A DNA stretch of 40,621 nucleotides, taken from contig JAISXA010000151.1 in assembly GCA_031270685.1 (NCBI GenBank), positions 1-40,621 on the forward strand, written 5' to 3'. This document shows positions 1-40,621 of this stretch, piece by piece (the first letter of the stretch is position 1; the number at the start of each line of letters is the position of its first letter). A program made the position numbers and the translations under genes. A model generated the notes under the pieces. That model searched no databases. It had not been told where the DNA came from and worked only from the letters and a program-made list of their open reading frames with translations. Source of the stretch: Planctomycetota bacterium (lineage in GTDB: Bacteria > Planctomycetota > SZUA-567).

Positions 1-191
1 ACTTTTGAAGGAAATCAATCGAACCGCCGATTGATTTCCTTCAAAGTTTCAGGGCGTTCGTTTCAGAACCGTTTTTTTGCAATGTCGCCGGCCAGGGTCG
101 AGTTGACGAAAAACAACCCATTGAAAAGAAAGCGGCTGAATCTTTAAAGGAAATCGGGCGGCGGTTGGCCCGATTTCCTTTAAAAGTCGAC
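1..191. repeat. Composite hairpin element, copy 1
   Basis: Two hairpins are separated by about 95 bases. The first (1-47) has arms 1-21 and 28-47 around the loop AACCGC. The second has perfect 17-base arms at 143-159 and 168-184 around an 8-base loop that reads CAACCGCC on the minus strand. The element ends in AAAAGTCGAC (182-191). The whole unit, including the spacer, recurs in opposite orientation at 20548-20741. The left edge may be cut by the window. No gene is seen in 1-276; the stretch 192-276 is only the leader of the next gene. Confidence 0.85.
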
Positions 192-276
192 TTATAGCGT
201 TTCCGCGCATCCCCGCAAGGATTGCCTTGCCGCTCCCCGAAAGATGCGTATCATGGCGGGTTTTAAGGGATTCGTC

Positions 277-1227
277 ATGGCCGACGGCGAGCTTTATGAA
301 ATTATCCTCGAAACGGTGGACGGCGAGCGCCGATCCGCGGCGGCGCTTTTCCTGTCCGGCTGTTTTTCGCTTCCGCCCGCGGCGACCCGCAGAATCGTCG
401 CCGCGGCGCCCTTGGCGCTCCTGTCCGGACTCGCCGAACGCCAAGCCGCCGGCATGCTGAAGGAACTTTCCGCCGCTCTTCCCGACGGCGTGCGCCTTCG
501 AGTCGCCAAAGAGGGGGTCTCGACCGATGCCGGCAAGCTGGAGTGGCCCACGCCGCCTAAAATCCATGGCCGCGATCTCGGGGATTTCGGCCGTTTGCCG
601 GAGCACAGCGTCACGGCTTGTCCCGCATGCGGCAGATTGCTCAAGGTGACGTTCGATCCGGATGGCGGCCTCGGAATAGGATTGTCGGGGATGCCCGGCA
701 AAACGGTGATGATTCCGAACCCGGCCAGCGTCGCGAGCGACAAGGATCCGCTCTTTTCCGGCTTCAAGCCGCTCGTGGAAGGAGCGGCGGACCTCGCTTC
801 GCTGCGCTCCCTGCAGGCCGGCGACAGCGGTTTTTGGATCGAGGCGCGGCAAAACTTTTTCCCGCAATCCGCTTCCGGGACGCAGGCCGATCGGGGCGAC
901 GCGACGGCCGGGGCGGGGACGGAGACGGGAATTCGCGACAAACGCGGGGAAAGCGCCGCCGAGCCGGCCGCGGCGCCGGCCGGAACGGGCGGGCTTGCCG
1001 CGTTCATGAAGCAGGGCCTGTACGCGGTGGTGCTTTCAAGGACGCGGGATCCGCAAACCGTGAAAATGCTCTCCGACGTCATGGGGATTGATGAAGGGGA
1101 GGCGCGTGAACTGGCGTCGTCCAGAAGCCTGTGCGTGGCGAAAAGCATCGCCCTTGACGAAGCCCGGACCCTTGTCGCAAGATTCCGGAGCTTGGGCGCA
1201 AATGCCAGGATCGTCAAGCCGATGTGA
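277..1227 (+). CDS. Unknown protein, putative tandem L7/L12-like domains with one CxxC
   Basis: Function not recognised. The 316-residue product has no signal peptide or membrane segment. The last ~70 residues (from about 246) follow the pattern of the ribosomal L7/L12 C-terminal fold: a DPQTVKMLSDVMG helix, EARELASS, then an EARTLVARFRSLGANARI helix-strand end. Residues 5-80 show a weaker version of the same pattern ending in DGVRLRV. Between them is CPAC (Cys115, Cys118), like half a zinc ribbon, with no clear second pair. The start at 277 is chosen because AAGGGA (265-270) lies 6 bases upstream; in-frame ATGs at 244 and 253 lack such a site. The domain reading is inference from residue pattern only. 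It is convergent with the downstream lacI-type gene. Confidence 0.6.
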   Translation: MADGELYEIILETVDGERRSAAALFLSGCFSLPPAATRRIVAAAPLALLSGLAERQAAGMLKELSAALPDGVRLRVAKEGVSTDAGKLEWPTPPKIHGRDLGDFGRLPEHSVTACPACGRLLKVTFDPDGGLGIGLSGMPGKTVMIPNPASVASDKDPLFSGFKPLVEGAADLASLRSLQAGDSGFWIEARQNFFPQSASGTQADRGDATAGAGTETGIRDKRGESAAEPAAAPAGTGGLAAFMKQGLYAVVLSRTRDPQTVKMLSDVMGIDEGEARELASSRSLCVAKSIALDEARTLVARFRSLGANARIVKPM

Positions 1228-1243
1228 GGTCAAGGCGTTGATT

Positions 1244-2230
1244 TCACGTTTCCGGCGTCGCGGGTATGACGATGCTTTTATGCGTCGCCGTGGAGTCGTC
1301 GGCGTCAACCAGCTGCATAAGCAGCTGCGCCGAGCGCCGGCCAAGGGTGTAATTGTCGAACTGCAGCACGGTCAGGCCGGGAGGCGGCATAAGCACTTCC
1401 TCGCCGTTGGTCACAAACACGATCCGGGAGCCGTTTCCGGTCGGGATGCCGGCATCGTCAAGCGCTTGAATCATCTCCGGAAGCAGGCTGCGCAACAACA
1501 ACACCGCCAGCCGCTTGCCGCCGCCTTCCCGCTGTTTTTCCGCCAGCCAGGAGGATTCGGGGATAAACGCCCCGTCCCAGGTCGTGCATACGCAATCGCG
1601 CGCCTCGGCCCATTCCTTGAACTTGGCCTGAAAGCTGTTGTAGATATGGTTGCGCCCGTTTTTGGGCATAATCAAGAGCACCGATCCGCAATCCTCCCCG
1701 ACCTCCCCGATAGCGGTGCCGGCGAAGGCTTCCATGTCGAATACGACGCAGTTGATGTCGTCGCGCGGCAACCCGCCCATCATGACGAACGGGCGCCCGG
1801 ACTGGTTGAGTATCTCCAGGCGTTCGCGGTTCACCCCTCCCCCCTCCTGGAGAATGAATCCGTCGACCTGACGGCCGAAAGCCATTTGCCGGATGATTTC
1901 CAGTTCGTGATCGCTGTTTCGGGGCATGACCAGCATGAGACGCTCCTCGCGCTCCCACATGAGGTCGGAGACGCCCTTGAGGGCTTCATGCCATGCGTCG
2001 TCCCAATGGTGATGCGACATGCCCGAGACGACGAACGCTATGATCCGCGTCTTGCCGGTGCGCAAGCCCCGGGCGGCGGCGAGCGGAACGTAATTCATGC
2101 TTTTCGCGACGCGGCGAATGCGCTCGGCCGTCGTCGCGGCAACTCGCACCCGGTTGACGCCGGAAAGGACGCTGGAAGCGGTGACGGTGCTGACATCCGC
2201 GGCGGCGGCTACTTCCTTGAGTGTAACCAT
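1244..2230 (-). CDS. LacI-family transcriptional regulator (first copy)
   Basis: This 328-residue regulator begins with a LacI helix-turn-helix: TLKEVAAAADVSTVTASSVLSG, followed by the hinge region ending in MNYVPLAAARGLRTGKT. The rest is the periplasmic-binding-protein-like effector domain. The start at 2230 puts the HTH at the extreme N-terminus, as in the family, and AGGGGA lies about 10 bases upstream. Upstream reading-frame extension to 2386 is rejected because it would cross the promoter. It is divergent from rpsO. Its promoter (TTGACA 2349-2344, TTTATT 2326-2321 on the minus strand) lies back to back with the rpsO promoter. No sugar gene adjoins it, so its target is unknown. Confidence 0.92.
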   Translation of the reverse strand: MVTLKEVAAAADVSTVTASSVLSGVNRVRVAATTAERIRRVAKSMNYVPLAAARGLRTGKTRIIAFVVSGMSHHHWDDAWHEALKGVSDLMWEREERLMLVMPRNSDHELEIIRQMAFGRQVDGFILQEGGGVNRERLEILNQSGRPFVMMGGLPRDDINCVVFDMEAFAGTAIGEVGEDCGSVLLIMPKNGRNHIYNSFQAKFKEWAEARDCVCTTWDGAFIPESSWLAEKQREGGGKRLAVLLLRSLLPEMIQALDDAGIPTGNGSRIVFVTNGEEVLMPPPGLTVLQFDNYTLGRRSAQLLMQLVDADDSTATHKSIVIPATPET

Positions 2231-2320
2231 AGGTATTTGATCCCCTGCTCTTCGCTCATGGAACAAACCGGGCGTTTCGCCATCCTTATGGTATGATTTG
2301 CGGCGGACTTTCGAACCAAA

Positions 2321-2349
2321 AATAAACCTGAATATGGCGCGGCTGTCAA
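2321..2349 (-). promoter_or_regulatory. Sigma70-type promoter of the first lacI gene
   Basis: On the minus strand TTGACA (2349-2344) is followed by 17 bases and TTTATT (2326-2321), about 90 bases ahead of the 2230 start codon. It sits just beside the rpsO promoter, so binding at one could affect the other. Confidence 0.6.
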
Positions 2350-2379
2350 TCCTTTTCCAACCGCGGAAGAGAGTTGAAC

Positions 2380-2407
2380 TTGACAAATGTTTTCACACTT
2401 TTATAAT
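2380..2407 (+). promoter_or_regulatory. Consensus sigma70 promoter of rpsO
   Basis: A perfect -35 TTGACA (2380-2385), a 16-base spacer and a perfect -10 TATAAT (2402-2407). Transcription would begin near 2414 and leave a leader of about 160 bases before rpsO. Together with the lacI promoter this accounts for the 347-base gap 2231-2577. Confidence 0.85.
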
Positions 2408-2495
2408 TGGGACGTTTGAATGCTTGAGTTGGGCTGGAACTGCCTCGGCTGCTTCGGCTGCCGATTTTTTTCGCTTTTTTTCGCCCTCCTTGACG

Positions 2496-2524
2496 CCGGG
2501 AACCGGATCGCCCGGAATTCCCGG
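2496..2524 (+). promoter_or_regulatory. Hairpin in the rpsO leader, candidate S15 control site
   Basis: CCGGGAA (2496-2502) pairs perfectly with TTCCCGG (2518-2524), and inside it CCGG (2503-2506) can pair with CCGG (2512-2515). It lies about 40 bases before the rpsO ribosome-binding site. S15 of several bacteria represses its own mRNA by binding leader structures; whether this hairpin does so is inference. Confidence 0.4.
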
Positions 2525-2577
2525 ACGAAACGACTGAAACCAAAAACAGGTGGAAAATAGACGAAAGGTAAATGATC

Positions 2578-2853
2578 ATGGCAATGACCAGGGAACGGAA
2601 GTCAGAACTCATCAAGGAGTATGGCGTCCGGGAGAACGACACCGGCAGCCACGAAGTGCAAGTGGCCATTCTCTCCGAACGCATCAACTCCCTCACCGAA
2701 CATCTCAAAAGCCACAAAAGGGACAATCACTCCCGGCGCGGACTTTTGATGATGGTCAACCGCAGGAACCGGCTGCTCAAATATCTGCGCGAAACCAGCC
2801 TCGAAAGCTATCGCGCCATCATCCACAAGCTGAAAATCCGCGCCAAGGAATAG
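2578..2853 (+). CDS. rpsO: 30S ribosomal protein S15
   Basis: S15 binds the central domain of 16S rRNA early in 30S assembly. The 91-residue product carries the family core: [20 protein letters not shown], then [18 protein letters not shown] and RNRLLKYLR, close to the usual 88-90 residue length. Three in-frame ATGs lie at 2572, 2578 and 2584; 2578 is chosen because AAAGG (2564-2568) is 9 bases away. It is followed 129 bases later by pnp, the classic rpsO-pnp order, and is probably cotranscribed from the promoter at 2380. Confidence 0.97.
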
Positions 2854-2982
2854 CGCCGCCCGTCTCCCGTACGCCGCCCGGCCCGGACCCGCCGGAGCGG
2901 CTTGGCCGCGGTTTCAGCCTTCCGTCGCGCGCCGGCCGGTTTTTCGCCGCGCGGCCCTGCCCTTTTCCGGAGAATCGCCCCC

Positions 2983-5175
2983 ATGAATCCGAATTCAACC
3001 GAATATGCGGTCGAACGCGTCATAGGCGGTCGAACGCTTAGCATTTCAACCGGCCTTCTTGCCAAACAGGCCGCCGGTTCCGCCGTCATCCGCTACGCGG
3101 ACACGGTCGTGCTGTCCGCCGTCACCACCGCCCCGCCGCGTCTGCCCGGCCAGGACTTCTTTCCGCTCATGGTCGACTACCGCGAAAAGGCGTATGCGGC
3201 GGGAAAATTCCCGGGCGGTTTTTTCAAGCGTGAAAAAGCCCCGAGCGCCAAGGAAATCCTCACCATGCGCCTGGCCGACCGCCCCATCCGTCCGCTGTTC
3301 CCGAAGGGCTTTTACGACGAAGTCCTCGTTCAATCGATAGTCCTCTCCTCCGACATGGAAAACGACCCGGACATTCTTTCCATCATCGGCGCCTCGGCCG
3401 CCCTTTCCCTCTCGACGCTGCCCTTCGAAGGACCTATCGGCGCGGTCCGCGTCGGAATGGTCGACGGCGGGTTCGTGGTCAACCCCACCCACCGGCAGGA
3501 CAAGCAATCCATGCTGAAACTGGTTCTCGCCGGCACCGCCGAATCCATCACCATGGTCGAGGCCGGCGCGAACGGCATCGCCGAGGACAAGATGCTTGAG
3601 GCGCTGGAACTGGGGCATTCCGTGGTCAGGGAAATCGCGTCCATGATCAACGAGTTGGTCGAAAAGGCCGGAAAGACCGAAAAGATCGCGGTCGAACCGC
3701 CCGCCCCGCCGTCCTGCCTGGACGCGGTCCGGACCGCGATCGGCGAGCGCATGGCCGAAGCCCTGTGCACGCCCGGAAAATTCGGCCGTCGCGAGGCCGC
3801 TGCCAAATTGGCGGACGAAATCGTCGAGCGGTTCGCCGTCGCCGCGGACGACGCGGCCGAGGGCCCCGACGCCGCCGAGGTCGGGGAAGCGGTCTCGATG
3901 GTGAAAACCGAGGTCATCCGCGACCTGATCCGCCGGAACACCCGCGTGGACGGCCGGGACAATTTCACCGTCCGCCCGATCGACTGCCGGGTGAACGTCC
4001 TGCCCCGCACCCACGGCTCGGCCCTGTTCACCCGCGGCGAGACCCAGGTTCTCGTCGCCGTCACCCTCGGCTCGTCCTCCGACGCCCAGGAAGTCGACGG
4101 CCTGCGCGATCCCTACGAGGAAATGTGGTACCTCCATTACAACGCCCCCGGTTTTTCGGTCGGCGAGGCCAAGATGCCGCGCGGCCCCGGCCGCCGGGAA
4201 ATCGGCCACGGCATGCTCGCCCAGCGGGCGCTCGAATCGGTCATGCCCCACGACGGGGGCTTTCCGTACGCCGTCCGCGCCGTGTCCGAGGTGCTGGAAA
4301 TGAACGGCTCGTCGTCCATGGCGACGGTGTGCGGCGCGACGCTCGCCCTCATGGACGCGGGCGTCCCGATCAGGAAGCCGGTCGCCGGCATCGCCATGGG
4401 TCTGATCCAGGACGAGGGCCGGGCGCCCACGATCATCACCGACATCCTCGGCGACGAGGACCATTACGGCGACATGGACTTCAAGGTCTGCGGCACCCGC
4501 GACGGCGTCACCGCCCTCCAGATGGACATCAAGATCAAAGGCCTCTCCCCCGACACCATGCGCCGGGCGCTGGCCCAGGCCCGCGACGGCAGGCTGCACA
4601 TCCTCGACGAAATCGAAAAATGCATCCGGGAGCCGCGTCCGGAAATCAACCCCCGCGCGCCGCGCCTGCACAACCTCCGGATACCCCAGGATATGGTCGG
4701 CAAAATCATCGGCCCCGGCGGCAAGACCATTCGCGGCATCCAGGAGGAATGCGGCGTGCAGGTCGAGGTGGACGATTCCACCGGCGTCGGCATCGTCTCC
4801 ATCTGCGCTCCGGACGCCGAATCGCTCGCCAAGGCGATCAGGAAGGTCGAGGGCCTGATCGAGGTTCCCGAGCTCGGCAAGGTTTACGAGGGCAGGGTCG
4901 CGGATGTCCGCGATTTCGGCGTGTTCGTCGAGATCCTCCCCGGCGTCGAGGGCATGTGCCACATCTCCGAACTCGACGACAAGCGCGTCGAATCGACGGA
5001 ACGCTTCTGCAGGAAGGGCGACATCCTCAAGGTCAAGGTGATCGAGATCGATCCGGCCGGCAAGGTGCGCCTGTCCCGCAAGGCGGTGGTCATGGAGGAG
5101 CGGGGCGAAACCTACACCGTCCAGCCGCGCCGCCCCTCCCCCTCCGGCGGCCGGGATCGCGGCCCAAGGCGGTAA
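2983..5175 (+). CDS. pnp: Polyribonucleotide nucleotidyltransferase (PNPase)
   Basis: PNPase is a trimeric phosphorolytic 3'-5' exoribonuclease of mRNA turnover. The 730-residue product has two RNase PH-like halves joined by an alpha-helical linker. The second half shows RTHGSALFTRGETQ and the ALMDAGVPI/GIAMGL segments. A KH domain with the loop IIGPGGKTI follows, then a C-terminal S1 domain beginning GKVYEGRVADVRDFGVFVE. Length is normal for the family (about 700). The start at 2983 is chosen over a longer reading from 2902 because GGAGA (2969-2973) lies 9 bases upstream and MNPNSTEY leads directly into the first domain. It is downstream of rpsO. Confidence 0.97.
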   Translation: MNPNSTEYAVERVIGGRTLSISTGLLAKQAAGSAVIRYADTVVLSAVTTAPPRLPGQDFFPLMVDYREKAYAAGKFPGGFFKREKAPSAKEILTMRLADRPIRPLFPKGFYDEVLVQSIVLSSDMENDPDILSIIGASAALSLSTLPFEGPIGAVRVGMVDGGFVVNPTHRQDKQSMLKLVLAGTAESITMVEAGANGIAEDKMLEALELGHSVVREIASMINELVEKAGKTEKIAVEPPAPPSCLDAVRTAIGERMAEALCTPGKFGRREAAAKLADEIVERFAVAADDAAEGPDAAEVGEAVSMVKTEVIRDLIRRNTRVDGRDNFTVRPIDCRVNVLPRTHGSALFTRGETQVLVAVTLGSSSDAQEVDGLRDPYEEMWYLHYNAPGFSVGEAKMPRGPGRREIGHGMLAQRALESVMPHDGGFPYAVRAVSEVLEMNGSSSMATVCGATLALMDAGVPIRKPVAGIAMGLIQDEGRAPTIITDILGDEDHYGDMDFKVCGTRDGVTALQMDIKIKGLSPDTMRRALAQARDGRLHILDEIEKCIREPRPEINPRAPRLHNLRIPQDMVGKIIGPGGKTIRGIQEECGVQVEVDDSTGVGIVSICAPDAESLAKAIRKVEGLIEVPELGKVYEGRVADVRDFGVFVEILPGVEGMCHISELDDKRVESTERFCRKGDILKVKVIEIDPAGKVRLSRKAVVMEERGETYTVQPRRPSPSGGRDRGPRR

Positions 5176-5218
5176 CTGCCGCCGTTGAATGCCGGATCGC
5201 GCAGTCGGGGCTTTTCCG

Positions 5219-5247
5219 TTGACAGCGCGGCGTTGAACTGGCATAAA
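5219..5247 (+). promoter_or_regulatory. Sigma70-type promoter of rpmB
   Basis: TTGACA (5219-5224), a 17-base spacer and CATAAA (5242-5247). The predicted start, near 5254, coincides with the first base of the hairpin repeat at 5255, so the rpmB mRNA would begin with that hairpin. Confidence 0.7.
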
Positions 5248-5254
5248 GTGGAGT

Positions 5255-5332
5255 TTTGGAGGAAATCGGGCCAACCGCCGCCCGATTTCCACCAAAGATG
5301 TTACTGTTTACGGATCAACGGGTTGTTTTTTT
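5255..5332. repeat. Hairpin repeat (family I) plus part of the composite spacer
   Basis: Arms 5255-5271 and 5280-5296 pair with one mismatch around the loop CAACCGCC (5272-5279). The following 36 bases (5297-5332), ending GGGTTGTTTTTTT, resemble the spacer of the composite element at 20595-20630. This is therefore a truncated composite in the 5' leader of rpmB. Confidence 0.8.
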
Positions 5333-5411
5333 CACGGCGGCGCCCGACGGAAACACCCAACCCGGAACCCGCGTTCCGGCGCGTCGCGAGCGGCATCGGG
5401 AGATCGGCATC

Positions 5412-5678
5412 ATGGCCAACGAATGTACGGTGTGCGGCAAGAAAACGACTTTTGGAATCAAGTACGCCAGGCGCGGCGCCGCCAAGGCCAAGGGCGGTTC
5501 GGGCGCGAAGATTTCCGGCAAGACCGGGCGCTCCTTCAAGCCTAACCTCCAGACCGTCCGCGCCGACGTCAACGGGACGCCCAAGCGCATCCGCGTCTGC
5601 ACCGACTGCCTTTCGGCCGGCAAGGTCAAGAAGTCGGCGCGCGGCCAGATGAAGCTGCGCAAGGCCCTGGAATCCTGA
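5412..5678 (+). CDS. rpmB: 50S ribosomal protein L28, zinc-binding form
   Basis: L28 is a small protein of the large ribosomal subunit. The 88-residue product starts [15 protein letters not shown] and has two CxxC pairs (CTVC near the N-terminus, CTDC near residue 68), which mark the zinc-binding variant. The motif [19 protein letters not shown] is typical of L28. Start 5412 is supported by GGGAGA (5398-5403) 8 bases upstream. It has its own promoter and a strong terminator just after its stop, so it is likely a single-gene transcript. Confidence 0.96.
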
Positions 5679-5703
5679 CCGGGGACGGCGTTCGAACCCG
5701 CAT

Positions 5704-5728
5704 CCCCGCCCCTGCCGGCGGGGTTTTT
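5704..5728 (+). terminator. Rho-independent terminator after rpmB
   Basis: CCCCGCC (5704-5710) pairs perfectly with GGCGGGG (5717-5723) around a 6-base loop and is followed by five T residues (5724-5728). It separates rpmB from acpS. Confidence 0.85.
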
Positions 5729-5756
5729 CAAATGCTTTTCCATGCCGGGGCGGACC

Positions 5757-6167
5757 ATGACCGAAGTGCACGGAATAGGCGCCGACATCGTCGAGATTTC
5801 CCGCATCGCGGCCTTGCGCGAGAAGCACGGCGACCGCTTTTTCCGGATCGTATTCACCGACCGGGAGGCGGAATACTGCCGGTCGCGCATGAACGCCGAC
5901 CAATGCCTGGCGGCGCGCTTCGCCGCCAAGGAAGCGGTGATGAAGGCGCTGGGCACCGGCTGGACGAACCGCGTCGCCTTCACCGGCATCGAGATCGTCC
6001 GCGCCGAAAGCGGCCGCCCGGAGATCCGCCTGCACGGGTCGACCGCCGGACAGGCGCGGGAGCTCGGGGTCGGGCGGATCCTGGTCAGCCTGTCGCATTC
6101 CCGCGATGCGGCCATCGCCTACGCGGTGGCGGAAAAAACGCCGGGCAGGAACGAAAGCGGAACATGA
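5757..6167 (+). CDS. acpS: Holo-[acyl-carrier-protein] synthase
   Basis: AcpS moves the 4'-phosphopantetheine arm of CoA onto apo-ACP, which activates fatty acid synthesis. The 136-residue product has the two magnesium-binding blocks of the family: GIGADIVEI near the N-terminus (Asp) and [15 protein letters not shown] in the middle (Glu and Lys), and ends with [18 protein letters not shown]. Start 5757 (MTEVHGIG) is preferred over 5742, which adds only five residues. Its TGA stop overlaps the next ATG in an ATGA, so it is translationally coupled to queC. Confidence 0.94.
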
Positions 6168-6862
6168 GGCGGACCCAACGGGCGGTCGTGCTGTTATCGG
6201 GCGGCCTCGACTCCGCCACCTGCCTGGCGGTTGCGCTGAAGGAGGGGTATGCGGCAACCGCCCTGTCCTTCGCCTACGGACAACGCGCCCGGTCCGAGCT
6301 GGACGCCGCCGGGCGCGTCGCCGCCGCCCTCGGCGTGCGCGACCGCCGGATCATCCGCCTCGATCCGGGCGCTTTCGCCGGCTCCGCCCTGACCGGCGCC
6401 ATGGCGGTGCCCAGGGGCGGCGAAACCGAGGGCATCCCGGTCACCTACGTTCCGGCGCGCAATACCGTGTTTCTCGCCTACGGGCTGGCGGTCGCCGAAT
6501 CGCTCGCCGCGGACGCGGTTCTCATCGGGGCGAATTCGGTGGATTATTCGGGCTACCCCGACTGCCGTCCGGAGTACATCGCCGCATTTCAGAAAATGGC
6601 GGACCTCGCCACCCGGCGCGGCGTCGAAGGCGATCCGATCGCCATCCGGGCGCCGCTCCAGGATCTCGGCAAGGCGGAAATCATCCGCCTCGGGATTTCC
6701 CTCGGCGTCGACTACTCGCTCACCGTCTCCTGCTACGACCCGGACGCGGAAGGCCGCGCCTGCGGCGCCTGCGCTTCCTGCCGCCTGCGGAGGGACGGAT
6801 TCCTTGCGCAAGGCCTGCCCGACCCGACGCGGTACGCGGCCGGCGCTTTTCCGGGAGAATGA
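6164..6862 (+). CDS. queC: 7-cyano-7-deazaguanine synthase
   Basis: QueC converts 7-carboxy-7-deazaguanine to preQ0 with ATP and ammonia, on the route to queuosine in tRNA. The 232-residue product opens with the PP-loop [13 protein letters not shown], carries FAYGQRA and [12 protein letters not shown], and ends with the zinc-binding cysteines SCYDP...CGACASC around residues 190-206. Start 6164 lies inside the acpS stop. No other queuosine biosynthesis gene is in the window. Confidence 0.95.
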
Positions 6863-6863
6863 C

Positions 6864-7448
6864 GTGGCGCGCGGCCAAACCAGGATGTTTCTCAAACAAA
6901 TGTTCAAGGATCCGGGCAAGACCGGGGCGGTCATGCCAAGTTCCCGGAAGCTGGCCAGGCGCATGTACGAACTCGCCGCCCCGGAACCAGATTCGGTGAT
7001 CGCCGAATACGGCCCCGGAACGGGAGCGTTCACCCGCGTCATTCTCGGGAACCTGCAACCCGGCCAGAAATTCTTCTGCGTCGAAATCAATCCCGATTTC
7101 GCCGCACGGCTGAAGCGGGACTTTCCCGGGGCGCCCGTCCATATCGGCTGCGCGTCGAACATCGCCGAGTACGCCCGGCTCGAGGGGGTCGGCCGCGTCG
7201 ACCGGGTGATCTCCGGCCTCCCCTGGGCCGTATTCCCGGACGAGCTGCAAAACCGGATCCTCTCCGCCATGGCGGATATCATGCCCAAGGGCGGCGTGTT
7301 CGTCACCTTCGCCTATCTCCAGGGGCTGGTCCTGCCGTCCGGGAGGCGGTTCGGGAAGAATCTCGGAAAGTATTTCTCCGCCTGCGGGAAGAGCGAAATC
7401 ATTTGGGAAAACCTGCCGCCCGCCATCGTTTACCGCTGCGAGAAATAG
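6864..7448 (+). CDS. SAM-dependent methyltransferase, phospholipid N-methyltransferase-like
   Basis: The 194-residue product is a class I methyltransferase. The N-terminal FLKQMFKDPGKTGAVMPSSR block, motif I IAEYGPGTGAFT and the acidic strand FFCVEINPDF match the PmtA/rRNA-dimethylase-like group. The ISGLPWAVFPDEL segment occupies the catalytic motif IV position and is typical of phospholipid N-methyltransferase relatives. The substrate is not proven; phosphatidylethanolamine is the family precedent. GTG at 6864 is chosen because GGGAGA (6853-6858) lies 5 bases upstream; ATG 6885 is an alternative. It begins one base after the queC stop, so the two are cotranscribed. Confidence 0.75.
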   Translation: MARGQTRMFLKQMFKDPGKTGAVMPSSRKLARRMYELAAPEPDSVIAEYGPGTGAFTRVILGNLQPGQKFFCVEINPDFAARLKRDFPGAPVHIGCASNIAEYARLEGVGRVDRVISGLPWAVFPDELQNRILSAMADIMPKGGVFVTFAYLQGLVLPSGRRFGKNLGKYFSACGKSEIIWENLPPAIVYRCEK

Positions 7449-7479
7449 GGCCGGCGCCGGCGAACGGCGGGAAGCGCGG

Positions 7480-8430
7480 TCACCGCGCGCGGAGTCCCGG
7501 CGGGGAAAGCGGCAACGGAATGCCGTAAACGCGCAGCGCGTCGCGATAGACCTTGATTTTCGACGTCCCGGCGTCGTTTCGCTCCGACCGGTCGCCGGCA
7601 GCCCCGACGACGTCGAAATCCCACGCCGAACCGGCCGACCAGCGCAACACCGAAAGCGCGACCCGCGCCCGGCGGGCATTGATCGCCGAGGTTACGACCA
7701 GCGCGCGGCGCGCGGCGAGCCGCTCCAGAATATTCCGCGAGTAGAGCAGGTTTTCGACCAGGTCCCGCGACCAGCCCTCCTCGTGAATCCGCGCCTCGTC
7801 CACGCCGTTCGCGGCCAGCCACTTCCGCATTTCCACCGCTTCCACGCGACCGGCCCGGGGCGCGCCGCCGCTGACGACGATCCGCGACGACGGATAGCGG
7901 ACGGCGGCGTCCCGGGTTTTTCGCAACCGGTCGTACATGGGCGGTCGCATCGAGCCGTCTTCCGCGAGCGCGTAGCCGAGGACGACGACAACCAACCCGT
8001 CGCCGTCGCCGGGGTATTCGGGAAGGGAGTCGGAAACCGACATGCGCCCGTCGGCGTCGATGGCGTCCCAGATGCGGCGGAGATCGGCCGCCCGCGACGG
8101 GCGAAGCGCGCGAAGGCGTTCCGCCAAGGCGGCCGATTCGCTGGCGAGACCAAGATGGCGCGCCCAATGCGCGGCGCAGGTCAGGGTCGCGACATCGTTC
8201 GGCGCGAGGGCGAGAACGGCCCGGAATTCCTCCAACGCGCGGGGAATTTCGGCGCGATAGACGAAACGCCCGGCAAGGTCGAGCCGGAGATCGAGGCGGT
8301 CGGGAGCGAGGGCGATTGCCCTGGTCAATAGCCCGGCGGTCAAGCGGTCGTCCCGCCGGCGGTGCGCGGCGGTGATTTCCGCCAGCAGCCGCTTCAGGTC
8401 CGCGCCGTAACGGAACGGCGGCGCCGTCAT
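7480..8430 (-). CDS. TPR protein with C-terminal DUF218 (YdcF/SanA-like) domain
   Basis: The 316-residue product has an N-terminal helical TPR-like part (about 1-130, with RALEEFRAVLALAPNDVATL) joined to a DUF218 domain beginning LVVVVLGYALAEDG. That domain also shows RIVVSGGAP, HEEGWSRDLVENLLYSRNI and ALVVTSAINARRAR, where acidic and small residues form the family's active site. DUF218 proteins such as SanA and ElyC act in envelope biogenesis, but the exact reaction is not established. No signal peptide or membrane segment is visible, unlike ElyC, which suggests a cytoplasmic version. Its ATG overlaps the stop of the U32 gene (ATGA). Confidence 0.8.
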   Translation of the reverse strand: MTAPPFRYGADLKRLLAEITAAHRRRDDRLTAGLLTRAIALAPDRLDLRLDLAGRFVYRAEIPRALEEFRAVLALAPNDVATLTCAAHWARHLGLASESAALAERLRALRPSRAADLRRIWDAIDADGRMSVSDSLPEYPGDGDGLVVVVLGYALAEDGSMRPPMYDRLRKTRDAAVRYPSSRIVVSGGAPRAGRVEAVEMRKWLAANGVDEARIHEEGWSRDLVENLLYSRNILERLAARRALVVTSAINARRARVALSVLRWSAGSAWDFDVVGAAGDRSERNDAGTSKIKVYRDALRVYGIPLPLSPPGLRAR

Positions 8431-10613
8431 TTCAGCCCCCGGTCGTAATTGAAGCGGAACAGATCTCCGGTGGGGGCGCTGAACTCCGACCACGCCGCCA
8501 GCGGCGACGCCTCGCCGACCAGATAGACGGCGAGATTCGCCGCCTTGATGGCGCGGTTATGGATTCCCGCGAGGCTGAACGACGAGAGCGCGCGGAATTC
8601 GGTGATGGAACTGCCGGTTAGCGGCGAAAGCCGTATGCCGCGCCGGTCCGCCCAGCTCGTCCCCGTTTCGCCCTCCGCCCGCCCCGGAAGCGACTCGGCG
8701 ACGGCGACCCGGGTATAGGCCAGCGGCGGCCGGGCATAGACGACCAGGGTAAGCGGAACCCGGGACGCGGCGGTCAGTTCCTCCATCTGGCGGCGGTCGG
8801 CCTCGAGGGAAACGGTCACCGCTTCCGCGCCCAGGTCCCGCAGAAGGTCGGCCGCGACATGGTTGAGCACGGCGAGGCCGGGACCGGTCGTGAAGGTCAG
8901 GCCATGCCGCCGTGCCAGCCACACCGCGCCCCAGTCGTTCGCCTCGATGCGGAAGGAGCGGTCGCGGCAGGCTTCGGCGAGGCGGGCGACCTTTCGGCTT
9001 TCGAAGGGAAAGAACACGGTCGGAAAAGCCAGGGTGACGGCGCCCGGATCGAGATGGCGGCTGACGAGTTCCAGGTCGTCGAGCGAGGACACCGTCACCA
9101 CCGCCTCCGCCTCGCGGAAGAGCCGGGCCAGAGCGGGCGCGAGCTGCTGGGCGGCAAGACGCACCTGGTTGGGGCGTTCGCCCAGCGAACGCCGGTTGTC
9201 GCGGTGGGCGGGACCGGCCTTGACCGCCCGGCGCAACGCGTCGGGCAGGGGGGTGCGCATCACCGCGTCGCCGTCACCGCCGTTCCCGCCGGCGCGGGAG
9301 AGGAACGAGCCGAGCAGCGAGCGCACCGCCTTGACGTTTCGCGGCGGCAGCATGAACCCGGGGGCGTTGGCCGACGCGGCGGCAAGGGGGACGCCGTTTA
9401 TCGGCGCGTTCCTAAGCCCGGCAAAGAGGTCGGCGATCGACAGCGCCTTCCTCTCGCGGCGAATGACGCTTTTGGGGAGGCGCCGCTCCCCGGTCGCTCC
9501 GCGATAGGAGGCGCGGCAGAAAACGCCCTTGTCGCCGACGGTCATTTCAAGCGTGTAACCCGCGTCTCCGCCGCCGGGGGCCGGGCGCTTCGTCCGGGCC
9601 GGCTTTTCGGCCTCCCGGTCCGCGAACAATTCGTCAAGCGCCGACCGCGCCGCGTCGCGGGACTTTCGCGCGGCGATCCCGGTGAGGCCGGAAAAGACGC
9701 CGGAGATGAAGCCGGGCGTGATTTCCCGTCCGGCGTAAGCGGCGAGTTTTTCCGCGCGGCGCAACGCGTCACCGATGTCTACGCCGGGCATCGCCTTTTC
9801 GGCGGCATCCCCGCCGGTCCGCCTGGGGCCAAGCGCCTCGCGGTACAGCGCGACCGCCTCGGCCACCCATTCGGGTTTTTTCAGCCTCCCTTCGATCTTG
9901 AGCGCGTCGACCCCGGCGTCGCGAAGCTCGCGCAACCGGTCGACGACGGCCAGGTCGCGCATGGACATGACGGTGCCCACCGCCTCGCCGTCGATCGACC
10001 ACGGCGCGCGGCACGGGCTGGTGCACAACCCCCGGTTGCCGCTTCGCCCGCCGCCCCACGACGACATGAGGCAGCGGCCGGAAATCGAGTAGCACAGCGC
10101 GCCCTGGGCGAAGACCTCGATCTCGAGTCCGGACCGCTCCTTGACCCGCCTGATTTCGGGGAGCGTCAACTCGCGCGCGAGGATCACGCGGCTCGCCCCG
10201 AGTTCCGCCGCCATGCGCGCGGCCTCGGGGTTGGTGACGGCGGCCTGGGTGCTGAAATGGAGGGCCGGGCGGGGAATTCCGCTGCGGGAGGACAAGTCGG
10301 CCAGAATTCCCCACAACCGGACGGTTCCCGGATCGCGGACGATCACCGCCGCCACCCCGGCGTCGCGGGCCAGGGTCAGGATGCGGGCGGCGGCGCCGAC
10401 CTCCCGGCGCGACACGTCGATATTGAGGGTGAGATAAACCTTGACTTTCCTCGCCGCCGCCGTTTCCACCGCGCGTTCGAGCTCGCGGGGGGTGAAATTC
10501 CGGGCGCTGCGGCGGGCGTTGAGCAACGACAGGCCGAGGTATACCGCGTCCGCCCCCGCGGCGACGGCGGCCTCGAGGGCGGCGAAATCCCCGGCCGGCG
10601 CCAACAACTCCAT
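8427..10613 (-). CDS. Peptidase U32 family protein, RlhA/YhbU-like
   Basis: The 728-residue product starts MELLAPAGDFAALEAAVAAGADAVY, the family hallmark. It carries the cysteine cluster GALCYSISGRCLMSSWGGG...NRGLCTSPCRAPW (about residues 190-225) and DALKIEGRLKKPEWVAEAV. Related proteins (RlhA, TrhP) take part in hydroxylation of rRNA or tRNA pyrimidines; U32 members were first annotated as collagenases. Length with a long C-terminal region fits RlhA more than TrhP. The start at 10613 is set by the conserved MELLAPAG and by GGAAAGG a few bases upstream. It follows def by 16 bases and overlaps the DUF218 gene by 4. Confidence 0.88.
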   Translation of the reverse strand: MELLAPAGDFAALEAAVAAGADAVYLGLSLLNARRSARNFTPRELERAVETAAARKVKVYLTLNIDVSRREVGAAARILTLARDAGVAAVIVRDPGTVRLWGILADLSSRSGIPRPALHFSTQAAVTNPEAARMAAELGASRVILARELTLPEIRRVKERSGLEIEVFAQGALCYSISGRCLMSSWGGGRSGNRGLCTSPCRAPWSIDGEAVGTVMSMRDLAVVDRLRELRDAGVDALKIEGRLKKPEWVAEAVALYREALGPRRTGGDAAEKAMPGVDIGDALRRAEKLAAYAGREITPGFISGVFSGLTGIAARKSRDAARSALDELFADREAEKPARTKRPAPGGGDAGYTLEMTVGDKGVFCRASYRGATGERRLPKSVIRRERKALSIADLFAGLRNAPINGVPLAAASANAPGFMLPPRNVKAVRSLLGSFLSRAGGNGGDGDAVMRTPLPDALRRAVKAGPAHRDNRRSLGERPNQVRLAAQQLAPALARLFREAEAVVTVSSLDDLELVSRHLDPGAVTLAFPTVFFPFESRKVARLAEACRDRSFRIEANDWGAVWLARRHGLTFTTGPGLAVLNHVAADLLRDLGAEAVTVSLEADRRQMEELTAASRVPLTLVVYARPPLAYTRVAVAESLPGRAEGETGTSWADRRGIRLSPLTGSSITEFRALSSFSLAGIHNRAIKAANLAVYLVGEASPLAAWSEFSAPTGDLFRFNYDRGLK

Positions 10614-10629
10614 GCGAGCCTTTCCGGAA

Positions 10630-11163
10630 TCAGCCGCCGGACGACGCTTCCCTGGCGAATGCGAATTCCTTCTCGAACTCCTCGAGCCCTTCCCTGAGCG
10701 TGATGCGGTCCGAAGGCCCGACCTTGTCGACGAACAGCATGCCGTCGAGATGGTCGAGCTCGTGCTGGATCGCGCGGGCGGGGAGGCCTTCCACCCGGTA
10801 TTCGACGATGTCGCCGTCGAGGTTCTGCGCCGCGCAGGAGACGCCAAAGGCGCGCCTGACCTTGCTCCGCAGACCGGGGAAGCTGAGGCAGCCCTCGTCG
10901 AGCGTTTCCTTTTTCCGCGAGCGCTTGACGATCACCGGATTGACCAGCACCCGCGGGTCGTGGTTTCCGGGATCGAGGTCGACGACCACCAGCCGCCGCC
11001 CGACGCCCACCTGGGGAGCGGCGAGGCCGACGCCGTCGGCTTCCCACATCGTCTCGATCATGTCGGCGGCCAGCCGCCTGAGGTCGTCGTTTATGATTTC
11101 CACCGGCGCGGCCGTGGCGCGCAGCACCGGATCCGGATAGCGTCGAATGGGAAGAATCGCCAC
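10630..11163 (-). CDS. def: Peptide deformylase
   Basis: Def removes the formyl group from the N-terminal methionine of new proteins, using a bound metal ion. The 177-residue product carries all three family motifs: GVGLAAPQVG, EGCLSFPG (metal-binding Cys) and QHELDHLDG (two His ligands and catalytic Glu). The start is GTG at 11163, with GGAGG (11174-11170) six bases upstream. It is the first gene of a def-U32-DUF218 operon with a good promoter at 11245-11272. Confidence 0.96.
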   Translation of the reverse strand: MAILPIRRYPDPVLRATAAPVEIINDDLRRLAADMIETMWEADGVGLAAPQVGVGRRLVVVDLDPGNHDPRVLVNPVIVKRSRKKETLDEGCLSFPGLRSKVRRAFGVSCAAQNLDGDIVEYRVEGLPARAIQHELDHLDGMLFVDKVGPSDRITLREGLEEFEKEFAFAREASSGG

Positions 11164-11244
11164 TTCGCACCTCCACGAAAACGCCGCATCCTGCCTGGCG
11201 CGCAATGCACGCGCGGCAGATTTGAAGTTTTGCGAACCGGTTTC

Positions 11245-11272
11245 ATTATGGCGTTTGCGGCGCGGAGGTCAA
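11245..11272 (-). promoter_or_regulatory. Sigma70-type promoter of the def operon
   Basis: On the minus strand TTGACC (11272-11267), a 16-base spacer and CATAAT (11250-11245). The predicted start is near 11238. A palindrome centred on AACCGGTT (11233-11244) sits right at that start and matches the GGAACCGGTTCC site at 18182 in 10 of 12 positions. Confidence 0.65.
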
Positions 11273-11303
11273 GAACGGCTGCGTCCGGCCGGCGGAAGGG
11301 CGC

Positions 11304-12209
11304 TCAGCGCTTTCCGCGAACCGGTCGCGCATCCAGCAGATCGCGAAGCGCGTGCAGGGCCGGATCGAGATCCACGGCCACCCAAAAGGCGTCCTGGTCG
11401 AGGTCGATCGCGTCCGCGGCGCTTCGCCGCGCCGCGTCGGCGTTACCGTCGGCCCAGGCCAACGCGGCGGAATAGGCCAGCCTTCTCGCTCCCCGGGCGC
11501 CGTCTCCCGGCGGAATCGGCGCCTCCCATGCGGAAAAGTCCTCCTTCGCCAACTCCGGCCGCCGCATCCGCAACGCCAGCGATATGGACTGGCAATGGTA
11601 ATCCTCATAGCCCGGATCCAGCGCCAGCGCCTTGCCGACGGCTTCGCGGGCTTCCCCGAAGCGTCCGGCGCCGGCTAGATCGTCGGCGTACTCCGCCCAC
11701 GCCGCGTCGTCCCAGGGGGTTAGCGCCAGCAGTTGCCGCAGGTCGGCCGCCGCTCCCGCCATATCCCCATCCAGCCTGCGCAGATCCGCCCGGTAGCGGA
11801 GGAGCCTGGCGCCGCGTTCCCGGGCGCGCCCGCGCAAGGCGAAAAGCATCGCCGCCGCCGACGGGACGGCGAGCATTACTCCGCCCCACGCCCAGACCGC
11901 GCTTTCGCCGGGGGGGGAAAACGCGCTTCCCCAGAGCAGCAGAACCCCCAGCGCCATGAACGCCGGAGGCAGCAGGCGCCACCCGCCCGGGGAGGGCCTG
12001 GCCAGTGCGGGGCCGCCGTCCGGGATGGGCGTCCTTGCCGCGAGGAGCTTATCGATTCCGGCGATCTCCTCCCCGCGATAGGCGGCGTCGTTTTCCGCCC
12101 GCGCCAGGTTGCGGAATTCCCGGTCGACGGCCAAATAAACGTACCTGACGAACAGCGCGGCGGCGGCGACGAGGAAAACCAGCAGCGCGACTATGCGATA
12201 GGCGTTCAT
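11304..12209 (-). CDS. TPR-containing membrane protein, unknown role
   Basis: Function not recognised. The 301-residue product has an N-terminal membrane helix (about 6-28, VALLVFLVAAAALFVRYVY), two more hydrophobic segments near 75-95 and 100-125, then a C-terminal set of TPR-like helices (MAGAAADLRQLLALTPWDDAAWAEYADDL..., FGEAREAVGKALALDPGY). The TPR part would face the cytoplasm or periplasm as a binding surface. It starts 2 bases after the kinase-like gene stop, so the pair probably work together at the membrane; the kinase-like protein also ends in a membrane helix. Confidence 0.7.
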   Translation of the reverse strand: MNAYRIVALLVFLVAAAALFVRYVYLAVDREFRNLARAENDAAYRGEEIAGIDKLLAARTPIPDGGPALARPSPGGWRLLPPAFMALGVLLLWGSAFSPPGESAVWAWGGVMLAVPSAAAMLFALRGRARERGARLLRYRADLRRLDGDMAGAAADLRQLLALTPWDDAAWAEYADDLAGAGRFGEAREAVGKALALDPGYEDYHCQSISLALRMRRPELAKEDFSAWEAPIPPGDGARGARRLAYSAALAWADGNADAARRSAADAIDLDQDAFWVAVDLDPALHALRDLLDARPVRGKR

Positions 12210-12211
12210 GT

Positions 12212-13507
12212 TCAATCGGCGATTCCAAGGAAACGGTAAAGAAGCAGGAGAACGGCAAGCGACAGAAACGCGATCCCGACCCAAAGCCATCCGCCGAACC
12301 CGGACCGGGCGCTCTTTTTCCGTCTGACCAGGGAAATGCCGCGCACCGACTCCGGGGAAGGCGCCGGAACGGCGGCGAAGGAACGCGCCGACCGGGCTTT
12401 CCCGGTGGCGGCGACCGGTCCGGCCTGGCGGACGAGGCCGCTCCATTCCCCGGCGCCGGCGAGGTGGAATTTCTCGAGGCGCTGGGAAAGCTCGTCCGGA
12501 TTCCGGGGGCGCCGCGCCGGGTCAAGCTCCAGCATGTCCCGAATCAGGTTCACGAATTTGGGCGAGAAGCGCGAAACCGCTTCCGGCGCGAACGGGGGAA
12601 CGGGACGGCTCTCCCGGAACCGGATCACCGCGTTCCCGTCCTCGACGTCGCCGGGATCGAAGGGCGGAACGCCGAAGGAAAGATGGTAGAACGACGCCCC
12701 GAGACTGTAGATGTCGGTGGCGGCGTTCACCAGCTCCGGCTGGGCAAGCTGCTCCGGGGCCGCGTATTCGGGGCCGCAGCGCACAAAACCGGGCCGGAGG
12801 CCGACCTGCGCCTCCTTCGGTCTCGCCACCCTGGGGACGCCGAGGTTCGCGAGCTTCACGTCTCCCTGCGCGTCGAGCAGCAAATTGCCGGGATTGAGAT
12901 CGCCGTGGAAAACGGCGGCCTCCCAGGCGTGGCGCAATCCCGATACCGTCTGCCGCAGATGGAGCAACGCCTGGTTCTCGCTCAACGGTCCGTGCCTGGC
13001 CAGTTGCGAACCGAGACTACCGCCCGAAAGGTATTCATGGGCGAAATAATAGAATCCGTTCGACTCGCCGACGTCGATGCCCTGGACGATGTGCGGATGG
13101 TGGAACCGCGACACCGCCCGCGCCTCGGCGATATAGGCGTTGACGAACACCGGATCGGTCGCCAGGCGGGGATGGAGGATTTTCAGCGCCACTTCCCGGT
13201 CCATGGCGACCTGAACCGCGCGGTACACCGTCGCGATCGTCCCGGAGCCGATGCGATCGACGATCTCGTACCCGGTTATCAACCGCCGGCGCCGCAATTC
13301 CTCCGCCCGCAGTTCCCCGAGCTGGCCGTTGTCGATGAAGCCCAGGCGGACCGCCGCCGCGCCGAGCGAATCGTCCGGGCCGCCGCCTTCCGCGCGGGCG
13401 CGGAGCATCTCCCGGCGGGCCTCCTCCACCTGGAGCGGATTCATCAGTCCCATGTCCACGGCGACATGGCCCAGCCGCTGGTCGATATGCGCCAGGCTCT
13501 CGTTCAT
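12212..13507 (-). CDS. Ser/Thr protein kinase-like protein with altered DFG motif
   Basis: The 431-residue product has three parts. Residues 1-75 are helical repeats (LGHVAVDMGLMNPLQVEEA; VRLGFIDNGQLGEL) like the GspE-N type. Residues 80-375 form a Hanks-type kinase domain with the glycine loop IGSGTIATVY, VALK (Lys109), a helix-C Glu128, HGDLNPGN (Asp203, Asn208) and APE (YAAPEQ). A single membrane helix lies near 405-425 with only a few residues after it. The metal-binding Asp of DFG is replaced: ANLG at 220-223, with Asn221 encoded by AAC (12847-12845). It may be a pseudokinase or a weak kinase. Its start overlaps the stop of the methyltransferase gene by 4 bases. Confidence 0.85.
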   Translation of the reverse strand: MNESLAHIDQRLGHVAVDMGLMNPLQVEEARREMLRARAEGGGPDDSLGAAAVRLGFIDNGQLGELRAEELRRRRLITGYEIVDRIGSGTIATVYRAVQVAMDREVALKILHPRLATDPVFVNAYIAEARAVSRFHHPHIVQGIDVGESNGFYYFAHEYLSGGSLGSQLARHGPLSENQALLHLRQTVSGLRHAWEAAVFHGDLNPGNLLLDAQGDVKLANLGVPRVARPKEAQVGLRPGFVRCGPEYAAPEQLAQPELVNAATDIYSLGASFYHLSFGVPPFDPGDVEDGNAVIRFRESRPVPPFAPEAVSRFSPKFVNLIRDMLELDPARRPRNPDELSQRLEKFHLAGAGEWSGLVRQAGPVAATGKARSARSFAAVPAPSPESVRGISLVRRKKSARSGFGGWLWVGIAFLSLAVLLLLYRFLGIAD

Positions 13508-14415
13508 GGCCGCATCCCCCCCGGCGGCCGCCGCAAGCCGTCGAGTTCCCGGCCCATGGCCCGGATGTGCGCCGGCGTCGTACCGCAACAGCCGCCGATG
13601 ACCGCGGCGCCGGCCGCCGCCAAACCCGCGACTCCGGCCGCGAGCGATTCGGGGCTTTCGCCGAACACGGTCCTGCCGGCGACCAGTTCGGGAACGCCGG
13701 CGTTCACGTGCGCGGCGAGCGGCTTCCCGGTCGCCTTACGGAAATCGCCGATTACCCGGGTCATCTGTTCCATGCCGTTGCCGCAATTCGCGCCCAGCAC
13801 GTCGGCGCCGGCGGCGGTCAATTCGCGCGCCGCCCGCCTCACGTCGACGCCCATCATGGTGTGGAACCCCTCCGGGCCGGGATCGAAAGTCATGGTGGCG
13901 ACGATGTCGACGCCGGGCGCGACCTCCCTGGCGCAACGAACGGCCAGGGCCGCCTCCTCGATCGCGGTCATGGTCTCGACGCAAACAACGTCCGCCCCGG
14001 CGGCGACGGCGGCTCCGATCTGCTCGCGGAACGCTCCGGCCAGATCCTCTTCCGTACGCTCGCCGTAAGGTTCGAGAAACTCCCCGCTCGGCCCCAGCGA
14101 GAACGCGACCAGGGCCCGTCCGGCGGCGGCCGACCGGGCCAGGCGAACGCCGGCGGCGTTGATCGCCGCGACCTTGCCGCCGAGTTCGTACCTGGCCAGC
14201 TTGTATCTCGAGCCGCCGAAGGTGTTGGTCATGACCATTTCCGACCCCGCTTCGACATAGGCGCGCGAAATCTCCCCGACCAGTTCGGGATGCTCCAGAT
14301 TCCACAGTTCCGGACACTCCCCCGGCTTCAATCCCTTTTCCTGAAGCATGGTCCCCATGGCGCCGTCCGACAGGACCAGGCGTTTTTCCAGAAGCAGATC
14401 CAGCAGTTTGCCCAT
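13504..14415 (-). CDS. Homocysteine S-methyltransferase domain protein
   Basis: The roughly 303-residue product is a lone homocysteine-binding (S-methyltransferase) barrel like the N-terminal module of MetH. It has LSDGAMGTMLQEKG at the start, the first zinc cysteine in GANCGNG and the paired cysteines in GGCCGTTPAHI near the C-terminus. No folate- or cobalamin-binding module follows, so the methyl donor is not set by sequence: S-methylmethionine, a corrinoid protein encoded elsewhere, or betaine. Start 14415 (MGKLLDLLL) is chosen because GGCGGGG ends 9 bases upstream; ATG 14424 is the alternative. Why it is coupled to a kinase-like gene is unclear. Confidence 0.85.
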   Translation of the reverse strand: MGKLLDLLLEKRLVLSDGAMGTMLQEKGLKPGECPELWNLEHPELVGEISRAYVEAGSEMVMTNTFGGSRYKLARYELGGKVAAINAAGVRLARSAAAGRALVAFSLGPSGEFLEPYGERTEEDLAGAFREQIGAAVAAGADVVCVETMTAIEEAALAVRCAREVAPGVDIVATMTFDPGPEGFHTMMGVDVRRAARELTAAGADVLGANCGNGMEQMTRVIGDFRKATGKPLAAHVNAGVPELVAGRTVFGESPESLAAGVAGLAAAGAAVIGGCCGTTPAHIRAMGRELDGLRRPPGGMRP

Positions 14416-14494
14416 CGCCGTCATCCCCGCCGGCCGGTCGCCGCCGCGTCGCGGAATGCGGCGCGAAAAGGCGCAGGCGTCTTCCAAACTGAAG

Positions 14495-14538
14495 TTTTGC
14501 ACCGTGGCGATTAAACCGCCAATCGCCACGGTGCAAAA
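14495..14538. repeat. Hairpin repeat (family II), perfect 18-bp stem
   Basis: Arms 14495-14512 and 14521-14538 are perfectly complementary around the loop AAACCGCC (14513-14520). The stem sequence differs from the family I copies but the loop is the same. It lies about 80 bases upstream of the homocysteine methyltransferase start, in its likely leader. No T-run follows in either direction that would make a standard terminator. Confidence 0.85.
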
Positions 14539-14623
14539 ATCAAAACCGCAATCTCATCACAAATTGCGCTGCCAGCACAAGAAAAAAATCATGACTTAAC
14601 CCTGCGGCGCCCCTCTTTTACCC

Positions 14624-14648
14624 AAAAACGCCGCGAAAAGGTTCGCGG
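14624..14648 (-). terminator. Rho-independent terminator after tsaE
   Basis: On the minus strand CCGCGAA (14648-14642) pairs with TTCGCGG (14637-14631) over a 4-base loop, followed by CG and five T residues (14628-14624). It ends the lpxL-like to tsaE operon. Confidence 0.8.
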
Positions 14649-14674
14649 CCGGGCGCGGCGGCGGCCGACGGGCG

Positions 14675-15196
14675 TCAGACGCCGGATCCGGCGCCGTCCG
14701 CGACCCGGGCCAGCCAGGCCGCAGCCAGCTTGCGATGGCCGGTGCCGGCGGCCCTGATCGTCAGCCGCCGCCCGTCCCCGCCGGCGTGCTCCAGCTCCAC
14801 CAGCAGTGCCTCGCCGCCCGCCTGCTCCAGCAACAGCCCGGGCCATTCCACCGCCAGGACCGCGCCCGGAGCGTACAGCAGCTCGGGCACGCCGACGGCG
14901 TCCAATTCGCCCGCCGCCCGCAACCGGTACAGGTCGGCGTGGTTGAACGTCAGCCGGCCCGGATATTCGGCGTGCAGGGTGAAGGTGGGGCTGGTCACCG
15001 CCACAGCGGCGTCGACGCCGAGCCCTTGCGCCAGACCCTGGGCGAAGCAGGTTTTCCCGGCGCCGAGGTCGCCGGCGAGCAGGATCGCCTCGCCGCCCGC
15101 GCACAACTCCCCGAGCCGGCGGGCAGCCTCCCGCGTGGCCGCGGCGTCGCCTGTTGTCAAGGAACCCACGTGGTCGAGACCGGCCCGGTTCACCAT
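14675..15196 (-). CDS. tsaE: tRNA threonylcarbamoyladenosine biosynthesis ATPase TsaE
   Basis: TsaE is the ATPase that supports TsaB-TsaD in making t6A37 of ANN-decoding tRNAs. The 173-residue product has the Walker A LLAGDLGAGKTCFAQGLA (about 39-56), SPTFTLHAEY, the HADLYRL block and VEWPGLL, all in family order. Its ATG at 15196 overlaps the thiL stop by 7 bases. It is the last gene of the operon, before a clear terminator. tsaB and tsaD are not in the window. Confidence 0.93.
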   Translation of the reverse strand: MVNRAGLDHVGSLTTGDAAATREAARRLGELCAGGEAILLAGDLGAGKTCFAQGLAQGLGVDAAVAVTSPTFTLHAEYPGRLTFNHADLYRLRAAGELDAVGVPELLYAPGAVLAVEWPGLLLEQAGGEALLVELEHAGGDGRRLTIRAAGTGHRKLAAAWLARVADGAGSGV

Positions 15197-16137
15197 GTAT
15201 GTTCGAATCCTTCCGCCGCCAGCGGCTCAAGTTCGCCCGACCGGCGGACCAGGACGCAGCCCGCGTCGCGGACGATCTCCCCGATCCGGGTCAAGGCGGC
15301 AAGTCCGGGACGCGGCCGCCGCGCGTATTCCTCGAAGGCGCCGGCGTCGACGGCCAGCAACAGTTCGAAGTCCTCGCCGTCGGACAACGCGTGCCGCAAC
15401 GCCGGCCGCCCGGACCGCTCCGCCGCTCTTTCCGCCGCCGCCGACACCGGAACCAGGGATTCGTGGACCACCGCCCCGACGCCGCTCTCCCGGCACAGGC
15501 GCGAGAGATCGAGGGCCAGGCCGTCGGAAATGTCCAGCGCCGCAGAAACGGCGCGGCCGTCGCCGAAGCGCACCCCGGAAAACTCGAGCAGATGGCGCAT
15601 TTCCCGAAAACGGGGGCGGGGCGATAGGTGCCCACCGAGCAGCGACCCGCCGAGAGTTCCGCTGACCACCAGCGCGTCTCCCGGACGCGCCCCGCTTCGC
15701 AAAACCGGACCGCCCGGCAATGGTTCGCCGACGGCGGTGACCGCGACGAAAACGCCGCCCGGGGACGAAACCGCGTCGCCGCCCACCGCCGCCGTCCCCT
15801 CCTCCCGCGCGGCCTGGGCGAAGGCGCTGGCGAACTCCCGGGTCCAGCCGGGGGGCAATCCCGGCCGCAACCCCAGCGCGGCGAGAACCCAGCGCGCGCG
15901 GCAGCCCGACGCGGCCAAATCCGACAACGCCGACAGGACCGCCTTCCGCGCCACGTCGCCGGGTGCCGCGTCCGGCGTGAAATGGACCTTTTCCACCAGC
16001 GCGTCCACGCTTACGGCCAGCCGCCGCCCGTCCGCGGCCAGGTGCGCGCAGTCGTCGGGTCCGCTGCCGACCAGCACCGACGGATCGGCGGTCCTGAACG
16101 TTTCGCGGAGCAGCGAAAGCAGCGCGTTCTCGTTCAT
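15190..16137 (-). CDS. thiL: Thiamine-monophosphate kinase
   Basis: ThiL phosphorylates thiamine monophosphate to the active cofactor thiamine diphosphate. The 315-residue product, of normal length, shows GPDDCAHL (the GDDAA-type metal site), the block LAVSVDALVEKVHF, AVLSALSDLAASG, VGGDAVSSPG, VSGTLGGSLLG and SDGEDFELLL. It starts inside the stop of the PlsC-like gene (ATGA) and overlaps tsaE. The thiL-tsaE pairing next to lipid acyltransferases looks like operon packing rather than one pathway. Confidence 0.94.
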   Translation of the reverse strand: MNENALLSLLRETFRTADPSVLVGSGPDDCAHLAADGRRLAVSVDALVEKVHFTPDAAPGDVARKAVLSALSDLAASGCRARWVLAALGLRPGLPPGWTREFASAFAQAAREEGTAAVGGDAVSSPGGVFVAVTAVGEPLPGGPVLRSGARPGDALVVSGTLGGSLLGGHLSPRPRFREMRHLLEFSGVRFGDGRAVSAALDISDGLALDLSRLCRESGVGAVVHESLVPVSAAAERAAERSGRPALRHALSDGEDFELLLAVDAGAFEEYARRPRPGLAALTRIGEIVRDAGCVLVRRSGELEPLAAEGFEHTW

Positions 16138-16838
16138 GACAGCGTCGCCCGCCGGCGGCCGGGACGGCGGAAAAAGCGCCGCGGATCGAACCCGCGCCCC
16201 GCCAGCAGGGCGATGGCGGTCATGATCCGGACACTCAGGTTTTCGATCATCCGCTTTCGTTCGTCCGCCGGGGAATCCCGGTACGCGAGCTCCTTGTCGA
16301 AAAACCGCACCGGCGGCCCGAAGCGAATGCGCGCCCGGCGGAAGGGACGGGGAACGCGCGCACCGAGCGGCAACGCGTTCCCGGAGCCGACGACGGCGCA
16401 GGGAACCGCCGGCTTGCCGCTCTCGAGCGCCAGCAGGGCGGCCCCCCGGCGCGGGCGATTCAGGCCGGGCCGGGGGTTGATGTGGCCTTCGGGAAAGATG
16501 CCGACCGCTTCTCCGGCGGCGAGCCACCCCAAGGCGGTTTCGAGCATGGCGTACTGGCTGCCGGCGTCGCCCCGGACAAAGGGGACGCAACCGGAGGAGC
16601 GCAGGAACCACCCGGTCAGCCAATTGGAAAACGGCTCCGCGTAGGCGATCATGTGCAGCGGCCGCAGCTTCTCCCTGGCGTAGGCCAGCGCCAGCAGCGG
16701 CCCGTCGAGGAAGCTCGAATGGTTGGCGGCGACGACGCAGCCGCCCGCCGGGACGTTGTCCACGCCCTCGCAGCCGCCGTAAAACGGCAGCGCGGCCGTG
16801 GAAACGATCCCGGCGGCGAGGGAGAAGCTTTTCCACAT
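16134..16838 (-). CDS. PlsC-like 1-acylglycerol-3-phosphate acyltransferase family protein
   Basis: The 234-residue product has the acyltransferase motifs in order: block I NHSSFLDG (NHxxxxD catalytic pair, about residues 39-45), block II around FVRGDAG, block III IFPEGHINP and block IV VPCAVVG. A hydrophobic N-terminus (FSLAAGIVSTAALPF) suggests membrane association. The likely reaction is acylation of lysophosphatidate in phospholipid synthesis, though related enzymes use other lipids. It starts one base after the LpxL-like stop and overlaps thiL by 4 bases. Confidence 0.87.
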   Translation of the reverse strand: MWKSFSLAAGIVSTAALPFYGGCEGVDNVPAGGCVVAANHSSFLDGPLLALAYAREKLRPLHMIAYAEPFSNWLTGWFLRSSGCVPFVRGDAGSQYAMLETALGWLAAGEAVGIFPEGHINPRPGLNRPRRGAALLALESGKPAVPCAVVGSGNALPLGARVPRPFRRARIRFGPPVRFFDKELAYRDSPADERKRMIENLSVRIMTAIALLAGRGFDPRRFFRRPGRRRATLS

Positions 16839-16839
16839 G

Positions 16840-17745
16840 CTAGCGCTCCGATCGGCCGTGACGCCAGCGCTGGTGGGTCCAGATCCATTGCTCCGGGAAC
16901 TCCCGGATCAAGTCGCCTAGATCGTCGTTGACCGCCTGCGTCAGCCGCCGCACCTCCGCTTCCGCGTCGGCGGCCGGGTCGGGCCGCCGCACCCGCTTCA
17001 GCCTGACCACGAAACGCATCGGCTCCCGGTCGCGGAACACGCCGCCCACCACCAGTGGTGCGCCCGCCTTGACCGCGACTTCGACCGGCAGGGACATGGT
17101 GGTGCAGGAGCGGCCGAGGAAAAAACCGGGCAATCCCCGCGGACCGCCGTCCTGGTCCACCAGCGCGCCCGCGCCACCGCCCCGGGAAAGGGTCTTGAAC
17201 AGGCGCCGGATCGCGCCGAACTTGCTCCACACCTCGAACCCGGCGCGTTCCCGGATGCGCCGCAGGAAGGCGTCCAGCCGCGGGTTGTTCAGCGGCCGCG
17301 CGACCACCCCTTCGGCCAGCCGGTACCTGCCGGCGGTGAAGCCGCACCATTCCCAGTTGCCCATATGGCCGGTCAGGAGCATTATTCCCCTACCCTCGCT
17401 TTTCGCGGACCGGACGGCGTCGAGGCCGTCCCCGAACCTGATCCTGGTCAGCGCCGCTTCGTCCGGCATCCGCGCCAGGCGGAGAATTTCCATGGCGGTG
17501 TAGGCGTAATGCCGGTAATTTTCCTTCGCCAGCCGTTTCGCGCCGGCGGCGTCGAGGCCGAGGCGATCCTTCGCCGCCGCCTCGACCCGCAACGCGTGCC
17601 GGGAGTCGATCACCCGGACCAGGTCCGCCAGGACGCGGGCCAGCCGCTTCGCGAACCACAGCGGCGCGCAGCCAAGCAGGCCGTAGGCGAGCATCAGCCC
17701 CCAATACTGCATGGCGGCGGCAAACGTTCCGGATCGCCTTCCCAT
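16840..17745 (-). CDS. LpxL/HtrB-family lipid A acyltransferase-like protein
   Basis: The 301-residue product has an N-terminal membrane segment (MQYWGLMLAYGLLGCAPLWF) and the family's catalytic TGHMGNWEW (HxxxxE, residues about 123-131), then VVARPLNNPRLDAFLRRIR, the GALVDQDGG block and a C-terminal FPEQWIWTHQRW. LpxL proteins add a secondary acyl chain to lipid A at the inner membrane, which supports a Gram-negative envelope. Start 17745 follows GGAGG closely (17754-17750); ATG 17712 is an alternative. It is the first gene of the operon ending at tsaE. Confidence 0.9.
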   Translation of the reverse strand: MGRRSGTFAAAMQYWGLMLAYGLLGCAPLWFAKRLARVLADLVRVIDSRHALRVEAAAKDRLGLDAAGAKRLAKENYRHYAYTAMEILRLARMPDEAALTRIRFGDGLDAVRSAKSEGRGIMLLTGHMGNWEWCGFTAGRYRLAEGVVARPLNNPRLDAFLRRIRERAGFEVWSKFGAIRRLFKTLSRGGGAGALVDQDGGPRGLPGFFLGRSCTTMSLPVEVAVKAGAPLVVGGVFRDREPMRFVVRLKRVRRPDPAADAEAEVRRLTQAVNDDLGDLIREFPEQWIWTHQRWRHGRSER

Positions 17746-17799
17746 TCCCCCTCCGCGCAAAACCGCGATTCCGCCGGCCGCCGGCGAGCACTCCATCCA

Positions 17800-17827
17800 A
17801 TCATACAGCGCGATCGCCGCGTTTCAA
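17800..17827 (-). promoter_or_regulatory. Sigma70-type promoter of the lpxL-like operon
   Basis: On the minus strand TTGAAA (17827-17822), a 16-base spacer and TATGAT (17805-17800), about 55 bases upstream of the start codon. The rest of the divergent gap (17828-18028) shows no gene. It holds a short inverted repeat (GGGAA...TTCCC, 17909-17926) of unknown meaning. Confidence 0.65.
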
Positions 17828-18028
17828 GAGCCGCGGCAACCCGCGCGGTCGTTCCCGGGGTCTGCGCCCGCAAGCGTCTTGCTTTTCCCGAAGTGTAGCG
17901 TGCCATGAGGGAACGGCGGGATTCCCGCCGGCAGAGCCGTGGCGAAACGGAATCGCCAGCCCAAGGCAAGTGCGTCGCGGCGAGCGGGGTACGAAGGAAG
18001 CCGGCGGCAAAACTCGGACGCGACGAAC

Positions 18029-18082
18029 AGTGGACTTTTGAAGGAAATCAATCGTTCGATTGATTTCCTTCAAAAGTCCACT
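18029..18082. repeat. Hairpin repeat (family I), perfect 26-bp arms with no loop module
   Basis: Arms 18029-18054 and 18057-18082 are perfect inverted copies separated only by TT. The usual eight-base CAACCGCC-type loop is missing. The outer ends read AGTGGACTTTTGAAGG and its complement. It lies about 55 bases upstream of the -35 of the second lacI gene. Confidence 0.9.
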
Positions 18083-18137
18083 TCTTGCGGCTACATCATC
18101 CCGGAAACCGGCTGCGCCGTTTTTCCGATTTCGCATC

Positions 18138-18165
18138 TTGACATTTCAGGAGCGCTCGGTATCAT
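18138..18165 (+). promoter_or_regulatory. Sigma70-type promoter of the second lacI gene
   Basis: TTGACA (18138-18143), a 16-base spacer and TATCAT (18160-18165). The predicted start is near 18172, ten bases ahead of the operator at 18182, so the regulator could repress itself. Confidence 0.7.
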
Positions 18166-18181
18166 CATGACCATGGTCGCG

Positions 18182-18193
18182 GGAACCGGTTCC
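18182..18193. promoter_or_regulatory. LacI-type operator, autoregulatory
   Basis: GGAACCGGTTCC is a perfect 12-base palindrome with the central CG typical of LacI-family operators. It lies between the promoter and the ribosome-binding site of the second lacI gene. A close relative (19332-19347) precedes the aldo/keto reductase. Confidence 0.6.
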
Positions 18194-18214
18194 ATAAAAA
18201 CACGGAGAATTGCG

Positions 18215-19261
18215 GTGAGCCGAACCACCATACACGATATCGCGCAATTGGCTGGCGTCGGCAAGGCGACCGTGTCCCGGGTGTTGAACCGCACCGGATA
18301 CGTCAGCGAGGAGACGCGGCGCAAGGTCGAAAAGGTCATCCGCGAGCACACCTACACGCCGTCGGCGATGGCCAGAAACCTTTCCCGGCGCGCGAGCGAC
18401 ACCATCGGCGTCATCATCCCCGAGGCGGACAACCCGTTCTTCGCCGAAATCCTCAAGGGCATAAGCGGCGTCGTCGACGACCACAACCTGACCCTCATCT
18501 TCTGCAACACCGACAACACCATGGAGAAGGATCTGCGGTCGCTCCACACCGTATACAAGCAGCAGGTCAGGGGGCTGATCTACACCCCGGCGATCGACTA
18601 CGCCGCCGCCGGCAAGCGCGAAGCCGTCCGGCAGATCCTCGACAAGCTGCGCGTGCCGGTGGTGGTGCTCGACCGGCCGCTCGACGGCCTGGACCTTGAC
18701 GGCGTCTTCTCCGACAACAACGCCGGCGCCTATGCGGCGACCCAGGCGTTGATCCGCGCCGGACACCGCCGCATCGGCATCGTCGCCGGCGACCTCGAGC
18801 TTTCCATCGGGCGCGAGCGGCTGAAAGGCTTCGAGCGGGCGCTGTCGGATCACGGCCTCGCCGTCGAGCGGCGGCATGTCGTCAAGGGGCGCTTCGATGC
18901 CTCGACCTCGTACCGGCTCACCCAGCAACTGCTCGCCGGCAAAAACATCCCGACCGCCTTTTTCGCCGCCAACAACCTGAGCGCTTACGGGTTCCTGAAG
19001 GCGGTCTTCGAAAAGGGTTTCAAAATCCCCGACGACATGGGCTTCATCAGCTTCGACCGCCTCGGCAACCTGAACGATCTCGGTTTCCGCCTCAGCTACA
19101 CCGACCGCGACGTCATCGGCATGGGCGTCGAGGCCATGCGCCTGCTGCTGGCGAAGATCGAGAACCCGGGCAAAAGGACCGAAACCATCGTCTGCCCGTC
19201 GAAATTGTCGCTTCTTGGTTCCGAACGGGCTTATCCGGCGAAACAGGCGGTTTCCGCATAG
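18215..19261 (+). CDS. LacI-family transcriptional regulator (second copy), sugar regulator
   Basis: The 348-residue product starts with the LacI HTH TTIHDIAQLAGVGKATVSRV and the hinge YTPSAMARNLSRRASDTIGV, then a full ligand-binding domain (FFAEILKGISGVVDDH, VVVLDRPLDG, PTAFFAANNLSAYGFLKAV, IGFISFDR-like GFISFDRLG). GTG at 18215 is chosen because GGAGA (18204-18208) is 6 bases upstream and the HTH then begins the protein. The gene leads an aldo/keto reductase and a CUT2 sugar ABC transporter, so it is likely their local sugar-responsive repressor, acting at the GGAA(C/G)CGGTTCC sites. Confidence 0.94.
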   Translation: MSRTTIHDIAQLAGVGKATVSRVLNRTGYVSEETRRKVEKVIREHTYTPSAMARNLSRRASDTIGVIIPEADNPFFAEILKGISGVVDDHNLTLIFCNTDNTMEKDLRSLHTVYKQQVRGLIYTPAIDYAAAGKREAVRQILDKLRVPVVVLDRPLDGLDLDGVFSDNNAGAYAATQALIRAGHRRIGIVAGDLELSIGRERLKGFERALSDHGLAVERRHVVKGRFDASTSYRLTQQLLAGKNIPTAFFAANNLSAYGFLKAVFEKGFKIPDDMGFISFDRLGNLNDLGFRLSYTDRDVIGMGVEAMRLLLAKIENPGKRTETIVCPSKLSLLGSERAYPAKQAVSA

Positions 19262-19310
19262 TGGACTTTTTAAGGAATTGAACTTTTGCAAATTGTGGAT
19301 TCTAATCGCC
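19262..19310 (+). repeat. Degenerate hairpin repeat remnant
   Basis: GTGGACTTTTTAAGGAA matches the outer arm of family I, and TTTTGCAAATTG followed by TAATCGCC matches a family II arm and loop. No good pairing arm remains. The aldo/keto reductase promoter lies inside it. Confidence 0.5.
19278..19306 (+). promoter_or_regulatory. Sigma70-type promoter of the aldo/keto reductase
   Basis: TTGAAC (19278-19283), a 17-base spacer and TCTAAT (19301-19306). The predicted start is near 19313, about 20 bases before the operator at 19332. The leader to the gene would be about 210 bases and would contain the AT-rich inverted-repeat element. Confidence 0.5.
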
Positions 19311-19331
19311 GTAGGTGATTTATCCATGCGT

Positions 19332-19347
19332 ATGGAAGCGGTTCCAT
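19332..19347. promoter_or_regulatory. LacI-type operator upstream of the aldo/keto reductase
   Basis: ATGGAAGCGGTTCCAT has 7 of 8 symmetric pairs and the central CG of LacI operators. It shares GGAA-CGGTTCC with the perfect palindrome at 18182 and lies just downstream of the predicted promoter, a repressing position. Confidence 0.6.
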
Positions 19348-19402
19348 ATCGTGGCGGCGGCAGTTGCAGACACATTCCCGCGCGAGGTCGGAAGCGCATG
19401 CA

Positions 19403-19501
19403 CTAGTACACAGTCAATCTTGTAATTTCAGGTACGAGTCGACTTCTACGGTAGAGGATATGGATCATAATACATAATTTACAACATTGACTATGTACTA
19501 G
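19403..19501. mobile_element. AT-rich 99-bp element with 16-bp terminal inverted repeats (MITE-like)
   Basis: Left arm 19403-19418 (CTAGTACACAGTCAAT) and right arm 19486-19501 (ATTGACTATGTACTAG) are inverted copies with one mismatch. The interior is AT-rich and unlike the GC-rich neighbours, and it holds no gene. Both ends are CTAG. IS630-type transposons prefer CTAG targets and duplicate the TA, so a non-autonomous IS630-like insertion of 93 bases (19406-19498) would fit. A pair of regulator-binding sites is the other reading. Confidence 0.5.
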
Positions 19502-19523
19502 GGCGTTGAGAGGAGCGTGAACC

Positions 19524-20510
19524 ATGAAATACAAACAGGCCAAGCGAATCGCGGAAAAGATATCCATCGTGGGGCTCGGCTGCTGGGCGTTTTCCGGCGA
19601 TGGCTACTGGGACCATTCGGACGACGACAAGTGCGTCAACGTCGTTCACGAAGCGCTGGACCTCGGGGTCAATCTGTTCGACGTCGCGCCGGTGTACGGC
19701 AAGGGCCACGCCGAAACGGTGCTCGGCAGGTCGCTCAAGGGGCGCGACCGGTCGAGTTTCCTCATCGCCAGCAAGTGCGGTCTCCTCTGGGACGAAACCG
19801 GCCGGGAATACAATTGTCTGAAGAAGGACAGCATCCTCGGTGAGATCGACGGCAGCCTGCGCCGTCTCGGCGTCGACTACATCGACATCTATCAGCTCCA
19901 CTGGCCCGATCAGAGCACCCCGATCGCCGAAACGCTCGAGGCGATAGCGAAGATCAGGGACGCCGGGAAAATCCGCCATCTGGGGGTGACCAATTTCAAC
20001 ACCGAAACCGTCGCCAGGATGGACGAGATCGTCCCGGTCGACTCCCAGCAGGGCCTGTACAACATGCTCGAGCGCAACCCGCGCTCCTATCATACCCTGG
20101 ACCTTGTTTACCGCACCGAGCGGGAGACGCTCCCGCAGATCATCGAATTAGGCCAAGCCTTCTTCCCTTACACCCCCTTCCTGCAAGGCCTCCTCACCGG
20201 CAGGTTCAAGGCGGGCGGCAATTTCTCCGGGCGCGACGTGCGCCGCTTCAATCCAAAGCTCAACGGCGCGCGCTACAAGATTTACTTCGACGCGGCGGAA
20301 AAGCTGCGTGCCATATCCGACAACTACGGCCATCCCATGTACGAGACGGCCTTCAATTGGCTGGCGCGGAATCCCGCCGTCACCAGCGTCATCGGCAGTT
20401 CGCTCACCCCCGGCAACATCGGCAGGACGGCCAAGGCGCTCGAGTGGGAGATTTCCCCGGAAATGATGAAGGAGATCGACGCGGTCATCGCCCCGTTCGA
20501 GGATCTGTGA
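19524..20510 (+). CDS. Aldo/keto reductase family oxidoreductase
   Basis: The 328-residue product is an NAD(P)H-dependent TIM-barrel reductase or dehydrogenase. The catalytic tetrad is visible: Asp and Tyr in NLFDVAPVYGKGHAE, Lys in IASKCG and His in YQLHWPDQ. GLGCWAFSGD near the start and SVIGSSLTPGNI near the end (cofactor phosphate loop) are typical. A GAGAGGAG site lies about 7 bases upstream of ATG 19524. It lies between the LacI regulator and the ABC transporter, so it probably acts on the imported sugar or sugar alcohol; the substrate cannot be read from sequence. Confidence 0.92.
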   Translation: MKYKQAKRIAEKISIVGLGCWAFSGDGYWDHSDDDKCVNVVHEALDLGVNLFDVAPVYGKGHAETVLGRSLKGRDRSSFLIASKCGLLWDETGREYNCLKKDSILGEIDGSLRRLGVDYIDIYQLHWPDQSTPIAETLEAIAKIRDAGKIRHLGVTNFNTETVARMDEIVPVDSQQGLYNMLERNPRSYHTLDLVYRTERETLPQIIELGQAFFPYTPFLQGLLTGRFKAGGNFSGRDVRRFNPKLNGARYKIYFDAAEKLRAISDNYGHPMYETAFNWLARNPAVTSVIGSSLTPGNIGRTAKALEWEISPEMMKEIDAVIAPFEDL

Positions 20511-20547
20511 TTATTCCGCGATCCGGGCCGAACAAGTCCGCTCATAA

Positions 20548-20741
20548 TCGACTGTTAAAGGAAATCGGGCCAACCGCCGCCCGATTTCCTTTAAAGATTC
20601 AACCGTTTTCGTTTCAATGGGTTGTTTTTTCGTCAACTCGACCCGAACCCGTGACGGTGCAAAAAAAAGCGTGGTTGAAACGAACGCCCTGAAACTTTGA
20701 AGGGAATCAAACGGCGGTTTGTTTGATTTTCTTCAAAAGTT
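20548..20741. repeat. Composite hairpin element, copy 2 (inverted relative to copy 1)
   Basis: Hairpin A has perfect 16-base arms (20555-20570, 20579-20594) around CAACCGCC. Hairpin B pairs 20694-20712 with 20721-20740. The roughly 100-base spacer matches the reverse complement of the spacer at 48-142 and contains its own inverted pair, CGTTTCAA (20610-20617) with TTGAAACG (20675-20682). It fills most of the 325-base gap between the aldo/keto reductase and the solute-binding protein. Confidence 0.85.
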
Positions 20742-20742
20742 C

Positions 20743-20765
20743 GCTCATGGCGATGCGCCATGAGC
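20743..20765. promoter_or_regulatory. 23-bp dyad upstream of the solute-binding protein
   Basis: Arms GCTCATGGCG (20743-20752) and CGCCATGAGC (20756-20765) are perfect inverted copies around ATG. It lies 70 bases before the gene, next to the composite repeat. It could be an operator or an mRNA hairpin; a second small hairpin (CCGGC/GCCGG, 20781-20794) follows. Confidence 0.4.
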
Positions 20766-20835
20766 CGGGTGAAGAATAAGCCGGCGCGTGCCGGACGCTT
20801 TTGGAGGTTTTTAGTTTTTTTTGAGGAGTAGGATC

Positions 20836-21885
20836 ATGAGAAAACTGTTCAGTGCGTTTCTCCTCGCCGCTTTCGCGGCGACCATGCTGACCGCCGCCGC
20901 GGGCGAAAAGCTCACCATCGCCGTCAGCATCCGTTCCATGTCCAGCGAATACCACATGCAGTACGTGGCCGGCGCGGAGGCGTTCCTCAAGACCCTTCCC
21001 CCCGGCACGGCCGAAATCCAGGTCCTGCCCTGCGAATCCAACGACGACAAGCAGATCAACGACATCAAGGCCCTTCTCGCCAGCCGGGGCAAGAACGTAA
21101 TCCTGTTCGTAGACCCCAACAACGCACCCAACGTCACCGCCATCGCCGAGGCTTGCGAGGACGCGGAGGTCTACTGGGTCAACGCCTGGAACACCCCCGA
21201 AGGCATCACCCCCTTCCTCTATGAATACTGGGTCCATCACCAGTCCTGCGACGGCGTGAGGCAGGGCTACGACATCGCCGTGAACCTGTTCAATTCCTTC
21301 AAGACCCCCGGCAAGGGGAAGATCCTGGTCATGGAGGGCATGCTCGCCAACACCGCCAACGCCGACCGCATGAAGGGTCTGCGCCAGGCCCTGGCCGAAT
21401 ACCCCGGCATCGAGGTGCTTGACGACCAGGCCGGCGACTGGGACACCAAGAAGGCTCTGAACATCACGGAAACCTGGCTCGCCCGCTATAACGACATCGA
21501 CGGCATCTGGTGCGCCAGCGACGGCATGGCGCTCGGGATCATCCAGGCGCTAAAGGCCAAGGGCCTGAACGGCAAGGTAAAGGCCACCGGCGTCGACGGC
21601 GTCATGGACGCGATCGACGCGGTCGGCGCCGGCGACCTCGTGTGCACCATCGCCAACAACGGCTGGATGCAGGGCGGCTACGGCGTCGCCTACGCCTACG
21701 CGGCCTACACCGGCAAAATCTCGACCAAGACCATGCCCGCCCGCGAACGCATGTTCTACACCAACGGCTTCCTGGTCAACGCCGAGACCCTGCCCCGGTA
21801 CCGCAAGGAATTCATTGAAAACGTTCCGGTTTACGATTACAATAATCTCGAATTCCCCATCGCCCGCGCCATGGAAGTCGAATGA
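20836..21885 (+). CDS. Sugar ABC transporter, periplasmic solute-binding protein
   Basis: The 349-residue product begins with a Sec signal peptide (MRKLFSAFLLAAFAATMLTAAAG) and continues as a ribose/galactose-type binding protein (Peripla_BP_4): LTIAVSIRSMSSEYHMQYVAGAEAF, NVILFVDPNNAP, a hinge region near GDWDTKKALNITETWLARY, and DGIWCASDGMALGIIQAL. GAGGAG (20823-20828) is 7 bases upstream of ATG 20836. It is the first gene of a binding protein-permease-ATPase-permease cluster. The sugar is unknown. Confidence 0.92.
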   Translation: MRKLFSAFLLAAFAATMLTAAAGEKLTIAVSIRSMSSEYHMQYVAGAEAFLKTLPPGTAEIQVLPCESNDDKQINDIKALLASRGKNVILFVDPNNAPNVTAIAEACEDAEVYWVNAWNTPEGITPFLYEYWVHHQSCDGVRQGYDIAVNLFNSFKTPGKGKILVMEGMLANTANADRMKGLRQALAEYPGIEVLDDQAGDWDTKKALNITETWLARYNDIDGIWCASDGMALGIIQALKAKGLNGKVKATGVDGVMDAIDAVGAGDLVCTIANNGWMQGGYGVAYAYAAYTGKISTKTMPARERMFYTNGFLVNAETLPRYRKEFIENVPVYDYNNLEFPIARAMEVE

Positions 21886-21926
21886 GAACCGGTCCCGGAA
21901 AGCGTTATGCCATTGTTTGAAGTTTT

Positions 21927-21986
21927 GCGAATTGGGCATTCAAATCGCCGAATGCCCAATTCGCGATAATCGCGGCTAAAAGTCGA
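21927..21986. repeat. Hairpin repeat (family II) between binding protein and permease genes
   Basis: Arms 21927-21941 and 21950-21964 pair perfectly around the loop AAATCGCC (21942-21949). The edge motif AAAAGTCGA follows at 21978-21986. It sits inside the ABC operon, where a stable hairpin after the binding-protein gene could raise expression of that gene over the permeases. A GAACCGGTCC half-match to the LacI site lies just before it (21886-21895). Confidence 0.85.
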
Positions 21987-22012
21987 TTCCCCGCGCAACG
22001 AGGCGGTCGAGT

Positions 22013-23026
22013 ATGGACAAACAGGGATATTCCTCCCCCATCGCACGGGAATTCGCCCAGGAGATGGCGCGCCGGAACCGGATCGAGCGGATCGTCGGCC
22101 TGGCGCCGGTCGCGATCCTCGCGTTTCTGGTCATCGTCCTGTCGCTGGTTGCGGATGGGTTTTTCAGCCTCTACAACATGCAGTCGGTCTTGAGCCAGTT
22201 GTCCATCCCGCTCGTCATGTCGATGGGCCTGACCTTCGTGATCCTTCTGGGCGGCACCGACCTTTCGGGCGAAGGGCTGGGCGGGTTCGTCGGCTCCATC
22301 GTCGTCCTCATGGTGCTGAACACCAGGACCAATCTCGACTGGGGCCTGTGGGCGGCGGTCATCGGCGTCGCGGCCGGCCTGATGGTGGGAACGATTTCCG
22401 GCTTCATCCATGTGTACGGCAAGATGCCGTCGTTCATCGTCACCTACGCCATGGCCAGCGTCATGGCCGGGTTCGCGGTCCTCAGCTACCGGGGCCAGCC
22501 CGCCATGTCCAAGTACGAATTTTTCATCACCCTGGCGCGCGGCCGCTTCCTGGGCATTCCCTACCTCACCTGGACGGCCCTGGTCATATTCGCCATATCC
22601 TACGTCCTTCAGGAACACACCCGGTTCGGAAGCTACGTTTTCGCCATCGGCGACAACGAGCGCGTCGCCAAGAACACCGGGATCAACATAAACCGGATCA
22701 AGATACTCGTCTTCGCCTGGAGCGGCCTGTGCATCGGGGTGGCGGGGGTGCTGGGCGCCATCCGCATCGGCCGGGGAGAGGTGGTCATCGGAACGGGCAC
22801 CGTGTTCCCGGCCATCACCGCCGTCGTCGTCGGCGGCACGCCGCTGACCGGCGGCAAGGGAGGGGTCGTCCACTCCCTCATCGGGGCGCTTATCGTCACC
22901 GTCATCAACAACGGACTGATCCTGCTCGGGGTGAACACTTACTACCAGGCGGCGATACAGGGCATCATCATCATAACGGCGGTGGCGCTGTCGGTGCGCC
23001 GCGGCCGCAAGGTAGTCACAAAATAG
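22013..23026 (+). CDS. Sugar ABC transporter permease (RbsC-like), first of two
   Basis: The 337-residue product has about nine to ten hydrophobic helices and the CUT2 permease features GLTFVILLGGTDLS and FAIGDNERVAKNTGININRIKILVF (coupling-helix region), then ITAVVVGGTPLTGGKGGV and TVINNGLILLGVNTYYQ. It forms half of the membrane channel. It follows the binding protein gene by 127 bases that contain the hairpin repeat. Confidence 0.93.
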   Translation: MDKQGYSSPIAREFAQEMARRNRIERIVGLAPVAILAFLVIVLSLVADGFFSLYNMQSVLSQLSIPLVMSMGLTFVILLGGTDLSGEGLGGFVGSIVVLMVLNTRTNLDWGLWAAVIGVAAGLMVGTISGFIHVYGKMPSFIVTYAMASVMAGFAVLSYRGQPAMSKYEFFITLARGRFLGIPYLTWTALVIFAISYVLQEHTRFGSYVFAIGDNERVAKNTGININRIKILVFAWSGLCIGVAGVLGAIRIGRGEVVIGTGTVFPAITAVVVGGTPLTGGKGGVVHSLIGALIVTVINNGLILLGVNTYYQAAIQGIIIITAVALSVRRGRKVVTK

Positions 23027-23059
23027 CGGGATTCCGACCCGGAAGACGGAGCTGTTCGC

Positions 23060-24589
23060 ATGGAAACGCATTCGCTGCTGTTCTCGGCCTCGAAGATGGC
23101 GAAGCGGTATCCCGGAACCACCGCGCTGAACGCGGTGGAGCTCGAGGTCCGGCCGGGCGAGATCGTCGGCCTGGTCGGCGAGAACGGGGCCGGGAAATCG
23201 ACGTTGCTCAAATTGATCATGGGCATCGAACAGCCGACCGAAGGCGCCATGGCCATGCGCGGCGAGGCCTATGCCCCCCGCACGCCCATCGAGGCCAACG
23301 GCATGGGCGTGGGGATGGTGTTCCAGGAGCAGTCGCTGATCCAGAATCTCACCGTCGGCCAGAACGTCTTCTTCGGCCTCGAGGCGTCCTACGTCCGCTG
23401 CGGCTTCCTCGACAAGCGCCGCATGTACGAGGACACCCGGAAAATCCTCGGGGAGATCGGCATCGACTACATCCGGCCGGATAAAAAGGTGAGCAACCTC
23501 GACTTCGCCACCCGCCAGATGGTGGAGATCGCCAAGGTCTTCAGCGTCGTCACCCGCCGAAACGCCGGCGGCAACCTCATCCTTCTCGACGAGCCGACGT
23601 CGGTGCTGAACCGGAGTGAGGTCGACAACCTGTTCGACAACATGCGCCGGATGGCGGCGGGCGGCAACTCGGTGATTTTCGTCTCCCACCGCCTCGACGA
23701 GGTGCTGGACGTCTCCGACCGCATCTACGTCTTCAAGGACGGCAGGAACGCCGCCCTGCTTGACAGGAAGGACGCCAACGAGGCCATCCTCTACGAGAAG
23801 ATGGTCGGCAAGACCGTCAGCGGCGAATACTACAAGGAGGACCGCCAGGCCGTCCCGGGGGACGAGGTGCTCCTCGAAGCGCGGAATCTCGGCAGGCGCG
23901 GCTTTTTCGGGGGCGTGAACCTGAAGCTGCGGCGCGGCGAGGTGGTTGGCGTCTGCGGCTCGATCGGTTCGGGCAAGGAGGATCTCTGCGCCGTCGTCTG
24001 CGGCGACGAATCGTACACCGCCGGCGAGCTGGTGGTGAAGGGGAGGGTCGAACGCTTCGCCTCGCCCCGCCAGGCGCTCAAGGCCGGCGTCCTCTCCATC
24101 CCCAAGGAGCGACGCGAGGAAGGCATCATCGCCGAGGCCCCGATCTACGAAAACATCGCCATGTCGAATTTCCGGGCGTTCAGGCGATTCGGCTGCGTTT
24201 CCGCCCGCCTGGAGAGGGAAAACGCCCGCCGGCGCGTGGACGAGCTTTCCATCAGGACGCCGGGCATCAACCAGAGCGTCGGCTTCCTCAGCGGCGGCAA
24301 CGCCCAGAAAGTTGTGTTCGCCCGCATCCTCTCGAGCGACGCGGACGTCCTGGTCCTCAACCATCCGACGCGCGGCGTCGACGTCGGCGCCAAGGAGGAG
24401 ATCTACTCCCTCATCCGCGACATCACCGCCAGCGGCAAGGGCATGATCCTCCTCGGCGACACCCTGGACGAATGCATCGGCCTCGCCAGCCGGATCATCG
24501 TCATGAAGGACGGCCTGGTCACCCGGGAATTCGACGCCCCGGCCGGCGCGAAGCCGGAGCAGCTTGAAATCGTCAAGTACATGGTTTAA
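23060..24589 (+). CDS. Sugar ABC transporter ATP-binding protein (RbsA-like tandem ATPase)
   Basis: The 509-residue product carries two nucleotide-binding domains. The first has Walker A GENGAGKST (40-48), Q-loop VFQE (Q89), Walker B LILLDEPTS (Asp177, Glu178) and switch His210, but its signature is degenerate (SNLDFATRQ). The second has a weak Walker A (GSIGSGKED, 300-308), an intact LSGGN (410-414) and a Walker B that reads VLVLNHPTRGVDV, with Asn434-His435 in place of Asp-Glu. So one composite ATP site looks competent (first-domain Walker motifs with second-domain LSGGN) and the other degenerate. It lies between the two permease genes. Confidence 0.94.
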   Translation: METHSLLFSASKMAKRYPGTTALNAVELEVRPGEIVGLVGENGAGKSTLLKLIMGIEQPTEGAMAMRGEAYAPRTPIEANGMGVGMVFQEQSLIQNLTVGQNVFFGLEASYVRCGFLDKRRMYEDTRKILGEIGIDYIRPDKKVSNLDFATRQMVEIAKVFSVVTRRNAGGNLILLDEPTSVLNRSEVDNLFDNMRRMAAGGNSVIFVSHRLDEVLDVSDRIYVFKDGRNAALLDRKDANEAILYEKMVGKTVSGEYYKEDRQAVPGDEVLLEARNLGRRGFFGGVNLKLRRGEVVGVCGSIGSGKEDLCAVVCGDESYTAGELVVKGRVERFASPRQALKAGVLSIPKERREEGIIAEAPIYENIAMSNFRAFRRFGCVSARLERENARRRVDELSIRTPGINQSVGFLSGGNAQKVVFARILSSDADVLVLNHPTRGVDVGAKEEIYSLIRDITASGKGMILLGDTLDECIGLASRIIVMKDGLVTREFDAPAGAKPEQLEIVKYMV

Positions 24590-24599
24590 GGGGCACCGC

Positions 24600-25622
24600 A
24601 TGTCCAATCCGGCCCATCCCGACCTCGCCGCCAGCGGACGCGTCTACGCGGGCGAACGCAGCCGGCTGCGGGACAACATCAGCCGCTTCGTCAGCCTGGC
24701 GTCGATCGTGGCGCTCCTGATCCTCTTCACCGCGATGAATCCCAATTTCCTCGGCGCGCCCAACATCCGCAACCTCCTCACCGACATCTCGCCCATCCTG
24801 GCGATGAGCTGCGGCGTCGCCCTGGTCCTGCTTCTGGGCTCCATCGACCTCTCCATGGGATCGATCGCCTCCTGTTCGGCGGTCATGCTCACCCTGCTTT
24901 TCGGCCCTCTGGGCTGGTGGGCCTTCGCGGCGGTGTTCCTGTTCGGCGTGTTCGCCGGCCTTTTGAACGGCGTGCTCCACGCCAAGCTCAAGGTCCCTTC
25001 CTTCATCGCCACCCTGAGCACCCAAAGCATCTGGCAGAGCGCGGCCTACATCATCTCCGGGGGCCAGCCCCTGACGCTGGTTCCGGGGAATTGGGGGTAT
25101 GTCAACTGGGTGAGGGCCAAGAGCCTCGGTCCCCTTCCCCTCGGCCCCGTCCCGCCGCTGTTTCTCATCGCCCTGGCGGTCATGATCGTCTATCATATCT
25201 ACCAAAGCCGCACCGGGACGGGCAAGACCATGATGGCGCTCGGCGCCAACGAACGCGCCGCCCGGCTTATCGGCCTCGGGATCGACCAGGCGAAGATCGT
25301 CGCCTTCACCCTCTCGGGCATCGGCGCCGCCATCGCGGGCGTCTTCTTCGCGGTGAAGCTGAAAAGCGGCATCCCGACCGTCGGCGAGCAGTACAATCTC
25401 ATCGCCATCGCCTCGGCGGCGCTTGGCGGCGTGGCCCTCACCGGCGGCAGGGGGCACATCCTGATGGTGATTCTCGGCGTCGGCCTCATCACCGTCATCC
25501 AGAACGGCATGAACGTCGTCGCCGTGGACGGCTTCTGGCAGCAGATCGTATTCGGCCTGCTGGTGCTCGCGGCCATCTACATGAATTCCGACCGTCGCCG
25601 GCGCGATCTGGTGGTGAAATGA
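24600..25622 (+). CDS. Sugar ABC transporter permease (RbsC-like), second
   Basis: The 340-residue product has the CUT2 permease pattern: LVLLLGSIDLSMGSIAS, VPSFIATLSTQSIWQSAAYI, MALGANERAARLIGLGIDQAKIVAFTLSG and ALGGVALTGGRG, with about nine to ten membrane helices. It is only distantly like the first permease, so the channel is probably a heterodimer, as in LsrCD, rather than the RbsC homodimer. ATG 24600 follows the ATPase stop by 10 bases. It ends the operon, tail to tail with malic enzyme. Confidence 0.93.
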   Translation: MSNPAHPDLAASGRVYAGERSRLRDNISRFVSLASIVALLILFTAMNPNFLGAPNIRNLLTDISPILAMSCGVALVLLLGSIDLSMGSIASCSAVMLTLLFGPLGWWAFAAVFLFGVFAGLLNGVLHAKLKVPSFIATLSTQSIWQSAAYIISGGQPLTLVPGNWGYVNWVRAKSLGPLPLGPVPPLFLIALAVMIVYHIYQSRTGTGKTMMALGANERAARLIGLGIDQAKIVAFTLSGIGAAIAGVFFAVKLKSGIPTVGEQYNLIAIASAALGGVALTGGRGHILMVILGVGLITVIQNGMNVVAVDGFWQQIVFGLLVLAAIYMNSDRRRRDLVVK

Positions 25623-25665
25623 CGCTTTCGCCCGTGCGGCGCGGTTTTTGCGTCGCTTGATCCGA

Positions 25666-26838
25666 TTACGCGCGCGCGACCCCGCTCCGCCTCGCCGCCT
25701 CGGCGACGGCGTTCGCCACGGCGTTCCGCACCCGTGGGTCGAAGGGCTGCGGAATGATGTAGTCGGCCCTGAGCTCGCTGTCCGCCACCACATCCGCCAA
25801 GGCATGGGCGGCGGCTATTTTCATCGCGTCGTTGATGTCCCCGGCGCGGACATCGAGCGCGCCCCTGAAGATTCCGGGGAAGGCGAGGACGTTGTTGATC
25901 TGGTTGGGGAAATCGCTGCGTCCGGTTCCCACCACCGCCGCACCCGCTTTCAAGGCAATATCGGGCATGATTTCGGGGGTGGGATTGGCCATGGGGAAGA
26001 GAATCGGCGATGCGGCCATCGACGCCGCCATTTCGGCGCTGACGACCCCCGGGCCGGAAACGCCGATGAAGACGTCGGCCCCCGCGATGACTTCGGACAA
26101 CTTTCCCTTTTTCAGCGAACGGTTCGAGATCGCGGCCATCCCGGCTTTTTCCGCGTTCAGTCCTTCCCGTCCCTCGTAAATCGCCCCGGCGCGGTCGCAC
26201 AGCACCGCATCCTTCAGGCCGAGAGCCAGCAACAGCTTGATGATCGCCACTCCGGCGGCGCCGGCGCCGCTGGTGACGACGCTGACGTCCCCGAGGGTCC
26301 TGCCGGTGAGCTTGAGCGCGTTGAGCAGCGCGGCAAGGGTGACGACGGCGGTGCCGTGCTGGTCGTCGTGAAAAATCGGGATATCGCAACGCTCTTTCAG
26401 CCGGCGCTCGATCTCGAAGCAGCGCGGCGCGGAGATGTCCTCCAGGTTTATCCCCCCGAAGCTGCCGGCGAGAAGCGAAACGACGTTGACAATTTCATCC
26501 GCCTCCCTGGAACGGATGCACAGGGGTATCGCGTCGACGCCGCCGAACGCCTTGAACAGGACGCATTTTCCTTCCATGACCGGCATTGCCGCCTCGGGGC
26601 CGATATCGCCCAGGCCCAGCACCGCCGTTCCGTCGGTAACCACCGCCACCGTGTTCCAGCGGCCGGTGAGTTCATAGCTTTTATCGACATCGTCTCTGAT
26701 GGCCAGGCACGGCCGCGCCACTCCCGGGGTATAGGCGAGGGACAAATCGTCCCTGCTCGACACCGACATCTTGGGAACGATATCCAGCTTGCCCCGCCAT
26801 TGGTAATGCAGCTTGAGCGATTCGGTCGCGTAGTCCAT
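25666..26838 (-). CDS. NAD(P)-dependent malic enzyme
   Basis: The 390-residue product converts malate to pyruvate and CO2. It is the short bacterial form (no phosphotransacetylase tail). It shows LAYTPGVARPCLAI, the metal and substrate region FKAFGGVDAIPLCI, FHDDQHGTAVVTLAALLNAL and the dinucleotide fold VVTSGAGAAGVAII, then GRSDFPNQINNVLAFPGIFRGALD. Start 26838 (MDYATESLKLHYQWRGK) is chosen over ATGs at 26892, 26871 and 26853 because it has a GAGGG site 8 bases away and matches the family N-terminus. It lies downstream of the NtrC-like regulator in the same direction. Confidence 0.94.
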   Translation of the reverse strand: MDYATESLKLHYQWRGKLDIVPKMSVSSRDDLSLAYTPGVARPCLAIRDDVDKSYELTGRWNTVAVVTDGTAVLGLGDIGPEAAMPVMEGKCVLFKAFGGVDAIPLCIRSREADEIVNVVSLLAGSFGGINLEDISAPRCFEIERRLKERCDIPIFHDDQHGTAVVTLAALLNALKLTGRTLGDVSVVTSGAGAAGVAIIKLLLALGLKDAVLCDRAGAIYEGREGLNAEKAGMAAISNRSLKKGKLSEVIAGADVFIGVSGPGVVSAEMAASMAASPILFPMANPTPEIMPDIALKAGAAVVGTGRSDFPNQINNVLAFPGIFRGALDVRAGDINDAMKIAAAHALADVVADSELRADYIIPQPFDPRVRNAVANAVAEAARRSGVARA

Positions 26839-26895
26839 TTGTCCATCCCTCATGGAATCCGGCTCCGGCATGGCATCGGGGGAGCCGTTCAAGCG

Positions 26896-28290
26896 TCACG
26901 CCAATCGCGAATATTCCGCGTCCGGGTCGGGCGTTATCGGCGATTCGGAGTAGGTTTCAAGCTTACGGTAAAGGGTCTTGAGGCCGATTCCCAAGCTTTT
27001 GGCGACCGCGCTCTTGTTGCCGCCAAGCCGGGACAGTTCGGAAAGGATATAACGGCGTTCGATCTCCGCGAGTTGGACTCCCGGTTCAACGCCGGACTCG
27101 ATCCGCCGCGGGGCGTCCCCCAATTCCTCCGGCAGGCAGGCGGCGTCTATCATCCGGCCGGTGCTGCGCACGACCGCGCCCTCGACCGCATTCTCCAGTT
27201 CGCGAACGTTGCCGGGCCAGGAATAGCGCTCGAAAACGGCAAGCGTCTCGGGATCGAATTGCCGGTCCAGATTGTACCGGGCGCAGTATTTTTGCCGAAA
27301 ATGTTCGGCGAGGAGCGCGATGTCGCCGACTCTCTCGCGCAGCGGCGGCATTTTGAGCCGCACCACGTTGATGCGGAAATAGAGATCTTCCCGAAATTTT
27401 CCCTCGTCGACGCGCTCCTTGAGGTCGAGGTTGGTGGCGCAAATGAGACGGATGTTGACCGGAAGCGTTTCGGCGCCGCCGACCCGCTCGAATTCATGCT
27501 CCTGAAGGACGCGCAGCAGTTTCACCTGCGAATCCAGGGGCATTTCGCCGATCTCGTCGAGAAACAGGGTCCCGCCGTCGGCAAGCTCGAACCTTCCCTT
27601 CCGCTGGCGGACGGCGCCGGAAAACGCCCCTTTTTCGTGGCCGAATAGCTCGCTTTCGATCAGTTCGCGCGACAAAACCGCGACGTTCACCTTGACGAAA
27701 GGCCCGTCCTTGCGGCTGGAAAGAGCCTGAATGGCGTTTGCCGCCATTTCCTTTCCGGTGCCGCTCTCGCCGACGACGAGGATGGTGACGTCGGCTCCCG
27801 CGACCTGCTTGATGAGATCCTTCACCTGGCGTATCTTCGGCGAATGACCGACAAGCGCGTCAAGCGCGCCGGTCTGCCGCACTTGGCGCTCCAGATTGGA
27901 AAGATAAAGCGCGTTGGAGATAACGATGCGCAATCGCTTGAGGTCGACGGGCTTGGTGAGATATTCATAAGCGCCCAGGCGCGTCGCGTCGATGGCGTTT
28001 TCGATAGTGGCGTGACCGGTTATCATCACCACCGGCGTCTCGGGATGCAGCTTTTTCAGCCGCTTCATGACGTCCATGCCCGAACCGTCTGGCAACTTCA
28101 GGTCGGTAAGGACCAGATCGTGGGCGCGTTCCTCGATCCTCGCGACCGCTTCCTCGAAATTGGCGGCCTCGACGACATGGTGTCCCAGTTCGCGAATGAC
28201 CTCGGTAAGGGTTTCGCGCGTCGCGTCGTGATCGTCGACGAGCAGTATGTATCGCTCCCGCAGCATCGCCAGTTGGTCCTTGTCTTTCAT
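26896..28290 (-). CDS. NtrC-family sigma54-dependent response regulator
   Basis: The 464-residue product has a receiver domain (acidic pair Asp19-Asp20, phospho-acceptor Asp63 in [11 protein letters not shown], Lys113 in LTKPVD), an AAA+ domain (Walker A GESGTGK 174-180, Walker [10 protein letters not shown], Asp245-Glu246, RERVGDI and [13 protein letters not shown]), and a C-terminal Fis-type HTH ([23 protein letters not shown]). The sigma54-contact loop reads GAFSGA (221-226) instead of GAFTGA. No histidine kinase gene is nearby, so its sensor is elsewhere. It follows the PtsN-like gene by 24 bases. Confidence 0.94.
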
Positions 28291-28314
28291 CAGCTTCCGG
28301 AAATGACGACGGCG

Positions 28315-28791
28315 TTATGCATAGTCCTGGAAAACGCTCTTGACGTCGGAGGCGGATTTGCATCCCGACAGCGCTTTGAGGTGGATGGGTTGCCGCACGA
28401 AGGCGGTGATGGACTTGAGCACCGCCCGATGGATATCGTCGTCGTCCTTGGGCGTGAGCGCAAGGAACACGAAATGCACGGGCGCGCCGTCAAGCGCGTT
28501 GAAGCCTTCACCCTTTTGGAGCAGGGCGAAAGTGAGCAGCGGCAGGTCCGAGAATCCGATTCTGGCGTGGGGGATGGCGACGCCGCCGCCTATGGCCGTG
28601 GAGCCAAGCGCCTCGCGCTCATTGACCAGGCGCGAAACGGTCGAGGCGTGATTCTTGGCGATAAGGCCGGTCGTTACCATGTTGTGTATCAATGTTTTAA
28701 CCACCGATGAATGTTCCTCGGAAGAAAGATCGACAAGAATGTTTTCTTCGCGAAGATTTTCGGACAGGAAATTGGCGGAAGAATCTGGCAT
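28315..28791 (-). CDS. PTS EIIA domain protein, PtsN-like (nitrogen PTS)
   Basis: The 158-residue product is a fructose/nitrogen-type EIIA. The phospho-histidine is His75 in GGGVAIPHARIG, preceded by VNEREALGSTA. FVFLALTPKDDDDIHRAVL and the C-terminal helix fit PtsN. No EIIB or EIIC is attached, which points to a regulatory rather than a transport role. It is cotranscribed with an NtrC-type regulator, a grouping that recalls the rpoN-ptsN neighbourhood of other bacteria. Upstream, 28792-29004 holds no gene I can support. Confidence 0.9.
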   Translation of the reverse strand: MPDSSANFLSENLREENILVDLSSEEHSSVVKTLIHNMVTTGLIAKNHASTVSRLVNEREALGSTAIGGGVAIPHARIGFSDLPLLTFALLQKGEGFNALDGAPVHFVFLALTPKDDDDIHRAVLKSITAFVRQPIHLKALSGCKSASDVKSVFQDYA

Positions 28792-29004
28792 GGCAGTTTG
28801 TTCTTTCCGGGGTAGCGCGACGCTGTTGCGCCGCTAACAAACCTTGTGCGACAACGTTTACCTTTTGACCCCGCTTTCGGCAGGGCGACGTGGTCACGGC
28901 AGTGAGCGACTTAACGCCTCAATGCCAAGGCTGACGGTCAGGGCAAAAATACTCTAGCTTTTCCCGGCGGGCAACGCAAGAAAAAATACCGGTCAAAAGT
29001 CCAC

Positions 29005-29790
29005 TCAGGCCTTCCCCGTGTTTTTCGCCATCATCCACAGGGTGAAGGAATTGTGAAATATGTGGAGGACCACTGGACACCACAGCGTCCGAGAGAGGCG
29101 CCCCGCCCCCGCCATGGCGAAGCCCATCACCGCGAGCGGCAGTATCCGCGACGGATCGAAATGGTATAGCCCGAACAGCGTGCTGGTCCAGATCGCCGCG
29201 CTCCATGCGCCTCCGGTCCGCCCGAAGCCGTCCATGCCGACGCCGCGAAACGCCGCTTCCTCCATAACCGGTCCGATCAAAACCGCGAAGGCCAGCAGCG
29301 CGATGCAAACCGCCGACCGCGCTTCCCCGCCCAATAAAATGAGCGCGACCTCCTGCGGTTCGGGCTCGAATCTCCCCCAGCCAAGAAAACGAAAGGCGCC
29401 GCCCAGCAACCAGAAGTTCAGTCGACCCGCCAAATGCATGCCCGGATATGCAATTGCGTAGAGAATCGTTCCCCATAGCCAACCGAGCGGACTGCCCCCC
29501 GTCTTGACGCCCAGCGCGCCCCAGCCGTCGGCGGCATCCCGAATCATCCAGGCGAGATAGCCGGCGAGAACAATCTTGCCGGCCAGAGTCAAAAGCACGT
29601 ATGCGTCGATGCCGGGAATGAGCCCCCGCGAATACAGCAGCCTCAGGCTCATGACGGCGATCAGGTCGACGAGAAAAAACCGCCATAAATTGCGCGGAGA
29701 AAAGCCGGGGGCGGTTTCGTACCGAAAATCGTCGATCCCGCTTTCCCGCTCCCCCCAAGCTTTTTTCTTGACCGTGCGCTCGGAATCCAT
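29005..29790 (-). CDS. CPBP-family (CAAX-type) membrane metalloprotease
   Basis: The 261-residue product has several membrane helices and the CPBP motifs: EEAAFRG (Glu-Glu-x3-Arg), FGLYHF (metal-binding His) and HIFHNSF (His and Asn near the C-terminus). Bacterial members act in membrane protein processing or bacteriocin immunity; the substrate here is unknown. Start 29790 (MDSERTVKK) is chosen because a longer reading to 29922 would cross the tRNA gene. A fragment of the repeat edge (AAAAGTCCACT, 28994-29004) lies directly after its stop. Confidence 0.85.
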   Translation of the reverse strand: MDSERTVKKKAWGERESGIDDFRYETAPGFSPRNLWRFFLVDLIAVMSLRLLYSRGLIPGIDAYVLLTLAGKIVLAGYLAWMIRDAADGWGALGVKTGGSPLGWLWGTILYAIAYPGMHLAGRLNFWLLGGAFRFLGWGRFEPEPQEVALILLGGEARSAVCIALLAFAVLIGPVMEEAAFRGVGMDGFGRTGGAWSAAIWTSTLFGLYHFDPSRILPLAVMGFAMAGAGRLSRTLWCPVVLHIFHNSFTLWMMAKNTGKA

Positions 29791-29838
29791 ATGCTGTTTT
29801 TTCCCGCATTTGACGTCTCGGATCGCGACATTCCAGAG

Positions 29839-29913
29839 GGCGGCGTAGCCAAGCGGTAAGGCAATGGTTTGCAAAACCATCACACACCAGTTCGATTCTG
29901 GTCGCCGCCTCCA
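29839..29913 (+). tRNA. tRNA-Cys(GCA)
   Basis: A full cloverleaf: acceptor GGCGGCG (29839-29845) with CGCCGCC (29903-29909), D-arm GCC...GGC (29848-29862), anticodon stem ATGGT/ACCAT around TTGCAAA with anticodon GCA (29871-29873), and T-arm ACCAG/CTGGT around TTCGATT. The discriminator base is T (U73), as required for tRNA-Cys, and CCA is encoded at 29911-29913. It is divergent from the CPBP protease. Confidence 0.97.
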
Positions 29914-29940
29914 TTTTTCCAACTCCCGCTTGGAAGGCTG

Positions 29941-29992
29941 CTTTTAAAGGAAATCGGGCCAACCGCCGCCCGATTTTCTCCAAAAGTCCACT
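29941..29992. repeat. Hairpin repeat (family I) 28 bases after tRNA-Cys
   Basis: Arms 29942-29959 and 29968-29986 pair with a few mismatches around CAACCGCC (29960-29967), and the outer edge AAAAGTCCACT follows (29982-29992). It could fold at the 3' end of the tRNA precursor. From here to 30298 no gene is seen. An imperfect inverted repeat (30072-30112) and a short hairpin TTCCAAC/GTTGGAA (30199-30223) lie in that gap. Confidence 0.85.
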
Positions 29993-30298
29993 CTATCATA
30001 CCGTCCGGGATTCGGGATTCCATAACCAAAACCGGGCCTTCGTTCAACCGGCGAATGCGCGGTGCCATTATCATGGAATTACGCCCCCATGGTGTTTCGG
30101 GGGAATTTCATGCGTAGGCCCCGGGATGTATGGCCGGAACGGTGAAAAAACTACAGAAACCCCCTTGTTCCCGACGAAGAAAACTATACAGTAATGACTT
30201 CCAACCAACTTTCATCGTTGGAACGGGAGATGGCAAATCACCGATGATGGCCGGCTCCCGGATCCGTTCCGGGTTGCCGGACGCCAGTGGAGACTTCG

Positions 30299-30532
30299 AT
30301 GGAATTGTTCGATCGCAAACGCGGCTATTGCGAAATTCATGGCGCTTTTGTCCAAATATTGCTGCTCAAGCAAAAGAAGATACGTCAGAAAAGCCCGGCT
30401 CCCATCCCGGTGCGCTGCCAGAACTCCCCGGCTTGCGGGAGAAGCGTGTTCTGCCGGTTCGTGAATCCCTTGACGACGCGCCTTCCCGTCGATTTTTCAC
30501 GGCCGGAAGCGGACCCCGCCGAAGCGAGTTGA
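30299..30532 (+). CDS. Small Cys-containing protein, unknown
   Basis: Function not recognised. The 77-residue product has no signal peptide. It begins MELFDRKRGYCEIHG with a Cys-x2-His, and in its middle has VRCQNSPACGRSVFCRF, three more Cys in Cys-x5-Cys-x5-Cys spacing. The resulting set of four Cys and one or two His could bind a metal. TGGAGA (30288-30293) lies 5 bases before ATG 30299. It is short and close to the 3' end of the convergent helicase gene, so it remains tentative. Confidence 0.5.
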   Translation: MELFDRKRGYCEIHGAFVQILLLKQKKIRQKSPAPIPVRCQNSPACGRSVFCRFVNPLTTRLPVDFSRPEADPAEAS

Positions 30533-30544
30533 TCCGGACCGGGA

Positions 30545-33500
30545 TCAGTAGGCGTCGCCGGCGGACAGGGGAACGTATTCCCCGGTCCGGAGGTAGAGTA
30601 TCCCGGTCTCCTTGACCCGGGCGCGGGGGAGCATGCCCTCAACCGCACGCGCATATGTTTCCACCTGTCCCCGATGGCGTTCCGCCTGCGCCCTGGCGTC
30701 TCCCGCCGCCTGGCGGTCGGTTTTGTAATCGACCACCACCCAACCGTCGTTTTCCTCGAAAACCAGGTCGATCACCCCGCGCACCACTTCGCGAACGCCG
30801 TCCACGCCATCGCGCGTCATGGTGAACGGCAATTCCCTGAATTGGCGCGCCGCGGCGGCGGCGCGCCGCCAAATCGCCGAGCGCCGCGCGGCGGCGACCA
30901 TCCCGACCACGTCGTCGGCGAGATCGGCAGACAACTCGGCCAGCCGCAGCAGCCGCGCGGCGCGGTCTTTCAGGCTGCCGGCGCCAAGCGCATCCGCATC
31001 CGCCAGAAGCGCGTGCGCCACTTCGCCCAGCGCCGCCGCCGCCTCTGAAGACAGGCGGATTCCCACCCATTCCGGCCCGGCGCCGCCGGCGTCATCCGTC
31101 ACGGCATTCCGGACCATCGGCTTCGCGGACGGAACCGCGTCCTTGGCCCGCATCACGCGATAGCTCGGTTGCCGCGCCGCGGAGACGCGGCCGGCGATGC
31201 GCGACAAGCCGTCTTCGATTTCCTCCAATGCGATTTCCCCGACCTCCCGTTCGCCGGCCCCGACGCGAAGATCCGGCTCGGGAAGCGGGTCGTCGATGGC
31301 TATCTCCCCGACAAAGGCGCTTTTCATGCCCGACGAGGCGGGATGCGCCGTCACGACCACCGCCGAACCGGCCCGGGTGGCCGCTACATAGCGGAGGCGA
31401 AGCCGTTCGTACTCAAGATAGCGCTCCTCCTCCGCTTCCCTGTCCTCCCATCCCTCCGGGCAGGCGAGCAGGCGTTTTCCCCGGGCGAGGGCGAGGAAAC
31501 CGGCGGCCAGCCGCCCGGTCCGGTCGATGCACACCCTGGGCGGATGCTTGCGGACGCTGTCGCTGCCGGCGAGGAAAACCACCGGAGCCTCGAGCCCTTT
31601 CGCCTTGTGGAGGTTCATCACCCGGACGGCGGCGGCGTCCACCCCTTCGAGCGGCAAAATATCGAATTCCCCCGAATCGAGAAGCGTTTCGAGCGCTTCC
31701 GCCGTTTCGAAGGCGGTCCTGAAGCGTCCGGCTGAAACGGCGAGGCGGTCGAGCACCGTCCCGACCGCGGCCATTCCCGGACGCCCCGCGTCCCGGGCGG
31801 CAAGCGGGAACACGCCCAAATCTTCGGCCGCGAAACGACAGGCGGCGACGGGATCGGCGGCGAGAAGGCGCGCGCGATACGCGGAAAGCCGGGAAAAGGC
31901 GTCCGCTATCCCGCCCTTCACGTCGGCGGGAAGCGCTTCCTTCCGGTCAAAGGACCGCCCGGCGCGCTTCCACGCGAACAGTTCGTTGTCCGCCACGCCG
32001 AACAGGCGGCTGCGCAACACCGCGACCTGCAGCACCGGATCGCCCGGAGTCAGCGCGGCCTTGATCGCCAGCAGCAACAACCGCAGGGGCGAATCCGGTT
32101 CGAAGCTGTTCCTGCCGGAAATCCGGACGGGCAGTCCGAGGAGCCGCATTTGATTGGCGATTTCCGCGACGCCGGATTTGCCGTAGGTGAGAACCAGAAA
32201 ATCCCCGGGGCGCGCCGGGCGCGGCCCCGAACCGCGCTCGTCGATGAGGAGCGGCTTCTCGAGCGCGTATTCGATGAAGCGCGCGATCCGGGTCGCCTCG
32301 TCGCGCAAAACATCCTTGAGCGCGCGGGGCGGCGCTCCGTCCTTGTTCCGCGCCGAAACTTTGGGCAGCGCGTCCAATCGGTACACGCCGCCGAACGCTT
32401 CCGGCGACGCCGCCCCCCTGCCAGCCGCGAGCGGGGCGTAGGCGGGGCTGTAGCGGCAGTCCTCCTTCGGGAACCGAAGCGCGGAGGCGGCGGCCGACGG
32501 TTCGAAGGTCCGGTTCACCCAGTCGACGACCGCCGGCTGGCTGCGGAAGTTGACGCTCAGGCGAACGGTCCTGCCCCCGTTTCGCGACAGGATGCGCTTC
32601 AATTCGAGGTAGGTGGCGATGTCGGCGCGGGTGAAGCGGTAGATCGATTGCTTGGGATCGCCGACCATGAACAGCGCGCCCGGCCGCAAACGGGTTCGCC
32701 GCCAATCGGTTTCGCAACTCCCGTACTCCCCCGCGAGAAGGAACAGAATCTCCGCCTGCAGCGGATCGGTGTCCTGAACCTCGTCCACCAGAATCCGCCG
32801 ATAGCGCCGGGCCAAATCGTCGCGCACGCGGGGATAATCGCGCAGCAAGGCGGCGGCGCGCATAAGCAGGTCCTGGAAGTTGAGCGCCCCCGACTCCCGG
32901 CGCAAATGGTCGTACCGCTTCCTCGCTTCGAAAAGGCAACGCATGACCGCGCCGTAACGCGCGGAACGGAGACGCGCGAGAAACGGCCCGGCGAATTCGT
33001 CGTATAAGCGTCCATAGCGCTCCTTTTCCTCCTCCAGCCTGGTCTTGAATTCCTTTCCGAACACGCCTTTCCAGGTCTTCGGACAAGCTTCGGGCGCACC
33101 CTCCAGCAGGTCGGCCATTCGCAACAGGCCATACCGGGAAACACTGTCCGGCTTTCCCTGCCGCTTCGCCCAGGCATGCAGCGAGCGGCACAGTCCGTAC
33201 AAAACCTCGCCGGCCGCCTCTTCGACGGGAACGCCGGGAAATGCGTCGACATTGCGGCCGAACTCGCCGAGTACGGCGTGAAACGCTTCCCAATCGTTCA
33301 GGTCCGCCGGAACGTCCGAACCCGGCCAGAGGGGAATGTCGGGATAGTCGGCGAAGGCGAGGAAGAGTTCGCGAAGGGATTCGAGATCGAGACCGCCGGC
33401 GAGAACGTCGCCGGCGAGGCCGGAAAACTCGCCGCCATGCATCCGGGCGGCCAGGTCGTCCCAGGCGCGGTTGCGGAGGATCGAGTCCTCCTCCTGCTCC

Positions 33501-33904
33501 AACTCCCGGAAATCCGGATCCACGCCCGCCTCGACCGGCCGTTCGCGAAGCAGGCGCGAGGCGAAAGCATGGATGGTGCCGATGTGGCAGAGGCGTATCG
33601 CCCGTTCCGCCGCAAGAAGATTTTCCCGCTCCTTGCCGTTCGTCACGGCGACCTCGCGTTCGATGGCGACCCGCCACCGGTCGCGGAGTTCCGCCGCCGC
33701 CTTTCGGGTGAAAGTCACGGCGGCAAGGAGCCTTCCGGGCGCGATGTCGCCGCGCCTGGCAAGCGCCAGCAGCCGTCCGACAAGACAGGTGGTCTTGCCC
33801 GAGCCGGCGGCCGCCTCCACGGCGAGATTTTCATCGAGGCGGGTCAGGATGATTTCCCGTTCCGCCGCATCGGCAAGCGGCGGGGCGGCGTCGGCGTTTC
33901 CCAT
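30545..33904 (-). CDS. UvrD/RecB-type helicase-nuclease, AddA/RecB-like
   Basis: The 1119-residue product is a superfamily 1A helicase fused to a RecB-type nuclease. Helicase motifs: Walker A VEAAAGSGKTTCLVGRL (about 29-45), Walker B ILVDEVQDTDPLQ, motif III GDPKQSIYRFTRAD, motif IV VNFRSQPAVVDWVN, motif V LHKAKGLEAPVVFL and motif VI RLRYVAATRAG. The C-terminal PD-(D/E)xK nuclease shows GVIDLVF...WVVVDYKTD. Such proteins resect double-strand breaks for recombination. No AddB or RecC-like partner is in the window. It starts 4 bases after the M16 peptidase stop. Confidence 0.9.
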   Translation of the reverse strand: MGNADAAPPLADAAEREIILTRLDENLAVEAAAGSGKTTCLVGRLLALARRGDIAPGRLLAAVTFTRKAAAELRDRWRVAIEREVAVTNGKERENLLAAERAIRLCHIGTIHAFASRLLRERPVEAGVDPDFRELEQEEDSILRNRAWDDLAARMHGGEFSGLAGDVLAGGLDLESLRELFLAFADYPDIPLWPGSDVPADLNDWEAFHAVLGEFGRNVDAFPGVPVEEAAGEVLYGLCRSLHAWAKRQGKPDSVSRYGLLRMADLLEGAPEACPKTWKGVFGKEFKTRLEEEKERYGRLYDEFAGPFLARLRSARYGAVMRCLFEARKRYDHLRRESGALNFQDLLMRAAALLRDYPRVRDDLARRYRRILVDEVQDTDPLQAEILFLLAGEYGSCETDWRRTRLRPGALFMVGDPKQSIYRFTRADIATYLELKRILSRNGGRTVRLSVNFRSQPAVVDWVNRTFEPSAAASALRFPKEDCRYSPAYAPLAAGRGAASPEAFGGVYRLDALPKVSARNKDGAPPRALKDVLRDEATRIARFIEYALEKPLLIDERGSGPRPARPGDFLVLTYGKSGVAEIANQMRLLGLPVRISGRNSFEPDSPLRLLLLAIKAALTPGDPVLQVAVLRSRLFGVADNELFAWKRAGRSFDRKEALPADVKGGIADAFSRLSAYRARLLAADPVAACRFAAEDLGVFPLAARDAGRPGMAAVGTVLDRLAVSAGRFRTAFETAEALETLLDSGEFDILPLEGVDAAAVRVMNLHKAKGLEAPVVFLAGSDSVRKHPPRVCIDRTGRLAAGFLALARGKRLLACPEGWEDREAEEERYLEYERLRLRYVAATRAGSAVVVTAHPASSGMKSAFVGEIAIDDPLPEPDLRVGAGEREVGEIALEEIEDGLSRIAGRVSAARQPSYRVMRAKDAVPSAKPMVRNAVTDDAGGAGPEWVGIRLSSEAAAALGEVAHALLADADALGAGSLKDRAARLLRLAELSADLADDVVGMVAAARRSAIWRRAAAAARQFRELPFTMTRDGVDGVREVVRGVIDLVFEENDGWVVVDYKTDRQAAGDARAQAERHRGQVETYARAVEGMLPRARVKETGILYLRTGEYVPLSAGDAY

Positions 33905-33908
33905 AGCG

Positions 33909-36887
33909 TCAGTTTCCCGTGCGCCACAGTTGCTCGGTTTGCAGGGACGGCCCGTCCGGGCGGGCGTTTTCGGCCGCGATCTTTTCGCGGCTCGCCAAAG
34001 CGCAGACCGGGGCGTTTTCCAGCCCGGACAGAAGCCGTTCGGCGGCGCCGCGGATATCGTCCGCGCCGAGCCGCAGCAACCGCGACCGGAACTTCTTCCG
34101 GAACGTCTCGTCCTCCCCGGCCAGATGGCGTCCGAGCGCGGCCGCCGCCGCCTGCGAAGGCCGCACCGGCTGGTCGAGCAGCTTGATCGTGCCGATGATC
34201 GCCTGCTCGAGGCCGGCAGGCGACAGATCCATCTCCTTCGCGATGAACTTCGCCGCGCCGGAGTACGCCGCCAGCGTGTCGGTAAGGTTGGGATCGCGGT
34301 AGCTCCAGAAAGTGAACGTCCCCCTGGCGTAATCGTAGGACGCGCGCACGCCGTAGGCGCCGCCTTTCACCCGCACCGCGTTCCACAGATAGCCGTACGA
34401 AAGCTGCTGGCCGAGAAGCAGCAACGCCGGCGCGTCCGCCCCGGAGAGCGCGGGGGCGGGAAGCGCTCGCGCCACGTGCGCGATTTCCGATGGCGCGGCC
34501 AGGCCGATGCGCTCGCCCGTCGCCGGTACGGGATGCGGCGGCGGCGAAGGGCGCCCGCCGCCGGCGCGGAATCCGCCCGCGTTTTCCGCAAGCCACGCTT
34601 CGCTGGCGGAAAACGCCTCCCTGGACCCGACCTGCGCGGCGGAGACGTCAGCCAGGGACGCGATTTTCCCGGCCATGGCGGCGAACCGCTCCGCGAGCCC
34701 GTCCACGCGGCCGTCGCCGGCGGCGGCCAGCGCGTCGACGAACCGCGCCTGCGTGCATCCGGAAAGCCGTTCCGCGAGCAGGGCGGCGGGCGAGAGATGC
34801 CGCGCCGCGTACAACGCCGCGAAGTGATGGCCCTGGGGCGCGACCTGATTCCGCCACGCGACCCGCGACTGGAGGACGATGTCGCGAAGCCGGTCCGGAT
34901 CGTCGAACTCCGGGCGGAACAAGCGGTCGGCAAGGAGCGGCAGCGCCCGTTCCCAATTGCCGTCGAGCGCCTTCAGCCAGGCGTTGATCCCGAGCCGCGC
35001 CCGATCCGGACCCTCGACGCTGGCGACGATCCCCGGGGAAAACTCGATCCCGCCGGCGACGGAGGCTTCCAGCGCCGCCATCTCCGCGTAGCCGCGGCCT
35101 GCCGCGCCCGATTTCTCGAGCGCCTCGCAGAACAGCGGCAGATAATCCAGGTCGTCGCCCTCGAGGTAGCCTAGATCGAGGGTCAGGAGAAGATAGTCGA
35201 CCCCGCCGGAATACATCGGCACGTCGAGCAGTTCGAACCGTCCGACCGGATGCCTTTGGTAAGGCAGCGGAATCGGCTCGCTGGAAACGTCGGGAAGCGA
35301 CAGCCTGGGGAGGGTGGCCAGCGCTTCGGGTGTATTCCCCTCCGCTTGCACGATTTCCAGCCGCTTGGCGATGACGCGCGCCTCCCGCTTCATGTGGTCG
35401 GACATGCCTGCCAGAAGCGTCTCCATCTTCCCCGCCGCTTCCATTTCCATCCGCGCGGAATAGGCGGGATCGGGCGTCATGACCGCGAGCAGACGGTGGG
35501 GATTGTCGAGGAGGAATTCGCGCGCGATGGCCTCGAGGAATCCCGGCTCGTTCAGGACGCGCTCCCGCAGTTCGTCCAGGCGGTCGCCGATGTTGAGTTG
35601 GGACAACGGATCGGAGTCGTAGAGCCAGGCGGTGAACACCCGCTCCATGAGTCGAAGCGGATACTGGCTCTTTATCTCCCGCGCGGAAAGCTCGAGTTGG
35701 TGCAGGGCGGACTCCACCTTCTCCCGGTCGAATCCGTTCCCGATTTCACGGCGAAGCACGTCGAAGACGAGGTCCTCCGTCTTTTGCGCCCGGTCGGCCT
35801 CGGAGCCTTTCAGGGTGACGGCAAAGAGCGTGTCCCGCTGGTGGTCCGCGTAACCGGAGCTGCCGAGTTCCTGCCCGAGGCGGGAATCGATGAGCGCCTT
35901 GCGGAGCGGCGAGGCGGAATTGTCGAGTAAATAGCCGTCGATAAGGCGCATCGCCAGCGTGACGAGAAGGTCGCGGCGATCGTTGGTCGCGAAAGCCATG
36001 GCGATGTCGGTTTTTCCCGCGACGTCTTCGCCCTGCTCGACGGGATAAGGGAAGCCGATTTTTCTCGGCGCGGTCCAGCGGGGCAGCGGCGCGATCGTGG
36101 TGTCGACCGGGATGCGGTCGAATTCGGACAGGAATTCGCCGCCGATTATGGAGAGCGTTTCCTCCAGCGGAATGTCGCCGTAAGTGAAAATCCATGAATT
36201 CGAGGGGTGGTAGTACCGATGGTGGAAGGCGACGAACTGTTCGTAGGTGAGCGACGGGATGAATTTCGGGTCGCCGCCGTAATCATTGCCGTAGGCGTTT
36301 CCGCCGAACAGCTCCCGCGAAACGCGGCGCTCGAGAATATTCTCGGGATCGGAATAGATGCCGCGCATCTCGTTGTACACCACGCCCTTGATGAAGATAC
36401 CGCCGTCCCCGGAAAACTCCAGGTGATGCCCCTCCTGGCGGAAATGGTCCTCCGCAAGGGTTGGGAAAAAGACGGAATCGCAGTAGACGCGCATGAGATT
36501 GTGGAAATCCCGGCGGTTCATGCTGGAACAGGGATAAACGGTGCGGTCGGGGGAGGTGAAGGCGTTGAGGAACGTCGCCAGGCTCGACTTGAGCAGTTCG
36601 ACGAAGGAATCCTTCACCGGATAACGGCGCGAGCCGCACAAAACGGCGTGTTCGAGAATATGCGGCAGGCCGGTGTCGTCCGGAGGCGGGGTCCTGAAGG
36701 CGATGCCGAAAAGGTTCTCGCGGTCTCCGGCGGCGAGATGCAGGTGCCGCGCGCCGGATTTGCCGTGCAGCAGCTCGACGGCCGAAAACCCCGGCCGGGG
36801 AAGATCCGTGACTTTGGAAACGGTGAATCCGTGGAGCGTCATGCCCGGTGCATAGCGTTTGTCCGCGGGTATTGCCACGTCGTCCAT
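33909..36887 (-). CDS. M16C metallopeptidase, PreP/presequence-protease-like
   Basis: The 992-residue product is a large M16 peptidase. The inverted zinc motif is HILEH (His76, Glu79, His80) in DTGLPHILEHAVLCGSRRYP, with a third ligand likely in the YNEMRGIYSDPEN region. The length and the KSSLATFLNAFTSPDRTVYP block match the M16C (PreP, Cym1) group, which degrades unstructured peptides in a closed chamber. There is no signal peptide, so it is probably cytoplasmic. GGAAGAG lies just upstream of ATG 36887. It is cotranscribed with the helicase-nuclease gene, a pairing without an obvious shared role. Confidence 0.93.
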   Translation of the reverse strand: MDDVAIPADKRYAPGMTLHGFTVSKVTDLPRPGFSAVELLHGKSGARHLHLAAGDRENLFGIAFRTPPPDDTGLPHILEHAVLCGSRRYPVKDSFVELLKSSLATFLNAFTSPDRTVYPCSSMNRRDFHNLMRVYCDSVFFPTLAEDHFRQEGHHLEFSGDGGIFIKGVVYNEMRGIYSDPENILERRVSRELFGGNAYGNDYGGDPKFIPSLTYEQFVAFHHRYYHPSNSWIFTYGDIPLEETLSIIGGEFLSEFDRIPVDTTIAPLPRWTAPRKIGFPYPVEQGEDVAGKTDIAMAFATNDRRDLLVTLAMRLIDGYLLDNSASPLRKALIDSRLGQELGSSGYADHQRDTLFAVTLKGSEADRAQKTEDLVFDVLRREIGNGFDREKVESALHQLELSAREIKSQYPLRLMERVFTAWLYDSDPLSQLNIGDRLDELRERVLNEPGFLEAIAREFLLDNPHRLLAVMTPDPAYSARMEMEAAGKMETLLAGMSDHMKREARVIAKRLEIVQAEGNTPEALATLPRLSLPDVSSEPIPLPYQRHPVGRFELLDVPMYSGGVDYLLLTLDLGYLEGDDLDYLPLFCEALEKSGAAGRGYAEMAALEASVAGGIEFSPGIVASVEGPDRARLGINAWLKALDGNWERALPLLADRLFRPEFDDPDRLRDIVLQSRVAWRNQVAPQGHHFAALYAARHLSPAALLAERLSGCTQARFVDALAAAGDGRVDGLAERFAAMAGKIASLADVSAAQVGSREAFSASEAWLAENAGGFRAGGGRPSPPPHPVPATGERIGLAAPSEIAHVARALPAPALSGADAPALLLLGQQLSYGYLWNAVRVKGGAYGVRASYDYARGTFTFWSYRDPNLTDTLAAYSGAAKFIAKEMDLSPAGLEQAIIGTIKLLDQPVRPSQAAAAALGRHLAGEDETFRKKFRSRLLRLGADDIRGAAERLLSGLENAPVCALASREKIAAENARPDGPSLQTEQLWRTGN

Positions 36888-36900
36888 GCTCTTCCTTTCG

Positions 36901-36952
36901 TGGCGACTGGCGGTCTAATCGCCATTTTGCAAAACTGCGGATAAAAGTCGAC
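36901..36952. repeat. Hairpin repeat (family II), imperfect copy
   Basis: Arms TGGCGACT (36901-36908) and AATCGCCA (36917-36924) pair with one mismatch; the loop reads AGACCGCC on the minus strand. The edge motif AAAAGTCGAC follows (36943-36952). It sits in the leader of the M16 peptidase gene. The rest of the gap to 37181 holds no gene I can support. Confidence 0.75.
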
Positions 36953-37181
36953 CGCAATGGTTCCTCCGCAAATGGTATGTCATGTTTGAAAATATGTCCA
37001 TGCCCGAAATTGAGGCCGGGAACGCGCCCAAAACGCGGCATTTCCCCGAATTTGTTCCATCCGCGCCGGACAAAAGGCCGATAATAGTTGCAGCGTACGT
37101 TTACGGATGCCGACCGTCTCCGGTCGTCGCGGGGCGGAGGGATTCGTCATATGAGTCAATAGCTTTCTTGGGGAGACAAGG

Positions 37182-38168
37182 ATGCGGACGTCGATTCGTT
37201 GGTTTTGTGCGATCGCGCTTGCGGCGCTCTGCCTGGCGGCTTCGGCCGCCGCCGCCGACCGGGCCGGCGGGAAAATCGCCGCGCCGACGCCGGATGACTA
37301 TTACCGGGGTTCGGGGAAAGACATGCCTCGCGCCATCGGCGAACTGCCCGAACCCATCCGGACGCCCAGGCCCGACAACGGCGAAGCCTATTCCAGGATG
37401 GCCGTACCGGACCAGGACAAGCACGGCGCCAAGCGTCGGAAAACCCGGGTGCTCCCCCCGTTCCGCCAGCGCGCCGAGGTCGAGGACACTTTCCCCGAGG
37501 ACGACGGGCCGGTCTATTCCGAAGCGCATGCTCCACCGGAAGCTGACGACCCCGACCTCCTCGCCGGCGGCAAGGAAGTCGTGAAGGAATTGTCGGCGAC
37601 CGCGCCGGCGTCCGGATCTGCCGATCCCGCGACAACGGAAACCGCATCGCCGCAAGCGGTGGTCGCGCGGCCGATGGGTCATACCGCGCCGCCCGGATCC
37701 AGTTTTGACCCTTATGAAGCGCCTCCGGAGCGGCTTCCGACGCCGGAAGGCGTCGAAGACTATCGCGCCCGGCTCGAGGAACGCCTTCTGGAACGATACA
37801 ACAACCTACCCGATTACGCGGGAAAGGTCGGCTTGGTGCGGGTGGTTCTTTCCAGACCGCTTGAAACGTCGATCGACGGCAAATTCATCCGCGCCGAATT
37901 CGACCAGCTCGTGTACGACCTATGGGGGAAGCGGCTGACCAGGCTCGAGGAAGAATATTTCACCGTCACCTTCGGCGAGGACGGGGCGCAGCGGGTCAGG
38001 TCGGAGCCTTCAATCCGCGTCGGCCTGGATTTGAAGGGGGCGTACTCCGAAATGGCTCCGCCGATCGCCTGGCCTTTGGAGAAGATCGATCCAGACGAGG
38101 CGTTCGACCATCCCCCGGCGGTGAAAATGCCGTCTTGGTGGCGCCCGGAATTTCCCGAACTGCAATAG
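37182..38168 (+). CDS. Secreted protein of unknown function
   Basis: Function not recognised. The 328-residue product has a Sec signal peptide (hydrophobic core FCAIALAALCLAASAAA, likely cut before DRAGG), then a long low-complexity, Pro- and acid-rich region (about 30-195). A more ordered C-terminal part begins near PEGVEDYRARLEERLLERYNNLPDYAGKVG and continues through VRVVLSRPLETSIDGKFIRAEFDQ and WGKRLTRLEEEYFTVTFG. GGGGAGACAAGG supports ATG 37182. It is followed by a hairpin repeat and then the heparinase II/III-like gene, so the two are probably one transcript with a shared extracytoplasmic role. Confidence 0.75.
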   Translation: MRTSIRWFCAIALAALCLAASAAAADRAGGKIAAPTPDDYYRGSGKDMPRAIGELPEPIRTPRPDNGEAYSRMAVPDQDKHGAKRRKTRVLPPFRQRAEVEDTFPEDDGPVYSEAHAPPEADDPDLLAGGKEVVKELSATAPASGSADPATTETASPQAVVARPMGHTAPPGSSFDPYEAPPERLPTPEGVEDYRARLEERLLERYNNLPDYAGKVGLVRVVLSRPLETSIDGKFIRAEFDQLVYDLWGKRLTRLEEEYFTVTFGEDGAQRVRSEPSIRVGLDLKGAYSEMAPPIAWPLEKIDPDEAFDHPPAVKMPSWWRPEFPELQ

Positions 38169-38169
38169 A

Positions 38170-38225
38170 GTCGACTTTTGAAGGAAATCAATCGGCGGTT
38201 CGTTTGATTTCCTTCAAAAATCCAC
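38170..38225. repeat. Hairpin repeat (family I) inside an operon, just before a ribosome-binding site
   Basis: Arms GTCGACTTTTGAAGGAAATC (38170-38189) and the matching 38206-38225 pair with two mismatches. The centre reads CGAACCGCC on the minus strand. The GAGGAGAG ribosome-binding site of the next gene begins 4 bases after it. Confidence 0.85.
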
Positions 38226-38239
38226 ATAGAGGAGAGAAC

Positions 38240-40579
38240 ATGATTCGTCCGCTGCCGACCCTGTTGCTCGCCGCCGCCGTCCTGTGCGGTTCGCCGAGCC
38301 TCGCGGGAGAGCCCGGGCCCGGCCTGGAGATAATCAATCCGGACGGCACGGTGAACGCCGTTCCCGCGCCCGCCGGCCCTCCCCCGGGCGCGCCATACTA
38401 TCCGCCCGCGGCCACGGCCGTTCCCGGCCAGCCCTATGCCGCCCCCAACTATCAGCGGCAGCCGCAACCGACCTGGGAGTCGGCGGAGCCCTTCCCTCCG
38501 GGCGCTTCCGCGCCGGCGGGGACGCAACCGCCAGATTTCGCCGGGCCTTCGGAGGCCGAGGCGACTGTCCTCGCGCTCGACGGGGACAACCGGAACTACC
38601 GGGGTCTGGCCGCCGCGAAGGCCCAGCGCAATCTCCGGGGCGCGGCCGACATAATCTGGCGGACGCTCCGCGAAAGGCGGATCGTATACCTCGCGCTCGA
38701 GCGCGGCCCCGGCGCGACCACGGGGTTCAGCCCGCCTTACGCGCTGCAAACCTTCCAGGAGACGGTCAACGCGGGAGCGCTTCCCGGACCAACCGCGCCT
38801 CTCGCCGCCGCGCGCCGCGTCGACGCCGTCATCGACAGTTTTGAACTGCCGGTGATCGAGGATTACGGCTATGGCGGCATGATGGACCAGATACTGACGC
38901 GACTCCACAGCGATATCCAGACGGTGCGCCGGGGGATGGACCAAACGTCGGAGCCGGCCGTCTATCACGAACTCGCGCGGGCCTATCTCCGCGCCGCAAT
39001 CGTCTGCGATTTTTTCATTCTCCCGCGCGGCGGACTCGCCGCCGAGGTGAACGCGGTCGTCGCGAACGCCGCGGACATGTTTCACCCCGACGGATCCAGC
39101 GTCGGCGGGGACGTCGGGGGGGCGAGCGGCTCGGTATTCCACGACCTGCTTCTCGTCGACGCGCTGGCGAAAAACGATCGCGATTTCGAACGTTCCGTGT
39201 TCAACACCTGGAGCGCCCTCGAAATTCCGTCGCGCTATCTTCTTTCCCTCGCCCTTCCCGACGGCAATCTTCCGCGCTTTGGTCCGAGCGGCGCGCGCGA
39301 ACTCGGCCCGGTCGAAGTCGCCCGCCTGCGCGAAATCTACGAGTCCGCCACCGCGCCGCGCCGCCGGCCCGGCCTCGCGGCGTCGGCCTCGTTCCCCGGG
39401 ATTTCCGGCGCTCCGTCATACGGCGGCATATACGCCAGCCGAAGCGGACTCGAACCCGGCTCGCGCTATCTCGCGGTGCGTTTCGGTCCGCTCGGGCACC
39501 TCGCGGGCGCGCCGGAGCACCACGACTTCGGATCGCTCGTCCTCTCCGCGCACAACATCGTCTTCATGACCGATCCGGGCGGCTTCGGCGGCCGCGCGGC
39601 CGAAGCGGGCGCCCACAGCGCGCTGTCCCTGAACGGCGCCTTCGTTCTCCCGAAACCGTGCCTCGCCGAGACCGACCCCGTCGAAGCGGCATGGCGGACC
39701 AATTCCGCCATCGACTATGCGGCCGACGCCGCCATGTTCCAGGACGGGAAAGCCTGGCAGCGCCAGATTCTTTACGTCAAAAGCCTGCCCGGCGAGGCGG
39801 CGGGCGATTATTGGCTGGTATTGGACCGGGTGACCATGAACGGCGATCCCCGGCCGCAGGCGGCGCGCATCCGCTTCCGCCTCGCGCCCGGCATCACCGC
39901 CTATCAGGACGGATCGGGCATGCTCGCCGCCTCCTACTTTGGGAACGGACCCGGCTTGAGAATCTACCCCATCGACCAGGGATCGCGGCTCTCCACCGCC
40001 GAAGGGGAGATGGGCGTCGAACCGAGCTTCGTCTACGACAGCGCGGGCGGCGCGCTTTCCGCCCCCTCGGTGATTCTCGACCGGACCCTCGCCGGAGACG
40101 CCACCACCGCCACCATATTGTATCCGGTCGCCGATTCCACCCGTCGGCCCGCGCGCATCGTGCGCGATCAGGACATCATCCAGGGCCGCCCCGGCGCGAT
40201 CGTGATCGACCACGGCCTTGACCAGATCGACGTCGTCGCCTGGGCTCCGCGCGGACAAAGCCTGGTCACGCCGACCCTCAATCTCCAGCTGTCCGCGGAT
40301 GCGGCCCTGTTCCGACTGCGCCGGGGGAAGATCGTCCGCATGGCCTTCGTCGGCCTGGAATACTTCCAGGCGAAGGAACCCGACGGCGGGGAATGGTCGC
40401 TGCGGGTACGCGGCGAGCCGGCGACGCTGTTTTTCGAACCCGAAGCGCACGGGGGATGGCAGGCGCTTTCCGACGCGGCGAACTCCATGGTGACGCTGGA
40501 CAACGTCAACCTCGGCCCCGCGATCGGCGGAAGGCGATTCGCTATCGCTCCCGGTCAAACGCTGATCGTGCCGCGTTAG
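38240..40579 (+). CDS. Heparinase II/III-like secreted protein
   Basis: The 779-residue product has a signal peptide (MIRPLPTLLLAAAVLCGSPSLAG) and a Pro/Ala-rich linker to about residue 110. An alpha-helical toroid region (about 120-395) follows, and then the beta-rich heparinase II/III part. Diagnostic features are YLAVRFGPLGHLAGAPEHHDFGSLVL (catalytic His region), the strand NIVFMTDPGGFG and DYWLVLDRVTMNG. Polysaccharide lyases of this type cleave uronic acid-containing glycans such as heparin or alginate; the substrate is not known. GAGGAGAG (38229-38236) supports ATG 38240. It may process extracellular polysaccharide with the secreted protein upstream. Confidence 0.85.
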   Translation: MIRPLPTLLLAAAVLCGSPSLAGEPGPGLEIINPDGTVNAVPAPAGPPPGAPYYPPAATAVPGQPYAAPNYQRQPQPTWESAEPFPPGASAPAGTQPPDFAGPSEAEATVLALDGDNRNYRGLAAAKAQRNLRGAADIIWRTLRERRIVYLALERGPGATTGFSPPYALQTFQETVNAGALPGPTAPLAAARRVDAVIDSFELPVIEDYGYGGMMDQILTRLHSDIQTVRRGMDQTSEPAVYHELARAYLRAAIVCDFFILPRGGLAAEVNAVVANAADMFHPDGSSVGGDVGGASGSVFHDLLLVDALAKNDRDFERSVFNTWSALEIPSRYLLSLALPDGNLPRFGPSGARELGPVEVARLREIYESATAPRRRPGLAASASFPGISGAPSYGGIYASRSGLEPGSRYLAVRFGPLGHLAGAPEHHDFGSLVLSAHNIVFMTDPGGFGGRAAEAGAHSALSLNGAFVLPKPCLAETDPVEAAWRTNSAIDYAADAAMFQDGKAWQRQILYVKSLPGEAAGDYWLVLDRVTMNGDPRPQAARIRFRLAPGITAYQDGSGMLAASYFGNGPGLRIYPIDQGSRLSTAEGEMGVEPSFVYDSAGGALSAPSVILDRTLAGDATTATILYPVADSTRRPARIVRDQDIIQGRPGAIVIDHGLDQIDVVAWAPRGQSLVTPTLNLQLSADAALFRLRRGKIVRMAFVGLEYFQAKEPDGGEWSLRVRGEPATLFFEPEAHGGWQALSDAANSMVTLDNVNLGPAIGGRRFAIAPGQTLIVPR

Positions 40580-40586
40580 GAACGGG

Positions 40587-40621
40587 ATTTTTACAAATTG
40601 GCCGTTCAAACCGCCGAACGC
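40587..40621. repeat. Hairpin repeat (family II), cut by the window end
   Basis: TTTTTACAAATTGGCCGTTC is followed by the loop AAACCGCC (40608-40615) and the first bases of the returning arm (GAACG, 40616-40620). It lies just after the heparinase-like gene. Confidence 0.75.

Follow-up and report, generated by a model that had tools for sequence, protein, structure and literature searches.

A two-hairpin unit present twice in the window

The window, by which we mean the whole 40,621-nucleotide stretch of DNA analysed here (contig JAISXA010000151.1 of the Planctomycetota bacterium assembly GCA_031270685.1), carries two copies of a composite hairpin unit, a half-element, several solo hairpins, and hairpins of a second repeat family (Table 1). 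An Rfam search returned no match for any of these repeats, its only match in the window being a tRNA gene at 29839-29910 (+), with the decayed solo hairpin (about 29936-29991) a short way downstream of it.

As the original prediction had it, positions 1-191 match the reverse complement of 20548-20741 along their full length, spacer included: a global alignment gave 172 identical columns out of 196 (88%) and a score of 285, far above that of shuffled sequences (mean -22, maximum 15). Window positions 1-191 and 20547-20744 are thus two insertions of one DNA element that face opposite ways. The real ends of the unit are GTGGAC on one side and GTCGAC on the other, so its length is 195-198 bp, and copy 1 is four bases short at its left end, as the window, which is the whole contig, begins inside it. 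The two ends form an imperfect terminal inverted repeat of approximately 70 bp, and within each end lies a palindrome of approximately 43 bp whose loop, AACCGCC, points inward. An inner pair, CGTTTCAA (20610) and TTGAAACG (20675), had been proposed for copy 2 and is indeed found there; it is the inner part of the terminal inverted repeat, and in copy 1 it has been lost by mutation. When folded as DNA, copy 2 (z -4.35) forms an inner stem in addition to its two end hairpins, and the folded hairpins are far more stable than shuffled sequence (z -5.8 to -12.5). A partial unit had also been placed at 5255-5332; a partial copy does exist, only its true position is 5248-5331 and it is half of an element of an older subfamily, A2. 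No open frame of its own is seen in this element of approximately 195 bp.

Table 1. Repeat elements and flanking duplications located in the window.
Feature	Position	Strand	Remarks
Copy 1 of the family A1 composite: two hairpins on either side of a ~95-base spacer, then the GTCGAC end	1..191	+	97% identity to A1 reference, positions 5-195
Copy 1 left hairpin, loop GAACCGCC on + strand	3..45	+	Fold z -9.3; palindrome scan
Copy 1 right hairpin, loop CAACCGCC on - strand (inward from its own end)	143..184	-	Fold z -6.1
Half-element of subfamily A2 (one end and part of the spacer)	5248..5331	-	90% identity to A2 copy L069 5180-5377, positions 115-198
Family B hairpin (GTGGCGATT-AAACCGCC-AATCGCCAC type) with end CTGAAGTTTTGC	14489..14540	+	
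Solo 52-bp perfect palindrome, two GTGGAC ends, neither loop nor target duplication	18030..18081	.	
Copy 2 imperfect target-site duplication, left half TCATA	20542..20546	.	Agrees with 20745-20749 at 4 of 5 bases
Complete copy 2 of the family A1 composite	20547..20744	-	Ends located; empty site in G001
Copy 2 imperfect target-site duplication, right half TCATG	20745..20749	.	4 of 5 bases match TCATA
Family B hairpin (TTGGGCATTC-AAATCGCC-GAATGCCCAA type)	21916..21968	+	
Decayed family A solo hairpin, one outer end lost	about 29936..29991	-	
Solo hairpin joining GTCGAC-type and GTGGAC-type ends	38170..38225	-	Flanks ATAGA (38165-38169, 38226-38230)

Copy number and genomic setting

Copy 1 was the best query for a copy search, in which 40 of 446 first-look candidates were scored, and it retrieved at least 43 near-full-length copies with 75-100% identity from the window's genome, a draft of 3.18 Mb in 283 contigs that is 89% complete. 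The hairpin core GGAAATC-N12-22-GATTTCC has 225 exact occurrences in the same genome, while the reversed control does not occur at all. In 125 kb made up of the window and seven stretches picked for holding hairpins, we found 35 pieces, 14 of them full length. The sampled copies are mostly intergenic, with neighbouring genes in every relative orientation as judged from crude ORF calls. Plasmid records gave one chance 29-bp match only, and in viral contigs neither the terminus nor the hairpin patterns had an exact match.

Like copy 1, several further copies are located at the edges of contigs, and a high-copy mobile family of this kind may help explain the fragmentation of such bins. Two of the sampled loci, L006 (C86) and L029 (C223), have an identical left flank as far as the composite but diverge beyond it, reflecting either strain variation or rearrangement through the repeat. 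In another genome, the element positions on contig G010:C14 (84380 bases) are mirror-symmetric (13065+/71238-, 31723-/52591+), and this contig is therefore probably a palindromic assembly artefact.

Target-site duplications and an empty site

The original prediction had looked to target-site duplications at the composite edges as a check. In a sample of 71 composites from several genomes, an exact 5-bp duplication lies directly outside the GTSGAC ends in 26, against 0.17 expected from pairing the flanks of different copies, and duplications of other lengths do not stand out. Among copies with 90% or higher identity to the reference, 24 of 47 have the exact duplication, so that about half of the young composites are without one, versus 1 of 20 more diverged copies. 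The AT content is 73% for the duplicated bases, 46% for the flanks, and 35% for the window. Such 5-bp duplications are the signature of a staggered double-strand cut.

Copy 2 was inserted at its site, since the matching site in the same-genus genome G001 is empty. When the flanks of copy 2 are joined without the element and with one duplication, they align to G001 as a single stretch at 76% identity; when the element is retained, the alignment splits into two pieces around it. The intergenic part of this alignment is gapped and gives the junction in G001 only approximately, but the element is absent there. Joined flanks from several sites were searched in the same way and yielded this one spanning empty site, the other matches covering one flank only.

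The prediction that the hairpins move as larger modules is thus supported by at least 43 composites, the 5-bp duplications, and the empty site for copy 2. The explanation that had been set against it, a simple old duplication of one segment in a genome with no further composites and relatives with no empty sites, would account for the two inverted copies in the window, but it is refuted by the number of composites, by their unrelated flanks and individual duplications, and by the site in G001.

Matched stem changes and a second family with the same loop

Family A stems are 17-18 pairs long. Where the palindromes differ from one end of the element to the other, the differences are matched on both arms (GAAGG/CCTTC versus AAAGG/CCTTT, and AATC/GATT versus GGGC/GCCC). 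Across 228 hairpins, Watson-Crick pairs occupy 92.8% of stem cells, compared with 78.6% for column shuffles (maximum 80.5% in 500 shuffles), a difference that is inflated by the relatedness of the copies. Matched changes can also be private to one copy: an otherwise invariant G-C pair has become T-A in one, and the matched change GAAGTAAATC/GATTTACTTC is confined to copy L027. As the stem changes are matched while the loop stays fixed, they suggest either that the hairpin matters to mobility or that it stays palindromic via template switching.

A palindrome scan (arms of at least 13, loops of 2-10) of the sampled loci of the window's genome recovered 90 perfect palindromes, nearly all with an AACCGCC-type loop, a count biased towards family A because the loci were chosen for holding hairpins. 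Two kinds of palindrome have stems unlike those of family A, namely TTTTGCAAARTGGCGATT and CAAATTGGGCATTC, and these are the two ends of a second miniature inverted-repeat transposable element (MITE), family B. It is approximately 145 bp long with ends CTGAAGTTTTGC.../...GCAAAAGTTCAG, and is distinct from family A in sequence while having the same loop with the same polarity. A 5-bp duplication at one offset fits 3 of 10 complete family B copies, which is suggestive only, since the offset was chosen after looking. In the loci of G005-G008, genomes without family A, no AACCGCC-type loop was found in the 35 kb scanned.

Family B elements also occur as nested insertions inside family A hairpins (L014 1752-1951 and L082 1999-2285). 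In the window, a fragment resembling a family A end (GTGGACTTTTTAAGGAATT) at 19261-19282 is followed directly by family B-like sequence (GAACTTTTGCAAATTG); these are possibly the remains of a nested insertion.

The matched stem changes could come purely from template switching between the palindrome arms, i.e., quasipalindrome correction, with the hairpin having no role in transposition. Changes confined to one copy, such as those above, are what this process would leave, and template-switch correction of quasipalindromes is reportedly known in E. coli. Template switching by itself, however, would not hold the sequence and polarity of a loop fixed across two sequence-distinct families, and we lean slightly against it as the whole explanation while regarding it as a serious possibility. 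The two families might instead share a structure-based end signal, made up of the fixed AACCGCC loop with its polarity and almost any stem that pairs. In that case a single transposase of the staggered-cutting kind, or a helper, would read the extruded loop and not the double-stranded repeat, and so would mobilise families with different ends. We hold this idea to be distinctly improbable as it stands; a fixed loop with changing stems in two families does make it testable whether hairpins in DNA can be read by a transposase that cuts with a stagger.

Solo hairpins, half-elements, and chimeras

The shorter copies had been proposed to be breakdown products of the composite, and this is true of some of them. 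Nine complete solo hairpins (52-56 bp, with both termini) were found, of which three are flanked by at least four of five duplication bases, with 0 expected. Two solos are hybrids of one GTGGAC-type and one GTCGAC-type end, with a duplication of 5/5 bases (ATAGA) around 38170-38225 and of 4/5 around L081 2012-2067, as expected from in-place recombination of a composite's two hairpins. The solo at 38170-38225 is likely a collapsed composite, and we infer that collapse is the source of some solo hairpins. Many other short copies are half-elements cut within the spacer. In contrast, six of the nine complete solos have no duplication, and the palindrome at 18030-18081, with its two GTGGAC ends and no AACCGCC loop, is unexplained by simple collapse of a composite. 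At two different loci (L070 361-643 and L071 340-620) there are chimeras of approximately 282 bp in which an A2 right half and an A1 right half lie back to back, perhaps as a mobile unit of their own.

Distribution across genomes

Family A was found in five genomes (G000, G001, G009, G010, and G011) out of 18 from the order. G009, which belongs to another genus of the family, has copies up to 96-97% identical to the query, and none are found in four further genomes of that genus. Near-identical copies in another genus that are absent from its congeners suggest recent horizontal spread between related planctomycetes. In a collection of named genomes, the inner-left sequence has a sole match, Planctomycetota bacterium Nc350_bin29. 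The prefix Nc (as in Nc150) denotes Nasutitermes corniger in a termite-gut study (PMC7024585); the code Nc350 is absent from that study, and a termite-gut origin of the planctomycete host genome is therefore probable by inference from the prefix.

The patchy occurrence bears on the idea that the host retains the hairpins as transcription terminators or RNA-stability elements. The RNA hairpins are stable and the copies are mostly intergenic, as this idea would have it, but the genes on either side of the copies show every relative orientation (on crude ORF calls), diverged copies decay, and among five other genomes of genus g5-type relatives the element is absent from four. We consider retention for such a role very unlikely, though a side effect of the hairpins on transcripts is possible.

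A MITE and its predicted partner transposase

Because of its many copies, 5-bp duplications, and empty site, we assign the unit to the MITEs: it is very probably a non-autonomous DNA transposon of approximately 195 bp, mobilised by a DDE-type transposase with a 5-bp stagger acting in trans, and later decaying to halves and solos. That the element is mobilised in trans by a staggered-cutting (DDE-type) enzyme is itself probable. In the proposed mechanism, the transposase supplied in trans would bind both element ends, cut with a 5-bp stagger, and insert the whole unit by DDE-type chemistry, so that 5 bp of AT-rich target would be duplicated. After insertion, point mutation, truncation, and recombination between the two similar hairpins would then leave half-elements and solo hairpins.

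Candidate transposases were sought in five genomes. Tn3 elements make 5-bp, AT-rich target duplications, and no Tn3 transposase (PF01526) was found in any of the five. DDE_Tnp_1 (PF01609) gave 36 matches, and family A ends flank none of the 20 DDE_Tnp_1 loci that were opened. A third possibility is that the same genome encodes the partner as an IS1380-type (PF13701) enzyme. IS1380 elements make 4-5 bp duplications, PF13701 scores above the cut-off in just two of the five genomes, G000 and G009, which are also the richest in family A, and the one visible IS terminus, CCGGACTTATTCA (CCGGACTTATTCATACG), shares GGACTT with the MITE end GTGGACTTTT. Against this, six shared bases are weak evidence and the other IS terminus was not seen intact, the visible end is without a hairpin or an AACCGCC loop, and five genomes are a small sample of bins 81-89% complete. 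The IS1380-like copies are thus a weak candidate, and we think it unlikely that they are the partner. Two IS1380-like fragments lie within approximately 25 bp of composites; both may merely be in dispensable DNA.

Other repeats abut the composites as well. Four contigs (L155 C17:4304-4395, L156 C71, L157 C39:1-76, and L158 C2:34033-34108) end in the same sequence of approximately 90 bp (CTGTTATGAAGTCTGG...), which starts at the same point inside a family A hairpin while the hairpin and flank sequences differ among the four. It was considered as an autonomous copy and rejected, its body being absent from the bin; it has the appearance of a multi-copy element that failed to assemble and takes the hairpin as its target. 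In G009, the composites L049, L052, L057, L058, and L067 continue directly into a different repeat, TTTAAGAGCGTGTTGTTAAAT...GTCTCGTCGGGTT, whose insertion site appears to be TTTAA.

Comparison with known systems

The layout of the element is like that of REPINs, in which two inverted hairpins and a spacer replicate as a unit and single hairpins are largely remnants (PMC3116915). GTAG- and CGTC-tagged REPs, palindromic and paired as inverted dimers, have been reported from Planctomycetes too (PMC3733652). We therefore weighed whether the unit could be of the REP/BIME/REPIN type, which a RAYT (Y1) transposase spreads in single-stranded form. The inverted hairpin pair repeated with a conserved spacer, the solos as remnants, the intergenic positions, and the hundreds of hairpins all agree with such an origin. 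However, a Y1_Tnp (PF01797) search found no match, and hence no RAYT gene flanked by the repeat, in the window's genome, while the same search was positive in five control genomes; a single missed gene is possible in a bin that is 89% complete. Furthermore, the ends read GTSGAC and carry no GTAG or CGTC tag, the stems of 17-18 pairs are longer than the 5-13 or 8-9 bp of tagged REPs (PMC3733652), the sequence is another one, and there are 5-bp target duplications. By the tests made, the element is not a REP/BIME, and we regard this origin as extremely improbable: the layout is REPIN-like, but REPIN membership fails on tags and transposase, and the target duplication differs too. Since a REPIN-like element leaves a 5-bp duplication, paired inverted hairpins alone are no evidence of RAYT-driven spread.

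Miniature elements derived from Tn3 likewise have 5-bp AT-rich target duplications, but the ends described here do not start with GGGG, and a host Tn3-family transposase was lacking from the five genomes searched with PF01526.

Close likeness is also seen to prokaryotic MITEs in general, which are short, gene-less, and intergenic, with terminal inverted repeats, target duplications, and REP-like truncated copies (reviewed in PMC10969869). The unit is short and encodes no transposase, it has terminal inverted repeats and a target-site duplication of fixed length, and its many interspersed copies include one with an insertion polymorphism. Apart from the partner transposase, for which PF01609 and PF01526 gave none with matching ends and PF13701 a weak candidate only, all the defining features tested place it with the MITEs. 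A close parallel is QMITE2 of Coxiella burnetii, which is 150-190 bp long, makes duplications of 7-11 nt, contains a GTAG REP, and has a hairpin that is targeted by IS1111 (PMC5896051), much as the CTGTTATGAAGTCTGG... element apparently targets the family A hairpin. The planctomycete element differs from QMITE2 in its 5-bp duplication, and its unusual trait is that both terminal repeats are hairpins in their own right, whose fixed AACCGCC loop sits on stems that vary.

Follow-up and report, generated by a model that had tools for sequence, protein, structure and literature searches.

Can a membrane-anchored protein kinase whose metal-binding DFG aspartate has turned into asparagine still transfer phosphate, or has it become a scaffold for the membrane protein encoded beside it? 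This question is raised by a gene in the 40,621-nt window, i.e., the whole stretch of DNA that was analysed, which comes from a Planctomycetota draft genome (G000; 283 contigs, 88.65% complete). An earlier note on the sequence had considered either a pseudokinase scaffold or a kinase with unusual metal use, coupled to the adjoining TPR membrane protein. Bacterial pseudokinases are many and few have a known partner; here, the adjoining TPR protein is a named candidate. In the sections consulted of PMC12599244 (this source, PMC4718504 and PMC11032199 are cited throughout for the sections consulted), a bacterial pseudokinase is defined as a kinase-fold protein without one or more of the beta3 Lys, the HRD Asp and the DFG Asp.

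Results

The gene lies on the minus strand at positions 12212..13507, the coordinates that the earlier note had correctly given, with an ATG at 13507 and a TGA stop at 12214-12212, and encodes a product of 431 aa. The PF00069 profile matches residues 80-335 with 143.8 bits (cut-off 31.7), which assigns the protein to the Hanks-type Ser/Thr kinase fold, and no Pfam domain other than kinase-fold families was found above cut-off. The AlphaFold2 model of the 431-aa protein, generated with 21 sequences as input and with a mean pLDDT of 78.3, matched kinases in a search of known folds (best E 1.6e-19), PknA/PknB being among the best matches, and a sequence search of the PDB gave StkP, an S. aureus kinase and PknA as the best matches. 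The pLDDT falls below 50 in the activation loop (residues 225-241) and in a linker (residues 353-403). The plus strand opposite the gene is open along its whole length (639-aa frame), as a shadow frame of high-GC DNA.

The protein is composed of N-terminal helical repeats (residues 3-74; 13286..13501), the kinase domain (residues 76-345; 12473..13282; Pfam, AlphaFold2 model and fold matches), the low-confidence linker at residues 353-403 with the sequence ISLVRR (residues 391-396; 12320..12337), and a C-terminal membrane helix (residues 405-426; 12230..12295), all on the minus strand. The helix, already proposed in the earlier note, is present in the AlphaFold2 model and coincides with a hydrophobic stretch. 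The repeats had been described as GspE-N-like; the model does show four helices (3-18, 24-39, 48-55 and 60-74) resembling GspE-N/MshEN, but NCBIfam NF053729, an MshE-related c-di-GMP motif, matches residues 10-30 with 23.1 bits, under its cut-off of 38, so that an MshEN domain cannot be assigned by this profile. Sensing of c-di-GMP by the repeats was rejected on account of this sub-cut-off match and of the absence of the region in the G011 orthologue. Neither PASTA nor any other extracytoplasmic domain was found in the protein with the Pfam and NCBIfam profiles, and the PASTA kinase profile NF033483 reached 173.2 bits, against 450, on residues 78-351 only.

In the kinase domain, the glycine-loop residue Gly87, the beta3 Lys (Lys109), the alphaC Glu (Glu128), the HRD Asp (Asp203) and the catalytic-loop Asn (Asn208) are present, and DFG reads NLG. 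The Asn221 announced in the earlier note, residue number included, is encoded by AAC (12845..12847, read 12847-12845 on the minus strand). The further statement that all other key residues are present did not hold: the Lys position of HRDxK is Asn205 (12893..12895), the P+1-loop Thr position is Gly245 (12773..12775), and HRD itself reads HGD, with Gly202 (12902..12904) at the Arg position. The Lys and Thr positions correspond to K168 and T201 of PKA. Asn171 and Asp184 are the metal ligands of canonical kinases (PMC4718504), and the loss of the DFG Asp is in itself enough to place the protein among the pseudokinases as defined above.

In order to see whether Asn is fixed, as the earlier note had proposed to check, orthologues were collected from 99 related genomes. 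Besides the window gene, six clear orthologues were found (G001, G003, G005, G011, G013 and G015; 51-77% identical), all seven belonging to the window's own Planctomycetota family, where the pseudokinase has a patchy presence (detected in 7 of 16 genomes). HGD[LIM]NPGN and ANLG were read in all seven, with Asn221, Asn205, Gly245 and Gly202 each fixed; Glu128, Asp203 and Asn208 are likewise kept in 7/7, and Lys109 in six, the G005 protein having Arg. Among the other kinase domains compared, Asn221 occurs in 0/140, Asn205 in 1/140, Gly202 in 2/140 and Gly245 in 3/139; over the 147 unique domains, position 221 is Asp in 138, Asn in 7, Met in 1 and Gly in 1. Because the seven orthologues share all four states and no other domain has Asn221, this residue is not a chance substitution. 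The HGDxNPGN pattern was found in 8 of 392 genomes of the phylum, namely the seven orthologue genomes and G193. The kinase of G193 (L143) is only distantly related; it reads HGDVNPGN and has Asn at P+1 but keeps DLG, i.e., loss of Lys without loss of Asp.

In a tree of 56 kinase domains, built with the catalytic columns left out, the seven Asn-forms are monophyletic (support 100/100) on a long stem of 0.85 changes per column. Their sister group, joined to them with a support of 98/99, comprises the G007, G002 and G004 kinases; these belong to the same family, are 36-47% identical and have HCDxKPxN and TDLG intact. When the G007 kinase was searched against the 16 family genomes, the two sister forms ranked first, followed by four full-length Asn-forms. 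The earlier note had counted orthologues with Asp against its proposal, and this applies by half: the close orthologues all have Asn, and the sister kinases keep both Asp and Lys. Asn is therefore fixed within a derived clade, not in the whole orthologous group. Eighteen positions are invariant in this clade and rare (≤6%) elsewhere, among them the four catalytic ones, Pro225, Ser277 and Phe278; three of the 18 (125, 195 and 257) are common to the sister clade. The sister kinases resemble the Asn-forms in having a C-terminal hydrophobic helix, seen by eye in both complete C-termini (G007 and G002; the G004 contig stops inside the gene), but those of G007 and G002 differ in that no adjoining TPR gene of the partner family was seen. 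The window's own genome carries, on contig C277, a second degenerate kinase (L011) with HGDVRPKR for HRDxKPxN and AGIG for DFG.

The selection acting on the gene was estimated by the Nei-Gojobori method, with our own script, on two close pairs. Purifying selection acts on the kinase domain, whose dN/dS is about 0.1 (0.11 for G000-G001 over 237 codons and 0.087 for G003-G013 over 273 codons), and therefore the gene is not decaying; the region of linker and tail is looser, with 0.60 in the first pair and 0.35 in the second. Within the otherwise variable linker, [FIV]SLxRR or a near form precedes the membrane helix in all seven orthologues, as read by eye in the alignment (FSLALRR, one residue longer, in G011; FSLRRR in the C-terminal piece of G015), and this motif may be a docking site.

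The TPR gene (11304..12209, minus strand, 301 aa) begins 2 nt past the stop codon of the pseudokinase gene, and its product matches TPR_19 with 25.5 bits at a cut-off of 25. By eye it has three hydrophobic helices and C-terminal TPR repeats; the AlphaFold2 model (4 sequences, pLDDT 84.3) shows helices at 3-25, 80-96 and 103-146 followed by TPR-like helices, and its fold search returned TPR proteins among the best matches, which were weak. The loop charges, judged by eye, suggest that the TPR part faces the cytoplasm, as the kinase domain would. In six of the seven orthologue genomes the TPR gene is directly downstream on the same strand, spaced by -4 to +6 nt (a gap of 2 nt in G000, an overlap of 4 nt in G001, 3 nt in G003, G013 and G011, and a gap of 6 nt in G015, for which a second contig was read); in G005 it lies 2.6 kb from the kinase gene, on the opposite strand. 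The proposed coupling to the TPR protein thus finds support of a genetic kind, in this gene order.

Ten of the 16 genomes of the family gave a strong TPR match (E below 1e-80); in G002, G004, G007 and G008 the match was weaker (E 7e-20 or better), and in G006 and G010 it was marginal. A second, weaker homologue is also present in G003, G009, G012, G013, G014 and G015. All seven pseudokinase genomes have the TPR gene, and the pseudokinase occurs in 7/10 genomes with a strong match vs 0/6 of the others, counts that ignore relatedness. No pseudokinase was detected in the remaining three strong-TPR genomes (G009, G012 and G014), which are 83-84% complete and may thus encode one elsewhere. In G014 (L166) the genes run ThiL-TsaE-TPR, TsaE and TPR lying too close together for a kinase gene to fit between them; G015 has ThiL-TsaE-kinase-TPR and G011 has TsaE-kinase-TPR, relative to which the G014 locus looks like a natural deletion state. 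The TPR gene of G012 has another upstream gene and that of G009 is at a contig start. The dependency is one-sided: the kinase implies the TPR gene, not the reverse. In these loci, TsaE is a putative assignment from the sequence, and ThiL is named after the gene in the window, which matches AIRS.

Upstream in the window, a homocysteine S-methyltransferase gene (13504..14529, minus strand; PF02574) overlaps the kinase start by 4 nt. It is also upstream in G001, and other genes take its place in G003, G013, G011 and G015; it is not a conserved part of the kinase-TPR module. Further upstream, at positions 15190-17796 of the minus strand, are genes resembling ThiL (AIRS) and a lipid A acyltransferase. 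Because ThiL is found upstream in G000, G015 and G014, the locus is partly syntenic, which weakens the idea that the kinase and TPR genes move about together as one unit.

Furthermore, 392 Planctomycetota genomes were scanned for a catalytic loop followed at normal distance by N[LF]G, a pattern that forces the HRD Asp and Asn171, present by construction, and leaves the Lys and Thr positions free. It was found at 32 places in 26 genomes (0 in the backward control), corresponding to the seven orthologues and 25 others in 21 genomes (L203-L231 and two more). A Lys codon at HRD+2 is absent from all 32 (30 read by script and 2 from the DNA). The 29 open frames from L203-L231 all match the profile of the window domain, the weakest with an E of 3e-8. 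A wider set was then considered, in which near-copies were collapsed and relatives added, its Asp-forms being biased towards relatives of the queries. There, the 31 DFG-Asn domains have no Lys and, at P+1, Thr in 3 and Ser in 2, vs 165 with Lys, 162 with Thr and 7 with Ser among 176 DFG-Asp domains; the difference in Lys gives a Fisher p of 6e-28, without correction for relatedness, and the 11/176 Asp-forms that also have no Lys speak against a strict two-way rule. In a tree of 213 domains, 13 changes of the DFG-Asn state are needed, six of them forced by supported branches. A phylogeny-corrected test of non-Asp against Lys loss was not significant with the few pairs available (5 supported pairs, median p 0.25), of which on average 2.9 went in the same direction, 0 in the opposite one and 2.1 showed no difference. 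Because of the 25 further places and the absence of the catalytic-loop Lys from all 32, the signature of DFG-Asn with Lys loss has probably arisen more than once.

Two other DFG-Asn proteins, of 1240 and 1545 aa as whole open frames, have the kinase as their sole Pfam domain. One further DFG-Asn group reads HGD[VI]RPSN...[AST]NLG, with APFYIAPE replacing GTPxY. Its relatives L267-L272 have Gln (L269 and L271) or Gly (L268 and L272) at the DFG Asp position; L270 has Asn there and Gln for Asn171, and L267 keeps the Asp and has lost the catalytic-loop Lys. They are possibly intermediate states.

Discussion

Taken as a whole, the evidence favours, in our judgement with a fair margin of doubt, a tail-anchored pseudokinase that would bind nucleotide weakly or without metal and serve as a membrane scaffold or sensor controlling its TPR partner. 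Three residues were lost on the one branch leading to the clade: the metal-binding Asp, the Lys of the catalytic loop, which contacts the gamma-phosphate, and the P+1 Thr. The kinase fold was kept, and so was the greater part of the nucleotide pocket, namely the glycine loop, the beta3 Lys/Arg, the alphaC Glu, the HRD Asp and Asn208. Since three losses fall on one branch and the fold and pocket are under selection, we infer that phosphotransfer was given up and a conformational role retained. The protein would be held at the cytoplasmic face of the membrane and act by its conformation, docking on the membrane protein that is translated directly after it and controlling the cytoplasmic TPR domain of that protein. 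The role of scaffold or sensor at the membrane is proposed by analogy, because of the kept fold and the STRADalpha and EssB precedents. The pseudokinase idea is stronger than when first put forward, given that Asn is fixed in 7/7 and that the catalytic-loop Lys and the P+1 Thr are gone as well. Against it, the HRD Asp and Asn208 have stayed in place under constraint, and this could be taken by some as a sign of residual catalysis. Against the coupling, the opposite strands in G005 mean that translational coupling is not universal, and the G012 and G014 TPR genes, with no kinase detected, mean that the TPR protein does not need the kinase.

The other half of the original proposal, an active kinase that uses metal in an unusual way, is unlikely, and less likely than before given the extra losses. 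Asn221 and Asn208 could together bind one metal weakly, or the enzyme could work free of metal like CASK, the TPR protein being its substrate. The fixation of the HRD Asp, Asn208 and Glu128 in 7/7 and the presence of the glycine loop agree with this, and HGDxNPGN resembles the Lys-free HGDxHPxN loop of APH-type phosphotransferases. This loop had also raised an APH-like small-molecule kinase; weak APH and ABC1 Pfam matches exist, but the best matches stay with protein kinases and the idea was rejected. A metal-free kinase has its precedent in CASK, which phosphorylates without cations (PMC4718504). However, two more residues with a part in phosphotransfer and substrate, the Lys of the catalytic loop and the Thr at P+1, are lost too, the beta3 Lys is Arg in G005, and not one DFG-Asn place in the 392 genomes keeps the catalytic-loop Lys.

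Slightly less probable still is a kinase fold with a purely structural role, i.e., an adaptor to which no nucleotide binds. It would suit the loss of a metal ligand and of a gamma-phosphate contact, as well as the Arg for Lys109 in G005, but pocket residues that folding does not need stay fixed at a dN/dS of about 0.1. A decaying gene or a sequencing error, which the draft source and the patchy presence in 7/16 family genomes might have suggested, is refuted to near certainty by the same changes in seven genomes, the clade support, the purifying selection and the absence of internal stops in the pieces read.

The locus is of wider value in that the small clade offers a natural before/after pair, the Asp/Lys/Thr sister vs the Asn/Asn/Gly form. 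The phylum scan suggests that the DFG Asp and the catalytic-loop Lys were repeatedly lost together, and such joint loss may serve as an easy sequence criterion for recognising pseudokinases in Planctomycetota, whose kinomes are very large.

Comparison With Known Systems

The window protein has the kinase fold and domain in common with the PknA/PknB-type kinases (StkP, PknA and PknB), from which it differs in having no PASTA, in the changed DFG Asp, catalytic-loop Lys and P+1 Thr, and in its tail anchor. Altered DFG motifs are found in eukaryotic kinases as well, CASK having GFG at this position. STRADalpha has an altered DFG, binds nucleotide independently of cations and activates a partner (PMC4718504); it and CASK share with our protein the altered DFG Asp and the cation-independent nucleotide use that we propose, and differ in being eukaryotic, in their partners and, for STRADalpha, in a GLR motif (PMC4718504). 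EssB/YukC is likewise a membrane pseudokinase whose cytoplasmic pseudokinase domain is a scaffold (PMC12599244), but its three motifs are all degraded and it is a T7SSb member.

The sections of PMC12599244 consulted have headings for seven bacterial pseudokinase families of unknown function (ActPs1-3, GLW, CP1, DYD and DLHK), which are similar to our protein in having STK folds, lost catalytic motifs and, for several, membrane association. No match to the HGDxNPGN...NLG signature was seen among these families in the sections consulted, and the string 'Planctomyc' is absent from that paper. DYD is characterized by a beta3 Arg and no alphaC Glu, and our protein has Lys109 and Glu128; CP1 and DLHK have no transmembrane region (CP1 being linked to COG3899), and our protein has the hydrophobic helix 405-426 and, above the Pfam cut-off, matches to kinase-fold families alone (family definitions from PMC12599244).

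Among Planctomycetota, 610 putative Ser/Thr kinases have been counted in Ca. Uabimicrobium amorphum, 525 of them with K-D-D sites, domains being classed as functional if these were held (PMC11032199). Kinases with an incomplete catalytic set are thus already known there as a number, with no described family seen in the part of this source consulted; words starting with 'pseudo' or 'DFG' are absent from it, and none of the titles listed in the open-access literature searched describes a Planctomycetota family with DFG-Asn. More tentatively, and with the odds rather against it, DFG-Asn with Lys loss might be a recurrent metal-free nucleotide-sensing module of the phylum that arose from active kinases on several separate occasions, and of which the window clade would be the obligate companion of a stand-alone membrane TPR protein in a two-gene, cytoplasm-facing sensor. 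The STKs fused to TPR or WD40 described in the same phylum likewise combine kinase, TPR and membrane, but carry the TPR on the same polypeptide, with a predicted periplasmic location (PMC11032199), whereas in the window it belongs to a separate protein and was judged cytoplasmic by eye; if the proposal is right, the usual fused kinase-TPR receptor would here be split into two genes.
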